A model generated the notes under the pieces. That model had not been told where the DNA came from, ran no database searches, and worked only from the letters and a program-made list of their open reading frames with translations. A DNA stretch of 64,000 nucleotides from Flavobacterium humi (GTDB lineage Bacteria > Bacteroidota > Bacteroidia > Flavobacteriales > Flavobacteriaceae), in contig NZ_SRLH01000004.1 of NCBI RefSeq assembly GCF_004745595.1, forward strand, positions 372,001-436,000, written 5' to 3'. This document shows, piece after piece, positions 1 through 64,000 of this stretch (position 1 is the first letter of the stretch; each line of letters opens with the position of its first letter). The position numbers were made by a program, and so were the translations under genes.

Positions 1-1
1 T

Positions 2-694
2 TACGGTGCTTATAATATGGATGTTACTTGTGCGGTAATCAATCCTCCGGCGGTACCAAATCAAACATGCGCAACGGCTTTGGCTGTAAATGTTGACGGT
101 ACTGATACGCTTTCAGATAATTCATACGGGACAATCAACCCTGTTCAGCCATCATGTGATACATTTGGTAGCATCCAGGATGTTTGGTTCTCATTTGTTG
201 CGCCGTCTTCAGGTGCTGTAAATTGTTTGATTACCAATGGTACGATGACTTCTTCAAATTTTGCTGTTTACTCCGGTACTTGTGCAGGATTGACAGAAGT
301 AGGCGGTACTTGTAATTCCAATTTAACAGCTCCAACTACAGAAGCGTTAACAGGTCTTACTGTGGGCAATACCTATTATGTTCAGGTTTGGAGCAACGCT
401 GCCGAGCAAGGAACATTCACATTAAAATTAACAGATACGGCATTGAATAATGAATCATTTGATACGACAGGTTTCATGGTATATCCAAATCCTGTAAAAG
501 ACGTGTTGAACCTTTCTTATACTAAAGGTATTTCAAACGTATCCGTGCATAATTTATTAGGTCAGACTGTAATATCCAAAAATAATATCGGGACACAATC
601 CAAAATTGATATGTCAAATTTAGCATCAGGAACTTATTTGGTTAAAGTAACTGTTGATAATTTGGTTAAAACAATCAAGATTGTAAAAGAATAA
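2..694 (+). CDS. T9SS type A sorting domain protein, 5' end outside window
   Basis: The reading frame is open to the left edge, so the N-terminus is missing. The visible part holds one beta-sandwich module (DVWFSFVAPSSG, then CDNS-like and YVQVWS segments) of the kind often found in extracellular flavobacterial proteins. It ends in a C-terminal sorting domain of about 75 residues (YPNPVKDVLNLSY, LLGQTV, SGTYLVKV, KTIKIVKE). The sorting domain directs export through the type IX secretion system and cell-surface anchoring or release. The module and the sorting domain are closely related to those in the genes at 847 and 4740, which suggests tandem duplication. The ligand or substrate is unknown. 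Confidence 0.9.
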   Translation, partial: YGAYNMDVTCAVINPPAVPNQTCATALAVNVDGTDTLSDNSYGTINPVQPSCDTFGSIQDVWFSFVAPSSGAVNCLITNGTMTSSNFAVYSGTCAGLTEVGGTCNSNLTAPTTEALTGLTVGNTYYVQVWSNAAEQGTFTLKLTDTALNNESFDTTGFMVYPNPVKDVLNLSYTKGISNVSVHNLLGQTVISKNNIGTQSKIDMSNLASGTYLVKVTVDNLVKTIKIVKE

Positions 695-713
695 TACATT
701 TTTACTAAAATTG

Positions 714-747
714 AAAACCCATGGAATCGTATTTCATGGGTTTTTTT
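714..747 (+). terminator. Rho-independent terminator after first T9SS gene
   Basis: AAACCCATGGA and TTCATGGGTTT form a stem followed by a run of seven T, 20 bases after the stop codon. Confidence 0.8.
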
Positions 748-846
748 GTTAATTGATTATTATTTTCAATAATAATTGTGATTTTTATTCAATATTTAAT
801 TTGTTTTTACTTAACTTTAATCTAAACTTATAAAACAAATAAAACT

Positions 847-2742
847 ATGAAAAAAATTACATTTAGATTGATGATGCTTTTCACATTGCTTGTGTCTGGT
901 ATTATGAACGCACAATTTTCACAAGGGTTTGAAACTGGTATTCCGGGGACCTGGACGGTAATCAACGGTGGAGACGCCAATACATTTACAGCAACAACAC
1001 CGGGCACAGGGGCAGCACACACGGGGACCAATGTTGCGAAATTGGTTTACTCGGCCGCGGCACATGACGATTATTTGGTTACACAGCAATTTACCGTTAC
1101 GGCGGGAACCAGTGATCAGATATCATTATGGTACAAACACCGTTCCAATACTTTTCCTGAAGTGTTTAGTGTTTTGTTATCCAATACAGGAACGGCTACA
1201 ACAGATTTTACAACTGTTCTGGCGGCTACGGTAACTCCTACGACAGCCTGGCAACAGGTTACGTACAACCTGACTCCTTATGTGGGTCAAACCGTATATG
1301 TGGCATTCCACTCTACTACAACAGACCAATGGGAACTTTATTTAGACGATATCGTAGTAGATACTGCACCTATTCCATGTACCGGAACTCCAACGGCAGG
1401 AACTGTTAGCCCGGCGTTGCAAAACCTTTGTTCGGGATCTACCCCTGCAAATCTTGTAGCTACAGGATTTAGCTCTGGAGTTACCGGACTGACATTCCAA
1501 TGGGAAGAATCTGACGATAACGGTGGTGCTGATGCCTGGGCGAATGCTGTTGGCGGTAGCGGAGCCACTACATCAACGTATACTCCTCCGGCTTTCGCTG
1601 GAACGACAATTTATTACAGATTGAAGGTTACTTGTACTAATTCTGCAGCATCTTCACAAACTGCTTCAGTAGCGGTATCTCCTCCGGGGAATCCAGCAAC
1701 ACAGGCAACTGCTTTGACAGGTACTCCTTATTCTGATTCTTCTGCTTTGAACTGGACTGTAGGAAATGGAAGCAGAAGAGCTGTTTATATAAGCGATTCA
1801 GCTACGTTTACAGATCCTGTTAACGGAAATGCGGCGGCTTTGGTTGCCAATACAGTATATGCCGGTACGGGACAACAACTTATTTATGACGGAACAGGAA
1901 CAACTGCAACAGTTACGGCATTGAATCCTTCTTCTACTTATTATGTAAAAGTATATGAATATTTACGTTGCGGTGCAGGTCCTTACGACTATTATTTTAA
2001 TGTAACTACAGGTACGAATATTTATACTTTGGCAACTTTGACACCTCCTGCAAATGATACTTGCGCCGGTGCGATTGCTTTAACTCCAGGAGGTGCTTTT
2101 GGAGACCAGGATGTGGCTGGTTCTATTATGGGAGCGACAAAAACGGCCGGGATAACACCTAGCTGCCAGGCGAGTTTTAATGCAGATGTTTGGTATACCG
2201 TAGTGGTTCCTGCATCAGGGACTATAACAATTGAATCTCAGGTTGGGGCATCAAATACTATGACGGATTCGGTTTTAGCTGCCTTTACAGGAGCTTGCGG
2301 AACATTGACACAGATAGGTTGTGATGATGATAGCGGACCTACAGGACCAAATAACCTAATGTCTATCTTGTCTTTAACGGGAAGAACTCCTGGCGAAACA
2401 TTGTACATAGGTCTTTGGAAATATGACACGACTGTTCTGCCATCTGCCGCAACAAGCCAGTTTACGATCTCTGCTTATGATGCTTCGTTAAGCAATCCTA
2501 CATTCGATATGAGCGGTTTTTCTGCGTATCCTAATCCTGTGAAAGACATTTTTAATTTATCTTACTCAAAAGAGATTTCAAGTGTATCCGTTCACAATTT
2601 ATTAGGGCAAACAGTAATGGCCAAAGAGCTTCACGCTGCTCAATCACAATTAGACTTATCCGGTTTGTCAAGTGGTACTTATCTAGTTAAGGTTACTACG
2701 ATTGACAACATGGTTAAAACAATTAAAATTGTAAAAGAATAA
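847..2742 (+). CDS. Secreted T9SS cargo protein, choice-of-anchor J type
   Basis: 631 residues. A signal peptide covers about residues 1-23 (MKKITFRLMM..., cut near NAQF). Residues about 24-175 look like a jelly-roll 'choice-of-anchor J'/cleaved-adhesin domain (FETGIPGTWTV, LYLDDIVV). An Ig-like segment follows at about 180-280 and a fibronectin-like segment at about 285-395. An ANDTC module sits at about 405-550, and the last 75 residues are the T9SS type A sorting domain (YPNPVKDIFNLSY, LVKVTT, IKIVKE). The protein should cross the outer membrane by T9SS. It shares its N-terminal domain and ANDTC module with the gene at 4740. The exact function (adhesin or other surface protein) cannot be read from the sequence. 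Confidence 0.92.
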   Translation: MKKITFRLMMLFTLLVSGIMNAQFSQGFETGIPGTWTVINGGDANTFTATTPGTGAAHTGTNVAKLVYSAAAHDDYLVTQQFTVTAGTSDQISLWYKHRSNTFPEVFSVLLSNTGTATTDFTTVLAATVTPTTAWQQVTYNLTPYVGQTVYVAFHSTTTDQWELYLDDIVVDTAPIPCTGTPTAGTVSPALQNLCSGSTPANLVATGFSSGVTGLTFQWEESDDNGGADAWANAVGGSGATTSTYTPPAFAGTTIYYRLKVTCTNSAASSQTASVAVSPPGNPATQATALTGTPYSDSSALNWTVGNGSRRAVYISDSATFTDPVNGNAAALVANTVYAGTGQQLIYDGTGTTATVTALNPSSTYYVKVYEYLRCGAGPYDYYFNVTTGTNIYTLATLTPPANDTCAGAIALTPGGAFGDQDVAGSIMGATKTAGITPSCQASFNADVWYTVVVPASGTITIESQVGASNTMTDSVLAAFTGACGTLTQIGCDDDSGPTGPNNLMSILSLTGRTPGETLYIGLWKYDTTVLPSAATSQFTISAYDASLSNPTFDMSGFSAYPNPVKDIFNLSYSKEISSVSVHNLLGQTVMAKELHAAQSQLDLSGLSSGTYLVKVTTIDNMVKTIKIVKE

Positions 2743-2762
2743 GTTTCTTTATTTACTATATT

Positions 2763-2793
2763 AAAAGCCATTCATTTACGGATGGCTTTTTTT
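2763..2793 (+). terminator. Rho-independent terminator
   Basis: AAAGCCATTC and GGATGGCTTT pair around a short loop and are followed by a T-run, 20 bases after the stop codon. Confidence 0.8.
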
Positions 2794-2794
2794 A

Positions 2795-2802
2795 TATCTT
2801 TG
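2795..2802 (+). promoter_or_regulatory. Putative -7 box (TATCTTTG)
   Basis: Matches the Bacteroidota -7 consensus TAnnTTTG and lies 20 bases before the start at 2823, immediately after the preceding terminator. A clear -33 TTTG was not found, so this rests on the -7 box and its position. Confidence 0.5.
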
Positions 2803-2822
2803 CAACTCAAAATAAAATAGAT

Positions 2823-4622
2823 ATGAGGAAAATTTACTATTTAGGATTGCTTTTTTCGGTGCTTTCTTTTGGGCAGGCTGATTTGCCTCTGACCGTAAAT
2901 ATTCAAAATCCGCTACCGGTATGCAGCCCTGGTGATTGTGTTAATTTAATGGCAGAGTATAGAGATCTTAAAGAGACAACTTCTTACCAGGTTCAATCTA
3001 TTGGATTCGCCCCAATATATCCTTTTAACGGAGGTACTGTACTGGATGCCTCGAATGATGATGTATGGTCCCCGGTTTTTCAGCTTCCTTTTCCATTTTG
3101 CTTTTACGGGCAAAAATACACGCAGGTTATGGTGGGTTCCAACGGAGTGATAACTTTTAATATTGCGCCTTCAGTTCCCGGTGGTATTCCTGGCGGGGTT
3201 GAAATACCCTTAACTCCATTTAGCCCGGGTTTTTGTAATTGGAATTTTAACCAAAGTTTGCCAAGTGCCGGTTTTCACACAGCCAATGCCATTTACGGAG
3301 TTTATCAGGATACTGATATTAGAAATTCCGGAGCGGGTGGTGGAGCGGTAACTAATCCTTCGATACAAAATGTTAATTATTATATTACCGGAACAGCTCC
3401 CAACAGGATTTTTGTAGCAAATTTCAATCAACTGCCGGCGTATCAATGCGGAGCTTCCCAATTGCAAACAAGCCAGGTCCTTTTATATGAAACGACCAAT
3501 GTTATTGATATCCTTATTAGTAAAAGAACACCATGTGCTAGCTGGCAAGGTGGTGCAGGAGTGGTGGGTATCCAAAATCAAAGCGGAACACTTGCTACCA
3601 TTCCGCCAGGCAGGAATACAGGCGCATGGTCTGCAACGAATGAAGCATGGAGGTTTATCCCAGATGGAAATTCAACGACGACACTTAGCTGGAGCCTGAA
3701 TGGTGTGTCTTTAAATACGAGTGCCAATCCACTTACGGTTTGCCCAACAGAAATGAATACTTACCAAGCTTTTGTGAGTTATGCAGATTGCCAGGGGGAA
3801 CAAACTGTGCTTTATGATGATATCACCGTAAATATAGAGACCGCAATATCCTTGGTCGCAAATCCTTTGGATATTACTGCATGTGCTGTAGGTTCCCAGC
3901 CCGCGACTTTTGATTTGACTCAAAATACAGCTGTAATTTTAAATGGGCAAAACCCGTTAGATTATGAAATTAAATATTATAGTTCACCGTCTCTTACTAC
4001 CTACATTTCCAATGCCGAAGCTACATCGTTTGTAAGTTCCGGTCAAACAATAGGTGTTGAGATTATTGCCGAAGAAACGGGTTGTTCTGTTATAAAAACA
4101 TTTGATTTGATTGTAAATACGATACCGGCTCCTCCAACAGGAAATACGCTTCAATATTTTGTTCCAGGAGAAACCCTTGCGGATATTGAATTGACCGGAG
4201 GTAATATCGTATGGTTTTCTCAGGAAAATGGCGGTATGAGCCTTCCTAATACCACAGCATTGGTGGACGGGACAACCTATTATGCAGCTACAAGTGATTC
4301 GGGTTGCCTGAGCGGAAAGTCCAATCCGGGCAGGCTTGCTGTTTCGGTATACAATGCGCTGAGCAATCCTGGATTTGAAATGTCTGATTTTAGGATTTTC
4401 CCTAATCCTGTAAAGGACATTCTAAATATTTCTTACGCAAATTCTTACGAAAAAGAAATTTCTGCCATAACGGTTGAAAATCTGCTAGGACAGGTCGTAA
4501 TGACTAAAACAATCCATAAGCCAAATACGCAATTGGACTTATCAGCCTTTGAACGAGGGACTTACCTAGTTAAGATCACAGTTGGAAATGCAATTAAAAC
4601 AGTGAAAATCATAAAAGAGTAA
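2823..4622 (+). CDS. Secreted T9SS type A sorting domain protein
   Basis: 599 residues. A signal peptide is present (MRKIYYLGLLFSVLSFGQA). The middle carries a large beta-rich region with cysteines (PVCSPGDCVNL, PFPFCFYGQKY) and Ig-like repeats such as CPTEMNTYQAFVSY. Residues about 525-599 form the T9SS sorting domain (FPNPVKDILNISY, LLGQVV, GTYLVKITV, KTVKIIKE). Its body is unlike the other three genes in this cluster, and only the sorting domain is shared. It is therefore a different cargo protein in the same array. It has its own promoter candidate and terminator. The function is unknown beyond surface export. Confidence 0.9.
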   Translation: MRKIYYLGLLFSVLSFGQADLPLTVNIQNPLPVCSPGDCVNLMAEYRDLKETTSYQVQSIGFAPIYPFNGGTVLDASNDDVWSPVFQLPFPFCFYGQKYTQVMVGSNGVITFNIAPSVPGGIPGGVEIPLTPFSPGFCNWNFNQSLPSAGFHTANAIYGVYQDTDIRNSGAGGGAVTNPSIQNVNYYITGTAPNRIFVANFNQLPAYQCGASQLQTSQVLLYETTNVIDILISKRTPCASWQGGAGVVGIQNQSGTLATIPPGRNTGAWSATNEAWRFIPDGNSTTTLSWSLNGVSLNTSANPLTVCPTEMNTYQAFVSYADCQGEQTVLYDDITVNIETAISLVANPLDITACAVGSQPATFDLTQNTAVILNGQNPLDYEIKYYSSPSLTTYISNAEATSFVSSGQTIGVEIIAEETGCSVIKTFDLIVNTIPAPPTGNTLQYFVPGETLADIELTGGNIVWFSQENGGMSLPNTTALVDGTTYYAATSDSGCLSGKSNPGRLAVSVYNALSNPGFEMSDFRIFPNPVKDILNISYANSYEKEISAITVENLLGQVVMTKTIHKPNTQLDLSAFERGTYLVKITVGNAIKTVKIIKE

Positions 4623-4640
4623 AATTTTAAATATTCAATA

Positions 4641-4673
4641 AAAAAGCCATGGAGTAAACTTCATGGCTTTTTT
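4641..4673 (+). terminator. Rho-independent terminator
   Basis: AAAAGCCATGGAG and CTTCATGGCTTTT form a stem, followed by T residues. Confidence 0.8.
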
Positions 4674-4739
4674 ATGTTAAATAGTTAATGGATTTATCAC
4701 ATATTTCTTTACTTTCGTGAAAATTTATTAAACCCAACT

Positions 4740-6926
4740 ATGAAAAAAATTACTTTAAATTTACTATTCATTTGCACGATGCTTGCTTCAGGTATTGCAA
4801 ATGCACAATTTGCGGAGAGTTTCGATTCAGGGATTCCGGCAACTTGGACAGTCAACAACCAGGACGGAGGTAGCAATACCTGGGTAGCCTACGGTTCCAA
4901 TACGCATTCCGGAGCCGGAAATGTAAGGATTACTTATGAATCTGCTGCTCATGAAGACTATTTGATTTCTCCGAGTTTTTTAGTTACTAACGGTTCTACC
5001 AACAGGGTTTCGTTTTGGGCGGGAATTGACGGGACTTTCTGGACAGAAACATTCCAGGTGAAGCTTTCCACTACCGGAACGGCAGCTGCCGATTTTAATG
5101 TCGTTTTAGGAAGCGAAACAGCTACAACAGCTGCTAGTGCCAATAATTATACACAATACACTTATGATTTGTCTAACTATAACGGGCAAAACGTATATAT
5201 CGCTATTGTGGCTACAGATACGGACAGATTGTACCTGTATGTAGATGATTTTGTAAATGATGCGCCGCCTGTGACTGTGCCTAACTGTGCTACAGGCATT
5301 GTAAGTACTCCACATGCAACTTGCGGGAATTTTAATAATGCCCTTTCCTGGAATGCTGTTACTAGCGCAACAGGATACAAATTGTCAATCGGGACAACTC
5401 CTGGTGGAACAGATGTGCTGAACAACCAGAATGTTGCTCTTGCCACTTCTTATACTTTTGCAGGAACGGCAAACACGGCTTACTACTGGAAAGTGACTCC
5501 ATATAATGGTGTTGGTGATGCTACAGCTTGTACTGAAAATACTTTTACAACCGCTGCAACTCCTTGTTACTGCACACCGGCTCCTTCAAGTGTAGATAAT
5601 ATTGGAATAACGAATGTAACCATTGGAACGATTAATAATACTTCAGGAGATGAAGCAGGCCATTATGGTGATTACAGCGTTCAGACTACCGATGTTCCTC
5701 AAGGATTATCAGTACCGTTTTCGATAACTTACGAGACAGGATATACTTACGAGACAGCTATTTGGGTAGATTGGAATAATGATTCTGATTTTAACGATGC
5801 TGGAGAAGATGTATATACTGGAACATCAACCAATGCCAATCCAACTACATTGTCAGGAACATTTACGGTTCCGGGCACGGCTTCTTTAGGAAACCACAGA
5901 ATGAGAATTGGCGGCCAGGATAACGGTCCTGTTCTTGCGTGTTACACAGGTACTTACGGTACTTTTGAAGATTATACTGTAAATGTTATTGCTGCATCTT
6001 GCGTTCCTCCGGTTGGATCGGCTTCTGTTTCTCCGGATTGTGGCAATAATCAATTTTTCATTGCTATAAATGTTGCTTCTTTAGGAAGCGGTACACCAAC
6101 AATAACAGATGGTACAACGACTATTCCGGTACCGGCAACAGGAGATTACCAAATGGGTCCTTATGCTTCAGGAAGCAATGCTTCTTTGACACTTAACCAC
6201 GGTTCTTCAGCTATTTGCAATGTTAATTTAGGTTCTTTCGCTTATACTTGTCCTCCGGCAAATGATGATTGCGCTACTGCGATTGTTTTAACGCCAGGTG
6301 GTAATTTTGCTGCTCATTCAGTAGTGGCAACAAATGTAGGAGCTACTGCTTCTGCAGGAGAAACAGCGCCAGGTTGTGCTTCTTATTCAGGTGGAGATGT
6401 TTGGTATTCAGTAGTGGTTCCTGCTTCTGGATCTTTAACATTTGAAAATAACACGGAAACAGGTGGAATTACAGATTCTGCTGCTGCTGTGTACAGTGGA
6501 ACATGTGGGGCATTGGTATTAGTTGATTGCGATGATTCAAGCAGCTCTGATCCTGATGACCATCCAATGATGGAAGTAACTGGAAGAACTCCGGGAGAAG
6601 TATTGTACTACAGAGTTTGGGAATATGGAAACAATGCATTCGGACAGGTGAGAGTATCTGCTTATGATGCATCCTTAGGGACGGCTTCATTTGATATGAA
6701 CGGCTTCTCTGCGTATCCTAACCCTGTAAAAGATGTCCTGAACTTATCTTACACAAAAGAGATTTCAAATGTATCAGTACATAATTTATTAGGCCAGCAA
6801 ATCATGTCTAAACCAGTCAATGCGACACAATCAAGAATTGATTTGTCTGCTTTATCAAGCGGTACTTATTTGGTTAAAGTTACTGTTGATAATTTAGTGC
6901 AAACCATTAAAATTGTAAAGCAATAA
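4740..6926 (+). CDS. Secreted T9SS protein with anchor-J, FnIII and GEVED modules
   Basis: 728 residues. A signal peptide is present (MKKITLNLLFICTMLASGIANAQF). Residues about 25-175 form a choice-of-anchor J/cleaved-adhesin domain. A fibronectin type III-like stretch with CPTEN-like spacing follows at about 180-275. Residues about 278-420 are a GEVED domain (WVDWNNDSDFNDAGEDVY, LGNHRMRIG, GTFEDYTV). An ANDDC module lies at about 505-645 and the T9SS type A sorting domain at about 650-728. The first domain and the ANDDC module match those of the gene at 847, so the two are mosaic relatives. Likely an exported surface adhesin or matrix protein; its partner is unknown. Confidence 0.92.
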   Translation: MKKITLNLLFICTMLASGIANAQFAESFDSGIPATWTVNNQDGGSNTWVAYGSNTHSGAGNVRITYESAAHEDYLISPSFLVTNGSTNRVSFWAGIDGTFWTETFQVKLSTTGTAAADFNVVLGSETATTAASANNYTQYTYDLSNYNGQNVYIAIVATDTDRLYLYVDDFVNDAPPVTVPNCATGIVSTPHATCGNFNNALSWNAVTSATGYKLSIGTTPGGTDVLNNQNVALATSYTFAGTANTAYYWKVTPYNGVGDATACTENTFTTAATPCYCTPAPSSVDNIGITNVTIGTINNTSGDEAGHYGDYSVQTTDVPQGLSVPFSITYETGYTYETAIWVDWNNDSDFNDAGEDVYTGTSTNANPTTLSGTFTVPGTASLGNHRMRIGGQDNGPVLACYTGTYGTFEDYTVNVIAASCVPPVGSASVSPDCGNNQFFIAINVASLGSGTPTITDGTTTIPVPATGDYQMGPYASGSNASLTLNHGSSAICNVNLGSFAYTCPPANDDCATAIVLTPGGNFAAHSVVATNVGATASAGETAPGCASYSGGDVWYSVVVPASGSLTFENNTETGGITDSAAAVYSGTCGALVLVDCDDSSSSDPDDHPMMEVTGRTPGEVLYYRVWEYGNNAFGQVRVSAYDASLGTASFDMNGFSAYPNPVKDVLNLSYTKEISNVSVHNLLGQQIMSKPVNATQSRIDLSALSSGTYLVKVTVDNLVQTIKIVKQ

Positions 6927-6950
6927 TTGAATGAATTGCAATACTATTAA

Positions 6951-6980
6951 AAAAGTCACCTCTCGGGGTGGCTTTTTTTT
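6951..6980 (+). terminator. Rho-independent terminator
   Basis: AGTCACC and GGTGGCT pair (one G-T pair) around TCTCGG or similar, followed by eight T. Confidence 0.75.
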
Positions 6981-6990
6981 GTTAAAAATG

Positions 6991-6998
6991 TACCTTTG
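6991..6998 (+). promoter_or_regulatory. Putative -7 box (TACCTTTG)
   Basis: Full match to TAnnTTTG, 15 bases before the ATG at 7014. It would drive the glycosyltransferase-coaE pair. No good -33 element was seen at the usual distance. Confidence 0.5.
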
Positions 6999-7013
6999 TC
7001 AAAATTTTTGTGA

Positions 7014-8012
7014 ATGAAATTTTCGTTTATTATTCCCGTTTATAATCGTCCTGATGAAATTGAGGAGCTTTTAGAAAGTTTGACCAAACAAACCTATAAA
7101 CAGCCGTTCGAAATTATTATTGTCGAAGATGGTTCGACAATTCCATGCGAGCATATAGTTGAGAAATACCAACAAAAACTAACCATTACCTATTACCTGA
7201 AATACAATTCCGGCCCGGGAGATTCCCGTAATTTCGGGATGACGCAATCGAAAGGGGATTATTTTATCATATTGGATTCCGATTGTATCATTCCTGAAGA
7301 TTATCTAACGGAAGTTTCCAAAAGCCTGACCCAGAAATATGTAGATTGCTACGGAGGGCCAGATGCCATGTTGCCTAGTTTTTCGCCGGTACAGAAAGCC
7401 ATCAATTTTGCGATGACTTCGTTTATGACAACAGGAGGAGTGAGGGGAGCTTCGGAAAAAATTGGGAAATTCCAGCCCAGGAGTTTCAACATGGGGATTT
7501 CTAAAAAAGCATTCGAAGCCTCCAAAGGTTTTTCAAATATCCACCCCGGAGAAGATCCAGATCTCAGCATACGGCTTTGGAAATTAGGTTTTGAGACCAA
7601 ATTGATCCCTTCCGCATTTGTATACCATAAAAGAAGGATCGATTGGGAAAAATTCTACATCCAGGTGAATAAATTTGGAAAAGCGAGGCCAATTTTAAAC
7701 CATTGGTACCCGGAATATGCAAAACCGGCTTTCTTTTTGCCGTCGTTGTTTGTCCTTGGGTTTATCACCGGAGTTATCTCGGAAGTGTTTAATTTCGACT
7801 GGATCTTAAAAATATATTTTGCTTATACGGTATTGATATTCCTGGTTTCCTCATTTCAGAATAAGAACATTTATGTCGGATACCTTTCTATAATTGCTGT
7901 GTGGAGACAATTCTTCGGCTACGGTTTAGGGTTTATCCAGTCTTTTTTTAAGATCAACATCCTGAAGAAGAAACCACAGGAAGCTTTCCCGGAACTTTTT
8001 TTCAAGTTATAA
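7014..8012 (+). CDS. Family 2 glycosyltransferase, membrane-associated
   Basis: 332 residues. The N-terminal GT-A fold begins FSFIIPVYNRPDEI and has the metal-binding D88-S-D90 (ILDSDCIIP). A later GEDPDLSIRLWKLGF segment is the usual acceptor-side acidic motif. Two hydrophobic helices at about residues 240-285 suggest membrane attachment. It probably transfers an activated sugar in cell-envelope glycan or glycolipid synthesis; donor and acceptor are not known. It has its own -7 box and lies one base upstream of coaE, so the two are likely co-transcribed. Confidence 0.88.
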   Translation: MKFSFIIPVYNRPDEIEELLESLTKQTYKQPFEIIIVEDGSTIPCEHIVEKYQQKLTITYYLKYNSGPGDSRNFGMTQSKGDYFIILDSDCIIPEDYLTEVSKSLTQKYVDCYGGPDAMLPSFSPVQKAINFAMTSFMTTGGVRGASEKIGKFQPRSFNMGISKKAFEASKGFSNIHPGEDPDLSIRLWKLGFETKLIPSAFVYHKRRIDWEKFYIQVNKFGKARPILNHWYPEYAKPAFFLPSLFVLGFITGVISEVFNFDWILKIYFAYTVLIFLVSSFQNKNIYVGYLSIIAVWRQFFGYGLGFIQSFFKINILKKKPQEAFPELFFKL

Positions 8013-8013
8013 T

Positions 8014-8601
8014 ATGACAAAAGTAATAGGGCTTACAGGAGGAATCGGAAGTGGTAAAACTACTGTTGCAAAGCTTTTTATGTCTGAAGGCATACCGGTA
8101 TATATTGCCGATGATCAAGCCAAAAAAATAATGGAATTTCCCGAAACTGTCCGGAAAGTCGCTAGCGTTTTTGGGGAAGAAGTCCTAAAAAATGACCGGA
8201 TTAATACGAAAGCCTTGTCATCTGTCGTTTTTAATAATCCAGACAAGCTCAAGGCCCTGAATGCAATTGTACATCCTTTGGTCCGGCAGCATTTTGACCA
8301 ATGGGTTGCCGAAAATAAGTCGTTTCCGTTCGTAATTAAAGAAGCGGCCATCCTTTTTGAGTCGGGGAGTTATAAATTTTGTAATAAAATTATTACAGTT
8401 ACAGCTTCTGAGCAAACAAGAATCAGGCGGGTGATAGAAAGAGATCATGTGACAGAACAAGAAGTTTTGGACAGAATTAAAAATCAGTGGCCTGATAGTG
8501 AGAAAATTGCCAAAAGCGATTATGTTATAAACAATGAAAATTTAGAAGAGACTAAAATTCAATTTCAAGAAATTCTTAAAAAATTAAAAAATCTTCACTA
8601 A
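8014..8601 (+). CDS. coaE: Dephospho-CoA kinase
   Basis: 195 residues, normal family length. CoaE phosphorylates the 3'-hydroxyl of dephospho-CoA with ATP, the last step of coenzyme A synthesis in the cytoplasm. The P-loop GLTGGIGSGKTT is at residues 7-17. The CoA-domain signatures ADDQAKKIME, VHPLVRQHF and KEAAILFESG follow. The start is one base after the glycosyltransferase stop codon. Confidence 0.95.
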   Translation: MTKVIGLTGGIGSGKTTVAKLFMSEGIPVYIADDQAKKIMEFPETVRKVASVFGEEVLKNDRINTKALSSVVFNNPDKLKALNAIVHPLVRQHFDQWVAENKSFPFVIKEAAILFESGSYKFCNKIITVTASEQTRIRRVIERDHVTEQEVLDRIKNQWPDSEKIAKSDYVINNENLEETKIQFQEILKKLKNLH

Positions 8602-8656
8602 ATTTATCAATTGTTAATCTTTGGTTAATCTTTTTAAGTTGTAAATGTTAAAAAGC

Positions 8657-8664
8657 TAATTTTG
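8657..8664 (+). promoter_or_regulatory. Putative -7 box (TAATTTTG) just upstream of sensor kinase
   Basis: Full match to TAnnTTTG ending six bases before the ATG at 8670. If used, the transcript would be leaderless or almost so. The match could also be chance in this A/T-rich gap. Confidence 0.35.
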
Positions 8665-8669
8665 CTTCA

Positions 8670-10253
8670 ATGAATAAAGCATTGTTCCGTTTTGTAGTTT
8701 TTTTAATGACACTTTCCCTGTTAGGAATAATTGTGGTTCAGGGTTATTTGATAAACGCTTCTTTTAAAAATAAGGACGAACAGTTCAAATACCAAGTCAA
8801 ACAGGTCATAGGAAATGTTTCCAAAAAACTCCAGGAACAGGAAACATATGTTTTCCTTAGCCGATTCAACCAACTTAAAGATAGTATTGGGAAGATTCCT
8901 CAACAAAGCGAACTGTTAAAATTTTTTTATGTTGAGAAAAATGCGATTACAAATGAAACCATCATTTATTCCAATAGCATAATACCCGAAGATTATTCGG
9001 TTTCATCATCGTTCTTTGATAAAAAAAATGATTCCACAAAACTGAAAAGTTTCGTTTCCAAACGGGTTACAGAGGTTTATAACGAAAATACGCTGGATAA
9101 TTCGGATCTCCATAATGAAGTCCAGCCTTCTGAAAAGATCGAGAAATCTGGCCGGATGGATATTCTTGATAAAGTGCAGTACGAGATTTATTTTAAGGAT
9201 ATTGCCGCCACAAGATCAATCACACAACGGGTTTCCAACGAACAGTTGCATGATTTATTGGCTCAGGAATTAAGGGGATACGGTATTAAAACGCCATTTG
9301 AATTCGGGATTTACAGCAATGGGCTGGCCACAAAAGTAAAGTCGGAAAAGTTTAAGTACGATAAAAGGTACACGTACGATACGCCTGTTTTTACAGATAA
9401 CGACGGGGTAAGCAAATACCAGTTGCTGGTGAGTTTCCCGCAGCAAAAACTGTTTTTGGTTTCGGACCTGATCGGGATTGCCTTACTGGCGTTCCTTTTT
9501 ACGGCGATTATTATCGTGGCTTATTACAGTGCACTGAACCAACTCAACAAACAACGTCATATTTCGCAAATCAAGACCGATTTCATCAACAATATGACGC
9601 ATGAGTTCAAAACGCCTATCGCTACTATAAATTTAGCCTTAGATGCCATTAAAAACCCGAAAATCATTGAAGATAAAGAAAAAGTTTTCCGTTACCTTCA
9701 AATGATCAAGGATGAAAACAAGCGGATGCATGCCCAGGTGGAAAACGTACTCCGCATTTCCAAACTGGAAAAAAAGGAACTTGACATCAAAAAGGAATCG
9801 CACGATATGCATGATATCGTTGAAGAAGCAGTAGAGCATGTAGGCCTGATTATTGAAGATAGGGAAGGGACCATAAAAGTGAACCTGAAAGCCACTAAAA
9901 CCACCGTCCTGCTCAATGATGTCCATTTTACGAATGTATTGGTCAACATTTTGGAAAATGCTATAAAATATTCGCCGGATAAACCGGTTATAACGGTAAC
10001 TTCGGAGAATATCAAGAATTTTATTATCATAAAAATAAAAGACCAGGGATTAGGAATCAGCAAAGTATCACAGAAAAAAATATTCGATAAGTTCTATCGG
10101 GAACATACCGGCGATATCCACAACGTAAAAGGCCACGGTTTAGGTTTGGCCTACGTAAAAAGAATCGTCGACGACCATCACGGGGAAGTAATGGTCGAAA
10201 GTGAAAAAGGAAAAGGAAGTACATTTATAATCAAACTACCATTAATTTATTAA
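8670..10253 (+). CDS. Sensor histidine kinase, RprX-like
   Basis: 527 residues. Transmembrane helix 1 is at about residues 7-28 and helix 2 at about 265-288, enclosing a periplasmic sensor of about 235 residues. The cytoplasmic part has the H-box NNMTHEFKTPIATI with the phosphorylated His at residue 311. The N-box is LVNILENAIKYSP, and the ATP lid carries DQGLGIS, FDKFYRE and GHGLGLAYVK. It phosphorylates itself and then the response regulator that starts four bases after its stop codon. The pair resembles RprX/RprY of Bacteroides by general architecture and sequence; the signal is unknown. Confidence 0.92.
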   Translation: MNKALFRFVVFLMTLSLLGIIVVQGYLINASFKNKDEQFKYQVKQVIGNVSKKLQEQETYVFLSRFNQLKDSIGKIPQQSELLKFFYVEKNAITNETIIYSNSIIPEDYSVSSSFFDKKNDSTKLKSFVSKRVTEVYNENTLDNSDLHNEVQPSEKIEKSGRMDILDKVQYEIYFKDIAATRSITQRVSNEQLHDLLAQELRGYGIKTPFEFGIYSNGLATKVKSEKFKYDKRYTYDTPVFTDNDGVSKYQLLVSFPQQKLFLVSDLIGIALLAFLFTAIIIVAYYSALNQLNKQRHISQIKTDFINNMTHEFKTPIATINLALDAIKNPKIIEDKEKVFRYLQMIKDENKRMHAQVENVLRISKLEKKELDIKKESHDMHDIVEEAVEHVGLIIEDREGTIKVNLKATKTTVLLNDVHFTNVLVNILENAIKYSPDKPVITVTSENIKNFIIIKIKDQGLGISKVSQKKIFDKFYREHTGDIHNVKGHGLGLAYVKRIVDDHHGEVMVESEKGKGSTFIIKLPLIY

Positions 10254-10256
10254 ATT

Positions 10257-10967
10257 ATGGAAACAAACAAAAAAATATTACTAGTGGAAGACGATCCAAA
10301 TTTTGGGTCAATACTACGCGATTACCTTTCAATGAACGATTTCGAGGTTACATTGGCCAAGAACGGAATGGAAGGTTTTGAAAAATTCAAGAAAGACAAC
10401 TACGATCTGTGCATCCTGGATGTCATGATGCCATATAAAGACGGTTATACGTTAGCGAAAGAAATCCGCGAAAAAAATAAAGATGTGCCTTTGATCTTCC
10501 TGACCGCAAAATCGATGAAGGAAGATGTGCTGAAAGGCTATAAAGTGGGAGCAGATGATTACCTGAACAAACCGTTCGATTCTGAAGTCCTGCTTATGAA
10601 AATCAAAGCCATTATCCAGCGTAAAGCTTCGGAAACAAAAACAGACGTGGCTAAATTTGAGTTTAAAATCGGGAAATTTGACCTGAATTCTAAATTAAGG
10701 TTCCTGACGTATCCGGGAGATGAACCAATTAAGCTGTCGCCAAAAGAAAACGAATTGCTGAAAATGCTGGCGTTGCACGAAAATGATTTGATGCCGAGAG
10801 AATTGGCCCTTACCAAAATATGGAGGGATGACAACTATTTTACCTCAAGAAGCATGGATGTGTATATTGCCAAACTCCGCAAATACCTTAAGGCAGACGA
10901 GAGTGTGGAAATCCTGAACATCCATGGAGAAGGATTCAGGCTGGTGATTAAGAATCCAGCAGCATAA
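10257..10967 (+). CDS. OmpR-family response regulator, RprY-like
   Basis: 236 residues. The receiver domain covers residues 1-120, with acidic residues in LLVEDDPNFG, phosphoacceptor D55 in CILDVMMP, and K in NKPFDSE. A winged-helix DNA-binding domain (about 140-232) ends RSMDVYIAKLRKYL...GEGFRLV. It is the cognate partner of the kinase immediately upstream and likely an activator or repressor of transcription. A strong terminator follows, so the two genes form a closed operon. Confidence 0.94.
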   Translation: METNKKILLVEDDPNFGSILRDYLSMNDFEVTLAKNGMEGFEKFKKDNYDLCILDVMMPYKDGYTLAKEIREKNKDVPLIFLTAKSMKEDVLKGYKVGADDYLNKPFDSEVLLMKIKAIIQRKASETKTDVAKFEFKIGKFDLNSKLRFLTYPGDEPIKLSPKENELLKMLALHENDLMPRELALTKIWRDDNYFTSRSMDVYIAKLRKYLKADESVEILNIHGEGFRLVIKNPAA

Positions 10968-10974
10968 GCATACT

Positions 10975-11002
10975 AAAAGCTTCGGGAAACCGAAGCTTTT
11001 TT
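10975..11002. terminator. Terminator between convergent genes
   Basis: AAAAGCTTCGG, a GAAA loop, then CCGAAGCTTTTTT. T-runs on both strands allow it to serve the regulator (plus) and the thioesterase (minus). Confidence 0.85.
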
Positions 11003-11005
11003 GTT

Positions 11006-11746
11006 TTATTTCAGGTCCAGTACCAAAGCGAAACAGACTTTTCCTTCTTTTGTAACCGAATAATAATGTTGGTTGTTTTCTTCCGAACGGTTGATTTCAA
11101 TTGGATCGCCCAGGTTCAGTTCCCGTAGGAAATTCATTTCCAGAGTCTTGATTTGCTGTTTGAGTATCAGCTTTGGATTTATGGTATCCAGGCACCATTC
11201 CAGGTATTTGACATTATTGACATGGTTGACAATATCAAGGTCAGACAAGACAACAGTTTTTGCCGTTACTTTTTCGGTTTCCTGCAGGATATTGATCCTC
11301 GAGAAACTTTCAGAGGTTGCTTTGCGTTCCGGGTATTTTTCAAAATGTTCATGGGGTAGTGCCAATGCTTCGGCTTTGCGCAATTGCGTATTGAAAACCG
11401 CCCAATATGTCGTGGCACCTGCAATTTTTTTTCCGTCAAGGTACATTTCGATATTCCGGATAGAGCGTGAACCTTCCAGGTTTTCCACCCAGGTCAATAC
11501 GGTAACTTTATCCTGCCATTTGGGAAGCGCGTCAATCTCAATACGGATCCGGCTCAATACCCATGCCTGGTGGTGTTCCTGCATGTCATTGAAACTCAAT
11601 CCGCCAAGGATGGAGTGCTCAGCAGCGGTAAGCTGTAACAGGTTGCATAAATCAACGTATTTCAGATAACTGTTCGGGCCGCATTGCGTAAAATTAATGT
11701 CCCAATCGTGGGAATATAAGGAAGTGAAATCAGGAGAGATGTTCAT
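11006..11746 (-). CDS. Acyl-ACP thioesterase (FatA-like, double hotdog)
   Basis: 246 residues, in the range of bacterial acyl-ACP thioesterases. It should hydrolyse acyl-acyl carrier protein to free fatty acid in the cytoplasm. Family signs are LSRIRIEIDALPKWQDKV and WVENLEGSRSIRN in the first hotdog fold. The second fold has DLDIVNHVNNVKYLEWCLD with the catalytic Asn/His pair region NHVNN. Chain-length preference cannot be read. It lies 19 bases downstream of miaA on the same strand and could be read through from it. Confidence 0.88.
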   Translation of the reverse strand: MNISPDFTSLYSHDWDINFTQCGPNSYLKYVDLCNLLQLTAAEHSILGGLSFNDMQEHHQAWVLSRIRIEIDALPKWQDKVTVLTWVENLEGSRSIRNIEMYLDGKKIAGATTYWAVFNTQLRKAEALALPHEHFEKYPERKATSESFSRINILQETEKVTAKTVVLSDLDIVNHVNNVKYLEWCLDTINPKLILKQQIKTLEMNFLRELNLGDPIEINRSEENNQHYYSVTKEGKVCFALVLDLK

Positions 11747-11765
11747 TAAAATTATAAGTTATAAG

Positions 11766-12701
11766 TTATGAAATGTTATTCTTTTTAATAATCGCATCGA
11801 TGTGCTGGATGATATCTTCCGGTGGTGTCTTAAAATCAAACCATTGTGCGTTTTCGGTCCTTTTGAACCAGGTCATCTGGCGTTTGGCAAAGCGCCTGGT
11901 GTTTTTCTTGATTTCCTCCACGGCAAAATCAAGGGATATTTTTCCGTCCAGGTAATCGAACAATTCACGATAGCCTACCGTTTGCAGCGCATTTAAAGCC
12001 TTGTTTGGGTATAGGATTTTGGCCTCATCAAGCAAGCCTTGCTGCATCATTATGTCTACGCGGAGATTGATCCTTTCGTACATTTTTTCACGTTCGGCTT
12101 CCAGACCGATGATGATTGGGGTAAAATCCCGTGGCTTTTTTTCTTTGTTGAGGAAGGACGAATAGGGCTTCCCGGTGCTTAAACACACTTCTGTAAAACG
12201 CATCATCCGGTTCGGATTTTGTAATGTTTGCGGGTTTTCAGCAGTCAGAGAGGCAAAATAATCCGGGTCGAGTTCCTGCAATTGCTCTTGTAGGGAAGTA
12301 ATCCCTTTTGTTTCGTAATCATGCCTTACTTTTTCGCGTATTTCGGGGTCGATATCGGGAAAAGAATCAAAACCTTTAAGTACGGCGTCAACATACAAAC
12401 CGGAGCCGCCAACCATAATCTGTATTTTGTTTTTTTGAAACAAGTTGTTCAGTTCCAATAAGGCTTCCCGCTCAAAATCACCAACGGTATACTCTTCAAA
12501 AATAGATTTGTTTTGTATAAAATGATGGTTTGCCTGGGCCAATTCTTCGTCATTGGGAACTGCTGTCCCGATTTTCATTTCCTTAAAAAACTGCCGGCTG
12601 TCGCAGGAAAGGATATCGCAGCCAAAATGACGTGCCAAAGCAATGCTCAAGGCTGTTTTTCCTATGGCTGTGGGCCCGATGACGGTAAGTAAGTAATTCA
12701 T
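11766..12701 (-). CDS. miaA: tRNA dimethylallyltransferase
   Basis: 311 residues. MiaA transfers the dimethylallyl group of DMAPP to N6 of A37 in tRNAs that read UNN codons. The P-loop is GPTAIGKTALSIAL near the N-terminus, followed by the substrate motif LSCDSRQFF and the GGSGLYVDAVLKG segment. The C-terminal half carries TVGYRELFDYLDG and RRFAKRQMTWFKR, typical of tRNA binding. The upstream gap (12702-12824) holds a repeat element rather than a clear promoter. Confidence 0.95.
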   Translation of the reverse strand: MNYLLTVIGPTAIGKTALSIALARHFGCDILSCDSRQFFKEMKIGTAVPNDEELAQANHHFIQNKSIFEEYTVGDFEREALLELNNLFQKNKIQIMVGGSGLYVDAVLKGFDSFPDIDPEIREKVRHDYETKGITSLQEQLQELDPDYFASLTAENPQTLQNPNRMMRFTEVCLSTGKPYSSFLNKEKKPRDFTPIIIGLEAEREKMYERINLRVDIMMQQGLLDEAKILYPNKALNALQTVGYRELFDYLDGKISLDFAVEEIKKNTRRFAKRQMTWFKRTENAQWFDFKTPPEDIIQHIDAIIKKNNIS

Positions 12702-12719
12702 GCGATAGCGGTGTTTTTT

Positions 12720-12825
12720 AGCCCTGGTAGAGGCGGTATCCTTTTTACGTTTTTGCAGGTAGCCTTATTTTAGGAACCAAATAGCCTGGCGTAAAAAGAT
12801 AAAGCCGAAAACAGGAAATAGCTCC
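12720..12825. repeat. Intergenic element with CTTTTTACG inverted repeat
   Basis: The stretch starts AGCCCTGGTAGAGGCGGTAT and ends (other strand) GGAGCTATTTCC. CTTTTTACG (12741-12749) is complementary to CGTAAAAAG (12790-12798), so the centre folds as a stem. From memory, elements with these two ends (GGAGCT...CCTTTTT...CAGGGCT) recur between genes in many flavobacterial genomes. I know no function for them. It touches the stop codon of the gene at 12825-14186. Confidence 0.5.
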
Positions 12826-14186
12826 TAAAATGTAATGATTTTTGAAACTCTTCTTTTTTTGATATAACTCTGGATGATGCTTCTGGAATCCCGGTTGTTT
12901 TCCATAGGGATGATGATGTTTTTCAGGATTTCGATGTTGTTGACCTGATGGTTCAGGTCGTAAAAGCAATAGCCTTTGTACACGCCGTCCTCGATAAGGA
13001 CCGCGCTGCGCTCGTTGATGTTCCTTCCCCGGTCAATAACGACCATGCTTTTGTTCTGTAAGTGGTTGTTTTCCAGGAAGTAATTGATGCGAGCATTGTA
13101 ATCTTCAGGTGTTTCCTTGCCGATGCACGCTCCTTTGCATTCTTTCATGTCGTATTGGAAGCATTCTTTTTTAGTGTCATACAAGCCGTTTACTTTTTGG
13201 CAGAACTGTTGTTCCGCCGTGATTTTATGCAGCATTGTTTTACCTTCCAAAAGTGTTGAGAAAGAAGTGATTTCCTTTTTACGGCCATCTGCTTTCTTAA
13301 CTGTTAAGGCCAGGTAACCGTCCTTGTTTTTTTCGGCGTATAGGGCAAAAGGGAAGATGGTTTTCTTTTGTGAACGGTTATAAACAGGCTTGTTTATCTT
13401 CACTTCTTCGCTTTCTTTAAGAAGTGCAATGAGCTCGCTCCCGGTTTCTTCGAAAGTAACGGCAAAAACCTCCAGCTGCATTTTCTTGGCTTTTCGCGAA
13501 GTAGTGGTAAAATGCTGATTGACCCTTTTTTTGATGTTTTTGCTCTTGCCGATATAAATAATGGTCCCGTCTTCCCGATGGATATAGTAGATGCCCGTCC
13601 TTGAGGGAAGTGCTTCGACGATATCCAAAAGTTTTGGGGAAATCCCGGATTTGACCTCGGTTTTGATGTAGCTTTTTACGATTTCTTTTTCAAGGTCCTG
13701 GGCCAAAAGCATTTTGAATAGCTTTACTGTAGCCATGGCGTCTCCGGTGGCGCGGTGCCTGTCTGCCATCGGGATGCCGAGTTCGCGCACCAATTTGCCC
13801 AAACTATAGGACTGGTGCCCCGGAATGAGTTTTTTAGACAATTCGACAGTGCAAAGCGTCGGTTTTTCAAAATCATATCCCAAACGGCGGAATTCGGTAC
13901 GAAGGATGCGGTAATCAAAAGAGGCGTTGTGTGCCACAATAATACAGTCCTGGGTAATTTCAATGATGCGTTTGGCCACTTCGTAAAATTTGGGCGCCGA
14001 TCGGAGCATGGCATTGTTGATTCCCGTTAATTTGACCACAAACGGTTGGATAGGGATTTCAGGATTGACTAAACTAATAAATTGATCCACAACTTCCTGC
14101 CCATCGAATTTATAGATGGCAATTTCAGTGATTCCCTCTTCATTATATTGGCCTCCCGTGGTTTCTATGTCTAGTATTGCGTACAA
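12825..14186 (-). CDS. DEDD exonuclease fused to GIY-YIG endonuclease domain
   Basis: 453 residues. Residues 1-170 form a DnaQ-like 3'-5' exonuclease (AILDIETTG with the first catalytic Asp/Glu, IIVAHNASFDYRIL, HRATGDAMATVKL). Residues about 195-275 are a GIY-YIG nuclease (GIYYIHREDGTIIYIGKSKNIKKRV), as in UvrC/Cho. A cysteine-containing UvrC-like tail follows (QFCQKVNGLYDTKKECF). The fusion is known in several bacterial groups and probably works in DNA repair. The C-terminal UvrC helix-hairpin-helix is absent. The start at 14186 follows a short gap from the gene at 14288. Confidence 0.9.
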   Translation of the reverse strand: MYAILDIETTGGQYNEEGITEIAIYKFDGQEVVDQFISLVNPEIPIQPFVVKLTGINNAMLRSAPKFYEVAKRIIEITQDCIIVAHNASFDYRILRTEFRRLGYDFEKPTLCTVELSKKLIPGHQSYSLGKLVRELGIPMADRHRATGDAMATVKLFKMLLAQDLEKEIVKSYIKTEVKSGISPKLLDIVEALPSRTGIYYIHREDGTIIYIGKSKNIKKRVNQHFTTTSRKAKKMQLEVFAVTFEETGSELIALLKESEEVKINKPVYNRSQKKTIFPFALYAEKNKDGYLALTVKKADGRKKEITSFSTLLEGKTMLHKITAEQQFCQKVNGLYDTKKECFQYDMKECKGACIGKETPEDYNARINYFLENNHLQNKSMVVIDRGRNINERSAVLIEDGVYKGYCFYDLNHQVNNIEILKNIIIPMENNRDSRSIIQSYIKKRRVSKIITF

Positions 14187-14287
14187 ATCCGTAGTTAAAT
14201 AGTTAAAATGCTGTCTTTGGCCTTTCTCTTTTTTCCGGTGTTTCCGACATAAGCAGGCTTTTGATTACAAATACGAAAGTAAGAACT

Positions 14288-14950
14288 TTAATTCCTTCCG
14301 CCAAATATACTGCTTCCAATCCTGACCATGGTGCTGCCGCATTCGATGGCAAGCTGGTAATCACCGCTCATCCCCATGGAGATAATCTGCAGGTCACAGT
14401 TTTCAGTTTTCAGTGTTTTGTGCTTGTCAAAAATGGTTTTCAGATGTGTAAATTCTTTTTGGATTTGGGTTTGATCCTCCGTGAAAGTAGCCATGCCCAT
14501 TAAGCCGGTAACTTTTATATTTTCCAATAACCGGAATTCAGCCGAGCCCAATAGCTCCAACAGTTCATTTTCGTCCAGCCCGAATTTGCTTTCTTCCTCG
14601 GCAATATACACCTGAAGCAGGCAATTGATGGTACGATTGTGTTTTTTTGCCTGTTTATTGATTTCTGCCAATAATTTCAAGCTGTCCACACCATGGATCA
14701 GATTAACATATCCGGCCATATATTTGACTTTATTGGTCTGTACGTGCCCAATCATATGCCATTGGATGTCTTTGGGCATCGATTCGTACTTTTCGGTCAT
14801 TTCCTGGATTTTGTTCTCCCCGAAAATACGCTGGCCCACATCGTAGGCTTCCATTAAATCACTTACTGGCTTGGTTTTGGAAACCGCAACCAGGGTAACA
14901 TGTGGCGGAATGGTGGATTTGATATGTTGAAGGTTGGATTGTATTGACAT
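14288..14950 (-). CDS. YggS-family PLP-binding protein
   Basis: 220 residues, a single alanine-racemase-like barrel. The PLP lysine sits in TLVAVSKTKPVSDL. FGENKIQEM, WHMIGHVQTNKVKY, LGMSGDYQLAIECGSTMVRIGSSIFG-type elements complete the family pattern. The family maintains pyridoxal phosphate balance and has no known catalytic reaction. It lies 36 bases downstream of the DUF1015 gene on the same strand. Confidence 0.94.
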   Translation of the reverse strand: MSIQSNLQHIKSTIPPHVTLVAVSKTKPVSDLMEAYDVGQRIFGENKIQEMTEKYESMPKDIQWHMIGHVQTNKVKYMAGYVNLIHGVDSLKLLAEINKQAKKHNRTINCLLQVYIAEEESKFGLDENELLELLGSAEFRLLENIKVTGLMGMATFTEDQTQIQKEFTHLKTIFDKHKTLKTENCDLQIISMGMSGDYQLAIECGSTMVRIGSSIFGGRN

Positions 14951-14986
14951 TATGAAATCTTTCTGAAATTAAAATTGCTATAAAAC

Positions 14987-16207
14987 CTAAAGTTCATACA
15001 CCACCAATCCGCTACGGAATTTCGGTTCGATGTAAGTGCTTTTCGGAGGCATGATCAAATCCAGGTCTGCGATGGCTTTGATTTCGGAAATATTGATCGG
15101 ATAGAGCATAAAACCGACTTCAAATTCGCCATTGTCTACCATATCCTTAATCGATGTGATAGACCTTGTGCCCGGGATGTACTCGATGCGTTCGTCTGTG
15201 CGCAGGTCACCAAGGCCCAGGATAGGGTTCAAAACAGTGTTGTAAAGTATTTGGGCATCCAATTGTTCCAGGGTGTTTCCGAATGTGAATTTTTCCTCCT
15301 TCAGGCGCAGGGCATAAAATTCTCCGTCGAAGTACATTCCGAATTCGAATTTATGTTTGGGTTTCCACAATTCCTGTTTTTTGCTTTTGATGACAAAATT
15401 TTCAGCTATCTTTTTGATGAATTCCTCTTTTGAATTTCCATTTAAATCACGGATGATACGGTTGAATTCGTATATCTTCACATTAGAATCCGCAATGAGG
15501 AAACTCATGAAATGATTTAGGGTTTCATTACCGGAACCTTTGTCCTGTTCGTATAACAATTCGGCAGAAGCAGAGCGGTGGTGGCCGTCGGCGATATATA
15601 AATTGCCAATTTCCCGGAATTGCTCCTGCAGCCAGTTGATTTCGGTTTCGGCGTCAATTTTCCAAAGCGTATGCTTTTCTTTATTGGTGGTGGAGAATTC
15701 GTATAACGGAACCTCCAGTTTTTTTCGGGTAACCCACTCGTTTATTTCGGGATTGTCCTGGTAGGTCATCAGGACCGGTTCGGTATTGAAGCCGGTCTGG
15801 TGCAGGTAATCCTTAAACAGGTCTACCCGGTATTGTAAGGTGTCTTCGTGTTTCTTGATGACATTGGCCTGGTAATCGGCTATGGAAGTCCCGGCCAGGA
15901 TTCCTGTAAAAGTATGGTTCTTCGAATGGATCTCATAGATATAAAAAACCGCCTTGTCTTCCTGAACCAAAATGCCTTCTTTTTTAAAATCCTGGTATTT
16001 GTGCTCTACCATTTTGAAGCGCTTTTCCCAGCCCAGCTTTTGTTGGTTCACATAAGCGGGATTCAGGACATGCAAAAAGGAAAAAGGGTTGAATTCAAGG
16101 TAAGCAGCCAGTTCCGCAGCGCCGTAATCGTCATAGGAACGCGAGGTTACCAAGCTGACTTTATCGGCCGTAGGACGGATTGCTTTAAAAGGGGTTATTC
16201 TGGCCAT
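14987..16207 (-). CDS. DUF1015 family protein
   Basis: 406 residues. The start MARITPFKAIRPTADKV, the central YIADGHHRSASAELL and the later FMSFLIADSN are characteristic of DUF1015. This is a conserved bacterial family with no agreed function; some members are annotated as putative serine/HTH-related kinases. The YIADGHHR motif looks like a ligand or metal site. No signal peptide or membrane segment is seen, so it is cytoplasmic. Possibly co-transcribed with YggS. Confidence 0.9.
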   Translation of the reverse strand: MARITPFKAIRPTADKVSLVTSRSYDDYGAAELAAYLEFNPFSFLHVLNPAYVNQQKLGWEKRFKMVEHKYQDFKKEGILVQEDKAVFYIYEIHSKNHTFTGILAGTSIADYQANVIKKHEDTLQYRVDLFKDYLHQTGFNTEPVLMTYQDNPEINEWVTRKKLEVPLYEFSTTNKEKHTLWKIDAETEINWLQEQFREIGNLYIADGHHRSASAELLYEQDKGSGNETLNHFMSFLIADSNVKIYEFNRIIRDLNGNSKEEFIKKIAENFVIKSKKQELWKPKHKFEFGMYFDGEFYALRLKEEKFTFGNTLEQLDAQILYNTVLNPILGLGDLRTDERIEYIPGTRSITSIKDMVDNGEFEVGFMLYPINISEIKAIADLDLIMPPKSTYIEPKFRSGLVVYEL

Positions 16208-16224
16208 TTTATTGGTTTTCAGCC

Positions 16225-16262
16225 CCAGTCGCAGTGTGCAGCATTCTGAAAACTGCGACTGG
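16225..16262. repeat. Perfect 11-bp inverted repeat (CCAGTCGCAGT)
   Basis: CCAGTCGCAGT (16225-16235) and ACTGCGACTGG (16252-16262) are exact complements around a 16-base loop, in the gap between two minus-strand genes. The words ACTGCGACTG and CTGAAAACTG recur in the larger repeats near 31.3 and 34.3 kb, so this is likely a small member of the same repeat family. There is no T-run to make it a terminator. Confidence 0.6.
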
Positions 16263-16276
16263 AAACTGGGACTTTA

Positions 16277-17167
16277 TTATTTTGAAAATTGTTTAGATAC
16301 TTTTTCAGCTTTTTTGCTCTCGGAATAATCGTAGAAACCTTCTCCTGATTTTACACCTAATTTACCGGCTGTAACCATATTTACCAATAACGGGCATGGG
16401 GCATATTTAGGGTTTTTGAAACCATCGTACATGACATTCAAAATAGACAGGCAAACATCAAGGCCGATAAAATCTGCCAATTGCAAAGGCCCCATAGGAT
16501 GCGCCATTCCTAATCTCATTACCGTGTCGATTTCTGAAACGCCGGCTACTCCGTTATATAATGTTTCAATAGATTCGTTGATCATCGGCATTAGGATACG
16601 GTTGGCTACGAATCCCGGATAATCGTTTACTTCTGTTGGTGTTTTTCCTAATTTTACAGAAAGGTCCATGATGGTTTTGGTCACTTCATCGGAAGTATTG
16701 TAACCACGGATGATTTCCACTAATTTCATGATAGGCACCGGATTCATGAAGTGCATTCCTATAACTCTTTCAGGATGTGTTACCTGTGCTGCAATCTGTG
16801 TAATGGAAATGGAAGAAGTATTCGAGGCCAAAATGACATTATGGTCGCAAACATCGCTTAATTGTTTGAAGATATTCAGTTTTAAGGTTACATTTTCAGT
16901 GGCAGCTTCCACTACCAAATCACAACCTACCACACCGTCTTTAATATCGGTATAGGTTATAATGTTCCCAATGGTTTTGTGTTTGTCTTCTTCCGAAATC
17001 GTCCCTTTGGCTACCATTCGGTCTAAATTGGCAGCAATGGTCGCCATTCCTTTTTCCAGTGCTTTTTCTGAAATATCGATCAATTTTACGGTAAAACCCG
17101 ATTGGGCAAAAGTATGCGCGATTCCGTTGCCCATCGTTCCTGAGCCAATTACAGCTATGTTTTTCAT
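16277..17167 (-). CDS. 3-hydroxybutyryl-CoA dehydrogenase
   Basis: 296 residues. The N-terminal Rossmann domain has IGSGTMGNGIAHTFAQSG for NAD(P) binding. LASNTSSISITQIA and GMHFMNPVPIMKLVEII carry the family's catalytic Ser/His neighbourhood. The C-terminal 3HCDH domain begins FVANRILMPMINE and includes MGPLQLADFIGLD. It oxidises 3-hydroxyacyl-CoA to 3-ketoacyl-CoA (or the reverse) in fatty acid or butanoate metabolism. No partner beta-oxidation gene lies next to it, so the substrate is inferred from the family only. Confidence 0.92.
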   Translation of the reverse strand: MKNIAVIGSGTMGNGIAHTFAQSGFTVKLIDISEKALEKGMATIAANLDRMVAKGTISEEDKHKTIGNIITYTDIKDGVVGCDLVVEAATENVTLKLNIFKQLSDVCDHNVILASNTSSISITQIAAQVTHPERVIGMHFMNPVPIMKLVEIIRGYNTSDEVTKTIMDLSVKLGKTPTEVNDYPGFVANRILMPMINESIETLYNGVAGVSEIDTVMRLGMAHPMGPLQLADFIGLDVCLSILNVMYDGFKNPKYAPCPLLVNMVTAGKLGVKSGEGFYDYSESKKAEKVSKQFSK

Positions 17168-17220
17168 TTTGTATTAGTTATTGTTTTGTGTTTTATTTTG
17201 TGAGTTGTTCTTTCCTGTTT

Positions 17221-18189
17221 TTAGCTTTTGTTGGAACAGTCGATTATCTGGTAGGCGACCCGAAGCGCTTCAGTTGCCTGTTCTAAAGTAACCACCGGTG
17301 TAGTATCATTGTTGATGGCATCGGCAAAGGTTTCCAGTTCGTCCAGGATCGCGTTGTTGGGTTCTACAGTTGGATTATCGTAATAGATTTGTTTTTTTAC
17401 GCCTTCGGCATTTTGCAGGATCATATCGAAATCACCCGGGACTTCCGGAGCGTCTTTCATTTTGACCACTTCGCAGATTTTGTCCAGGTAATCAACAGAG
17501 ATATAAGCATCTTTCTGGAAAAAACGGGATTTACGCATGTTTTTCATAGAAATCCTGCTGGATGTTATATTCGCCACACAGCCGTTCTCAAATTCGATGC
17601 GGGCATTGGCAATATCCGGGGAATCGCTTATTACTGAAACACCACTGGCACTGACATTTTTCACTTTGGAATCGACTACGCTTAAAATAGCATCAATGTC
17701 GTGGATCATCAAATCCAAAACTACCGGAACGTCCGTGCCGCGAGGGTTAAATTCCGCCAGGCGGTGCGTTTCGATAAACATCGGGTTTTCGATTTTATCC
17801 TTGACAGCCTTAAATGCAGGATTGAAACGCTCTACATGGCCTACTTGTCCTTTTACCTTGAATTCGTTGGCTAACGCGATAATTTCCTCCGCTTCTTCCA
17901 CAGTGGTTGAAATGGGTTTTTCGATAAAAACATGCTTGCCGGATTTGATGGAAACCTTAGCGCATTTGTAGTGGGAAAGGGTTGGTGTCACAATATCGAT
18001 GACATCAACGGCATGGATCAGTTTGGCGATGGTATCGAATCGTTTGTATCCGAATTCGGCAGCGATTTTTTCGGCATATTCCTGATTTTCATCATAAAAC
18101 CCTACCAGTTCATATTTTTCAGATTGATTGAGCAACCGTAAATGTATTTTTCCGAGGTGGCCGGCACCTAACACGCCAATTTTTAACAT
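17221..18189 (-). CDS. Gfo/Idh/MocA family oxidoreductase
   Basis: 322 residues. The N-terminal NAD(P)-binding fold starts LGAGHLGKIHLRLL. EKPIST near residue 95 supplies the usual Lys of the active site, and HVERFNPAF and DLMIHDIDAIL follow in the C-terminal domain. The family oxidises or reduces sugars and related small molecules; the substrate cannot be told. It stands alone, 53 bases upstream of the dehydrogenase gene on the same strand. Confidence 0.9.
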   Translation of the reverse strand: MLKIGVLGAGHLGKIHLRLLNQSEKYELVGFYDENQEYAEKIAAEFGYKRFDTIAKLIHAVDVIDIVTPTLSHYKCAKVSIKSGKHVFIEKPISTTVEEAEEIIALANEFKVKGQVGHVERFNPAFKAVKDKIENPMFIETHRLAEFNPRGTDVPVVLDLMIHDIDAILSVVDSKVKNVSASGVSVISDSPDIANARIEFENGCVANITSSRISMKNMRKSRFFQKDAYISVDYLDKICEVVKMKDAPEVPGDFDMILQNAEGVKKQIYYDNPTVEPNNAILDELETFADAINNDTTPVVTLEQATEALRVAYQIIDCSNKS

Positions 18190-18354
18190 AAAAATGTATT
18201 TTTTATTTCATAACAGTTCGGCTTACAGCCTCGAGTGAACAAAAATAGGAATTAATTAATAATTGCTTGGCCAGTTCGTAAAAAAAATGCTTCCGTTATC
18301 ATTGATAATTGCCAATTTGTTTTCTAATTTTACACAAAATAATTCGCCAAAATA

Positions 18355-18996
18355 GTGAAAGACTCAGCCAAACATCAAGGACTTCGAAATCAATTAGTAA
18401 CCGTTTTGCAAGCCAAAGGCATTACGGATAAAAACATACTGGAAGCCATCAGGAAAATCCCGAGGCATTTGTTCCTGAATTCGAGTTTCGAGGATTTTGC
18501 CTATCAGGACAAGCCGTTTCCCATTGGTGCAGGCCAGACTATTTCCCAGCCGTATACCGTAGCTTTCCAGACCGAATTGCTCCAGGTGAAAAAAGAGGAC
18601 AAGATTTTGGAAATCGGGACGGGATCCGGTTATCAGACAGCAGTTTTATGCCTTTTGGGGGCGAAAGTCTTTTCTGTGGAACGCCAAAACGAATTATTCA
18701 AGAAAACTTCATTGCTTTTGCCTAAATTGGGCATACGGCCAAAACACCTGGTTTTTGGGGACGGCTACAAAGGATTACCTAATTACGCTCCTTTTGACAG
18801 CATTATTGTAACGGCAGGCGCACCCATTATCCCGCAGCCGCTGATGGCACAGCTCAAAATTGGCGGAAGGCTTGTTATCCCTGTCGGGGAAGACATCCAG
18901 GTGATGACTTTGCTGATCCGGAAAAGTGAAACACAATTTGAGAAACACGAGTTTGGTGATTTCAGGTTTGTGCCTTTGCTGGAAGATAAAAACTAA
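18355..18996 (+). CDS. pcm: Protein-L-isoaspartate O-methyltransferase
   Basis: 213 residues. PCMT uses S-adenosylmethionine to methylate isoaspartyl residues in aged proteins and so starts their repair. DKPFPIGAGQTISQPY is the substrate-side signature and ILEIGTGSGYQTAVLC the SAM-binding motif I; IIVTAGAPIIPQPL is a later motif. The start is GTG at 18355, because no ATG precedes the conserved region in frame. The product has no signal peptide, so it acts in the cytoplasm. Confidence 0.93.
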   Translation: MKDSAKHQGLRNQLVTVLQAKGITDKNILEAIRKIPRHLFLNSSFEDFAYQDKPFPIGAGQTISQPYTVAFQTELLQVKKEDKILEIGTGSGYQTAVLCLLGAKVFSVERQNELFKKTSLLLPKLGIRPKHLVFGDGYKGLPNYAPFDSIIVTAGAPIIPQPLMAQLKIGGRLVIPVGEDIQVMTLLIRKSETQFEKHEFGDFRFVPLLEDKN

Positions 18997-19187
18997 AAGT
19001 ATTCTTTTTTGTTATTAAGTGGCTTGATTGAGAGGGTATAGGTAAATTCTTTCATTTAAGCGGCAGATTCCCTATTTTCTTTCGCCCGGACCCGAACGTT
19101 TTGCGAAAGAGGCTGTTAATTCCGGGCAGTATTCTGAAAATAGAAATTAAATCATCATATTTGCGGCATTATTATTAACATTCAAGC

Positions 19188-22100
19188 ATGAAAAAAATTA
19201 CTCTTTTTGTTTTATTATTTTGCACTAATTTCATTTATTCCCAGGCAGATTATTCCAATGTCCTGACGCTGCTGATCAACAACCAAAGACAGGAAGCCAG
19301 GAAACTGTTTGACAAGCAGTTTGAGAAAACCAAGACTGGTTCGATCGATTTGCTTTTCCTGGATGCTCTTATCGACCAGGAATCCGGAAAGATTGATTTT
19401 GACGACACCCTTATCAGGAACCTGGAAAAATTGCCTAATTCCCAATATTATATCGCTCCGTTTATTAACAGGAGCATGGTTTTAAGTGATGTAAAAGAAG
19501 ATACCTATAACGATCTGACTTATGCGAAAATCGACTTTTTGTCTTCTTCGCCAAAATTCAAAGATCTACCTATCGTAAAATACCGTAAGGCTGTTTTTGA
19601 AAGAAGGAGAAAGCAATACGAAAAATCATTGCAGTCATTCAAAGAACTGGGATGCATAGACCAATGGCAGTTTTGCGGCGTATTTGAAAACCTTAACGGA
19701 AGTGGCCTGGACATTGATTATGAGCCGGAATTATACCCTAAAAGCGATAAGTTGTTCGACGCTAACAGCAATGGGTTTGTAGGGTGGTATATCCCTAAAA
19801 AAACACAGGACGATCCGTACCACTTTTTTGAAAATGAAGGAGAATACGGCAACGGTGTCATCTATGCCCAGACTTTTATCCAATCGGCGGAAAAGAAAAA
19901 CTACATTTTGAGCTTTGGTGCCAACCAAGGCCTGAAAATATTCCTGAACGATAAGGAAATATACGTAAACCAGGACATAAAAAGAACAAACCTGGATGCT
20001 TACAGTATTAAGATTCCATTGGAAAAAGGCAACAACAGGCTTTTGTTCAAGATTGAAGTAGGATCCGGAAGCGATTATTTTTCGGCGCAGGTTAAAAATA
20101 CAGATTTTACACTGGCCAAAGACCTGAAATTCAGCAATACGTACCAACCTTATGCGGTGGCTACAACTGATACTTATGAAGCGGAGGAAATTCCGTTGGA
20201 TTACGAAAAATACTTCGATGATTTAGTAGCGAAAAACCCGGGTAATGTGTTGTATAAGCTATACCAGTTTACGGTTTACGAATCCAATTTCAAAAAAACA
20301 AAAGCTTTTGAAGCTATTGAAGGGCTGGAGCAGAAATACCCAAACAGTTCTTTTATCGGGACGTATTTTATCCGTTATTATGATATGTTGGGTGACGAAA
20401 GGCAAAAGATCCAGGAGATCATGAAAAACATGGAAAGCAAAGACGAAGAGTACCATTACAATACGCTTTATAAATTGCTGGACAGCGAATGGCTTACTTC
20501 AACTTCTGTCCAGGAACTGGAAAAATACAGGGACCGTTCCAAGCAATACAAACAGCAGTACTATCAGTTGATGTTCGAATTTATGCTGGCTTCCAGAAAA
20601 GCAGATATTGACGGAATGCTCCGTTATATTGAAGAAATCAACAAGAATTCTTTCAATAATGAAAAGTTCCAGATCCTGATAGCCAACCTTTACATCAAAC
20701 TGAAGGATGACAAGACTAAAGCCATTTCCATTTTGGAAGGTATGGCCAAAGACAAGGATATTTATGAGGTAAACAATTTGCTGATGGGCCACTACAATGA
20801 CCTGAACAGGAAAGAGGATGTGAAGAAAATCATTACCGACAGAATTAACGGTTACCCTTACATCAATAGTTTCAGGGACGATTATATCGGGATGCTTATC
20901 AATGAAAACCAATACGAAAAAGCATTGGCACTGATTGATGAGAATTTGGCTTATTTCCCGTATTCTTTTGTGAATTTTGAAAGAAAAGCCAACATTTACA
21001 GCCTGATGAAAAACGATAAGGAAGCGGAAAAATACATCCGTAAATCCTTGGTGCACAATTCAGGCAACAGCGCTTTGAGAAAGCAATTGTACGACATCAC
21101 CAAAACACCGGATGAAATCGAGCAGGTTGCCACAAAGGATATCTACAAAGTAGCCGCAGCCAGAAGGAATTCGAAGCTGAAAAGCGATTACGGGGTAGTT
21201 ACCTTGCTGGATGAATACATCGTAAATGTTTTACCCGAAGGCGGAAGGAAATCAAAAGTAACCTATCTGTATGAGATTACTGCCGAAAGCGGTATCGAAG
21301 AAATGAAGGAATATTCCCTTGACATGAACAATACAATCCTCAAATCAGAGATCATCAAGCCGGACGGTTCTATCATTCCTGCCGAAAAAGGAGATAACAT
21401 GCTGGTTTTCCCAAACCTGAAAATCGGGGATATCGTGCATGTGGAGTATGAGCGTTATGAAAATTCCTCAGGGCGTTTTTATAAGGATTTCAATATTTCG
21501 TGCTACTTTAACAGTACTTACCCATCAATGGAAGCTTCTTTCACATTGATCCATCCTTCAGACCTGAAATATATTACTGATTTTTCCAACGGACCGATTC
21601 CGTTTACCACCAAAAAAATAAACAATAAGACCTGTACCGTCTGGAAACGTACCAATATTGAAGCCATTGCCTTGCAGGAAAGCTATTCCCCGAATTTTAA
21701 CGACCTGACAAACATTGTCCGTGTAGGAACCATCAAGTCATGGAAGGAAATATCGAATTGGTATGCAGACCTGGTAAAAAAGAACCTGAAAACGGATAAG
21801 ATAACCAAAACGGCCTTTGCAGAGATTTTCCCAAAAGGAGTGCAGGGAATGCCGCAGGAAGAAATTGCCAAGAAAATCTATACCTACATCGGGACGAACA
21901 TCAAATACAGTTCGCTTGATTTCAGGCAAAGCGGATATGTGCCGCAAAAACCTTCCAAAACGATTACCACTAAATTAGGTGATTGCAAAGACGTTTCCAC
22001 TTTGTTTGTAGCCTTGTCGGAACTGGCGGGCTTACAATCAAACCTGGTTTTGGTGCTTACCAATGACAACGGTTTTAATTCGATGAAGCTTCCGTCCAGG

Positions 22101-22937
22101 GATTTCAATCATTGCATCGTAAGGACTACCATTGATAATAAGGAAGTGTTTTTGGAACTTACAGACAAATACCTGCCTTTCAAAGCTTTGCCGGTATCGT
22201 TGTACAAGGCCAATGCCCTGGTTATTTCTTTCGATAAATCGATAAACGAAAATTCGAAACTGATCAATATCCCGTTTGTCAATGCACTTCATAATGTGGC
22301 CAGGACCAATTCTGTGGTAACCATTGACGATAAATCGAAAACCTTTGTGAACAAACACTTCATCCAAGGCGCGACCAAATCGTACTATAACGAATTGTTC
22401 TCAACGTCCACGACTGAAGATGTCCGTAAGAAGGAATTGGAGAGTAATTATAATACCAGGCTTAAAAAAGTGGTTTCATTGCAATCCATCAAATTGCTTT
22501 CGAACGAAGTATTCGATAAAGAAATCGCCTATGAATCCAAATTTTCTATTTCGGAAAGCCTTCAGAAGGTGGGAAGCCTTAAGATCACTGAAATCCCGTT
22601 TATCGACAATGCGTATACCAGAGATATCATTTCGACAGAAACAAGGCATTTTGACATCAATTATTTAGGGTACGAAAACAATAACGAATACGATTCGGAA
22701 GTCATCCTGAATATCCCGGCAGATAAGACTTTCTCTGAAATCCCGGAGAACAAAACGCTGAATTTCAAAGATCATAATTATTCCATCGCTTTTGAGCTGA
22801 TCAATAAAAATTCGTTGAAAGTAACCCGTAAAGTTTCTATTCCATGGGATAATATCCCAACGGCAGATTACTCGAATTATAAGAAATTCGTGGAGAATGT
22901 TATTGAAACCGAAGAGCAGATCGTAGGATTCAAATAA
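19188..22937 (+). CDS. Large TPR, DUF3857 and transglutaminase-like secreted protein
   Basis: 1249 residues. A signal peptide is present (MKKITLFVLLFCTNFIYSQA). Residues about 30-650 are helical TPR-like repeats with an intervening beta region (about 190-300). A DUF3857 domain covers about 670-850 (EYIVNVLPEGG, IVHVEYERYEN). A transglutaminase-like core follows, with Cys933 in KLGDCKDVSTLF and His in DFNHCIVR, followed by FLELTDKYLPF (Asp). The C-terminal beta domain is DUF3858-like. The catalytic triad appears intact, so a cysteine-protease or transamidation activity in the periplasm or outside is possible. Its substrate is unknown. It is monocistronic, with a terminator just after the stop. 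Confidence 0.88.
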   Translation: MKKITLFVLLFCTNFIYSQADYSNVLTLLINNQRQEARKLFDKQFEKTKTGSIDLLFLDALIDQESGKIDFDDTLIRNLEKLPNSQYYIAPFINRSMVLSDVKEDTYNDLTYAKIDFLSSSPKFKDLPIVKYRKAVFERRRKQYEKSLQSFKELGCIDQWQFCGVFENLNGSGLDIDYEPELYPKSDKLFDANSNGFVGWYIPKKTQDDPYHFFENEGEYGNGVIYAQTFIQSAEKKNYILSFGANQGLKIFLNDKEIYVNQDIKRTNLDAYSIKIPLEKGNNRLLFKIEVGSGSDYFSAQVKNTDFTLAKDLKFSNTYQPYAVATTDTYEAEEIPLDYEKYFDDLVAKNPGNVLYKLYQFTVYESNFKKTKAFEAIEGLEQKYPNSSFIGTYFIRYYDMLGDERQKIQEIMKNMESKDEEYHYNTLYKLLDSEWLTSTSVQELEKYRDRSKQYKQQYYQLMFEFMLASRKADIDGMLRYIEEINKNSFNNEKFQILIANLYIKLKDDKTKAISILEGMAKDKDIYEVNNLLMGHYNDLNRKEDVKKIITDRINGYPYINSFRDDYIGMLINENQYEKALALIDENLAYFPYSFVNFERKANIYSLMKNDKEAEKYIRKSLVHNSGNSALRKQLYDITKTPDEIEQVATKDIYKVAAARRNSKLKSDYGVVTLLDEYIVNVLPEGGRKSKVTYLYEITAESGIEEMKEYSLDMNNTILKSEIIKPDGSIIPAEKGDNMLVFPNLKIGDIVHVEYERYENSSGRFYKDFNISCYFNSTYPSMEASFTLIHPSDLKYITDFSNGPIPFTTKKINNKTCTVWKRTNIEAIALQESYSPNFNDLTNIVRVGTIKSWKEISNWYADLVKKNLKTDKITKTAFAEIFPKGVQGMPQEEIAKKIYTYIGTNIKYSSLDFRQSGYVPQKPSKTITTKLGDCKDVSTLFVALSELAGLQSNLVLVLTNDNGFNSMKLPSRDFNHCIVRTTIDNKEVFLELTDKYLPFKALPVSLYKANALVISFDKSINENSKLINIPFVNALHNVARTNSVVTIDDKSKTFVNKHFIQGATKSYYNELFSTSTTEDVRKKELESNYNTRLKKVVSLQSIKLLSNEVFDKEIAYESKFSISESLQKVGSLKITEIPFIDNAYTRDIISTETRHFDINYLGYENNNEYDSEVILNIPADKTFSEIPENKTLNFKDHNYSIAFELINKNSLKVTRKVSIPWDNIPTADYSNYKKFVENVIETEEQIVGFK

Positions 22938-22941
22938 AACG

Positions 22942-22970
22942 AAAGCCCACCGTTATGGTGGGCTTTTTTA
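22942..22970. terminator. Bidirectional terminator
   Basis: AAAGCCCACC and GGTGGGCTTT pair around GTTAT, with T-run on the plus strand. It lies between the convergent TPR protein gene and smpB and overlaps the smpB stop codon. Confidence 0.85.
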
Positions 22971-23423
22971 TTTGTATTCTTTTTTGATCCGGTCCAAATC
23001 GCGTTTGTTGTCACGGTCTTTTATGGTTTCCCGCTTGTCGAAGTTTTTCTTTCCGCGGCAAAGCGCAATGTCCAGTTTGGCCATCCCTTTTTCGTTGGTA
23101 AACAATCGCAAGGGGATAATGGTCAAACCTTTGTTCTGCACATCTTTGAAAAGACCTTTCAGTTCGCGTTTGTTCAGCAATAGTTTGCGTTCGCTTTTAG
23201 GCCTGTGGTTGAACTGGTTCCCAAAATGGTATTCTTCAATAGTGGAATTAATGACAAAAAGCTCATTGTTCTGGAATTCGCAAAAACTTTCGGCGATTCC
23301 CGCTTTCCCTAACCGGATCGATTTTATTTCTGTCCCGGTCAGGACAATCCCGGCCGTGTACCGATCGATGATCTCGTACTCGAATCGGGCTCTTTTATTA
23401 AGTATGTTGACTGTTTTTAGCAT
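22968..23423 (-). CDS. smpB: SsrA-binding protein
   Basis: 151 residues, normal length. SmpB binds tmRNA and brings it to stalled ribosomes for trans-translation. The core has AGIVLTGTEIKSIRLGKAGI and FVINSTIEEYHFGN. The basic tail (GKKNFDKRETIKDRDNKRD) is the part that enters the mRNA channel. The tmRNA gene itself is not in this window. Confidence 0.96.
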   Translation of the reverse strand: MLKTVNILNKRARFEYEIIDRYTAGIVLTGTEIKSIRLGKAGIAESFCEFQNNELFVINSTIEEYHFGNQFNHRPKSERKLLLNKRELKGLFKDVQNKGLTIIPLRLFTNEKGMAKLDIALCRGKKNFDKRETIKDRDNKRDLDRIKKEYK

Positions 23424-23466
23424 GGGATTGCAAATGTATAAACAAATTGAAGAAAGAACAACAGAA

Positions 23467-23952
23467 TTAAGGCAATTTCAATAATTGATGCGTAACCGAA
23501 TCACCATTGACCGTAATAATGTATAAATTCCCGAAAACAGTGTCTTCTATGTCGTTATATATTGTTTTGCCGATAAGCTGGTTGGCAAAAGCAGGAATCG
23601 TATTGCTGTGGCCTACAATTAAAACGGTTTTGCCCGAAGTGCTTTTTTTGAAATCAGGGAATGAGAGGACTTGAGGGTTGTAAAGAATAATCTGCGCCTT
23701 GTTTTTTTCGGCTGTAGGCGTTGCGGTCTGCAAGGTTCTTTTGTAATCGGTACTATAAATGGCATCAAAGGGAATCGCTGCAAAAATACGGTTCCAGTTT
23801 ACAGCTCTTTCCGTTCCGGCTGCTGACAAATCGGGATTCCTGGAATTGTCCGCTTTTTCCGCATGACGGATCAGATAATACGTAGTCGTTTTATTTTGGG
23901 CGAATACAAGTTGGGTAAGGAACAAGGCAAAAGTGGCCAGGGCTATTTTCAT
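23467..23952 (-). CDS. Secreted histidine phosphatase (SixA/PGAM-like)
   Basis: 161 residues. A signal peptide is present (MKIALATFALFLTQLVFAQ). The phosphohistidine motif TYYLIRHAEKADNS marks the histidine phosphatase superfamily; TDYKRTLQTATPT supplies the second Arg, and VLIVGHSNTIPAF the second His. All key residues are present, so it should be an active phosphatase in the periplasm. The substrate is unknown. Confidence 0.9.
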   Translation of the reverse strand: MKIALATFALFLTQLVFAQNKTTTYYLIRHAEKADNSRNPDLSAAGTERAVNWNRIFAAIPFDAIYSTDYKRTLQTATPTAEKNKAQIILYNPQVLSFPDFKKSTSGKTVLIVGHSNTIPAFANQLIGKTIYNDIEDTVFGNLYIITVNGDSVTHQLLKLP

Positions 23953-24008
23953 GGGAATTATTTTTTAGTATAAAAGTACACTATTTTTTGATTTCGTACC
24001 TTTATGCC

Positions 24009-24233
24009 ATGGAAAACAAGATTTCAAAAGACCCGTTACACGGCATAACTTTACAACAGGTTTTGGAAAAACTGGTTGCTTATTACGGTTTCGATACTTT
24101 AGGGGAATTGATAAAAATCAGGTGTTTTACCCACAATCCAAGCATCAAATCCAGCCTTGCTTTTTTGCGGAAGACCGATTGGGCCCGAAAAAAAGTAGAA
24201 GAATTATACATCAGGACAGCATCCCGGTTTTAA
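24009..24233 (+). CDS. VF530 family small DNA-binding-like protein
   Basis: 74 residues from the ATG at 24009; an upstream in-frame ATG at 23988 would add seven poor residues. The sequence DPLHGITLQQVLEKLV, then FTHNPSIKSSLAFLRKT and WARKKVEELYI, is the VF530 family pattern. The Vibrio fischeri member's structure suggested DNA binding; no cellular role is established. The last four bases overlap the stop end of the convergent gene at 24230. Confidence 0.88.
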   Translation: MENKISKDPLHGITLQQVLEKLVAYYGFDTLGELIKIRCFTHNPSIKSSLAFLRKTDWARKKVEELYIRTASRF

Positions 24234-24784
24234 TCGAGTTTGTAGCAAAGCATGATGCCGCCGCGGTAAGGCAGCCATTCGCCGCTTTTGTTGTATTTTT
24301 GGGCACCTTCGTACCGCTGGTTGGTATCCAGGTAATAGCCATGGTAAAAAGCCTGCTGCGATCCGCCTCCGATAAAGATATCAAGCGCCAATTTTTTGGA
24401 AATTTCTTTTTGGTACCCAATGGTTCCGCCCACGACATAATTAATCCCTTTTTGGTAGTATAAAGTATTGGTATAGTCCCATTTCTGGAGTTTAAAAGTC
24501 CCGCCGCCGATGTGGCCGCCTACGTAAAACCCATTTGTATTGCTGTTGAAATGGTACCGGACTTCAGGGATGACCAACACAAACTGGAATGGCCCGTTTT
24601 TTATGGATTTCCAGAAAGAAGCCGTTACGTCCGCCTGAAAAGTGAATTTTTCTGCAATCGGGGTCTCAATACCAAAATTAGGGATAAGTGCCAAAGTAGT
24701 TACGGCATTGGCTTTAATATAGGTCTGGCCCTGGGTTATTCCTGAAACCAACAACAAGAAAAAGAGTATTTTTTTCTGAAACAT
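24230..24784 (-). CDS. DUF3575 family outer-membrane-type protein
   Basis: 184 residues from the start at 24784. A longer frame exists upstream, but the signal peptide MFQKKILFFLLLVSGITQGQ fixes this start. The body alternates beta strands (KANAVTTLALIPNFGIETPI, VLVIPEVRYHFN, GFYVGGHIGGG), as in small outer-membrane barrels of DUF3575. The function is unknown. It is 16 bases downstream of the acetyltransferase gene and its 3' end overlaps VF530 by four bases. Confidence 0.82.
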   Translation of the reverse strand: MFQKKILFFLLLVSGITQGQTYIKANAVTTLALIPNFGIETPIAEKFTFQADVTASFWKSIKNGPFQFVLVIPEVRYHFNSNTNGFYVGGHIGGGTFKLQKWDYTNTLYYQKGINYVVGGTIGYQKEISKKLALDIFIGGGSQQAFYHGYYLDTNQRYEGAQKYNKSGEWLPYRGGIMLCYKLD

Positions 24785-24800
24785 GATAAATATCGGTGCG

Positions 24801-25358
24801 TTAGGATTGTTTAGGTTGTAAAAGCGAATACACATAACTGTCCAGGTATTCTCCCTGCCAAAAAGTATCTTCCTTAAAATGGCCTTCCCTGATAAACCCG
24901 TTTTTTTCCAGAAGCATCCAGGATGAAAAATTTTCAGGATCGGTAACCGCTTCAATAGAATGCAGCTTTATTTCGTCAAACCCAAATTTTAATACCGCAG
25001 ACAAGGCTTCCTGCATGATCCCTTTTCCATGGAAATCAGTAGAAAGCATATAACCGATTTCGGCCCGGTGGTTTTCAGCCTGCATTCGGAAATAACCGAT
25101 ATTCCCAATAAGCACATTGTCCTCTTTTAGGCAAATCGCCCAGTTCATGCACTCGTTTTTCTGGTACAGGTCTTCCATAAACGCAATATGTTTTATCGCA
25201 TCCTCAACGGTTTTGGGCATTTCCCGGGGAATGTATTTCATAATCTCGGGATTGGAACGAAGGGCGAACATTTCGTTCGCGTCATCAACAGTAATTTGGC
25301 GAAGGACCAGCCTTTCGGTGGTAATTGTTGTAAAGGCAGGAAAGGAAATAGTACTCAT
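24801..25358 (-). CDS. GNAT acetyltransferase, RimJ/RimL type
   Basis: 185 residues. TERLVLRQITVDDANEMFAL at the start and GYMLSTDFHGKGIMQEALSA (acetyl-CoA pyrophosphate loop) are typical of this branch. LHSIEAVTDPENFSSWMLLE and KNGFIREG close the fold. It likely acetylates an amino group of a protein N-terminus or small molecule. It lies three bases downstream of the aldose epimerase gene, so they are probably co-transcribed. Confidence 0.9.
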   Translation of the reverse strand: MSTISFPAFTTITTERLVLRQITVDDANEMFALRSNPEIMKYIPREMPKTVEDAIKHIAFMEDLYQKNECMNWAICLKEDNVLIGNIGYFRMQAENHRAEIGYMLSTDFHGKGIMQEALSAVLKFGFDEIKLHSIEAVTDPENFSSWMLLEKNGFIREGHFKEDTFWQGEYLDSYVYSLLQPKQS

Positions 25359-25361
25359 GAT

Positions 25362-26213
25362 TTATAGCATTTCTATTGCAAATGAAGCTTTATACGTCTG
25401 GCCTTGGTCTAAAACCAATATTCCTTCTTTTTCAAAAATGGCCCCGTTAGCATCTGCCGCATCTGCATAACCCTGCCAGGGTTCGATACACAGAAAAGGC
25501 GCGTCCGGTTTTGTCCAGATCCCAAGGGAAGGAAAGTTCCCAAAAGTAACTTTTAAAAATGGATTATTGTTTTTAAGAATCGTTAAATATTTTGATTTTA
25601 GTTTTTTAAAAACCAAAGCATCTTTTTCAAATAATGAATAATGCAAAGGTAATGTCTTATCCTGGAGCAGAATGGCCGATGTTTTACCTGAAAACAACCC
25701 ATTTTCCAGTTCGTGCCGAAGCAGTTCCTGATCGTTTTCAAATACCAGGGCATAGTCTTCAAAAGCGCCATCAATGGTAAAAGCAGGATGCGCGCCTATC
25801 GAAAAAGGCATTTTCCCCGCAGCATTATTCGTGATGAAATACTCGATAACCAATGTATTTTGCAGGAGCGTATACCCGATTTGCAGTTCGAATGCAAAAG
25901 GGTAGTGCAATAAAGTCTGTGGGTTTTCCCGCAATGAAAAGGTTACGGAATTTTCTGTTTTCTGATGTACTTCAAAATCAAAATCCCTGGCAAACCCATG
26001 CCTGGATAGCGAAAATAACCCATCGTCTATGGTATAAGAATCGTTTTTAAGCTTGCCTACAACCGGAAAGAGGACAGGGGAGGTCTTGTCCCAAAATGCC
26101 TTGTCAACGGTCCAGATATAATTGAAGTTGTTTTGATCAAGGCGTGTCAATTCGGCACCCAGCGAATTGATTTCTGCTGAAAAGCCCTGATTTTGGATTT
26201 CGATTTTCATCAA
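25362..26213 (-). CDS. Aldose 1-epimerase family protein
   Basis: 283 residues, beta-rich. The family fold starts INSLGAELTRLDQNNFNYIW. RHGFARDFDFEV and FSIGAHPAF supply the catalytic His region, and CIEPWQGYADA the later Glu. Such proteins interconvert sugar anomers, here perhaps of a LacX/YeaD-like type whose substrate is not known. The start is the first of two adjacent ATG codons; the second would remove one residue. Confidence 0.88.
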   Translation of the reverse strand: MMKIEIQNQGFSAEINSLGAELTRLDQNNFNYIWTVDKAFWDKTSPVLFPVVGKLKNDSYTIDDGLFSLSRHGFARDFDFEVHQKTENSVTFSLRENPQTLLHYPFAFELQIGYTLLQNTLVIEYFITNNAAGKMPFSIGAHPAFTIDGAFEDYALVFENDQELLRHELENGLFSGKTSAILLQDKTLPLHYSLFEKDALVFKKLKSKYLTILKNNNPFLKVTFGNFPSLGIWTKPDAPFLCIEPWQGYADAADANGAIFEKEGILVLDQGQTYKASFAIEML

Positions 26214-26403
26214 ACATTTTCTTTTTGAAACTGCAAGGTATTACTTTATGCTTTTTTATGAAGTATTTACCTTTGTTTTTTGTAAAATATAAAAATTTAA
26301 CATTTTAAAAGCATATAAAATCATAAAATGATATTGTTGTTATTGAATTTTTATTAAATTTATCACTCCTCAAATTTATTATTAAAACTTTAACGCAAAT
26401 ATT

Positions 26404-26685
26404 ATGAACATTGATTTTGAAACAATCGAAAAAGAAGCAATCACCAGTTTGCATTTTCCAGGAAATGATGTGTTAGATGACAAAGAAGAAATCGAACAAA
26501 GACATGTCGATTTGGACAGGGCTCTATTATTAGGGAATTTAGAACATTCCAAAACCAAGATTTTCTTTGAGGACGATTCTTCAAAGCGGGTGGTGGAAAC
26601 GACCATCTGGGGAGTCACGGACGAGAAAATAATCTTAAAACAAGGTGTGGTGATACCTATTAACAGGATCTATAAATCTATTTAA
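26404..26685 (+). CDS. Conserved small protein of unknown function
   Basis: 93 residues, acidic in the first half (DVLDDKEEIEQRHVDLDRAL), with a beta-rich second half (KTKIFFEDDSSKRVVETTIW, IILKQGVVIPINRIYKSI). No signal peptide or membrane segment is seen. I recognise no domain; similar short proteins occur in flavobacteria from memory. It is monocistronic with a clear terminator. A TACCTTTG box lies at 26268-26275, 128 bases upstream, and could be its promoter. Confidence 0.75.
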   Translation: MNIDFETIEKEAITSLHFPGNDVLDDKEEIEQRHVDLDRALLLGNLEHSKTKIFFEDDSSKRVVETTIWGVTDEKIILKQGVVIPINRIYKSI

Positions 26686-26708
26686 TTATTATATTTGAAT
26701 TTAGTTAT

Positions 26709-26737
26709 AAAACACCGATATTGTCGGTGTTTTTTTA
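26709..26737 (+). terminator. Rho-independent terminator
   Basis: AAACACCGA and TCGGTGTTT pair around TATTG and are followed by seven T. Confidence 0.85.
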
Positions 26738-26818
26738 TGTTTGATTTTTACAGAAAAATTGTAACAAAAAAGTTAATCCCTATTCTAATTGATTCATCAA
26801 TCAATTAATCAAAAAACT

Positions 26819-29071
26819 ATGAAATCAAAATTATCCAAAGTGTTCCTCGGAGCACTTTTGCTTGGGGCTTATTCGATAAATGCCCAGCAAAACCAAGGTA
26901 GCACGACTACTTCAGTTTACAATTACCACGACGCTTTTGCGCCTGGTTTTTACACCAAAAATGCTTCCGAGACACGTTCGGCAAGCGGCCAGCCCGGGCC
27001 AAAATACTGGCAAAACCGCGCCGATTACAACCTGACAGCCGTTTTGAACGAAGCTAAAAATGAAATTTCAGGTTCGGCCCTTATCACGTACACGAACAAC
27101 AGCCCGGATAAATTAGGCTTTGTCTGGATGCAGCTGGATCAGAATTTATTCAAAAAAGATTCCAGGGGAAATGCGATCATTCCGGTAAAAGGCAGCAGGA
27201 ATGGTGCCAAAGGACAAGATCTTGACGGTGGTTTTACGATTAAATCCGTTACAATTGTTTCTTCATCCAATGGGAAATCAATTGAAAAAGAAGCTAAATT
27301 CACCATTACCGATACCCGCATGCAGGTTGATTTACCTGAAGAACTCAAAGCGAACGGTGCCAGCGTGAAATTCAAGATCGATTTTACCTTTATCTCACCG
27401 GTATACGGTTCCGACAGGATGGGTGTCCTGGATACCAAAAACGGAAAGGTTTTTACCGTAGCGCAATGGTACCCGAGAATGTGTGTGTACGATGATGTAA
27501 AAGGATGGAATACGCTGCCGTATCTTGGCGCAGGTGAATTCTACCTCGAATATGGTGATTTTGACGTAGCCATAACAGCTCCAGCCAATCATATAGTGGT
27601 TTGTTCGGGCGAATTGCAAAACCCTGCCGAAGTATATACGGCCGAACAGCAAAAACGCTGGGAGCAGGCAAAACAAAGCGATAAGACCGTTATGATCCGT
27701 TCTGCGGAAGAAATAGGAAATACAGCTTCGCGTCCGGCTGGAAAAACGGCATTGACCTGGAAATTCAAAATCAAGAATTCCCGTGATGCTTCCTGGGCGT
27801 CTTCAGCGGCATTTATCATTGATGCGGCGAAAATCAATCTGCCAAGCGGCAAAAAATCATTGGCAATCTCTGCTTATCCGGTAGAGAGTAACGGAAATGA
27901 TGCCTGGGGACGTTCAACCGAATATACGAAATCGTCCATTGAAAATTATTCCAAACGCTGGTTCGAATATCCTTATCCGGCCGCTACCAATGTGGCGGGG
28001 AATGTTGGCGGGATGGAATACCCGGGAATCGTATTCTGTAACTGGTCTGACAAAAACGATAATTTATGGGGCGTGACCGATCACGAATTCGGGCATATCT
28101 GGTTCCCGATGATCGTAGGTTCGAATGAAAGGCTTTTCGCCTGGATGGATGAAGGGTTCAATACGTTTATCAATTCGTTGAGTTCACAGGACTTCAACAA
28201 AGGAGAATACAAGCAAGGCCCAAAAAACATGCACAGGATGTCCGAAGTGCTTACGGATCCGGAAATGGAGCCTGTTTTTACCGCTCCGGACGGGCTCAAA
28301 GAAGCTCATTTAGGCATTTTAGGATACGAAAAACCGGGATCCGGGCTGACGATGTTGCGCGAACAGGTGCTGGGCAAGGAAAGATTTGACAAGGCATTCA
28401 GGACGTATGTGGCCAGATGGGCTTTCAAACACCCGACTCCGGATGATTTTTTCAGGACCATGGAAAACGTTTCCGGGGAAGACCTGAACTGGTTTTGGAG
28501 AAGCTGGTTTATCAATAACTGGAAACTGGACCAGGCGATAACCAAAGTAAAATATGTAAAAAACGATCCTAAATCAGGAGCCGTGATCAGTATCGAAAAC
28601 CTGCAGAAAATGCCTATGCCGGTAACGGTTGAGGTTAAAACCAAAAGCGGATCGGTAACCAGGACGGTACTTCCTGTTGAAATCTGGGAGCGCAATACTT
28701 CCTGGACATTCAAATACAATTCGACCGAAGAACTGGATAGCATCACTTTAGACCCTGACCATGCGCTGCCGGATATGAATTCGGATAACAATGTATGGAC
28801 CAATGCGAAGAACGGTGTTGAAAAGACAATTCTTTACGATGCTTATTTGGGCGATTATTCCAGCAAACAGGTTCCTTTTAAAATCCATATCACACAGGAA
28901 GATGATGATTTGATGGTTCATGCCGAAGGACAGGGAACTGCACCTTTTGCAGACAAAGGAAACGGTAAGTTTGCCTTAGATGCGGAAGGAGTAAGCATAC
29001 AATTCAACGACCAGAAAACAGGTTTCAAACTTTCAATGGGAAGCCAGAACTTTGATTTTACAAAAGGATAA
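26819..29071 (+). CDS. Secreted M1-family zinc metallopeptidase
   Basis: 750 residues from the ATG at 26819. An in-frame ATG ten codons earlier is rejected because the signal peptide [19 protein letters not shown] begins here. The N-terminal beta domain is followed by the catalytic domain. Zinc ligands are His422 and His426 in HEFGH and Glu445, exactly 18 residues further (HEXXH-X18-E). The GAMEN-like exopeptidase motif appears as GGMEY upstream. It should cleave N-terminal residues from peptides in the periplasm or outside. A helical and beta C-terminus follows. The terminator starts 20 bases after the stop. Confidence 0.93.
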
Positions 29072-29090
29072 TACCTCTTACAATGCAATG

Positions 29091-29118
29091 AAATCCAGCT
29101 CTAAAGGCTGGATTTTTT
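29091..29118 (+). terminator. Rho-independent terminator
   Basis: AAATCCAGC and GCTGGATTT pair around TCTAAAG, followed by a T-run. Confidence 0.85.
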
Positions 29119-29414
29119 GTTTTTATTAAGTTTTTTTTTGTAATTCCCGCTCCCCGATTCTTACTAATTCCTGTGTTTTTAATTAACGTTTGATATAGAA
29201 AGAATTAACATACAGCATAAATTATATAAACTACTTTTACACAAGTACTTAAGAATTCTTTAGGAATACCCCCAATACTACTACCTGAAATTTTGCCGAC
29301 TAGTTGTTTTTTTTAAAAATCTAAATAACAAAAGGGGAAGAAACCATATGCCTTCAACAGATTTTTAGAGCCAAAAAAAGTAAAATGTTTAATAGTAATC
29401 TAAAAACAAATATT
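29119..29414 (+). promoter_or_regulatory. 296-bp upstream region of secreted unknown gene
   Basis: No gene is seen. The stretch holds TACTTTTA (near -7 box), AATACCCCCAATACTACT, the palindrome-like CGACTAGTTG and an A/G-rich GGGGAAGAAACC. A six-codon ORF (ATG at 29348, stop TAG ending 29368) follows GGGGAAG closely. I recall a similar AATACCCCC...AAGGGGAAGAAACC arrangement upstream of other flavobacterial genes, but cannot name the factor that binds it. Confidence 0.4.
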
Positions 29415-29945
29415 ATGAGATTAATTAGTATTATTTTGTTTTTTTTAGTTGTAAATACATTTTCTTATTCTCAATCTAAAATGAACAGTAGTTCGAATGG
29501 CAATGTCGATGTAGACGAATTGCCGGCAGTAGTTATTAAAAGCGCAGGCAAGGATTTCTCCGTCTATTTACCGGACCGGAACCCGGATTCCAGCGTTAGG
29601 AAACTCCAGGATAATTTTATCGCCTATGATCTGGGCAAGGATTATGAAGGTTATGAATTGTACCTGGTTACCATGCAACTTGAAAAAGGTTCTTTAGCAG
29701 CAACCTACAATGAAAACGGCAAACTCATCAGTGTCGTAGAAGTTTATAAAAATGTAAAATTGCCAAGTGCTGTTATTTATTCTGTTTATAAAGCTTTTCC
29801 GGGCTGGGAAATCATAAACGATAAATTTTTGTACACACAAGAAGATGGCGATGTTACCAAAAAAGAATATACCCTCAAGATTAAAAAGGACAAAGAAACC
29901 AAAAAGCTGGTGGTCAACCCCAACGGGGAGATCTTGAAAAGCTAA
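29415..29945 (+). CDS. Secreted protein of unknown function
   Basis: 176 residues from the ATG at 29415, chosen because the signal peptide MRLISIILFFLVVNTFSYS starts here; an upstream ATG would add ten residues. The mature protein has LPAVVIKSAGKDFSVYLPDR and ends KKLVVNPNGEILKS. Proteins with this pattern are found in flavobacteria and, from memory, are sometimes mislabelled nicotinate-nucleotide adenylyltransferase; no adenylyltransferase motif (such as GxxxPxHxGH) is present here. The repeated YNENGKLISVVEVYKNVKLP pattern recalls PepSY-like folds, but that is a guess. Confidence 0.75.
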   Translation: MRLISIILFFLVVNTFSYSQSKMNSSSNGNVDVDELPAVVIKSAGKDFSVYLPDRNPDSSVRKLQDNFIAYDLGKDYEGYELYLVTMQLEKGSLAATYNENGKLISVVEVYKNVKLPSAVIYSVYKAFPGWEIINDKFLYTQEDGDVTKKEYTLKIKKDKETKKLVVNPNGEILKS

Positions 29946-29949
29946 AAAG

Positions 29950-29978
29950 AAAAGCTTCCATTACCGGAAGCTTTTTTT
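29950..29978. terminator. Terminator between convergent genes
   Basis: AAAAGCTTCC and GGAAGCTTTTTTT pair around ATTACC. It ends at the stop codon of the MFS gene. Confidence 0.85.
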
Positions 29979-31221
29979 ATTCTGTATATTCCAGGTCCTT
30001 GCCGTGGGTTTCGGAAATGGTCAGGGTCGAATAAATCCCCAACGAAAAAGCGATAAAACCTACAATTGAAGCCGCTATGATTACACCATTGCCAACCTTA
30101 AGAGTGTCAAAAGCGTACAGCATGGCAGGCACCAAACCACGGACCATATTAGGAATAGTAGTGGTTGCCGTGCTCCTGATGTTTGTCCCGAACTGTTCAG
30201 CGCCAACGGTCACGAACATAGCCCAATATCCGGTGCCCAAACCGAGCCATCCACAATAAAAATAATACATCCCTTCAGATTTTGTCCCGCCGTACAGCAT
30301 CAGCAGGATTCCCACCAAGGTGAAAAGCATCATGTACAAAATAGCTTTTTTCCTCGAATGCAGCCAGTGCGAAATAAACCCGCTGGCAAAATCACCTATG
30401 GAAATACCCACATAAGCCCACATAATGGCTTTTCCGGGTGTAATGGAAGCAATGCCCATCACCGGTGCAAACTGGTTGGCCATTACCGCCAGGATCCCGA
30501 TGCAGTACCAGGTAGGCAGGCCAATGGCGATGCATTTCATATATTTGATAAAACGGTCTTTATGCGTAAAGAAAGACAGGAAATTGCCTTTTTCAATCGC
30601 TTCAGAATGCTCAATGTTTTTGTAGATCCCCGATTCGGAGACACTTACCCGGAGCAAAAGCAATAACAGCCCCAATCCGCCGCCAATAAAATAAGCAATG
30701 GTCCAGTCACCGGCCAATTCTACGGTAAGCTGTGCCACAACGGCCCCTAACAATCCGAAACCAGCCACAATAGAAGTACCAATGGCGCGCAGTTCTTTAG
30801 GCAATGATTCGGAAACCAAAGTAATCCCGGCCCCTAATTCGCCGGCAAGGCCTATTCCGGCTACGAATCGTAAAACGGCATACACCAATGTCTTGTCCTC
30901 AAAAGGGAATTGCGGCAAAAAACCACAGGCAATATTAGCTAACGAATACACTAAGATAGAACCGAACAATACCGATAGCCTTCCTTTTTTATCGCCTAAA
31001 ATCCCCCAAAGGATCCCACCAATAAGCAGGCCGATCATTTGGGAATTCAGGATCAGGGTCCCGGCAGTATCCGCATCAAGGTGCAGGTCTTTTAAGCTGG
31101 GCACACGCACAATCCCGAAGAGCAGCAAATCATAAATATCTACAAAATAACCTAAAGCTGCTACGATAACAGGAAAAGACAACAGGTGCTTTAATTTCTG
31201 GTCGGTGGTAAAAGTTTCCAT
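29977..31221 (-). CDS. MFS transporter, metabolite:proton symporter type
   Basis: 414 residues with about twelve transmembrane helices. The first helix region is ALGYFVDIYDLLLFGIV with the acidic residue used in proton coupling. The A-motif loop reads GILGDKKGRLSVL between helices 2 and 3. A central basic loop follows helix 6 (KNIEHSEAIEKGNF), and helices 7-12 complete the second half. The family carries sugars or carboxylates with protons; the substrate is unknown. No neighbouring catabolic gene helps. Confidence 0.9.
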   Translation of the reverse strand: METFTTDQKLKHLLSFPVIVAALGYFVDIYDLLLFGIVRVPSLKDLHLDADTAGTLILNSQMIGLLIGGILWGILGDKKGRLSVLFGSILVYSLANIACGFLPQFPFEDKTLVYAVLRFVAGIGLAGELGAGITLVSESLPKELRAIGTSIVAGFGLLGAVVAQLTVELAGDWTIAYFIGGGLGLLLLLLRVSVSESGIYKNIEHSEAIEKGNFLSFFTHKDRFIKYMKCIAIGLPTWYCIGILAVMANQFAPVMGIASITPGKAIMWAYVGISIGDFASGFISHWLHSRKKAILYMMLFTLVGILLMLYGGTKSEGMYYFYCGWLGLGTGYWAMFVTVGAEQFGTNIRSTATTTIPNMVRGLVPAMLYAFDTLKVGNGVIIAASIVGFIAFSLGIYSTLTISETHGKDLEYTE

Positions 31222-31260
31222 TTTTGGTTTTTTGGTTTGGATTTCAAAAATAGGGAAATA

Positions 31261-31497
31261 ATTCAGTTTTCAGTGGCAGTTTTGAGCTGCAATGGCAGTT
31301 TCAGTTTTCGGTCTCAGGAAACAGTTATTTGTTTTATTTCTGTGGATGTTTATTTCGCTTCTCACGCTATTTATTTCACTTCTCACACCCCTCATTTCAC
31401 TTCCGCAACTGATTACTACAACCGAATATCACCACTGAGACCGAAAACTGAGACCGAAAACTGCGACTGACACTGCGACTGAAAACTGAAAACTATT
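31261..31497. repeat. Composite CTGAAAACTG / TTCACTTCTCAC repeat, copy 1
   Basis: The ends contain CAGTTTTCAGT words and a 16-base perfect inverted repeat, CAGTTTTCGGTCTCAG (31302-31317) with CTGAGACCGAAAACTG (31435-31450, again at 31448-31463). The centre repeats TTATTTCRCTTCTCACRC at about 20-base steps. The copy at 34216-34452 has the same order and orientation (TGTTTTATTTCTGTG, then TTCTCACGC), so the two are direct repeats flanking an ABC module. No gene is seen in the stretch. Confidence 0.75.
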
Positions 31498-32992
31498 CCT
31501 CCGCAAGGCCTTTCCAGTTCCTAATATGCCTGGTCAGGAAAAACATCGTAATGAAAACGGTCATAAGGTTGATGGAAAGCATCGTCGTGATATTGTCGTT
31601 CAGGAATTGGTAATGAATGTCGTAATAGTAATTCTCGAGATGGCGTATCGAGGCTGTATACAATTCCATGTAAGTAAAATAGCAGAGCGGGATCAAAGAA
31701 CCGAACAGCCACAAAATAAGATTCAATACAATCATGGAATGTTTTTTCCCGGACTTTCGCATGCTAATGGAAGCAAAATAAATAAAGAAGGCGATGATAC
31801 TCAAAATCATCAGGATGCAGTACACTAAAGACTCGTTAGTCGAGGCAGACATTATCCCGAAGATAATATTCAGGATCCCCAATCCTACAACAGCAATCAG
31901 CCAGCTTTTCCCGGAAGTTACCCTAAAGGAAATAATGAGCAATGACAAGCCAAAAGCGACATAAAATAAAGCTAAAACAGTTTCTTCCTTAAAAACGGAT
32001 TTGGTAAAAGCATTCGCAACTTCTTCATAATTATGGACAAGCGTGTTCCTTTCGATAAAATATTTGGAGTAATCCTTTGCGGTGGTATCCGCTACGGCCA
32101 CCATGGTTGCATACTCATCTCCTTCATCATAATAAGAAGGATACTGGTTGGCATCTTTATCGGTTGGGCTGTTTCGGGCAATCAATTCATATTGGCTGAA
32201 TTCCGGATAGTTGTAAGTAATCTCGAACCATTTGTCCCAGGTCAGGTTGGTTTCCAATCCGTGCTCTTTAATGATTGCAAGGTAGTCCTGCATGATTTTT
32301 TTAACTTCCTCCGATTTGTTTTCGGCCAAAACCTTCCGCACTGCTAAAACACGCAAGGAATCCTGCTCGTGGGTGGAAAAGCTGAAACTGTTTGTATTCC
32401 TGTTGATTAAAGCCGTTGGCGAATATTTTTTACCAAAAATCGTCACATAATCTTTATATACAGTATTGGTATACACCGGTGTCCCGTTAATGACAGTATC
32501 TCTAAAGACTGATTTTACAGTATCGATTTCGGCTTCATCAAACCCGCCATCGATAAAAAAATCCGCTTTCGAGATGGTTTCGCATCTTTTGCGGGCCGTT
32601 TCCTCATCCATATAATTCCTTTTGTGGAGTTGCCTTCCATATTCGAAAGGAAAATAAAAAAGGCATAACAAAAAGACAATCCCCAGGATCTGGACCCACT
32701 CGAAAAAAAGAGCATTCCTGCTTTTGGGATAAAAGGATTTGAAGGAATTGTTCTTGAAATATGTTACCAGCCACACTATGAGTATGATTAATGAAATCAG
32801 GAAGCAAAAACTGAAAAAAGTAAAATCGAGGTTGGAATAATACCGCTGCTTAAAAGTAATGGCCCCGTCGGCATAGCCTACAAAAAAGTAGAGCAGGTTA
32901 CTCAAAAAACCGATGCAAACCATCGGGATAAAACGGGTGTTCCAGAGCAAAGGATATTTTAACAATAATTGTTTTTGTATATTTTTGAACAT
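31493..32992 (-). CDS. Integral membrane partner of ABC ATPase
   Basis: 499 residues. Three hydrophobic helices lie in the first 130 residues and about five in the last 160 (LFYVAFGLSLLIISF, SWLIAVVGLGILNIIFGIM and following). A soluble loop of roughly 200 residues sits between. No signal peptide cleavage site. The gene is nine bases downstream of the ABC ATPase gene and on the same strand, so it is probably the permease half of a two-gene exporter-type ABC system. I recognise no named family; the substrate is unknown. Confidence 0.8.
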   Translation of the reverse strand: MFKNIQKQLLLKYPLLWNTRFIPMVCIGFLSNLLYFFVGYADGAITFKQRYYSNLDFTFFSFCFLISLIILIVWLVTYFKNNSFKSFYPKSRNALFFEWVQILGIVFLLCLFYFPFEYGRQLHKRNYMDEETARKRCETISKADFFIDGGFDEAEIDTVKSVFRDTVINGTPVYTNTVYKDYVTIFGKKYSPTALINRNTNSFSFSTHEQDSLRVLAVRKVLAENKSEEVKKIMQDYLAIIKEHGLETNLTWDKWFEITYNYPEFSQYELIARNSPTDKDANQYPSYYDEGDEYATMVAVADTTAKDYSKYFIERNTLVHNYEEVANAFTKSVFKEETVLALFYVAFGLSLLIISFRVTSGKSWLIAVVGLGILNIIFGIMSASTNESLVYCILMILSIIAFFIYFASISMRKSGKKHSMIVLNLILWLFGSLIPLCYFTYMELYTASIRHLENYYYDIHYQFLNDNITTMLSINLMTVFITMFFLTRHIRNWKGLAEE

Positions 32993-33001
32993 AATCTTGT
33001 T

Positions 33002-34141
33002 TTATTTAACGAAAAATCTTCGGGTGGAGTGGGTAATGTTTCTTAGGTAATTGACAGGGATCTGCTCCTCGATCAATGTTTTCATGAAGTCGGAAATGGT
33101 AACTTCCAGAGGGAAAACGGCAATCAGCGTACCTCCGTTCTGTTCCAGGGAAATCAATTCGAGCTTGCTTAATTTTTGGGTCAGGGCACTAATGGTTTCC
33201 GAGGTTTCAAATTCTACGATAAAATTATGCTCCTGGGATTCTTCCGATTTTAAATTGCGCTGGGCTCCCTGTTTCAGGAACACAACCTGATTGGATGTTT
33301 TTTCAACTTCATACAATTGTTGCGAGCTCAATACGATGGCAATAGGCCTGAAAGCCGAATTGGCAATATTCCTGAAATCATCCAGTATGGTTTGCTGGGC
33401 GAGGATATCCAAATTCGCCAAAGGTTCGTCAATTAATAAAATCTGCGGTTTCCTAAGCAGCATCCTGGCCAGTTCGAAACGCATTTTGTACCCGGAAGAC
33501 AGTCCGTTCCAGTTATAATTCCTGAATTTCCGAAGGCCCAAACGAGTAATAATCAAATCCACAACCAAATTGTTTTCCTGGGCGGAATATCCGTAGCAGC
33601 TCGCTGAAAATTCCAGGTTTTTGTACATAGATCCCCGCCAGGTTTCCGTCCGCTGCGGTATGTACACCAGTTTGGTACGCAAATCGTACGGGTCATTGTA
33701 TGGGAAATGGTATTTTACCTGGCCTTCGGTAGGATGCAGTTCGCCGCAGATGCTTCGCAGTAAAGTGGTCTTCCCGTTCCCGTTTTCGCCTACCAAACCA
33801 ATAATTTCCCCAGATTTTATATCCAAAGAAATAGGCCCTAGGGCAAATTTGGAATGGTATGTTTTCTTTAGGTTTTCTATGGAAATAATCGTCTGGTGGG
33901 GTTTGGTTTTTTTCTGGCTCAATACGGCATGCAGCTCTTGCAGCAGGATAGCCAGGCGCTCTTTGACAGGGGCTGCTTCGGTATGAGTGTCGTGCCAATT
34001 AAGGAAATCATTGGTTTTTTTGTAGAAGACGATATCTTCCGTATCTAAAGTAAAATCGATGATACGTTTGATCACCTGGGAATAATCGTCAAATTGAAGT
34101 AATTCTGTTACTTCCTGGTATTGTTTTTCAAATAAGCTCAT
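33002..34141 (-). CDS. ABC transporter ATP-binding protein
   Basis: 379 residues. Residues 1-100 are a helical N-terminal extension not found in typical ATPases. The ATPase core follows: Walker A GENGNGKTTLLRSI, Q-loop near VYIPQRTET, signature LSSGYKMRFELARML, Walker B ILLIDEPLANLD, and H-loop near LSSQQLYEVEKT (switch His not clear; S in its place). It works with the membrane protein gene nine bases downstream. A TAnnTTTG box was not seen; the composite repeat at 34216-34452 lies upstream. Confidence 0.88.
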   Translation of the reverse strand: MSLFEKQYQEVTELLQFDDYSQVIKRIIDFTLDTEDIVFYKKTNDFLNWHDTHTEAAPVKERLAILLQELHAVLSQKKTKPHQTIISIENLKKTYHSKFALGPISLDIKSGEIIGLVGENGNGKTTLLRSICGELHPTEGQVKYHFPYNDPYDLRTKLVYIPQRTETWRGSMYKNLEFSASCYGYSAQENNLVVDLIITRLGLRKFRNYNWNGLSSGYKMRFELARMLLRKPQILLIDEPLANLDILAQQTILDDFRNIANSAFRPIAIVLSSQQLYEVEKTSNQVVFLKQGAQRNLKSEESQEHNFIVEFETSETISALTQKLSKLELISLEQNGGTLIAVFPLEVTISDFMKTLIEEQIPVNYLRNITHSTRRFFVK

Positions 34142-34215
34142 AGGTTTTATGCCGGCATTTTTGGTACGGTACTGTTCTTGTTTGTTTTTGTGATTTCGGC
34201 TAAAGTAGTAAAATA

Positions 34216-34452
34216 ATTCAGTATTCAGTCGTAGGATTTAGTCGCAGTTTCAGTTTTCAGTTGTAGGACGCAGTAGCATTTACCTGTTTTATTTCTGTGA
34301 ATGCCTACTTCTTTCTCACACGGCTTACTTTGCTTCTCACGCTCTTCATTTCACTTCTCACGCTACTTATTTCGCTTCTCACATCATTCATTTCACTTCC
34401 ATAACTGAAAACTGAAACTGCGACTCAAAACTGCGACTCAAAACCGAACACT
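34216..34452. repeat. Composite CTGAAAACTG / TTCACTTCTCAC repeat, copy 2
   Basis: Same order as copy 1 at 31261: CAGTTTTCAGT words, TGTTTTATTTCTGTG, then four TTCNCTTCTCACGC-type units of about 21 bases, then CTGAAAACTGAAACTGCG. It lies in the same direction upstream of the ABC ATPase gene. The two copies bracket the two ABC genes. No gene is seen. Confidence 0.7.
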
Positions 34453-34461
34453 ATACTTTCC

Positions 34462-34501
34462 AAAAAAAATCCCTGGCAGCTTGCTAAAAAAACTGCCAGG
34501 G
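34462..34501 (-). terminator. Terminator of clpB
   Basis: CCCTGGCAG (34471-34479) and CTGCCAGGG (34493-34501) pair; on the minus strand the stem is followed by a run of eight T. It lies 35 bases after the clpB stop codon. Confidence 0.85.
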
Positions 34502-34536
34502 ACTAACCAAAACAAAAATATGAAAAAAACTATATT

Positions 34537-37155
34537 TTATTTAATTTCCTTCTCCGGTGCCAGGTTTGTCTGGTTCCTGAAAACCAGGTGGCCGTCAAAA
34601 CTGTCCAGTAAAATAATACTGTCTGTGGTGACTTTTCCGGAAAGGATTTCTTTGGAAAGCTGGTTCAGGACCTCTCTTTGGATGACCCTTTTTACCGGCC
34701 TTGCCCCAAATTGCGGATCGTAACCTTTTTCCGTAAGGTATTCGATGGCTTCAGGCGTGGCATCCATTGAAATGTTTTGCAGGGCGAGCATCTTGATGAC
34801 GCTTTTCAGCTGCAGGCCTACAATCTTTTTGATGTTATCGTTGCTTAACGGTGTAAACATCACAATCTCATCGATACGGTTGATGAATTCCGGGCGGACG
34901 GTTTGCTTCAATAAGCCCAGGACTTCAATTTTGGCGGCTTCAATGGCGGCATCGGCACTTCCTTTGAGGTTTTCAAACTTCTCCTGGATGATATTGCTTC
35001 CCATGTTAGAGGTCATGATGATGATCGTGTTTTTGAAATCGGCAAGGCGGCCTTTGTTATCGGTTAACCGTCCTTCATCCAACACCTGCAATAAGATATT
35101 GAAAGTGTCCGGATGCGCCTTTTCTATTTCGTCCAGCAACACCACCGAGTAGGGTTTTCTCCTTACGGCTTCGGTGAGTTGCCCGCCTTCGTCATACCCT
35201 ACATAACCCGGAGGAGCTCCCACCAAGCGGCTTACGCTGTGGCGTTCCTGGTACTCGCTCATATCTATACGGGTCAGGGCGTTTTCATCATCAAATAAAT
35301 ATTCCGCCAGGGCTTTGGCCAATTCGGTTTTCCCCACACCGGTAGTTCCCAGGAAAAGGAAAGTACCGATAGGTTTTTTCGAATCCTGCAATCCTGCCCG
35401 GCTGCGGCGCACGGCATCACTGATGGCTTCAATGGCTTCTTCCTGGCCTACGACCCTGTGATGGAGCTCGTCTTCCAGGCGCAACAGTTTTTCCCTTTCC
35501 CCCTGAAGCATTTTCATGACAGGGACACCGGTCCATTTGGCCACGACCTCCGCGATGTCTTCACGGGTCACTTCTTCTTTGATTAAGGAACTTCCGGATT
35601 GGTTTTCCTGGAGCTGTTGTTGCAAAGTGTCCAATGTGGTTTGGGCTTCTTTGATTTTTCCGTAACGGATTTCGGCCACTTTTCCATAATCGCCTTCGCG
35701 TTCGGCCCTTTCGGCATCGAGTTTGAATTCTTCAATGTCGTGTTTTACCGATTGGATGCTGTCTACCAGGTCTTTTTCCGATTTCCAGCGGGCATAGATT
35801 TCATTGCGTTCTTCTTTTAAGTTGGCTAAATCCAGGCCGAGGGCTTTTAATTTCGTTTCGTCGTTTTCCCGCTTGATGGCTTCAATTTCAATTTCCAATT
35901 GCATGATTTTCCTGTCCAGCACATCTAGTTCTTCCGGTTTGGAGTTGATTTCCATTCGTAATTTGGACGCCGCCTCATCCATTAAATCGATGGCTTTGTC
36001 CGGCAGGAAACGATTGGTGATATAACGTTGCGATAATTCGACCGCGGCAATAATCGCGTCGTCTTTAATCCTTACTTTATGGTGCGTTTCGTACTTTTCC
36101 TTAATTCCCCTGAGGATGGAAATAGCACTTTCGGTATCTGGCTCGTCTACATTTACTTTTTGGAAACGACGTTCCAGGGCTTTGTCTTTTTCGAAATATT
36201 TCTGGTATTCGTCCAGCGTGGTTGCGCCTATGGCTCTCAATTCGCCTCGGGCCAGGGCCGGTTTTAGGATGTTTGCGGCATCCATCGCACCTTCGCCACC
36301 TCCGGCACCTACAAGCGTGTGGATTTCGTCAATGAAAAGCACGATATCTCCTTCGGCTGAAGTTACTTCTTTTACAACCGATTTAAGGCGTTCTTCAAAC
36401 TCCCCTTTGTATTTTGCCCCGGCAATCAAGGCTCCCATATCAAGGGAATACACAACTTTGTCCTTTAGGTTTTCCGGTACGTCACCATCTACGATTCGGT
36501 GCGCAAGGCCTTCCGCGATCGCTGTTTTCCCTACGCCGGGTTCTCCCACGAGCATTGGGTTGTTTTTGGTTCTGCGGGTTAAGATCTGCAATACACGGCG
36601 GATTTCTTCATCACGCCCGATTACTGGATCGAGTTTGCCGTTTTTGGCTAATTCGTTAAGGTTTTTGGCATATTTGTTTAAGGCATTGTAAGTCTCTTCT
36701 GCGGAAGCGGAAGTCACCCTTTCGCCCCTGCGGATTTCATTTATGGCGGCCTGCAACCCTTTTTCGGTAACGCTTTGGTCTTTTAAAATCTGCGCTACCT
36801 TGCTTTTTGACTTGAATATGGCCAGGATTAAATGTTCTATGGAAACATACTCATCGTTCATTTTCTTGGCGATGTTGTTGGCTTCATTGAGCATCGTCGA
36901 AGCGTCGCGGGACAATACCAACTCGCCCCCCGAAACTTTAGGGAAATTCTGGATGGTGCTGTCCAATATCTGTTTGAACAACTCTACGTTGATATTCAGT
37001 TTTTTAAGGATAAAAGGCGCTACGTTTTCATCCACTTCCAATATTCCTTTAAAGACGTGCTCGTTTTCTATCTGCTGCTGGCCGAAGCCTTGCGTGATCT
37101 GCTGGGCCTTTTGTAAAGCCTCCTGAGATTTGATTGTTAAATTATTTATGTTCAT
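34537..37155 (-). CDS. clpB: ATP-dependent chaperone ClpB
   Basis: 872 residues, full length. ClpB works with DnaK to pull apart protein aggregates. The N-terminal Clp_N repeat domain covers about 1-150. The first AAA module has Walker A GEPGVGKTAIAEG and Walker B VLFIDEIHTLVGAG. A coiled-coil middle domain (about 405-530) is rich in Glu and Lys. The second AAA module has Walker A GTTGVGKTELAKAL, Walker B VVLLDEIEKAHPD and a C-terminal D2 small domain. Cytoplasmic. No HrcA/CIRCE-type operator was noticed upstream. Confidence 0.97.
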   Translation of the reverse strand: MNINNLTIKSQEALQKAQQITQGFGQQQIENEHVFKGILEVDENVAPFILKKLNINVELFKQILDSTIQNFPKVSGGELVLSRDASTMLNEANNIAKKMNDEYVSIEHLILAIFKSKSKVAQILKDQSVTEKGLQAAINEIRRGERVTSASAEETYNALNKYAKNLNELAKNGKLDPVIGRDEEIRRVLQILTRRTKNNPMLVGEPGVGKTAIAEGLAHRIVDGDVPENLKDKVVYSLDMGALIAGAKYKGEFEERLKSVVKEVTSAEGDIVLFIDEIHTLVGAGGGEGAMDAANILKPALARGELRAIGATTLDEYQKYFEKDKALERRFQKVNVDEPDTESAISILRGIKEKYETHHKVRIKDDAIIAAVELSQRYITNRFLPDKAIDLMDEAASKLRMEINSKPEELDVLDRKIMQLEIEIEAIKRENDETKLKALGLDLANLKEERNEIYARWKSEKDLVDSIQSVKHDIEEFKLDAERAEREGDYGKVAEIRYGKIKEAQTTLDTLQQQLQENQSGSSLIKEEVTREDIAEVVAKWTGVPVMKMLQGEREKLLRLEDELHHRVVGQEEAIEAISDAVRRSRAGLQDSKKPIGTFLFLGTTGVGKTELAKALAEYLFDDENALTRIDMSEYQERHSVSRLVGAPPGYVGYDEGGQLTEAVRRKPYSVVLLDEIEKAHPDTFNILLQVLDEGRLTDNKGRLADFKNTIIIMTSNMGSNIIQEKFENLKGSADAAIEAAKIEVLGLLKQTVRPEFINRIDEIVMFTPLSNDNIKKIVGLQLKSVIKMLALQNISMDATPEAIEYLTEKGYDPQFGARPVKRVIQREVLNQLSKEILSGKVTTDSIILLDSFDGHLVFRNQTNLAPEKEIK

Positions 37156-37352
37156 ATTGTTAATGCTTTTGAGAATTGTAAATAGTATTTGTTACTTTGC
37201 AGTGAAATAAACAATTTGTATTCCAATTGGATTTTTCGGTCAAAATGACTGTTTTTTGTGTAAATTCGAGTTTTAATGAAGACAAAATGTCACAAAACAA
37301 GACGAAACGGGTAATTTTGGAAAGTTCAATTGCATTAATTTAATCTATAAAA

Positions 37353-37739
37353 ATGAGTTTTTTACATAAAATATTCGGAGAAGGAGACCAAACGGAAAAG
37401 CTGCCTAAAATACATTGGCAGTATTTGGAAGAAACTCCATTAGATGAAATCGTAACCATTTCATTTGAAAAACCTGTGGTGCTCTTCAAGCACAGCACCC
37501 GTTGCGGGATCAGTAAGATGGCTTTGAAACAATTTGAGAATGAATATGCTATTGCCACAGATAAAATGGAATTGTATTTTCTGGATTTGTTGGCCTATCG
37601 TTCTATTTCGAATGCAATAGCCGAACGTTTTGGGGTTGTACACCAATCGCCTCAACTGATTGTCGTTAAGAACGGGATTTCGGTTTACGATGCTTCCCAT
37701 GGCGATATTGCGGCGGAAGAATTGAAGCAATTTGTATAA
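37353..37739 (+). CDS. ytxJ: Bacillithiol-system redox protein YtxJ
   Basis: 128 residues, thioredoxin-like fold. A single active-site Cys51 lies in FKHSTRCGISKMAL, where the Bacillus version has TCPIS; the second Cys of classical thioredoxins is absent. QSPQLIVVKNGISVYDASHG gives the cis-Pro region and glutathione/bacillithiol-side face. The family is a monothiol thiol-disulfide enzyme linked to bacillithiol chemistry, and its presence suggests bacillithiol use in this organism. It is monocistronic and convergent with argH. Confidence 0.9.
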   Translation: MSFLHKIFGEGDQTEKLPKIHWQYLEETPLDEIVTISFEKPVVLFKHSTRCGISKMALKQFENEYAIATDKMELYFLDLLAYRSISNAIAERFGVVHQSPQLIVVKNGISVYDASHGDIAAEELKQFV

Positions 37740-37757
37740 AGCACCACACAGAAATAG

Positions 37758-37784
37758 AAAAGGCCGGTTAATACCAGCCTTTTT
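37758..37784. terminator. Bidirectional terminator
   Basis: AAAAGGCCGGT and ACCAGCCTTTT form a stem (one unpaired base on each arm) around TTAAT, between ytxJ and argH, which meet head to head here. Confidence 0.75.
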
Positions 37785-37787
37785 CAA

Positions 37788-39068
37788 TCAATATGATCCG
37801 TTCATTTTCTGCCTGATTTCTTCAAGGCATAAATTATTGATGCTTCCTTGATGGGTATGTTTCGTATTTCCAGGAATAATGAGAGTGCCGTTTTCGATTT
37901 GTTCCGCTACGATTTTGTACGCGTCCCTAAACGGGATGCCGTTTACGACCATTTCATTGATGGCATCGACGGTAAAGGAATATTGGTATTTGGGATCCTC
38001 AAAAATACCTTCTTTAACGACAATTCCTTTTAGGGCATAATGTGCCATTTCCAGGCAGGATTTTAAACTTTCAACAGCCGGGAACAGCCCTTCTTTCAAT
38101 AATTGGAAATCCCTGTGGTAACCGCTTGGCAGGTTGTTTGTAAGCAAAGTCAATTCATAGGGAAGGCTTTGGATCTTATTGCATTTTCCTCGGATAAGTT
38201 CGAAAATATCGGGGTTTTTCTTATGAGGCATAATACTGGAACCCGTTGTTAAATGGGCCGGTAATTCGATAAAATTGAAATTCTGGCTCAAATACAGGCA
38301 TACATCCATAGCCAGTTTTGATAACGTCCCGGCCACACTGCTCATGGCAAAAGCCATCGTTTTTTCCGATTTTCCACGGCTCATCTGGGCAGCAACAACA
38401 TTGTATTTTAACGTCGAAAAACCCAAGGCTTCGGTTGTATAGGCCCTGTCAATAGGGAAGGAGCTCCCATAACCGGCAGCAGATCCCAACGGATTCTGGT
38501 CTATTATCTGCAAGGTGGCGTTTAGAAGGGTAATATCGTCTATAAAACTTTCAGCGTAAGCGGAAAACCATAACCCGAATGACGAAGGCATAGCCACCTG
38601 TAAATGGGTATAACCCGGCAATAAGACGTGTTGGTTTTTCTCCGCAAGGTGCATCAGGAGTTCAAAAAGATTTTTCACCAATGTTTTAATGGTACTGATT
38701 TCATCTTTCAGATACAAATGGATGTCGACCAACACCTGATCGTTCCTGGAACGGGCGGTATGGATTTTCTTTCCGGCCGCACCGAGTTTTTCAATGAGCA
38801 GGTATTCGATTTGAGAGTGCACGTCTTCAAAAGTATCTTCAATACGGAATGCCCCGGCTTCAATCGTGGCGAGGATCGTTTCCAAAGCCGTTGATAATTC
38901 GATAGCTTCCTCTTGGGTAATCAAACCTGTTTTGGCCAGCATTTTGGCATGGCCGAGAGAGCCCAGTACATCGTATTTTGCCAGTACGGCATCTAGTTCC
39001 CTGTCATTGCCAACAGTAAATTGTTCTATTTTCTGGTCCGTTGGTATTCCTTTTTCCCATAGTTTCAT
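37788..39068 (-). CDS. argH: Argininosuccinate lyase
   Basis: 426 residues. It splits argininosuccinate into arginine and fumarate, the last step of arginine synthesis. Signatures: EDVHSQIEYLLIEKLG, HTARSRNDQVLVD and the catalytic-loop GSSIMPHKKNPD. It is the last gene of the eight-gene arg operon (minus strand), 47 bases after the deacetylase gene, and is closed by a terminator. Confidence 0.97.
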   Translation of the reverse strand: MKLWEKGIPTDQKIEQFTVGNDRELDAVLAKYDVLGSLGHAKMLAKTGLITQEEAIELSTALETILATIEAGAFRIEDTFEDVHSQIEYLLIEKLGAAGKKIHTARSRNDQVLVDIHLYLKDEISTIKTLVKNLFELLMHLAEKNQHVLLPGYTHLQVAMPSSFGLWFSAYAESFIDDITLLNATLQIIDQNPLGSAAGYGSSFPIDRAYTTEALGFSTLKYNVVAAQMSRGKSEKTMAFAMSSVAGTLSKLAMDVCLYLSQNFNFIELPAHLTTGSSIMPHKKNPDIFELIRGKCNKIQSLPYELTLLTNNLPSGYHRDFQLLKEGLFPAVESLKSCLEMAHYALKGIVVKEGIFEDPKYQYSFTVDAINEMVVNGIPFRDAYKIVAEQIENGTLIIPGNTKHTHQGSINNLCLEEIRQKMNGSY

Positions 39069-39115
39069 ATGTAATTCTGTATTGTGTCGGGAAACCCTAT
39101 TGATTCCACAACGTG

Positions 39116-40189
39116 TTATTTTTGTTTTAAAAAGCCCTGGAGTATCTGGATATACAAGGCGATTCCTTCTTCAATTTCCTTGGTGTAAATAAATTCATCA
39201 GCGGTATGCGAACGCAAGGAATTTCCCGGCCCCAACTTTAAGGACTGGCAGTTCAGGACTGATTGGTCCGAAAGCGTCGGCGAACCATAAGTAGTTCGGC
39301 CTAAAGCGATACCGGACTGCACCAGCAGATGCGTTTTACTAATGGAAGAAGAGCGCAAATGCATGGATCGCGGATGTACAGCAGCTTGTATATGATGGGT
39401 TACCAGGCCTAGTATTTCTTCATTGGTATAACAGTCGTTGACACGGATATCCACAACCAGGTGGCATTCGGAAGGGACTACGTTATGCTGCTTCCCGGCA
39501 TTGATCTGGGTCACCGTCATTTTTACCGGGCCGAGTACTTCCGAAACTTTCTCGAATTTGTAGGTTTTAAACCATTGCAGGACTTCCAGGCTATTATAGA
39601 TGGGATTGTCAGGATTGTTGTGCGCTGCGTGGCTGGCTGTTCCGGGAACGATAACATCCAGGACCAACAATCCTTTTTCGGCAATGGCCAATTGCATTTC
39701 CGTAGGCTCTCCCACGATGGCGCAATCCAGCTCAGGCAAATGGTTTAATACGCTGTTCAGGCCGTTTGGGCCGCTGCTTTCTTCTTCGGCGGAAGCCACC
39801 ATCACAATATTATGCGACAGGTTTTCCTGTTTGTGCAAATACGTAAATGCTGCCAGTAAGGAAACCAGGCAGCCTCCCGCATCATTGCTTCCCAACCCAA
39901 AGAGTTTGTCCTCTTTTTCAATTGCAGTAAAAGGATCCAAAGTATATCCCTGGTTGGGTTTGACCGTATCATGATGGGAATTGAGTAACAATGTAGGTTT
40001 TGCGGCATCAAAATAATGATTATAGGCCCAGATATTATGCTTTTCCCTTTGGAATGGAATATCGTTCTGATCAAACCAACTTGCTATTAAAAGCGCGGTT
40101 TTGTCTTCTTCACCTGAAAAAGAAGGTGTTTCGATCAGTTTTTTTAATAATGTGATGGCCTGTGATGTTAAGGCAGTGATTGCTTTCAT
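39116..40189 (-). CDS. argE: M20 family deacetylase of the arg operon
   Basis: 357 residues from the ATG at 40189; a longer frame to 40285 is rejected because its extra residues lie in argB coding sequence. It should remove the acyl group (acetyl or succinyl) from acyl-ornithine or acyl-citrulline using metal. Metal motifs are LLNSHHDTVKPN (His, Asp), SNDAGGCLVSL (Asp), ASAEEESSGPNG (Glu pair) and VGEPTEMQL. In the route with ArgF', the deacetylation step follows carbamoylation. The start overlaps the argB stop by four bases (ATGA). Confidence 0.9.
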   Translation of the reverse strand: MKAITALTSQAITLLKKLIETPSFSGEEDKTALLIASWFDQNDIPFQREKHNIWAYNHYFDAAKPTLLLNSHHDTVKPNQGYTLDPFTAIEKEDKLFGLGSNDAGGCLVSLLAAFTYLHKQENLSHNIVMVASAEEESSGPNGLNSVLNHLPELDCAIVGEPTEMQLAIAEKGLLVLDVIVPGTASHAAHNNPDNPIYNSLEVLQWFKTYKFEKVSEVLGPVKMTVTQINAGKQHNVVPSECHLVVDIRVNDCYTNEEILGLVTHHIQAAVHPRSMHLRSSSISKTHLLVQSGIALGRTTYGSPTLSDQSVLNCQSLKLGPGNSLRSHTADEFIYTKEIEEGIALYIQILQGFLKQK

Positions 40190-40971
40190 AATTGAATGGT
40201 GGTATAAAGTGCGTTGGATTCTCCAATAACAGAATGATGGCCGATGATGATCTGCTGGACACCTTTGGAAAGGGCATAAAAGCAATTATCCAGTTTTGGG
40301 ATCATCCCGGAATGAATGGCGCCAATAGCAATCAGGTCATTGTATTTTGACTGTGTGATGGTGGAAATGACCGAATTGTCATCTTCGGTATTAATCAAAA
40401 CACCTTTCTTTTCAAAACAATAGGTGATTTTTACCGAATATTTCCCAGACAGGGCAACTCCCAAGGCAGAAGTGATCGTATCGGCATTAGTGTTCAGCAA
40501 TTGCCCGGCACCGTCATGGGTAATGGCACAGAAAACCGGCACTATGCCTTCTTCCAGGAACATAGAAAGCATTTGATCGTTTACGGAAACGACATCGCCC
40601 ACAAACCCGAAATCTGTGGTGGTGTTTTTTCTTTTTTCCGAAAGGATGAGGTTTCCGTCAGCACCTGAAAAACCAATGGATGACGTTCCCAAAGCCTGGA
40701 GTTGTGCCACGATTTTCTTGTTCAGTAATCCGGCATAGGTCATCACGGCCACATCGAGCATTGGGGCATCGGTAATTCTCCTTCCGTCTATCATTTGGGG
40801 CTGGATACCTAGTTTTTGGGCCATGCGGCTGGCTTCTTTACCACCGCCGTGTACCAGTATTTTGGGGCCTTTTATGTTGGCAAAAGCCATTAGTGTATTG
40901 GTTAACGCTTCTGCGTCATCAATGACATTCCCTCCAATCTTGACGAGTGTTACTTCTTTATTTGTTTTCAT
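40186..40971 (-). CDS. argB: Acetylglutamate kinase
   Basis: 261 residues. It phosphorylates N-acetylglutamate (or the succinyl analogue) at the gamma-carboxyl with ATP. The start TLVKIGGNVIDD and the loop ILVHGGGKEAS are the family's phosphate-binding signatures. SALGVALSGKYSVKITYCFE and GMIPKLDNCFYALSKGV follow. The length is short, as in the arginine-insensitive type. It overlaps argF' by 14 bases and is followed by the deacetylase start. Confidence 0.95.
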   Translation of the reverse strand: MKTNKEVTLVKIGGNVIDDAEALTNTLMAFANIKGPKILVHGGGKEASRMAQKLGIQPQMIDGRRITDAPMLDVAVMTYAGLLNKKIVAQLQALGTSSIGFSGADGNLILSEKRKNTTTDFGFVGDVVSVNDQMLSMFLEEGIVPVFCAITHDGAGQLLNTNADTITSALGVALSGKYSVKITYCFEKKGVLINTEDDNSVISTITQSKYNDLIAIGAIHSGMIPKLDNCFYALSKGVQQIIIGHHSVIGESNALYTTIQL

Positions 40972-41911
40972 GGTTGAGCAGTTGCGTTAGTATGGCTTGA
41001 GTGGCATAAGTCCTGTTGTTGGCCTGCGGGATGACAATAGAAGCCTCGCTGTCCAGGACAGCATCGCTTACAATCTGGTTCCTCCTCACGGGCAGGCAAT
41101 GCATGAATTTGGCGCGGTTGGTCAGTTCCATTTTTTCGGGGGTTACCGTCCAAGAGGCATCCTGGGAAAGGATTTTTCCGTAATCGTTGTAATTGCTCCA
41201 ATTTTTGGCATAAATGAAATCGGCACCGGCAAAGGCTTCTTCCTGATTGTGGACGATTATACTACCTTTTGTTACCTCAGGATCGAGCTCATACCCGTGG
41301 GGATGTGCAATAACAAAATCGACATGGGCCATCTGCATCATTTTTACAAAAGAATTGGGGACGGCATGCGGCAATGCTTTAGGATGAGGTGCCCAGGTGA
41401 GTACAACCTTGGGTTTGCTTTTCGTTTTATATTCCTGGATGGTCAGGATGTCGGCGAGTGCCTGCAGCGGATGTTCGGTTGCGCCTTCCAGGCTGATAAC
41501 GGGAACCGTGGCATATTTGACAAACGATTGGATAACCTGTTCTTCTTCATCTTTCTTTTTATCGGTCAGGGTAGGGAAGCTTCTCACGGCGATAATATCG
41601 CAGTATTGCGAAATGACCTGCGCAGCTTCTTTGATATGTTCGGCCTTGTCGCCATTCATTACGGCACCTTCTTCAAATTCGAGGCTCCAGCCTTCATTGT
41701 TCAGGTTCATGGTAATGCAGTTCATTCCTAAATTGGCCGCGGCTTTTTGGGTGCTCAGCCTGGTTCTTAAGCTGGGATTGAAAAACAGCAGCCCCAACGT
41801 CTTGTTTTCTCCCAGGGATTTGTTGGCGTAAGGATCGGATTTGATGTTTTTTGCCAGCAACAGCAATTCGTCCAGGTCTTCTATATGGTGTACGGATGTA
41901 AAATGTTTCAT
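40958..41911 (-). CDS. argF': N-acyl-ornithine carbamoyltransferase, Bacteroidota type
   Basis: 317 residues. In this branch ornithine is carbamoylated in acylated form (acetyl- or succinyl-ornithine) with carbamoyl phosphate. FFNPSLRTRLSTQKAA is the carbamoyl-phosphate site and FMHCLPVRRNQIV the C-terminal site. The loop VMNGDKAEHIKEAA (Ala90, Glu91, His92) is where Xanthomonas acetyl-specific and Bacteroides succinyl-specific enzymes differ; I cannot settle the specificity. It lies six bases after argD and overlaps argB. Confidence 0.93.
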   Translation of the reverse strand: MKHFTSVHHIEDLDELLLLAKNIKSDPYANKSLGENKTLGLLFFNPSLRTRLSTQKAAANLGMNCITMNLNNEGWSLEFEEGAVMNGDKAEHIKEAAQVISQYCDIIAVRSFPTLTDKKKDEEEQVIQSFVKYATVPVISLEGATEHPLQALADILTIQEYKTKSKPKVVLTWAPHPKALPHAVPNSFVKMMQMAHVDFVIAHPHGYELDPEVTKGSIIVHNQEEAFAGADFIYAKNWSNYNDYGKILSQDASWTVTPEKMELTNRAKFMHCLPVRRNQIVSDAVLDSEASIVIPQANNRTYATQAILTQLLNHENK

Positions 41912-41917
41912 GTGTAA

Positions 41918-43054
41918 TTAAGGTAAGGTTGCTAATGCGTTTTGTAAGCCTTTCACAAAAAAATCTATGGCTTCTTTTGTAATGTTTAAGGGAGGGAGGA
42001 TGCGCAGCAGGTTCTTTTGCGAAGCGTTTCCGGTAAAAATGTATTCCTCACGGATCAGTTTTTCGCGCAAGGCACTCACTTCAAAATCAAATTCCAGTCC
42101 TAGCATCAGGCCTCTGCCCTTGATTTTTTTGACAGCGGGGATTTGTTCCATTTGATCGATGAAATAGCTGCTCAGAAGCGTTGCATTTTGCATTAAAAGT
42201 TCTTTTTCCAGGACTTCCAGAACCGATAAGGCTGCGGCACAGGCCAGGTGATTCCCTCCGAAGGTAGTCCCCAGTAAACCATAGGAAGCTTTGAATTTCG
42301 GGCTGATTAAAATACCGCCGATAGGAAAGCCATTGCCCATTCCTTTGGCCATGGAAATGATGTCCGGCTGGATGTTATGATGCTGGTGCGCAAAGAATTT
42401 CCCGGAACGGCCATAGCCGCTTTGGATCTCATCCAGGATCAGGATGACATTGTGGATGTGGCATATTTTTTCCAAGGCCTGAAAGAAACCGGTGGAACCT
42501 TCTTCGAGGCCGCCAACACCCTGGATACCTTCAATGATTACGGCACAAACATCTCCTTTGCTGATTTCATTTTCTACTAGGGCAATATCGTTTAGCGGCA
42601 GGAAGACTACTTCGTGGTGGAGGTTAAGAGGGGCCTGGATGGATGGGTTGTCGGTAACGGAAACTGCTGCCGAGGTCCTTCCGTGAAAAGCTTTGGCGAA
42701 AGCGATCACTTTTGATTTCCCGGTGTGGAATGAAGCCAGTTTTAATGCATTTTCATTGGCCTCCGCGCCTGAATTGCATAAAAAAAGCGAATAATCAGAA
42801 TAACCCGAAACAGCTGCCAGTTTCTTCGCCAAAGCTTCCTGGATAGGATTTTGGATAGAATTGGAATAGAAACCGATTTTCTGAAGCTGTTCCGTAATGG
42901 ACTTTACGTATGCGGGGTGTGAATGCCCGATGGAAATCACGCCGTGGCCTCCGTAGAAGTCCAGGTATTGTTGGTGGTTTTCGTCCCAGATGGTATGCCC
43001 TAAGGCCTTTACCGGAGTGATGTTGTATAGAGGGTAAACGTTGAATAAATTCAT
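41918..43054 (-). CDS. argD: Acetylornithine aminotransferase
   Basis: 378 residues. A PLP enzyme that moves an amino group from glutamate to the semialdehyde made by ArgC. Signatures: LDFYGGHGVISIGHSHP, LCNSGAEANENALKLA, and ILDEIQSGYGRSGKFF (Asp that holds the PLP ring nitrogen) followed by SMAKGMGNGFPIGG with the PLP lysine. It lies 57 bases downstream of argC and six bases upstream of argF'. Confidence 0.95.
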   Translation of the reverse strand: MNLFNVYPLYNITPVKALGHTIWDENHQQYLDFYGGHGVISIGHSHPAYVKSITEQLQKIGFYSNSIQNPIQEALAKKLAAVSGYSDYSLFLCNSGAEANENALKLASFHTGKSKVIAFAKAFHGRTSAAVSVTDNPSIQAPLNLHHEVVFLPLNDIALVENEISKGDVCAVIIEGIQGVGGLEEGSTGFFQALEKICHIHNVILILDEIQSGYGRSGKFFAHQHHNIQPDIISMAKGMGNGFPIGGILISPKFKASYGLLGTTFGGNHLACAAALSVLEVLEKELLMQNATLLSSYFIDQMEQIPAVKKIKGRGLMLGLEFDFEVSALREKLIREEYIFTGNASQKNLLRILPPLNITKEAIDFFVKGLQNALATLP

Positions 43055-43111
43055 TTTTGTTGTATTATGATGTTGTAATTTCTGTGTTATAATTCTTTCT
43101 ACCGTACATTT

Positions 43112-44089
43112 TTAAAAAGCACCTGATTTTAATTGCAGTCCTGTTTTCTCATCCAAACCAAACATGAGGTTCATATTCTGGATAGCCTGCCCTGACGCGC
43201 CTTTGATGAGGTTGTCTATGACCGAGGTAAGCAGTAGGTAACCGCCTTTTTTGGCTAGGCTGATGATGCATTTGTTGGTTTGCACGACCTGCTTGAGATG
43301 GATGTCTTCTGTGGTAACGACCACAAAAGGCGCATCGGCATAAAAACGGGTAAACTGCTCTACGATGGTTTCCAATGAGGCTTCGGTCTTGGTATACAAG
43401 GTGGCAAAAATGCCTCTTGTGAAATCGCCGCGGTTGGGAATGAACAGCAGTTCCTGGTCAAAGCCGTTTTGCGCTTGCTTCAGGCTTTGGTTTATTTCGT
43501 CCAAATGCTGGTGCTCGAAGGCTTTGTAATGCGACATATTGTTGTTCCTCCAGCCGTGGTGCGAAGTCCCCGAAGGCTGCACTCCGGCACCCGTACTTCC
43601 AGTTGTGGCATTGATATGGATGCTGTCCTGAAGCCAATGCTGCTTTGCCAATGGCAACAAAGCCAATTGGATAGCCGTGGCAAAACAACCGGGATTGGCA
43701 ATGTATTTTGCTTTTTTGATTTCGGCCTTCTGCCATTCGGGCAAACCGTAAACAAAAGGGATTTCGTTAAAACAGGCTGTTTTTTCCAAACGGAAATCAT
43801 TGCCCAGGTCGATAATCCTTGTGTGGGAAGCGAAAGGATGGCTATCCAGGAAAGCTTTCGACTGGCCGTGCCCCAGGCATAAAAAGACCACATTGACTTC
43901 CGGATTGATAGTATTGGTGAATACCAGGTTAGTGTCGCCCAGTAAATCCTGATGGATGTGGGATACCGGTTTCCCGGCATGGGTGGTGCTGTACGCGAAA
44001 TCTACTATTGCGCAGGGGTGGTTTTGCAACAAACGCAACAATTCCCCGGCGGTATAGCCTGAGCCTCCGATAATTCCTGCCTTAATCAT
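43112..44089 (-). CDS. argC: N-acetyl-gamma-glutamyl-phosphate reductase
   Basis: 325 residues from the ATG at 44089. Four residues upstream (MHYT) are possible, but MIKAGIIGGSGYTAGELLRL starts the Rossmann fold. The catalytic Cys lies in ANPGCFATAIQLALLPL. It reduces the acyl phosphate with NADPH to the semialdehyde. Its start overlaps the argG stop by eight bases. Confidence 0.95.
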   Translation of the reverse strand: MIKAGIIGGSGYTAGELLRLLQNHPCAIVDFAYSTTHAGKPVSHIHQDLLGDTNLVFTNTINPEVNVVFLCLGHGQSKAFLDSHPFASHTRIIDLGNDFRLEKTACFNEIPFVYGLPEWQKAEIKKAKYIANPGCFATAIQLALLPLAKQHWLQDSIHINATTGSTGAGVQPSGTSHHGWRNNNMSHYKAFEHQHLDEINQSLKQAQNGFDQELLFIPNRGDFTRGIFATLYTKTEASLETIVEQFTRFYADAPFVVVTTEDIHLKQVVQTNKCIISLAKKGGYLLLTSVIDNLIKGASGQAIQNMNLMFGLDEKTGLQLKSGAF

Positions 44090-45290
44090 GGTGTAGTGCA
44101 TTTACGTGTGAATAAATAGTTTGGGCATTGCCTAAAATTTTGATAAAGCCTTTGGCGTCTTCTGCGGACCAGGCATTGTTGATCTCTCCGTACTGCCCAA
44201 AGGTCGTATTCATCAGGTCGTGGGGAGATTCGATGCCATCTAACGAGAAATGGTAGGGCTGTAAAGTAACGGCCACTTTTCCTGTTACGGTTTGTTGGGT
44301 ATCTGCCAGGAAAGCTTCAATATTCCTCATGACCGGATCCAGGAACTGGCCTTCGTGGAAGAGCATCCCGTACCAGTTGCCCAATTGTTCTTTCCAGTAT
44401 TGCTGCCATTTGGTAAGCACGTGTTTTTCCAGCAGGTGGTGCGCTTTGATGATGATGAGCGGTGCAGCGGCTTCGAATCCTACTCTTCCTTTGATCCCGA
44501 TGATGGTGTCACCCACATGGATGTCCCTGCCTATGGCAAACGCGCCGGCTATTTTTTCCAGTTGGAGGATGTTGTTGGCCGGGGTGTCTTTGTGGTTGTT
44601 GAGGCCGATGAGTTCTCCTTTTTCGAATTCCAGGATTACTTTTTCGGGTGCTTCTTTTTGCAATTGCGATGGGAAGGCTTCTTCCGGCAGGGGCAAATGG
44701 GAGGTTAGGGTTTCTTTCCCGCCCACGCTGGTACCCCAAATGCCTTTATTGATGGAATATTGGGCTTTTTCCCACGAATAGGGAACACCGTTTTGCTGCA
44801 AAAAGGTTACTTCTTCCTGTCTGGAAAGTTTTAGGTCCCTGATAGGCGTGATGATTTCAATTTCAGGAGCTATAGTTTGGAAGATGAGGTCGAAACGGAT
44901 CTGGTCGTTTCCGGCACCGGTGCTTCCGTGTGCTATGGACGAAGCGCCGATGGCTTTGGCATACTGGATGACTTCCAGGGCCTGGAAAACTCTTTCGGCA
45001 CTCACGGAAAGCGGGTACGTATTGTTTTTAAGCACATTCCCGAAGATTAAGAATTTGATGGCTTTTTGGTAGTATTTTTCAATAATATCCAGGTTGGTAT
45101 GTTGCGTGCTTCCCAACTGGTAAGCTCTTTGGGCTGTTGCTTCCAATTCGGCCTGGGTAAAACCACCGGTATTGACTAAAACGGTATGGACTTCAAATCC
45201 TTGGAGAATCAGGTACTTGAGGCAATAGGAAGTGTCTAAACCACCGCTATAGGCCAATACTACTTTTTTGGGTTCTTTATTTGATGTCAT
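44082..45290 (-). CDS. argG: Argininosuccinate synthase
   Basis: 402 residues. It joins citrulline and aspartate with ATP. The PP-loop is VLAYSGGLDTSYCLKYL at the N-terminus. IAHGSTGAGNDQIRFDL is the second ATP-site signature. It overlaps the upstream GNAT gene by 14 bases and the downstream argC by eight, so translation of these genes is probably coupled. Confidence 0.96.
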   Translation of the reverse strand: MTSNKEPKKVVLAYSGGLDTSYCLKYLILQGFEVHTVLVNTGGFTQAELEATAQRAYQLGSTQHTNLDIIEKYYQKAIKFLIFGNVLKNNTYPLSVSAERVFQALEVIQYAKAIGASSIAHGSTGAGNDQIRFDLIFQTIAPEIEIITPIRDLKLSRQEEVTFLQQNGVPYSWEKAQYSINKGIWGTSVGGKETLTSHLPLPEEAFPSQLQKEAPEKVILEFEKGELIGLNNHKDTPANNILQLEKIAGAFAIGRDIHVGDTIIGIKGRVGFEAAAPLIIIKAHHLLEKHVLTKWQQYWKEQLGNWYGMLFHEGQFLDPVMRNIEAFLADTQQTVTGKVAVTLQPYHFSLDGIESPHDLMNTTFGQYGEINNAWSAEDAKGFIKILGNAQTIYSHVNALHHD

Positions 45291-45912
45291 GGTATTTGTT
45301 TTTTAAGAAAAGTGCCTGTTTGATGCTTTTGAGCCTGGCCAGGACTTTTGTGTTAATGGTATAAGCTGTTTTTTGTGATTTTTTTTCCTGAGGATCGAAC
45401 AACATTCCGGTGCACAGGCACATTTTAAAATCTTTGCTTTGCAGGATTTCAAAATTGGTACAGGTTTTGCAGCCTGCCCAGAAGCTCGGATCGGCAGTGA
45501 GTTCCGAAAAAGGAACAGGGCGGTAACCCAGGTCGGAATTGATCTTCATCACGGCCAGCCCTGTTGTAATCCCGAATATTTTAGCCTCAGGGTACTTTTT
45601 TTGAGAATAGTTGAACACATAGGTTTTTATTTTTTTTGCCAAACCCAAATGCCTGTAGCCGGGATGGACAATAAGCCCCGAATGTGCTACGAATTTTCCG
45701 TGCTGCCAGCTTTCGATATAGCAGAACCCGGCAAACTTTTCGCCTTCCAGGGCAATCACCGCTTCCTGGTTGTCTATTTTTTTTCGGATGTATTCCGGAG
45801 TCCTTTTGGCGATGCCGGTCCCTCTTTGAAGTGCAGATGCCTGGATGGTATCACAAATTTCCTGTGCATAATGATAGTGCTCCTTTTGGGCAATAACAAT
45901 GATTACATTCAT
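45277..45912 (-). CDS. GNAT acyltransferase, first gene of arg operon
   Basis: 211 residues. The GNAT core has the acetyl-CoA loop HPGYRHLGLAKKIK. Being first in the arg operon, with argG, argC, argD, argB behind it, it likely makes N-acetyl- or N-succinylglutamate, the first step. The C-terminal third is odd: a cysteine cluster (WAGCKTCTNFEI, then FKMCLCTGML) that could bind metal or be a redox switch. The start is 53 bases after a perfect hairpin (45965-45985). Confidence 0.85.
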   Translation of the reverse strand: MNVIIVIAQKEHYHYAQEICDTIQASALQRGTGIAKRTPEYIRKKIDNQEAVIALEGEKFAGFCYIESWQHGKFVAHSGLIVHPGYRHLGLAKKIKTYVFNYSQKKYPEAKIFGITTGLAVMKINSDLGYRPVPFSELTADPSFWAGCKTCTNFEILQSKDFKMCLCTGMLFDPQEKKSQKTAYTINTKVLARLKSIKQALFLKNKYHDIK

Positions 45913-45964
45913 TTTAATAATGAGTAAAAAAGATTAATTGAAAATAAAATACGGACGGGAGTTA

Positions 45965-45985
45965 GAAACAAGGCGCACTTGTTTC
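45965..45985 (-). promoter_or_regulatory. Perfect 8-bp hairpin before first arg gene
   Basis: GAAACAAG (45965-45972) and CTTGTTTC (45978-45985) pair around a five-base loop. It is 53 bases upstream of the first arg gene. The bases after it on the minus strand are not a pure T-run (TAACTCCCG follows), so a plain terminator is not proven; a translational or RNA-stability role is as likely. Confidence 0.5.
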
Positions 45986-46142
45986 AGGGAAGAATAACAG
46001 ACCTTACGGCCGGACTGTAGCTGGTACAGCGGGGAAAGAAAAAATAAATGATATGTGGTGAAGTCCTTTCGGGCTTACTAAACCAAATGTTTCCAAAATA
46101 AGGGAAAATAAGAAATGAATAACAATAAGAAAAACTCGGGTA

Positions 46143-46226
46143 CTAGAATTGCGTCCGCTCTGTCCGTGAAGTGGGGATCAGGGTTTTCCGTGAAGAAAGG
46201 TTACTATGTAACTTTGTTGTTTTCAT
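46143..46226 (-). CDS. Possible leader peptide of the arg operon
   Basis: An ATG at 46226 opens 27 codons to a TAG ending at 46143. The product has Arg at positions 13, 21 and 24, all encoded by CGG, and two TTCACGGA repeats in the DNA. Three Arg in 27 before an arginine operon fits a leader peptide, but the ATG is only five bases after the -7 box, so it may be at or before the transcript start and not translated. No Shine-Dalgarno site. Confidence 0.35.
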   Translation of the reverse strand: MKTTKLHSNLSSRKTLIPTSRTERTQF

Positions 46227-46231
46227 TGGGG

Positions 46232-46239
46232 CAAATGTA
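46232..46239 (-). promoter_or_regulatory. Putative -7 box of the arg operon (TACATTTG on minus strand)
   Basis: Full TAnnTTTG match reading leftward. Upstream TTTTTTG is about 15 bases away, a little closer than the usual -33. The only full match I found between the lipoprotein terminator and the first arg gene. Confidence 0.55.
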
Positions 46240-46311
46240 AAATATTTTTCAATACAAAAAATAAAATTTTAAAAAAGTATTACAATTATCTGTTTTGCAG
46301 ATGTTTATATA

Positions 46312-46334
46312 AAAAAAGCACTCCCGGATGAGAG
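46312..46334 (-). terminator. Terminator of lipoprotein gene
   Basis: AAAGCACTC and GAGTGCTTT pair around CCGGATGA or similar, and a T-run follows on the minus strand. It lies between the lipoprotein gene and the arg promoter. Confidence 0.85.
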
Positions 46335-46358
46335 TGCTTTTTGGTATGGAAGAGGATT

Positions 46359-47543
46359 TTACCTCCTGAATTTGTTTCTGCTGATGATGTTCTTGAGTTT
46401 TGCCTTCAGGTCTTCCCCGGTATCGTAAACCATTTGCTCGTTGCTTGGGAATTGCACCGCTTTACGGCTGAAGTACGGCAGGTAACTTTCATCACAGGCA
46501 TTTCGGTCGCCATTGTAATTGGAGTAGATGTTTTCAAAAACAAACTCGCTAGACAACGGAAAAGCTTCAATTAACTGGTTGGTCCTGAAATCGATATAAT
46601 CAACTTTGGCAGTAACTTTACACTCTTTAAATTGCCTGAATTCATAAATATTGATACGGATGGTTTTTAAATTATCCACCTTGATCGGATTGCCCAAACT
46701 GTCTTTAACGGGGTTTCCTCTCGGGTCCAAAAGCAGTTTGTATCCGTCTTTGACCTGTTTTTCCTTGATGAATTCTTTTTCTTTTACTTGTTCCGGCGAA
46801 ATGGCAATCTGGCGGAAGTTTACAATCAGTCCATAATCATAATTGATTCCTTTTTGGCGGTTGCTGTGGTAAACGGTCCATTTGTCGTTCAGGCCGAAAG
46901 TACTGAAATCCAGCAAATCATTCTGCAAACGCCCCGGAATGACCATATTGGTTTCGTTTTTGGTATACACGCTTACAAAATCGGTGCCTTTAAACTGGGC
47001 TTCTTCCATGAGTTGTTTTACGTCTTTATAGCCGGGATTGATGCTTTCCAGGTAGGCAAAATCATCGTAAGCCCTTCTAAAACTCATCTTATCAGTAGTT
47101 TTTAGCAATAATTTAGAGTTGTCGTATAAAAATTTGGACAGGGCATTTTTACTGCTGATGATCTGGTCTGAATAATTATCGAAAGGGAAAATGGCATTGC
47201 GCCCTTCTTTGATTAATGGCAAAGGCAACAACGGACGGATTTTTTCCTGGCGGCTGTTCAGTTGAAGGTAAGTATTGTAGATTTTTTCCAGGTTGGCCGG
47301 ATTGGCGTCTTTGGCAAACATATCGATATTGCGTAGGTCACGTTCTTTGGCTTTGGCGAAAGCTTCTTCGATCAAATACACGTAATCTTGCTTTCCTTTG
47401 GCATTTTTGTTGGTTTTCAGCGCATCGGCAGCCCTGTTGATGGCACCGTCATAATCGCCATCGCTCAGCATGGTCTGGGTTTGTTTGACACCGCAAGCGG
47501 ATACGATAATGAAAAGTGATAGTAAATAGGTAATTTTCTTCAT
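46359..47543 (-). CDS. Lipoprotein with helical repeats, unknown function
   Basis: 394 residues. A lipoprotein signal is clear: MKKITYLLSLFIIVSAC with the lipidated Cys17. The first 130 mature residues are helical and TPR-like (DYDGAINRAADALKTNKNAK). The rest is mixed, with a beta-rich stretch at about 240-350. It should sit in the outer or inner membrane of the envelope. I recognise no named family. Promoter TATATTTG lies 17 bases before the start and a terminator follows. Confidence 0.82.
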   Translation of the reverse strand: MKKITYLLSLFIIVSACGVKQTQTMLSDGDYDGAINRAADALKTNKNAKGKQDYVYLIEEAFAKAKERDLRNIDMFAKDANPANLEKIYNTYLQLNSRQEKIRPLLPLPLIKEGRNAIFPFDNYSDQIISSKNALSKFLYDNSKLLLKTTDKMSFRRAYDDFAYLESINPGYKDVKQLMEEAQFKGTDFVSVYTKNETNMVIPGRLQNDLLDFSTFGLNDKWTVYHSNRQKGINYDYGLIVNFRQIAISPEQVKEKEFIKEKQVKDGYKLLLDPRGNPVKDSLGNPIKVDNLKTIRINIYEFRQFKECKVTAKVDYIDFRTNQLIEAFPLSSEFVFENIYSNYNGDRNACDESYLPYFSRKAVQFPSNEQMVYDTGEDLKAKLKNIISRNKFRR

Positions 47544-47559
47544 AAGAACAGAATTTTGA

Positions 47560-47567
47560 CAAATATA
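47560..47567 (-). promoter_or_regulatory. Putative -7 box (TATATTTG) of lipoprotein gene
   Basis: Full match to TAnnTTTG on the minus strand, 17 bases before the ATG at 47543. Confidence 0.55.
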
Positions 47568-47703
47568 ATTTTTTTTGAGAAGCTATCCGGCCGTCCCCGG
47601 TATCTTTTTGTACTACTTTTTCTGTACCAAAAAAGATGCCGTTTTTTTGTGCTGTTCCGAAAAAAAACCTATTCTGCTGGTTTGCAATTGTAAAGGCATA
47701 AAA

Positions 47704-47726
47704 AAAACTCCCGTTGTAGGAGTTTA
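47704..47726 (-). terminator. Terminator of DUF1579-like gene
   Basis: AAACTCC (47705-47711) and GGAGTTT (47719-47725) pair around CGTTGTA, with A/T runs on both sides; it overlaps the stop codon of the gene at 47724. Confidence 0.65.
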
Positions 47727-48245
47727 GTTTTTTTTAGGCCGGTATTCGAGGTCGTATTCTGCGGTCCAGGTTTTTCCGTCATCATTGGAAATTTCCCCAA
47801 ACTGACGGACTTTCCCTTCTTTTAGTTTGAAGAAGGTAAGCTTCCTGATGCAGGTAATGCCATTCTGGTTTTTAAAGGGGCGGCTTACAAAATGCATGGC
47901 GTCGTTCTCGAAATGGCCGGTCAGGTATTCGGTGCTTCCGCCCGTGTTGTCAACCCAATTTTGCTGCCATTGGCCGGTAGCCGAATTGTAAGTGTTGAAG
48001 CTTTTCCCGCTAAAAACCAATCCTTGTTGTGCCCCGGCAGAAGTCCATTCTTCCAAGACACAGCAATTGTCCAGGATCTTGCTTATTTTGCTGTGGCCCG
48101 CCAGTTTCCCGTTTGCGGCAAAGGCATCCCATTCTCCAATCCAAAAATCAAATTGACGGTATACGGGATCTGTATCGCAGGGTTTTTGGGCCCATGAAAA
48201 AGTGCTTATTAAAAACAAGCATGAGAGTAGCGTAATTTTTTTCAT
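47724..48245 (-). CDS. Secreted DUF1579-like protein
   Basis: 173 residues. Signal peptide MKKITLLSCLFLISTFSWAQ. The first mature part FDFWIGEWDAF followed by CCVLEEWTSAG and WQQNWVDNTGGSTEYLTG is typical of DUF1579-type beta-barrel-like proteins of unknown activity. Four cysteines lie in the mature part (CDTD, NCC, TCI). It is monocistronic between the lipoprotein and fumarylacetoacetase genes. Confidence 0.8.
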   Translation of the reverse strand: MKKITLLSCLFLISTFSWAQKPCDTDPVYRQFDFWIGEWDAFAANGKLAGHSKISKILDNCCVLEEWTSAGAQQGLVFSGKSFNTYNSATGQWQQNWVDNTGGSTEYLTGHFENDAMHFVSRPFKNQNGITCIRKLTFFKLKEGKVRQFGEISNDDGKTWTAEYDLEYRPKKN

Positions 48246-48327
48246 ATAGTCCTTTTTAGGTAAAAAAATAAGAGCAATGTACGGGAATTGCTCTTATTTG
48301 TATGTTAATGAAAATGTAAATTGCTGA

Positions 48328-49611
48328 TTATTTGGTAGGTATCGGAGGCAAAAGTTTGCTTGAAACCTCTCCGAAACCAATCCTTACAGCGTCATTTTTG
48401 CAAAAACCCCTCATGGTAACGGTGTCTCCATCATTGATGAATTTACGTTCGCTGCCGTCTTTCATCTGGATAGGGTTTTTTCCGCCCCAGGTCAATTCCA
48501 GCATAGAACCGAAGCTGTCCTCCGTTGGTCCGGAAATAGTGCCCGAACCCATCATGTCGCCAGAATTGATGCGGCATCCGTTAATAGTATGGTGGGCCAA
48601 TTGCTGGCTCATGGTCCAGTATAAATATTTAAGGTTGGATTGGCATACAATGGTTTCTTCCCCTTTTTCAGGAGTAATCCCTACTTCAAGGTTGATGTCG
48701 AAAGCATGGTCGCCTTCCTGCTGCAAATACGGGAATGGAGCCGGCTCCTGTTTCGGGCTTGCCGTCCTGAAAGGCTCTAAAGCATCCATAGTCACGATCC
48801 ATGGAGAGATAGAAGAGGCAAAGTTTTTAGCCAGGAAAGGCCCAAGAGGCACATATTCCCATTTTTGGATGTCACGGGCACTCCAGTCATTGAGCAGGAC
48901 CATCCCGAAGATGTATTCTTCCGCCTCGTTTACAGGGATGTTCTCGCCCATGATATTGGCATCTGTCGTAATAAAAGCGGTTTCCAGTTCGAAATCGACT
49001 AATTTGGAAGCACCGAAAACCGGCTGCGTTTCGCCATTTGGCAATGTCTGCCCCATCGGGCGGTGTACCGGAATCCCGGAAGGGACAATGGTAGAGCTTC
49101 TTCCGTGGTAGCCAACAGGAATGTGGAGCCAGTTAGGCAACAGGGCATTTTCCGGGTCACGGAACATTTTCCCTACGTTGGTCGCATGTTCTTTACTGGA
49201 ATAGAAATCAGTATAATCGCCTATAAAAACCGGCAATTGCATCTCGATATCCTTCATCCTGAAAATCACAACATCGCGGTGTTTTTTGTTGTCCCGCAAG
49301 ATTGGATTCGTCTCATCGAAAATATCGGCAATACGGTTTCGGACCAATCGCCATGTTTTTTTTCCGTCGGAAATAAAGTCATTCAAAGTGTCCTGCATGA
49401 AGACATCGTCTGTCAAATCTATTCCTTCAAAATAATTTAATTGCTGCAAAGCGCCTAGATCTATCGCAAAATCTCCAATACGCGTCCCTACGGTTACAAT
49501 GTTCTCTTTGGTTAAAAATACGCCAAAAGGGATGTTCTGGATGGGGAAATCGCTGTCAGTAGCTATGTCTAACCATGATTTTCTACTGGGATCGTTAGCT
49601 GTAATGGGCAT
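48328..49611 (-). CDS. fahA: Fumarylacetoacetase
   Basis: 427 residues from the ATG at 49611. It splits fumarylacetoacetate into fumarate and acetoacetate, the last step of tyrosine breakdown. A longer frame to 49659 is rejected: the -7 box at 49648-49655 lies inside that extension, and MPITANDPSRKSWL is the natural start. The N-terminal domain is followed by the catalytic part with DYTDFYSSKEHATNVG, YHGRSSTIVPSG, DFELETAFI and NDWSARDIQKWEY (metal ligands Asp/Glu). No neighbouring tyrosine-pathway genes are seen. Confidence 0.95.
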   Translation of the reverse strand: MPITANDPSRKSWLDIATDSDFPIQNIPFGVFLTKENIVTVGTRIGDFAIDLGALQQLNYFEGIDLTDDVFMQDTLNDFISDGKKTWRLVRNRIADIFDETNPILRDNKKHRDVVIFRMKDIEMQLPVFIGDYTDFYSSKEHATNVGKMFRDPENALLPNWLHIPVGYHGRSSTIVPSGIPVHRPMGQTLPNGETQPVFGASKLVDFELETAFITTDANIMGENIPVNEAEEYIFGMVLLNDWSARDIQKWEYVPLGPFLAKNFASSISPWIVTMDALEPFRTASPKQEPAPFPYLQQEGDHAFDINLEVGITPEKGEETIVCQSNLKYLYWTMSQQLAHHTINGCRINSGDMMGSGTISGPTEDSFGSMLELTWGGKNPIQMKDGSERKFINDGDTVTMRGFCKNDAVRIGFGEVSSKLLPPIPTK

Positions 49612-49647
49612 AAGGTGGTGTGTTTTATATGTTGAAAAATCTTGACC

Positions 49648-49655
49648 CAAATATA
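49648..49655 (-). promoter_or_regulatory. Putative -7 box (TATATTTG) of fumarylacetoacetase gene
   Basis: Full match on the minus strand, 37 bases before the start at 49611. It rules out the longer start at 49659. Confidence 0.6.
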
Positions 49656-49688
49656 TCATAATATGAGGTTTTAGCCAACGTTTTTTTG

Positions 49689-49696
49689 TATTTTTG
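49689..49696 (+). promoter_or_regulatory. Putative -7 box (TATTTTTG) of glyA
   Basis: Full TAnnTTTG match, 27 bases before the ATG at 49723. The two boxes at 49648 and 49689 make a back-to-back divergent promoter. Confidence 0.6.
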
Positions 49697-49722
49697 AACT
49701 CAAATTAATGAAATTCTATAAA

Positions 49723-50997
49723 ATGCAACGCGACGAACAAATTTTTGACCTTATTCTTGAGGAACAAGACAGACAAATCCACGGACTGGAACTTATTGCA
49801 TCAGAGAACTTTGTAAGTGATCAGGTAATGGAAGCTGCCGGTTCCGTTTTAACCAATAAATATGCCGAAGGGTATCCTGGAAAAAGATATTACGGTGGCT
49901 GTGAAGTAGTCGATGTAATCGAGCAGATTGCCATTGACAGGGCTAAAGCGCTTTTCGGTGCCGAATACGTAAATGTGCAGCCGCATTCCGGTTCCCAGGC
50001 CAATACAGCCGTTTTTGCAGCCTGTCTTAAGCCCGGCGATAAGATTTTAGGCTTTGATTTGTCTCATGGCGGGCACCTTACACACGGTTCGCCGGTTAAC
50101 TTTTCGGGGAAACTGTACAATCCTTCCTTTTATGGGGTAGAACCGGAAACAGGAATGCTGAATTACGATAAAATCCAGGAAGCGGCTACCAAAGAACAGC
50201 CGAAATTAATCATTGCAGGTGCTTCAGCATATTCCCGCGACATGGATTTCAAACGTTTCCGTGAAATTGCAGATTCAGTAGGAGCAATTTTAATGGCCGA
50301 TATTTCCCACCCTGCAGGCTTGATTGCCAAAGGTTTGATGAACGACCCAATCCCTCATTGCCATATCGTAACCACAACAACGCACAAAACATTGCGCGGG
50401 CCACGTGGCGGTATGATCATGATGGGTAAGGATTTTGAGAACCCTTGGGGATTGACCACGCCTAAAGGAGAAATCCGTATGATGTCACACGTTTTGGACA
50501 TGTCTGTTTTCCCGGGCAACCAGGGAGGGCCTTTGGAGCATATCATTGCAGCCAAAGCAGTAGCTTTCGGTGAAGCCCTTACAGATGAGTTCTTTACCTA
50601 CGCCATGCAGGTGCAGAAAAACGCCAAAGCGATGGCAGAAGCTTTCGTAAAAAGAGGCTATAACATCATTTCCGGCGGAACAGACAACCACATGATGCTG
50701 ATCGATCTTAGGAATAAGAATATTTCCGGTAAGGAAGCGGAAAATGCTTTGGTAAAAGCGGAAATCACAGTCAATAAGAATATGGTGCCGTTTGATGACA
50801 AATCACCGTTTGTGACTTCTGGGATCCGTGTAGGGACACCGGCCATCACAACACGTGGTTTGGTTGAGGCAGATATGGAAACAATCGTTTCTTTCATCGA
50901 TAAGGTAATCATGAACCATACTGACGAAGCTGTTTTGGAAGAAGTGGCCGACCAGGTAAATGAAATGATGGGCGAGAGAGCTATTTTTGTTTTCTAA
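49723..50997 (+). CDS. glyA: Serine hydroxymethyltransferase
   Basis: 424 residues from the ATG at 49723; an ATG at 49708 would add five residues but lies only 11 bases after the -7 box. It converts serine and tetrahydrofolate to glycine and methylene-tetrahydrofolate. [18 protein letters not shown] and [15 protein letters not shown] open the family; [15 protein letters not shown] carries the PLP lysine. Cytoplasmic. Terminator starts 25 bases after the stop. Confidence 0.96.
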
Positions 50998-51021
50998 TAT
51001 CCTCAAATACATACATATAAG

Positions 51022-51049
51022 AAAAATCCCTCGTTTGAGGGATTTTTTT
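51022..51049 (+). terminator. Terminator of glyA
   Basis: AAAAATCCCTC and GAGGGATTTTTTT pair around GTTT. The 31 bases at 51023-51053 are identical to 52594-52624. Confidence 0.9.
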
Positions 51050-51111
51050 ATGCCCTAAAGGCTGTAACTTTTCTCAAATAAACCGTCAAAATAGTACTAA
51101 AATAACTACTA

Positions 51112-51624
51112 ATGAAGTCAAAAATCTTTTACGCATTAAGCATCGGCAACCTGCTGGCCTTTAGTTTCTATCTTTTTTCTTTCACTAACAAAACGACAAC
51201 CACTCTTGATTTCCAGGACAAGATCATCAAGGTAAGAGGTGTTGTCATTGTAGATTCCCTCGGGATTGAACGGGTTATTATGGGTTCGCATTTGCCGGAA
51301 CCTAATTTTGGTAAGAACGGATACGGGAGCAGGGCAAATTCAAGAGGTAAAAACGGGGTTTCGGGCGTGATGCTCTATGATGCGGAAGGACAGGAAAGAG
51401 GAGGCTACGTGACCGATGACAATTTCGGGAACGCCTTCCTGACACTGGATTCCAAAACAAGCATGCAATTATTGCTATTATCCGAACCTCAAGGTGCTGC
51501 AAGCGTCATACTCAACAGTGCCGATAGGAAAAATGTAGTGACATTATCAACCAATGATGAAGATGCGGGCATAAAAGTGAAAAAAAACGATAAAAACATA
51601 CCCTTATATGAAAATGAAAAATAA
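51112..51624 (+). CDS. Membrane-anchored unknown protein
   Basis: 170 residues. One N-terminal hydrophobic helix (LSIGNLLAFSFYLFSF), so the product is anchored in or exported through the membrane. The rest contains IIKVRGVVIVDSLGIERVIM, GVMLYDAEGQERGGY and FLTLDSKTSMQLLLL, a repeating beta pattern without a name known to me. It overlaps the next gene by 17 bases and both sit between two identical terminators. Confidence 0.7.
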   Translation: MKSKIFYALSIGNLLAFSFYLFSFTNKTTTTLDFQDKIIKVRGVVIVDSLGIERVIMGSHLPEPNFGKNGYGSRANSRGKNGVSGVMLYDAEGQERGGYVTDDNFGNAFLTLDSKTSMQLLLLSEPQGAASVILNSADRKNVVTLSTNDEDAGIKVKKNDKNIPLYENEK

Positions 51625-52588
51625 TACGATGCTCTTCGCAGTGCTTTTCCTTTTCACCATAAGCGGAAAGGCCCAGGATATTTTCATTCCTAAAATGACC
51701 AATATAAACCCGGTATCGTACACTGATGTAACCTATATCGGCAGTAAAGACACCGTACTTGTGGGTACTTATAGCGGGCGCATCGCCAAAAGGATAAAGG
51801 GAAACCCGAAAGAAATCCCTGTGGCAAAAATCCAGGATGAAGTCTTTTCCTTAGCCTATCATCCCAAACGAAAGGAAATTGCGGCAGCCACTTTGGAACA
51901 CGGCATCCTTATTATCAATGCCGTTACCGGAAAAACCATTAAAAGCCTGCCTTTGAAAACCACGTGGTCCATTGCTGTTTTCTTTTCCGAAGATTGTAAA
52001 TACCTGGTTACCCAGGACCAGAAAGGAAACCAATACATATGGGACGCGTCCAAAAATTACCAGGTATTGCCGTTGCCGGCTGATTTCCCAAAAGGAACCA
52101 TTATAGCCATCAATACGCAAAACATAGCCACCGTTGTCAGTCCTAATAAAGTGACATATTGGGATAGAAACAATAATACTGTACAAAAAGAGGTTACTGT
52201 AGATTTGAAGAAGTTTGCCGATATGGATACGGAAGGCAATTTCCTGTCCCTGAATTATAATGAATGTACCAAATATAACAGCAATTCGCACACGGTAGCA
52301 TTCAAAGTCAAGCATCCCAACTGGATTACTCATGATGTTGAGGATTACAGTAAAGTTTATGAAGACAATTACAGCATGAACCTGACAACCGCAAAGTTTG
52401 CGCGCAATAAGATGTATACTGCGAGTATTGACCGCTCAATACGCGTATGGGACAAGGCAACCGGGGAACTTTTGAAAACCCTGTCAGACCATAAAGCCAC
52501 CGTACATAAACTCCGGATAGCAAAGGGCGAAAAACAAATGGTTTCCATTGACCTGAAAGGCGGGATCTTTTTTTGGGACCTCGACTAA
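51608..52588 (+). CDS. Secreted WD40-like repeat protein
   Basis: 326 residues. Signal peptide-like start (MLFAVLFLFTISGKAQD). The body has repeated blades with W/D ends, for example ILIINAVTGKTIKSLPL, YIWDASKNYQVLPL and RSIRVWDKATGELLKTL, ending GGIFFWDLD, as in a beta-propeller. It should bind a protein or ligand in the periplasm or outside. Co-transcribed with the overlapping upstream gene. No catalytic motif seen. Confidence 0.8.
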   Translation: MKMKNNTMLFAVLFLFTISGKAQDIFIPKMTNINPVSYTDVTYIGSKDTVLVGTYSGRIAKRIKGNPKEIPVAKIQDEVFSLAYHPKRKEIAAATLEHGILIINAVTGKTIKSLPLKTTWSIAVFFSEDCKYLVTQDQKGNQYIWDASKNYQVLPLPADFPKGTIIAINTQNIATVVSPNKVTYWDRNNNTVQKEVTVDLKKFADMDTEGNFLSLNYNECTKYNSNSHTVAFKVKHPNWITHDVEDYSKVYEDNYSMNLTTAKFARNKMYTASIDRSIRVWDKATGELLKTLSDHKATVHKLRIAKGEKQMVSIDLKGGIFFWDLD

Positions 52589-52593
52589 AATAT

Positions 52594-52620
52594 AAAATCC
52601 CTCGTTTGAGGGATTTTTTT
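52594..52620 (+). terminator. Terminator identical to that of glyA
   Basis: AAAATCCCTC and GAGGGATTTTTTT pair around GTTT, directly after the WD40 gene. It runs into the stop codon of the AraC gene at 52619. Confidence 0.9.
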
Positions 52621-53500
52621 ATGCTTCTCCTTTGGCAAAACCTACATTTTCCCGGAACAATTGCGGCGAGACATCTGCATTTGTCTTAAAGAAACGGCTG
52701 AAATAATATTCGTCATTAAATCCCAGTTCATACGCAATCTCCTTAACCGGTTTCGAGGTTAGGTACAGTTCCCTTTTGGCTTCTATCACAATGCGCTCGG
52801 AAATTAAATACGTCAGGGTTTTGTTCAGGTGTGTTTTGGTGATTTTTGCCAACGAATTGGGTGCGATGTTCAATAATTCGGCATATTCACTGGCGGAATG
52901 CTTTGTTTTGTAATGCTGCTCGATGGCATCTTTCAGGTGTTGTAATATAAAAGGCTCTTTTTCATTGGAAAAGGAAATTTTCCGTTCCGCCGCCTGCCGG
53001 ACTTTGATCCTGGTCAGGTTAATCAGGATGATTTTCAGGTAGGAAATGAGCGATTCGTGTTGTGCCAGTTCCGCGGCTTTCATTTCTTCTTTTATCAGAT
53101 CGATATTGGACAGGAAGCGTTCCAGTTCCCTGTCATCCAAACCCAACACCGGCGATTCGTAAATATTATTGAATAAGATCCCGTTGCAGGCCACTTCCTT
53201 CTGATGGTTATGGATACAATAGAAATCGGAATGGAAATAAAGGATAATCCCTTCTATCGGACAGCTGCCGGTAATCATAAAAGGCTGGTACGGTGCAAAG
53301 AAAAGCACGTCATTGGCCCGGATATCGTATTCGGCAAAATCCGCGTTGAGTTTCCCGCTGCCTGCCGTAATGAGGATGATAGCATAATAATTGAGCCGTT
53401 GCAGATGGTCAAAATGCGAATAATCCTCAAAAGAAAGGACTTTAAAGAAAAGGCTTCCGTTGCGGGAATTCACCAAAGTAAAAGCGTGTTGTGCTGTCAT
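52619..53500 (-). CDS. AraC-family transcriptional regulator
   Basis: 293 residues. An N-terminal cupin-like sensing domain (about 1-170) is followed by a C-terminal pair of helix-turn-helix motifs. The second reads VKEIAYELGFNDEYYFSRFF and is followed by VSPQLFRENVG, the AraC signature. It likely controls nearby genes in response to a small molecule. It is 12 bases downstream of the DUF1348 gene on the same strand. Confidence 0.93.
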   Translation of the reverse strand: MTAQHAFTLVNSRNGSLFFKVLSFEDYSHFDHLQRLNYYAIILITAGSGKLNADFAEYDIRANDVLFFAPYQPFMITGSCPIEGIILYFHSDFYCIHNHQKEVACNGILFNNIYESPVLGLDDRELERFLSNIDLIKEEMKAAELAQHESLISYLKIILINLTRIKVRQAAERKISFSNEKEPFILQHLKDAIEQHYKTKHSASEYAELLNIAPNSLAKITKTHLNKTLTYLISERIVIEAKRELYLTSKPVKEIAYELGFNDEYYFSRFFKTNADVSPQLFRENVGFAKGEA

Positions 53501-53512
53501 GATGCAAAAATA

Positions 53513-53926
53513 CTATTTTAGTTTTCTTTCCGATGCAGCGATAGGCAAATCATTGATGCTCGCATACCGTTTGCACATCAGGCCGTTGTCGTCAAATTCC
53601 CAATTTTCATTGCCATAGGCCCTGAACCATTGCCCTTCCTTGTTATGGTATTCGTATTCAAACAACACGGCCATCCTGTTCCCCCGGAAACCCCATAATT
53701 CTTTTTTCAGGGTATAATCCAGTTCTGTTTCCCACTTGGATTTCAAAAAAGCTTTCACTTCGTTGCGGCCATTAATAAATTGTGTACGGTTCCGCCATTG
53801 TGTGTCTTCAGAATAGGCCAGGCTGACCCTTTCGGGATCCTTTGAGTTCCAGGCCTCTTCGGCTAATCTTACTTTTTCCAAAGCAGTTTCGAGGGTAAAC
53901 GGTGGCAAAGGGTGTTTTTGTTCCAT
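53513..53926 (-). CDS. DUF1348 / NTF2-like protein
   Basis: 137 residues from the ATG at 53926; a start at 53956 would lie inside the preceding terminator hairpin and is rejected. [20 protein letters not shown] and [16 protein letters not shown], then [20 protein letters not shown], are the DUF1348 pattern (SnoaL/NTF2-like fold). The function is unknown; relatives often sit with stress or catabolic regulators. Located between AraC and the AhpD-like gene on one strand. Confidence 0.88.
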
Positions 53927-53936
53927 AAGTTGTCGT

Positions 53937-53970
53937 GTAAAAAAGGCAACCGGCATTTCAACCGGTTGCC
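53937..53970 (-). terminator. Terminator of AhpD-like gene
   Basis: GGCAACCGG (53945-53953) and CCGGTTGCC (53962-53970) pair perfectly; on the minus strand a T-run follows. It lies ten bases after the stop codon at 53981. Confidence 0.85.
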
Positions 53971-53980
53971 GGGGTTAAAA

Positions 53981-54562
53981 TCAAATGGCTACGGCTTCAA
54001 TTAAAGCGGCTTCCGGAAAATCCAAAGCGATGCCAACCGCATTGTTAAAGTAGTTGGTAAAGATGTTCAATCCTGTATGGGCAATGATTTCAGTAATCAT
54101 GCCTTCGGTAAATCCTGCGTTTTTCAAGGAATCGATATCCTGGGCGCTTACATTCCCTTTTTTAGCAATCAGGGTTCTGGAAAAAGCAAGAGCGGCTTCT
54201 GTCTGCGGGTCTTTTGACTTTCCTTCCTTGGCCAAATCAATCGAATCCGAATCTATTTTCAGTAAATTCCCGCCAATATAGGTGTGGGCTGCATTGCAAT
54301 AGTCACAGCTGTTGGCATTGGCTACTGTTAGCGCAATCAGTTCCCCTAATTTTGGCCCGATGGCACTTTCGCCCAAAGCTCCGCTGAAAGATAAATAACC
54401 GTTAAGGGCCGCCGGGGAATTCCCCATAGTCCGCATCATGTTGGGCACCATGCCTAATTTTCCCTGTACGGCATTGAAAAGTTCTTTTGTTTTTCCTGAA
54501 ACCGTTTCAGGATCGAGTGCGTTGATTCGTTGCATGTCTTTGTCTTTTAAATTGATTGTCAT
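53981..54562 (-). CDS. Carboxymuconolactone decarboxylase/AhpD-like protein
   Basis: 193 residues from the ATG at 54562 (the upstream ATG would add seven residues). The redox site CDYCNAAH is the CxxCxxxH motif of the AhpD-like branch, and the domain is helical (LIALTVANANSCDYC). It likely reduces peroxide-linked thiols or acts as a thiol peroxidase helper. GATCTTTG, one base off the -7 consensus, precedes it. Confidence 0.9.
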   Translation of the reverse strand: MTINLKDKDMQRINALDPETVSGKTKELFNAVQGKLGMVPNMMRTMGNSPAALNGYLSFSGALGESAIGPKLGELIALTVANANSCDYCNAAHTYIGGNLLKIDSDSIDLAKEGKSKDPQTEAALAFSRTLIAKKGNVSAQDIDSLKNAGFTEGMITEIIAHTGLNIFTNYFNNAVGIALDFPEAALIEAVAI

Positions 54563-54649
54563 TATTGACAGTACAAAGATCAAACAGCGGGCAACGTTTT
54601 AAAATGGACAAATAATGCTTGTTAATGGATGATTTTTTAGGAAAGATGA

Positions 54650-55216
54650 TTACACCCGCAACATTCCCCTGAAACCCCTTGCCGCATAATACGATTCAGC
54701 ACCATTATGGTACAAAAAGACAGTCCCGTACCGAAAATCACAAAAAAGGGCGCCGCCTAATTTACGGATGGCAGCCGGGGTTTGGATCCAGCTGGATGTT
54801 TTCGCATCGAAATTCTCAAGTTGCTGCAATTCTTTGTATTGTATTTCGGTTAGTAGGGAAATGCCCATCTCGGCAGCCATGTCCAGGGCATTATGAGCCG
54901 GTTTGTGCTCTTTCCTGGAAAGCAGTGCTTCGCGGTCGTAACAAAAGCTCCGGCGGCCTTTAGGGCTTTCCGCAGCACAATCGCAAAACAAATATTCGCC
55001 CGTTTTTTCATCATAGCCAATAACATCAGGTTCACCACCGGTCATTTCCATTTGATGGAGCGACCAGGTTTTAGCAGCCTCAGATTCGAGTTTGGCTTCA
55101 ATATCAGGCCAGGTAAGGCCTTTATGGCGATGGCTGTTTTTCTCAAAGCGTGTTTTCAACGTGGCAAGCAGGGATGTTTTTTGCTCCGCCGTCAATTCTT
55201 TTGCAGTATTGCTCAT
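54650..55216 (-). CDS. DUF4256 domain protein
   Basis: 188 residues, full domain length. Signs of the family: HKGLTWPDIEAKLE near residues 33-46, LHQMEMTGGEPDVIG, EYLFCDCAAESPKGRRSFCYD and GALFCDFRYGTVFLYHNGAESYY. The cysteines in CDCAAES are well placed for metal or redox use, but no activity is known. Cytoplasmic. Part of a run of small minus-strand genes. Confidence 0.9.
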   Translation of the reverse strand: MSNTAKELTAEQKTSLLATLKTRFEKNSHRHKGLTWPDIEAKLESEAAKTWSLHQMEMTGGEPDVIGYDEKTGEYLFCDCAAESPKGRRSFCYDREALLSRKEHKPAHNALDMAAEMGISLLTEIQYKELQQLENFDAKTSSWIQTPAAIRKLGGALFCDFRYGTVFLYHNGAESYYAARGFRGMLRV

Positions 55217-55252
55217 AGGTTTCTGTTTTTTGTTTTTAGGGAAAGCAATGCT

Positions 55253-55834
55253 TTACAGGTCATTCAATCCTTTTCCATCGAAAATCTGATCCATGCATTT
55301 TTCAATCCTCGATACCCTTGTTTTGGATTGTTTCGGTGCCGAAAAGTGTAATAAGTACCCTCTTTGCCGCCCGGGTGTCAGGGCTTCGAATGCTTTTTTG
55401 AAATCTGGGTTTTCCGCCAGTTTTACCTGGAATTCTTCGGGAACCGCAAATTCGTCCGTTTTTTTGAAAACAACCCCCAAGCCGGCTCGTTCCACTTCTA
55501 TGGCTTCATAAATATGGGCTTTTAGCACAGGTTCCAATTCTTTTATCTGCTCCAGATTTGTAAACCGTACCTGCCGTGCCGCCTGCACATTTTCTGCCTG
55601 CCGTACCAAAATGCCATGGGTATCCTGCAACAGGGCACCTTTAAAAAACAAAAAAGCGCAGTAGTCCTTAAAGGTGTGGATCAGGACGATGTTGTTCTCC
55701 CGGAATGTGTAACAGGGAGAGCCCCATTTCAATTCTTCGGTAAGCTGGCAATCCAGGGCAATGGTCCTTAATTTTTCGATAGCGGGCTGCCATTGTTCGG
55801 CGGTATCAAAATAAAAATCAACGTTAGGGTTCAT
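55253..55834 (-). CDS. YdeI/DUF1801-type protein
   Basis: 193 residues from the ATG at 55834; the upstream ATG adds five residues. A DUF1801 half comes first (LTEELKWGSPCYTF, NNIVLIHTFKDYCAFLFFKG), then a YdeI-type C-terminus (FKKAFEALTPGRQRGYLLHF, SKTRVSRIEKCMDQI). The function is unknown. It is 36 bases upstream of the DUF4256 gene on the same strand. Confidence 0.88.
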   Translation of the reverse strand: MNPNVDFYFDTAEQWQPAIEKLRTIALDCQLTEELKWGSPCYTFRENNIVLIHTFKDYCAFLFFKGALLQDTHGILVRQAENVQAARQVRFTNLEQIKELEPVLKAHIYEAIEVERAGLGVVFKKTDEFAVPEEFQVKLAENPDFKKAFEALTPGRQRGYLLHFSAPKQSKTRVSRIEKCMDQIFDGKGLNDL

Positions 55835-55959
55835 GCTGCTTCTTGTCATGGTATGGTATTTTAATAGCTGGGAATTGGTTTGTTCTTCAATCGATAAATA
55901 TACAAATTTTCTGACTATTTTCGTTTTCAGGATAGCAAATCAAAAGTATCATAAACACA

Positions 55960-55984
55960 AAATGCCCGCATAATAGGGGCATTT
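55960..55984 (-). terminator. Possible terminator of DUF4287 gene
   Basis: AAATGCCC and GGGCATTT pair around GCATAATAG. On the minus strand only a short T-rich tail (TTTGTGTTTAT) follows, so confidence is modest. Confidence 0.4.
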
Positions 55985-56007
55985 GCAGCAGTTTTTGCCA
56001 TTGGATA

Positions 56008-56226
56008 TTATTCTGTCTTTCCTTTAAAAGAGGCATAAATAGCCATGGCATGCCCGTGGCCCAAGTCAAAATCCTCTTTGAGCCAATTGGTAATTTGGGT
56101 AGCTTTTACAGTCGGTTTGACTTCTCCGGCTTCCAGGAATCCTTTTTCTTCGGCCAGTTTTTTAAAATCTTCTGGGCTTTTGCCCGTTTTGGCCTTGATG
56201 TTATTGATATACGCTTGAAATGACAT
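56008..56226 (-). CDS. DUF4287 domain protein
   Basis: 72 residues. FQAYINNIKAKTGKSPEDFK and the acidic/basic pattern to GHGHAMAIYASFKGK cover the whole DUF4287 domain. The function is unknown. It is five bases downstream of the DoxX gene, so the two are co-transcribed. Confidence 0.9.
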   Translation of the reverse strand: MSFQAYINNIKAKTGKSPEDFKKLAEEKGFLEAGEVKPTVKATQITNWLKEDFDLGHGHAMAIYASFKGKTE

Positions 56227-56231
56227 GGCTG

Positions 56232-56594
56232 TTAAGAATTTAGTTTGTGGTAAAATCGATAAGAGACTAGTAAGATGCCCAAGAAAATCAAAGGAAGCAA
56301 AACACCAAACCCAAAGCCGTCAATGGCAAAATGACTGATCGATGCAAACAGCAATACAAAACTGAAGCCGGCATACGCCCATTCTTTGGCAAGTTTAGGA
56401 GCCTGTGGAAAAATCAGGGCCAGTGCTCCCAAAATTTTGAATACTACCAGCGCATTGCCAAAATAAACCGGATACTGCAAATGCCGGATGCCTTCCTTGG
56501 CCAGTTCCGTTTGTGAAGTAAAGGCAGGAATCAGCCCTTCCATAATAAAAATAATACTAGTCGTGGTCCAGAAAATGATTTTGTCTTTTTTCAT
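56232..56594 (-). CDS. DoxX family membrane protein
   Basis: 120 residues with four hydrophobic helices. IFWTTTSIIFIMEGLIPAFT and HLQYPVYFGNALVVFKILGA fit the DoxX fold. The family includes terminal-oxidase partners and stress-linked membrane proteins; no specific role can be set here. Confidence 0.88.
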   Translation of the reverse strand: MKKDKIIFWTTTSIIFIMEGLIPAFTSQTELAKEGIRHLQYPVYFGNALVVFKILGALALIFPQAPKLAKEWAYAGFSFVLLFASISHFAIDGFGFGVLLPLIFLGILLVSYRFYHKLNS

Positions 56595-56753
56595 GATATT
56601 GATTTTTTAAGTGTTAATGGATACCACAAAGATGCGGCAGGTTACGCAAACCTATAATGTGCAAAAAAGACAATAAAAGGGTGGTTTGCGACAAAGGGTG
56701 ATTAGTGTTTGGGTGTTTTTGCCCAATCGAAAACAGCTCCTTGAAAATGACAT

Positions 56754-56866
56754 AGTAATACGTAAAAAGAACAGGGTATTCATATCGTTTTTTACCACTT
56801 TTTTTTTCTGTAAGGAAGATACCCTGACGTCCCTTTTTTTTAAAAGCCGTTTTTCTACGTATTACT
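56754..56866. repeat. Nested inverted repeat upstream of signalling genes
   Basis: AGTAATACGTA (56754-56764) is an exact complement of TACGTATTACT (56856-56866), and CAGGGTAT (56772-56779) of ATACCCTG (56819-56826). The two stems are nested and could form a cruciform or a transcript hairpin about 113 bases long. No gene is supported between 56595 and 56950; an ORF at 56686-56985 there overlaps the next gene and looks random. Confidence 0.6.
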
Positions 56867-56950
56867 ACCTATCAAAAGCGGTGTTTGCCGGTATTTTAAA
56901 GGGTTTAGCGCGATTCTACATTCGTCCCACTAACTTTAAAAAAATACAAA

Positions 56951-57259
56951 ATGGCATTAGATGCAAACACAGGTGGGGCAATTAGTTTAACCACAGCGCA
57001 GGAGTATATTTCCGAATTCCAGAGAAGGTATCCGAATGAGATCAAAGCCTCTTTTATTGGCGCAAATAACGTAAACAGCCTTTTGGTCCAGAATGACTGT
57101 ATCGGCATCCGGATTTATAACGGATACGATGTAAAGCAAGAGAAAATGAATCAGGTGCTGGTAGGAGTTGATCCACAGGAAAACGATATGCGGGATCTCA
57201 TCATGGATGATATGGCGGTTTGCCCTCCTTATTGTCCAATTAATAGTATATTAGATTAA
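56951..57259 (+). CDS. Small conserved protein with C-terminal CPPYCP motif
   Basis: 102 residues, no signal peptide or membrane helix. It starts LDANTGGAISLTTAQEYISE and has NSLLVQNDCIGIRIYNGYDV, VGVDPQENDMRDLIMDDM and AVCPPYCP near the end. I recall similar flavobacterial proteins with a CPPxC end, but no function. Two cysteines of the CPPYCP motif suggest metal or redox use. It leads a plus-strand group with a membrane protein, a kinase and a regulator, so a sensory role is possible. Confidence 0.75.
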   Translation: MALDANTGGAISLTTAQEYISEFQRRYPNEIKASFIGANNVNSLLVQNDCIGIRIYNGYDVKQEKMNQVLVGVDPQENDMRDLIMDDMAVCPPYCPINSILD

Positions 57260-57308
57260 ATTTTTCTAATTTTGGCGGGAGACCTGTATCTTCTAGGTTT
57301 CCCGCTAC

Positions 57309-57956
57309 ATGATAGAACTATTACGCAATACCGTTATTCTATATGGCTTGCTACCGCTGGTCCTGCTATTGGTACTTAAGCGGAAAGTGAGCAAAGAAGT
57401 AATTTACCTTGAACCCTTTATATGGTTTGTAGCTTTAGGCAGTCTTTATGAATTCATTTTTACCATACTATTGAAGGTAAACAGCGATTACTGGCTGCGA
57501 TTCAATAAAATAGCTGCTTTTGCATTGATTGCCTATTTTTTTTACCATCTTTTACGCAAACGGTATACGCTTTTCTATATCTTATTTTCAGCTGTTTACT
57601 GTTTCTTTTATTTTTGGCTCCTATATTTTTTTTGGAAATCCTCTGATAACCTGTTAACGAATTCGTATCTTACCATTTTTCAGTTGGTAGTGGTTTTGCT
57701 TTTTGCTATCTTATGGTTTAGGAATTTGTTCCTAGAACTTTATTTTGATTCATTACTCAGGAACCCTGCATTTTACTTTGTCTCCGGTTTACTTTTATTT
57801 TACGCCGGCAGCGTCTTTTTATACCTGCTGAGTGATGCGCTTTATAAGCAAGCCCCTACAGATTTTGCTAACTTATGGACGCTTATCATGACAATGCTGA
57901 ATTTTATTTTCAGGACCTTATTAATTTTTGGAATTTGGAAGGGAAAAGTGAAATAG
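57309..57956 (+). CDS. Multispanning membrane protein next to a two-component pair
   Basis: 215 residues with about seven hydrophobic stretches (YGLLPLVLLLVL, FIWFVALGSLYEFIFTILL, FALIAYFFYHLL and so on). No family is recognised; it resembles the membrane sensing part of some histidine kinases. Its 3' end overlaps the kinase frame by 82 bases if the kinase starts at 57875. It may be the sensing subunit that feeds the kinase. Confidence 0.78.
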   Translation: MIELLRNTVILYGLLPLVLLLVLKRKVSKEVIYLEPFIWFVALGSLYEFIFTILLKVNSDYWLRFNKIAAFALIAYFFYHLLRKRYTLFYILFSAVYCFFYFWLLYFFWKSSDNLLTNSYLTIFQLVVVLLFAILWFRNLFLELYFDSLLRNPAFYFVSGLLLFYAGSVFLYLLSDALYKQAPTDFANLWTLIMTMLNFIFRTLLIFGIWKGKVK

Positions 57957-58696
57957 CTTCAACGCTTTGGATAGGGACGGCGGTTATGCTGCTGTTTGCC
58001 TTTGGCATATTGTTCCTTGTTTTATTTTACCAGAATTATTTCATCAAAATGAAACGCAGGGAAGCCGAACTCTTATTGAAAGCCTCCCTGGAAAGCGAAA
58101 AGCAGGAACGGGTGCGTATTGCTGCAGACCTTCATGATGGCGTTTCCGGCGACCTGAATGCCATTCGGAATTACCTGTCCATTTTACAGCGCAACGAGCA
58201 GGATACTGAAAAGAAAGCGCTTTTTGCCGAAATCAAAAGTGGGGTGGAAGCCGCTCTGGAAAACACCCGGCAAGTATCCTACAAACTTATGCCGCCCTTA
58301 TTGGAACTGGCAGGATTTACAGCAGCATTGCAGGATTATTTCGAACGGCTCACACTGAATTCCAAGATTCAATTCGAAGTGAACTGTACGACAGATGCTC
58401 CTGAGATTTTCCAACAAACCGGTTACGAACTCTTGCGTATTGTCCAGGAACTTACAACCAATATGATCAAACACGGTGCCATTACCCATTGCCATGTGGC
58501 TATATCTTCCTCTAATGAAGAATACCGTCTTGAGATTACCGATGACGGGACACCCTTTGATTTTAAAGGACAATTGGCAGTTGCCACAGGAAGCGGCCTC
58601 AAGAATATCAGTTCCAGGTTGAAGGTCATAGGAGCACGGATGGAACAAAAGGAAGCGCCAAAAGGGAATCATTTCACAATTACATTAAAAAAATAA
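57875..58696 (+). CDS. HisKA_3 sensor histidine kinase (start uncertain)
   Basis: 273 residues from the ATG at 57875. That start overlaps the previous gene by 82 bases, and TTG at 57935 or ATG at about 57986 would be alternatives. One transmembrane helix (about residues 29-52) precedes the HisKA_3 dimerisation domain. RVRIAADLHDGVSGDL carries the phosphorylated His87. The HATPase domain has RIVQELTTNMIKHG and TDDGTPFDF, ending GSGLKNISSRL. It should phosphorylate the response regulator two bases downstream. Confidence 0.88.
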   Translation: MDAYHDNAEFYFQDLINFWNLEGKSEIASTLWIGTAVMLLFAFGILFLVLFYQNYFIKMKRREAELLLKASLESEKQERVRIAADLHDGVSGDLNAIRNYLSILQRNEQDTEKKALFAEIKSGVEAALENTRQVSYKLMPPLLELAGFTAALQDYFERLTLNSKIQFEVNCTTDAPEIFQQTGYELLRIVQELTTNMIKHGAITHCHVAISSSNEEYRLEITDDGTPFDFKGQLAVATGSGLKNISSRLKVIGARMEQKEAPKGNHFTITLKK

Positions 58697-58698
58697 AT

Positions 58699-59358
58699 AT
58701 GCTGCAAATAGGCTTGGTTGATGATCATCGTCTTTTTAGAAAGAGCCTGGCGCTTTTAATTGCCGCCATCGATGGTGCCGAAGTGGCTTTACAGGCCGGC
58801 GATGGGAACGAATTTTTAGAACAACTGGAGTCTGTCCCGATTGATTTGGTCTTGCTCGATATCCAAATGCCTGGAATGGACGGTTATGAAACCTGCAAGC
58901 AACTGCGTAAACGATACCCGGAGATCAAAATCCTGATCATTTCCCAGCTCACTACCAAAGAAAGTATTCACAAAGTCATGGAATTGGGCGCCAATGGGTT
59001 TTTCTCCAAGGATGCCGAACCCGAAAAACTCGAAAAAGCCATCTTGGGCATTAAAACAAAAGATTATTTTTTCGACGACGACCTGGCTTCTGTAATCCGT
59101 GAAGCCATACTATGGGAAAAACGCCTGCCACTTAATCTTTTGGCTTCCCCAGTACCGATTACCCGCCGTGAAATGGATGTCATACGATTAGCCTGCAAAG
59201 AAATGAGCAGCTACGAAATTGCCGACAAGCTTTGCATCAATGTGCGTACCGTCGAAACCCACCGCAAACGGATCATGGAAAAAACCAACTCTAAAAACTT
59301 CATAGGAGTGGTGCTGTTTGCCTTACGGCATGGGTTATTGTTGTTGGAGGAGGTGTGA
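58699..59358 (+). CDS. LuxR-type response regulator
   Basis: 219 residues. Receiver domain 1-120 with GLVDDHRLFRKSL and phosphoacceptor D54 in VLLDIQMPGMDG. The C-terminal LuxR DNA-binding domain (about 150-215) has TRREMDVIRLACKEMSSYEI and VRTVETHRKRIM. It is the partner of the kinase immediately upstream. No terminator hairpin was seen after it; repeat-rich DNA follows. Confidence 0.93.
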   Translation: MLQIGLVDDHRLFRKSLALLIAAIDGAEVALQAGDGNEFLEQLESVPIDLVLLDIQMPGMDGYETCKQLRKRYPEIKILIISQLTTKESIHKVMELGANGFFSKDAEPEKLEKAILGIKTKDYFFDDDLASVIREAILWEKRLPLNLLASPVPITRREMDVIRLACKEMSSYEIADKLCINVRTVETHRKRIMEKTNSKNFIGVVLFALRHGLLLLEEV

Positions 59359-59424
59359 GGGATAGGGTTGTTTTTTATTAAGAACAAAGAAGCAAGAACC
59401 AAGAGCAAAGAAATAGTTTTGTTG

Positions 59425-59935
59425 AGATTTACTTTGTCAGTCCGCTTCACTCGTGCACTCCTTTGCCGGAATGACAAGATCACGCAAGCTTTAGCCTATG
59501 CATGATGTTTTATCTTAACGTTTGTCATCCCGACGAAGGAGGGATCTCCCCAATCTTTCCACGCCCTACACCACGCCCTTTTGTTTTTTACGCAAAAAAT
59601 CAAGGAAGTATTTTAGCGTTGGCAGAAAGGAGGGAACCAAAAAGCGAGGAGGAACGAAGAGCGGCCTGATTCCCGATAAGAAAATCCGTAGATTTTAAGT
59701 AAAAAACAATCAGGCTTGATTTTTTGTTTCTTTTAGTTCACCGTAAATTTATTTTCATCGGTGTTCACTGAACCTCATACTTCGGTTTGTATCAAGGCAA
59801 AAGAAAAAGAAACAAGAAATCAGTTTACAGAGATTACTTCGTCAGTTCGCTACACTCGTGTCCTCTTTCGTCGGAATGACAAACGTTGCGCAATCTTGTC
59901 ATTCCGACAAAGGAGGAATCTTTTCAAGTAAAACT
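59425..59935. repeat. Two copies of a CATTCCGAC-type repeat around a hairpin segment
   Basis: Copy 1 (about 59425-59548) and copy 2 (about 59830-59920) share the block from GAGATT through TCACTCGTG to CGGAATGACAA. Each copy holds an inverted repeat: 59460-59477 with 59522-59539 (15 of 18 match) and 59862-59882 with 59896-59916. Between them lie GCCTGATT (59664-59671) with AATCAGGC (59708-59715). No gene is supported from 59359 to 60349. Confidence 0.65.
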
Positions 59936-59951
59936 GCTGTTAGTATTTTCT

Positions 59952-60071
59952 TTGTGGCAAAAAAACAATCCCAAATAATTTTGCCACAAAAACTGTGGCA
60001 AAAAAAATACAACAGAAAAAATTGCCACAACTTTTGTGGCAAAAAAATAATTTGAAGAAAAATTGCCACAA
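59952..60071. repeat. 41-bp palindromic tandem array (three units)
   Basis: Six copies of TTGTGGCAA or its complement TTGCCACAA lie at 59952, 59981, 59993, 60022, 60034 and 60063. The steps are 29, 12, 29, 12, 29, so three units of 41 bases repeat exactly, each with 20 A-rich bases inside and 3 outside. One copy starts CTG instead of TTG. It is not a CRISPR: the inner parts are A-rich and no cas gene is seen. Confidence 0.85.
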
Positions 60072-60349
60072 ATTTTGTAAGAATGCCTGAAACAAAAATT
60101 CGGACTATTTGCTTTTGGATAATTGCTGTTGAGAATATTCAGATGATATTGATACATACTTTATTGCATGAGGGGAAATTTTAGATTTATCTTAACAGGA
60201 AAGTCATTAAATAGATAAGAAAGACAATGTTTGAATATAACAATACTATGATGAGTTATAAGGATGGAAAAGTAAGTGTTTATACGTATTGCTTGAAGGT
60301 CAAAATATGTATAAATTGCCTTGTATAGAAATCTTAAACTATAGTAATC

Positions 60350-60544
60350 ATGACAAAAGTTATAATCGTAAATATTAACTCTGAACTGAAGGAAAAATTA
60401 AAAGAAAATATTCATTTTCTTGAATTTGAACCGACGCAATTAAATCAATACTTAGAGGAAGGCTGGGTGATTAGAAGTGTAGAGTTTGTAGCACCGTCAG
60501 ATTCTTTATTTTCATTTAGTGCTGTTTATGTTATAGGTAAATAA
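60350..60544 (+). CDS. Small protein of unknown function
   Basis: 64 residues, cytoplasmic. The part LNQYLEEGWVIRSVEFVAP recalls the LxxLGxEGWELVS pattern of DUF4177-like small proteins. No clear promoter. It stands alone between the palindromic array and a MITE-like repeat, in A/T-rich DNA, which fits acquired DNA. Confidence 0.55.
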   Translation: MTKVIIVNINSELKEKLKENIHFLEFEPTQLNQYLEEGWVIRSVEFVAPSDSLFSFSAVYVIGK

Positions 60545-60553
60545 TAGACAATA

Positions 60554-60684
60554 AACCCGATAGCACGGATTTGCAACCCGTGCTCACAAAGAAAATAAAG
60601 AGCAAAAGCTTTAAAAAGTTGAATCTTATATTAGATTTGTAATAATTGGAACTGGCACAGATTGCAAATCCGCGCTATCGGGTT
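60554..60684. repeat. MITE/REP-like inverted repeat
   Basis: AACCCGATAGCACGGATTTGCAA (60554-60576) and TTGCAAATCCGCGCTATCGGGTT (60662-60684) complement each other with one mismatch over 23 bases around 85 bases. It resembles small non-coding elements moved by transposases (for example REP elements of REP-associated transposases), but no transposase is in the window. Confidence 0.7.
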
Positions 60685-60720
60685 GGTGCGATCGCGAATT
60701 TTGTAGAAAATAAATGTTTA

Positions 60721-60802
60721 CGTTTCGCAAGAAATTTTATCTTAACCGAAAATAATCAGTTCTAAACTTTGTAGACTTGCCAAGCGTCGGAACGTTATGC
60801 GG
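60721..60802 (+). repeat. attC-like site A (left arm degraded)
   Basis: The right arm reads CTTGCCAAGCGTCGGAACG and then TTATGCGG; its core ends at CGTTA (60793-60797). The left arm is reduced to CGTTTCGCAAGA at 60721-60732, similar to the left arm of site B. The next ATG is 32 bases after CGTTA, almost the same spacing (31) as after site B. Confidence 0.6.
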
Positions 60803-60828
60803 CTGCAAATTAACCAAACATTCATATT

Positions 60829-62355
60829 ATGCCTTCAATTATAATTGAAAATCTAAAGAATATCAGGCTGCTAAACTTTGAGATTCCAAATGGAGGAGTA
60901 CATGTTTTAACGAGTGTTAATGGATCGGGAAAAACAACTCTACTTACATGCCTAGAAAGAATAATAAATAGTTATGCATTTCAAAGGCATTTCAAGACTT
61001 CTAATAATGATCAATTTGATAATTATAGGAATGCAAGAATAACATATATTAGAAATGCCACTACTTCTGTCACATACAGATATAAAAATACGCGGTGGGT
61101 ACCAGCTCCAAGGAAAAATTCCAATCTTCTATTACATTTGGGTTTTAGTCAGGTAATTTATTTAACTTCTAGCGATGAAAGGTTTTATATACAAAATCAA
61201 GAATTAAATACAGCGAACATTTCAGCAGCTTCTCAATTTATAAAAGATGGGATGAATGAAATTTTTCAAACAACTAAATTTACAGATTTACGTAGAATTA
61301 AATTGATTGGAAAAGGTTTAGGTAATGTTAGACGAAATTTCGGATATGTTTTACCCCTAGGAACAGTTGGAGGTCAGAACAGGTATTTTTCTGAAAAGAA
61401 TTTTAGTTTAGGCGAAGTTCTTATATTGAATGCATTAAGTGAATTAAGTAATGCTGTAAATAATGGTTTAGTTTTAATCGACGAAATTGAGCTAGCATTA
61501 CATCCTAAAGTCCAAATCCTTTTTTTAAATTTCTTAAAAAGAATTGCCAATAATAAAAACCTAACTGTTATTTTATCGACACATTCATCTAGTTTAATAA
61601 AAGCAGCTCCTAGGCTTATTTTTCTATCAAGAAATTCAAATGGGAATGTTGAAGTAGAATATGATTGCTATCCCGCAATAGCATTACAAAATGTTGCAAT
61701 AACCGAAGAAGTACAACCGGATATTGTTTTTTTTGTTGAAGATATTTCAGCTAAATATCTATTGCAAGAACTTATAAATTACTATCTAACACATATAAAT
61801 ACAACACGAAGACCAATAATGAAAATACTTCCTGTTGCTGGATATAAACAAACTGTATACTTCATGGTTTCATCAATGTCTTATTTAATACCATCAAATA
61901 CTAAAGTCTATAGTTTTCTTGATCAAGATGTGCAATTAACCATAAATACATTGGCTGTAAAAGTGAACAGAACAATTAGCGAACAAGAATTATTAAATGT
62001 ATTTAATGCAAATAACCAAATAATTAAATATTTACCAATTACACCTGAGCTAGGAATTGTTACTCACTTAAATAATAATCCTACAACACATATAATTCCA
62101 CTACAAAACTTATTTAACGAAGTTTTCGACATTTCTCAAATTATTGTTGATGAAAATAATCGTGGACTAGTCTATTCTGCAAACCCAAGAGATGCTGCAA
62201 AGGTTAGAATACAATATTATATTGAGAGAATAAAAAATGCTACAAATTTAGATGAGCCTAGAATAAAAATTATGCTGACGCAATATTATTCTATATATTA
62301 TGGAATAAATAATGTTGGTCTTTTACAAGGACTATTAAATCCTATTTTCGTATAA
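60829..62355 (+). CDS. AAA ATPase with TOPRIM-like C-terminus (OLD-like)
   Basis: 508 residues. The ATPase half has Walker A VNGSGKTTLLTCL, signature-like FSLGEVLILNAL and Walker B LVLIDEIELALHPKV, ending LSTHSSSLIKAA (switch region). The second half has FFVEDISAKYLLQEL, KILPVAGYKQTV and YSFLDQDVQL, matching the Glu, Gly and Asp-x-Asp steps of TOPRIM nuclease folds as in OLD-family proteins. Such proteins often act in phage defence. It is more A/T-rich than its housekeeping neighbours and directly follows an attC-like site, so it is likely acquired. No partner gene such as GajB is visible. Confidence 0.82.
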   Translation: MPSIIIENLKNIRLLNFEIPNGGVHVLTSVNGSGKTTLLTCLERIINSYAFQRHFKTSNNDQFDNYRNARITYIRNATTSVTYRYKNTRWVPAPRKNSNLLLHLGFSQVIYLTSSDERFYIQNQELNTANISAASQFIKDGMNEIFQTTKFTDLRRIKLIGKGLGNVRRNFGYVLPLGTVGGQNRYFSEKNFSLGEVLILNALSELSNAVNNGLVLIDEIELALHPKVQILFLNFLKRIANNKNLTVILSTHSSSLIKAAPRLIFLSRNSNGNVEVEYDCYPAIALQNVAITEEVQPDIVFFVEDISAKYLLQELINYYLTHINTTRRPIMKILPVAGYKQTVYFMVSSMSYLIPSNTKVYSFLDQDVQLTINTLAVKVNRTISEQELLNVFNANNQIIKYLPITPELGIVTHLNNNPTTHIIPLQNLFNEVFDISQIIVDENNRGLVYSANPRDAAKVRIQYYIERIKNATNLDEPRIKIMLTQYYSIYYGINNVGLLQGLLNPIFV

Positions 62356-62502
62356 GCACATTCGCATAGCAATAGAGTACCAGGCAAGAAAGAAGCTACT
62401 TTAAAACCTTTCTCTGAACTTTCTAAATCGGGAAAAGTTGTGAATGCTTATAACGCTTTGTTAATGGCAAAAGAAATGAGTAAAAAGAAAAATAACAACT
62501 GA
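62356..62502 (+). pseudogene. Gene remnant in frame behind the ATPase stop codon
   Basis: The 48 codons right after the TAA of the ATPase gene stay open in the same frame to a TGA. They give a basic tail with RVPGKKEATLKPFSELSKSG and ALLMAKEMSKKKNNN. No start codon fits the frame, so it looks like the 3' end of another, lost gene. The sequence suggests a long exported protein's C-terminus, but this is a guess. Confidence 0.5.
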
Positions 62503-62510
62503 TTTGAAAT

Positions 62511-62675
62511 ATGAAATTTCTACCCATTTTATTATTCGTTATTTTACTTGTACGAGATATAAGAAAGTTTGCTTCGTCCTATAAGGAAACAAACATTGTA
62601 AACTATAAAGATATTTTAGGTATTGTAATTATGGTAATTGGGATTGAATTAGTCTTGTATCATACTTTGGAGTAG
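62511..62675 (+). CDS. 54-residue two-helix membrane protein
   Basis: ATG at 62511, TAG at 62673-62675. Two hydrophobic helices (FLPILLFVILLV and ILGIVIMVIGIELVLY) with a charged loop between (RDIRKFASSYKETN). No Shine-Dalgarno site; the start lies eight bases after the preceding remnant. It could be an immunity or small membrane protein once linked to the remnant gene. Confidence 0.5.
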   Translation: MKFLPILLFVILLVRDIRKFASSYKETNIVNYKDILGIVIMVIGIELVLYHTLE

Positions 62676-62738
62676 GAAAGAAAAAGATATTGAGTGCTTT
62701 TTTTGGAAAAGTTAAAGAGTACTTGCGTATATTTATGA

Positions 62739-62746
62739 GTTAGCAG
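62739..62746 (+). other. Cassette boundary GTTAGCAG before FRG gene
   Basis: GTTAGCAG lies 24 bases before the FRG start at 62771. Its complement CTGCTAAC is the left core of site B at the end of the same gene. In integron cassettes this 5' core and the attC left core match in the same way. Confidence 0.6.
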
Positions 62747-62770
62747 TAACTTTAAACGAAGTTTAAAACG

Positions 62771-63472
62771 ATGAAAGAAACAACTCTAAAATCAATTGAT
62801 CAATTGCATAAATTTTTGGAGCGATTCCGAAAAGCAAGTCATTTTAAATTTAGAGGTCAAAGTGATAAATATTGGGAATTAACCCCAAAAGCTGGAAGAC
62901 AAGAGTTTAAAAAAGTAAGAGATATTACCATATTTGAACATTGGAAAAGACGAGCACCATACTACCTAGAAAGAGAAAATTATAATGAATGGGAGTTGCT
63001 ATCAATTGCTCAACATACTGGGCTTCCAACAAGGCTATTAGATTGGACTCACAATCCACTAGTTGCATTTTTTTTCGCAGCATCGGAAAATTATGAAAAA
63101 GATGGAGCCGTTTATATTTATAAGGCAAATCATCGTGTACTACATGAAAAATATGGTCCCTTTGAACTAACCATTCCAATTGCTTTTTTTCAGCCTAATG
63201 TTTCTTCAAACAGAATTGCAAATCAATTCGGCTATTTCACTATACATTTAGACCCTAAAAATGCACTAAATGATGATACAAAGGATGGTCATTTAGAAAA
63301 ACTTATTATTCCATCAGAACTAAAAAAAGAAATAACACATATGCTTAATCAGTACGGCATAAACTATTTAACTTTATTCCCTGACTTAGAGGGTTTATCA
63401 AAACATTTGAGTTGGTTTGCAGAAAACAACAATTTTTGGAATAATACATTTGATGAAGATGGTTTAGACTAA
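62771..63472 (+). CDS. FRG-domain protein
   Basis: 233 residues. The name-giving motif FKFRGQSDKYWELTPKAGR is near residue 24, and AQHTGLPTRLLDWTHNPLVA near residue 77 is the second family signature. FRG proteins are widespread, often near defence or toxin genes, with no settled reaction. Cytoplasmic; no helix or signal. It forms one candidate cassette from 62740 to the core in site B. Confidence 0.88.
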   Translation: MKETTLKSIDQLHKFLERFRKASHFKFRGQSDKYWELTPKAGRQEFKKVRDITIFEHWKRRAPYYLERENYNEWELLSIAQHTGLPTRLLDWTHNPLVAFFFAASENYEKDGAVYIYKANHRVLHEKYGPFELTIPIAFFQPNVSSNRIANQFGYFTIHLDPKNALNDDTKDGHLEKLIIPSELKKEITHMLNQYGINYLTLFPDLEGLSKHLSWFAENNNFWNNTFDEDGLD

Positions 63473-63480
63473 AAGCTACT

Positions 63481-63605
63481 GCTAACAGCGGTTTCGCAAG
63501 ATTAGGGGTTTAGTGGAATTACCGTTTTATTTCATATATTCGTTTCGGTAGAAAATACTCTGCTACAAAGTCCCTAACCTCGCCAAGCCGCGGAACGTTA
63601 ACTGC
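63481..63605 (+). repeat. attC-like site B (imperfect palindrome)
   Basis: Left core GCTAAC (63481-63486), then GCGG (63488-63491) and TTAGGG (63502-63507); right side CCCTAA (63572-63577), CCGC (63588-63591) and GTTA (63597-63600) followed by ACTGC. The arms pair with single unpaired bases, as in attC stems. It starts nine bases after the FRG stop codon and ends 26 bases before the next ATG. Confidence 0.75.
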
Positions 63606-63630
63606 TATTGAAACAAACATAATCGTAAAA

Positions 63631-64000
63631 ATGAAACTTGACGAAAACAACTCAATAATTTTAAATGAACTTGGAGAAGTTTCAAAAGACTTTTTAGAGA
63701 TAGGAATCGATTCACTAATTAAAGACGGAGCCTTAAAAGATATACCTATTGTCGGTTCGATATTTAGTTTAGCTAAAGTTGGATATAGCATCAAAGATCA
63801 AATCTTACTTAAGAAGATATGCTTATTTCTGTTTGAACTTAAGGAAATTTCAGATTTAGATAAAAATCAGTTCATCCATAAAATAGATACAGATAACAAT
63901 TATAAAAAAAAAGTTAGCGAAAGTCTCTTGCTAATACTTGACAAATTTAATGACTACAATAAGGCGGAAATGTTAGGAAAGCTATTTGCCGCTGCTATTA
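63631..64000 (+). CDS. Unknown protein, 3' end outside window
   Basis: An ATG at 63631 opens a frame to the right edge (123 codons). It reads LDENNSIILNELGEVSKDFL and GALKDIPIVGSIFSLAKVGY, then Lys-rich helices (YKKKVSESLLLILDKF, KAEMLGKLFAAAI). I have a loose recollection of similar small hypothetical proteins near bacterial defence regions, but no name. It lies 26 bases after site B. Confidence 0.65.
   Translation, partial: MKLDENNSIILNELGEVSKDFLEIGIDSLIKDGALKDIPIVGSIFSLAKVGYSIKDQILLKKICLFLFELKEISDLDKNQFIHKIDTDNNYKKKVSESLLLILDKFNDYNKAEMLGKLFAAAI

Follow-up and report, generated by a model that had tools for sequence, protein, structure and literature searches.

The window analysed here, a stretch of 64,000 nucleotides from Flavobacterium humi (G000:C9:372001-436000), contains, in a repeat-rich region flanked by genes for a response regulator and an AAA ATPase (a 64-aa ORF also lies in this interval), six half-sites TGTGGCAA arranged in three palindromic units with a period of 41 bp (window positions 59952-60071). 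The words start at 59952(+), 59981(-), 59993(+), 60022(-), 60034(+) and 60063(-), i.e., at steps of 29, 12, 29, 12 and 29, so that each unit encloses 20 bases and successive units are separated by 3-base linkers. Read on the + strand, units 1 and 3 (59952..59989 and 60034..60071) are exact matches to TTGTGGCAA-N20-TTGCCACAA, and unit 2 (59993..60030) matches CTGTGGCAA-N20-TTGCCACAA; the linkers, to which no strand is assigned, occupy 59990..59992 and 60031..60033. Units 2 and 3 are, respectively, 70% and 80% identical to unit 1. The limits of the whole array (59951..60072, + strand) coincide within one base with the ends of its homology to two differently flanked copies, L012 and L016. The original prediction, namely six 9-base words that alternate in direction at these steps and enclose differing, A-rich insides, held when the word positions were recomputed; the claim that the words are exact held in part, given that five of the six 9-mers are exact and the third is CTGTGGCAA, with all six inner 8-mers being TGTGGCAA.

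On its own, a word is nothing unusual in the window, where 31 matches with at most one mismatch compare with 26.5 expected. The unit TGTGGCAA-N20-TTGCCACA has three exact matches, all within the array, and one match with three mismatches elsewhere, compared to 0.42 expected at three or fewer mismatches; none of 100 shuffles contained as many. The left flank of the array (59864..59950, + strand) is shared with the copy L013 and, from 59896, with L009, and this homology ends at the right end of the array. In the coordinates of the extracted window copy (L011; window position = L011 position + 58479), the similarity covers 1385-1594 for L013 (91%) and 1417-1593 for L009 (94%).

Several other features of this region are recorded here as separate observations. 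Repeats of the GTCATTCCGACGAAGGAGGAATC type are present at 59429-59925 and also next to the arrays in L009, L010 and L013. A 30-nt inverted repeat at 60554-60684 (AACCCGATAGC.../...GCTATCGGGTT) perhaps represents another type of dispersed repeat; similar letters, such as CCGATAGC, flank the L015 array on both sides. The AAA ATPase (60829-62355; Pfam AAA_21/AAA_15) matches the ATPase-Toprim, Ptu and Gaj models of PADLOC, and is followed by an FRG-domain protein (62771-63472; PADLOC PDC-S15), so that the two might constitute a defence pair. The array also includes TTG-N21-TAATTTTG, which is close to the Bacteroidota promoter motif. A promoter overlap was dropped for lack of enrichment in the regions next to the linked genes described below: the pattern TTG-N19-22-TAnnTTTG is found on the sense strand of one of 46 such regions (antisense, 6) vs 1.2 expected.

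A family of HTH genes with adjacent arrays

In the relatives G082, G061 and G065, an array with the same 40-41-bp architecture is located directly 5' of a small gene encoding an XRE-type HTH protein. The original prediction would have been refuted by an array unique to this strain without spacing conservation in relatives; a search of the genome and its relatives identified scattered copies, and the spacing is conserved in the relatives, so this refutation does not apply. The window genome itself encodes four proteins of this family, each with an array within 220 bp 5' of the ATG and with words that differ between genes, i.e., TGTGGCAA (unit 1) followed by TGTGACAA for L030, TGTGATAA for L031, TGTTTCAA/TGTTGCAA for L032 and TGTGTTTA for L033. 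No gene of the family lies beside the window copy.

All seven family proteins submitted to Pfam score above the curated cut-off for PF01381 (HTH_3) or PF12844 (HTH_19), which places the family in the XRE/Cro-CI group; most of its members are 165-190 aa long and contain long helices. The family is found almost only in the genus of the window: it is represented in 12 of 101 genus genomes (E<=1e-5; the protein of one of these, G053, resembles an ordinary XRE protein), in one of 299 genomes at the family level, the window's own (E<=1e-8), and in 7 of 395 phylum genomes, of which six belong to the genus and the seventh, outside it, gives a weak hit. Among the named loci, 33 of 36 are labelled Flavobacterium, the other three being metagenome bins with other labels. 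A long palindrome, TTGTGACGTTTGCGTC..., 5' of a distant relative from another family (L168 in G554) hints at a related arrangement outside the genus.

The linkage between the arrays and the family genes is evident across 54 non-redundant loci (60 were fetched and repeats were dropped). The 5' region scores higher than all 12 of its shuffles in 47 of the 54 homologues (about 4 expected by chance), compared to 0 of 53 control regions taken about 1 kb further upstream. No significant array was detected at L038, L056, L068, L069, L081, L085 and L091; at least one of the 47, L037, owes its place to a chain of an A/T-rich word and fails in the TGT register. When the run was limited to TGT words, 46 of the 54 regions scored 20 or more, mostly with steps of 27/28 and 12/13 and a period of 40-41. 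These arrays mostly consist of two to four units, and in 32 of the 46 TGT-register loci, the last half-site ends no more than 18 bases from the ATG. Across the 101 genus genomes, arrays and homologues are strongly associated (p=3e-11): both are present in 11 genomes and both absent from 86, one genome has a homologue without an array, and three have an array without a homologue, the arrays of two of these three being weak. In one genome with arrays, G068, no family gene was found; the sole hit is a generic XRE protein, about 80 aa in length, without an array upstream, as judged by eye. The p-values given here are optimistic, since loci that are related and arrays that are copies of one another do not count as independent observations. 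The arrays linked to L034 and L066 mix two words inside units. At L046 (around 2380-2490) and L053, the six words nest as outer, middle and inner pairs of one large dyad rather than as homotypic units, and a small palindrome resembling all or part of ATCACCAAATTTGGTGATAT, or a variant thereof, is located 5' of the array in the L034, L040, L074, L075, L084 and L169 regions.

The letters of the words covary with residues of the recognition helix of the adjacent protein. In 38 cluster representatives, CA at word positions 6-7 accompanies arginine at helix position 2 (28/29 vs 0/9), T at word position 4 accompanies alanine or glycine at helix position 3 (9/12 vs 1/26), and A at word position 5 accompanies alanine at helix position 6 (6/6 vs 5/32); in addition, isoleucine or leucine at helix position 10 is associated with G, and serine with T, at word position 5. 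Across the whole protein, 6 of 44 tests within residues 25-36 exceed z=4, compared to 3 of 628 elsewhere, a contrast that partly controls for shared ancestry. Four formal rules fit the training set in 37/38, 32/37, 34/38 and 26/29 cases (13 of 142 fail) and ten held-out proteins in 9/10, 9/9, 10/10 and 7/7 cases, with a single failure, L169, among 36; guessing the commoner letter would succeed for 23 of these 36. The rule for position 10 was written down before the held-out loci were fetched. The held-out proteins come from 15 new loci, of which five were excluded: L164 duplicates L066, L166 is truncated at a contig end, no array could be read at L175 and L177, and L168 is a distant relative. 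Identity to the nearest training protein is 35-54% for nine of the ten and 80% for L163, whose nearest is L059; L163 (helix TRTQWSMYVLG) has the word TGTGGCAA, its near-orthologue L059 (TRSQWAMYVSG) has TGTGACAA, and both changes fit the rules. TGTGGCAA is also the word of L063 from F. silvisoli, whereas L047 has TGTGTCAA. Valine or isoleucine at helix position 3 co-occurs with A at word position 4 in L167 and L089, a possible further rule that rests on these two cases only. Given that the site letters and the recognition helix change together, the site read by a protein of this family appears to be largely predictable from its sequence; the code predicts, for example, that replacement of I/L by S at helix position 10 would shift the preferred word from TGTGGCAA to TGTGTCAA. 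Binding itself is inferred, with no binding or expression data available.

The neighbourhoods of the family genes offer limited functional clues. In 16 of 47 loci, a helical partner protein of 135-146 aa is encoded downstream, at a distance of 112-168 bp; its placement differs at L054 (325 bp downstream) and at L045 (upstream). It is present in 6 of the 101 genus genomes, all of which also have a family gene, and is missing from the window genome; eight of nine copies are within 212 bp of a family gene, and the ninth is on a short separate contig. Two partner sequences matched no Pfam family; the protein is predicted to be all-helical, and a fold search returned only coiled-coil look-alikes (best E 0.13). 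Of 57 gene-linked loci, 10 have a gene for a type I restriction-modification (R-M) subunit at a distance of up to about 2.5 kb, in 8 of the 10 upstream on the opposite strand. None was found near 38 scattered loci, for which the available flanks are shorter, or within about 1.5 kb of the four window-genome paralogues. This search used only five type I HsdM/HsdR queries and no other R-M types, and the background rate was not measured. L060 is next to a gene with a Cas9 bridge helix. Most of the neighbours tested are ordinary genes, and 37 neighbour proteins run through Pfam (E limits 1e-5 and 1e-8), drawn from the 64 non-partner neighbours of at least 110 aa, included no toxin family. Control of defence operons by the family at a subset of loci is thus no more than a possible lead and has not been shown.

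Scattered copies and the likely binding unit

The window array is one of at least 18 scattered arrays in its genome (17 besides the window's), in addition to the four linked to family genes. A core pattern of intact words identifies 11 places (31 rows), and a covariance model built from the gene-linked arrays adds seven, among which C8:447845 has a weak score (E 0.03). The total is a lower bound, because only 150 of 3860 candidates were scored by the model and the count leaves aside two weak single hits, at C8:150372 and C9:234913. Two of the 18 are located at contig ends. One scattered array (L007 1451-1585) is followed, after about 14 bp, by a chromate transporter gene and, given this proximity, could act on it.

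The 121-bp arrays move through the chromosome as discrete blocks. In L012, L016 and L013, homology ends where the arrays end, and between these three copies with unrelated flanks, the inner spacers are 81% alike, compared to 28-38% for the flanks; L009, L010, L013 and the window copy share longer flanks. The mechanism of this movement can only be inferred. Visual inspection of the aligned copies revealed no target-site duplication. An empty-site comparison for the L008 array yielded no junction because there is no close relative: its right-hand gene is at most 74% identical in relatives, and none of the long matches listed covered the array. A phage or plasmid origin was considered and rejected, given 13 IMG/VR pattern matches without a relative among them, one match over 27% of the query in phages, and none in plasmids; the exact array pattern had no match in IMG/VR.

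Mixed scattered arrays hold words of several resident proteins, e.g., L152 (TTGC, GGC, GAT, GGC) and L148 of G011. In six of eight genomes, the scattered words are nearest, or tied for nearest, to those of the genome's own residents, a fit equalled by 12 of 40320 permutations; the words of G090 and G009 are not best fitted to their own residents, and in the window genome, GGC is included among the resident words solely on account of unit 1 of the L030 array.

The composition of these arrays also delineates the unit. Among 68 units of 22 mixed scattered arrays, 36 have two identical words, compared to 14 of 46 word pairs across a linker; permutation of half-sites within arrays matched this in none of 5000 trials, and in 3 of 5000 for the 11 other-genome arrays alone. 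Spacing is specific to the word, being 28 in 33 of 34 GGC units and 27 in all nine TTxC units of the window genome, where many units are copies of one another. Thus, the units are mostly homotypic, with word-specific spacing, and together these two properties suggest that TGT...N19/20...ACA is more likely to be bound as a unit than the short inverted pair that spans the linker.

An AlphaFold2 model of L039 (mean pLDDT 89) consists of the HTH domain (7-55), a 57-residue helix (64-120) and two more helices. By simple arithmetic, 28 bp correspond to about 95 A and the helix to about 85 A, so a protein ruler is plausible as a model-based prediction. A Foldseek search reveals resemblance to solved structures for the HTH only, with no significant match (best C.AhdI, E 0.21).

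Interpretation and alternatives

Taken together, these observations are best compatible with the window array being a set of binding sites for XRE/Cro-type HTH proteins of a Flavobacterium family whose tail is long and helical, with one homodimer reading each unit. We consider this likely, binding and regulation being inferred. In the proposed mechanism, one homodimer would read one unit TGTnnnnn-N19/20-nnnnnACA, the HTH heads contacting the two half-sites and the long helices setting them about 27-28 bp apart; this dimer geometry is inferred. With a unit period of 40-41 bp, equivalent to about four helical turns, the dimers would line up on one face of the DNA. An array beside its own gene, which mostly reaches close to the start codon, would most likely mediate negative feedback; such autorepression, likewise, is an inference. 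The scattered 121-bp copies, including the one in the window, would offer resident paralogues additional places to bind or, if the matching gene has been lost, would be orphans; any function of theirs is inferred. The earlier proposal that the array arose by unit duplication or is kept by a binding protein, with selection acting on words and spacing, is supported by the covariation of the words with the recognition helix of the adjacent protein and by the spread of copies as blocks.

The strongest alternative is that the window copy and the other scattered arrays have no present role and are remains of moved arrays or of decayed gene loci, which remains possible. According to the rules, none of the four resident paralogues reads exactly TGTGGCAA; the closest is L030 (TRSQLAMYEIG), for which the predicted word is TGTGACAA, although TGTGGCAA forms unit 1 of the array next to its gene. 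Hence L030 may bind the window copy, perhaps with lower affinity, or this copy may be an orphan. This alternative is also favoured by the persistence of arrays in G068 without a family gene and by L146 (G090), where the family gene that follows a scattered array has lost a large internal part, so that some solo arrays derive from gene decay. Against it, a search for decayed genes at 38 scattered loci detected a clear relic only at L146 (E 1.8e-5; all others E >=0.09), and in seven scattered copies, the words are intact (identity 0.99) compared to the inner bases (0.64), although a search by intact words, by which these copies were found, favours such an outcome.

Under a second alternative, the arrays would act as RNA, with unit hairpins in transcripts serving as terminators, stabilisers or riboregulators and the palindromes kept for pairing. 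Five array strands indeed fold stably (z -5.6 to -9.5), and scattered arrays are located between convergent genes more often than between divergent ones (12 vs 3, with 18 tandem; n=33, p=0.035), a count that omits loci with one neighbour, includes the weak arrays L149 and L160 in the convergent set, and contains L026 and L027 with similar flanks. However, G-U-compatible mismatches inside units are not enriched (14/115, i.e., 0.12 vs 0.17 expected), the same word recurs in successive units, for which pairing has no need, the words obey the recognition-helix code, and Rfam gave 13 weak matches, none at gathering score; we regard this possibility as very unlikely. The same verdict applies to a REP/BIME-like selfish palindrome moved by a RAYT-type transposase, with adjacency to HTH genes incidental: the arrays are likewise scattered, intergenic, modular, apparently block-mobile palindromes of alternating orientation, but no linked transposase was detected (Y1_Tnp, PF01797, E<=0.001, has no match in the window genome, relatives being outside this search, which was positive in 5 of 14 control genomes), and the linked gene encodes, instead, an HTH protein to whose helix the word is tied, so that both the linkage and the code are left unexplained.

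The HTH family is also comparable to several known regulators. C proteins of R-M systems (C.AhdI, C.Esp1396I, C.BclI), the top Foldseek matches noted above, are likewise small XRE-fold regulators, and C-boxes are palindromic sites located 5' of the C-protein gene, a placement that the family shares at 47 of 54 loci. Unlike C proteins, the family is not a regular member of R-M operons (47 of 57 loci have no type I R-M gene nearby), its proteins are longer, with arrays of mostly two to four units at 40-41 bp, and its sites also occur as scattered copies. Phage 434 and lambda Cro and CI read operators of palindromic half-sites with specificity set by the recognition helix, a likeness to the family arrays, and the HTH fold is in common (434 Cro is among the weak Foldseek matches); in contrast, the family half-sites are 27-28 bp apart in a homotypic unit rather than adjacent, the proteins have a long helical tail, and paralogues share mixed arrays. 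Autoregulation of the Xre-RES type toxin-antitoxin systems (PMC12204516) similarly involves an XRE protein, palindromes and higher-order binding, but no toxin family was found among the neighbours tested here, and some loci have a coiled-coil partner of unknown function. A table of REP counts (PMC12306157) includes two Flavobacterium genomes. A description of these arrays was not found in the open-access literature searched, most subscription journals and preprints being outside its scope.

A bolder reading, which on balance we would lean slightly against, is that of a mobile operator network, in which 121-bp modular arrays without a visible transposase would spread through Flavobacterium chromosomes, gather units for several paralogous HTH/coiled-coil proteins and keep creating combinatorial landing sites, while the paralogues would drift to new words via a readable code, with the protein setting the spacing as a molecular ruler. 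As for the preferred reading, i.e., binding-site arrays of the HTH family, tens of HTH proteins, each beside its own predicted site, constitute a natural library in which the evolution of specificity can be read and tested residue by residue, and the L059/L163 pair looks like a natural specificity switch. The system joins autoregulators and mobile palindromic repeats, which are usually kept apart, and raises the question of how such repeats move without a visible transposase.
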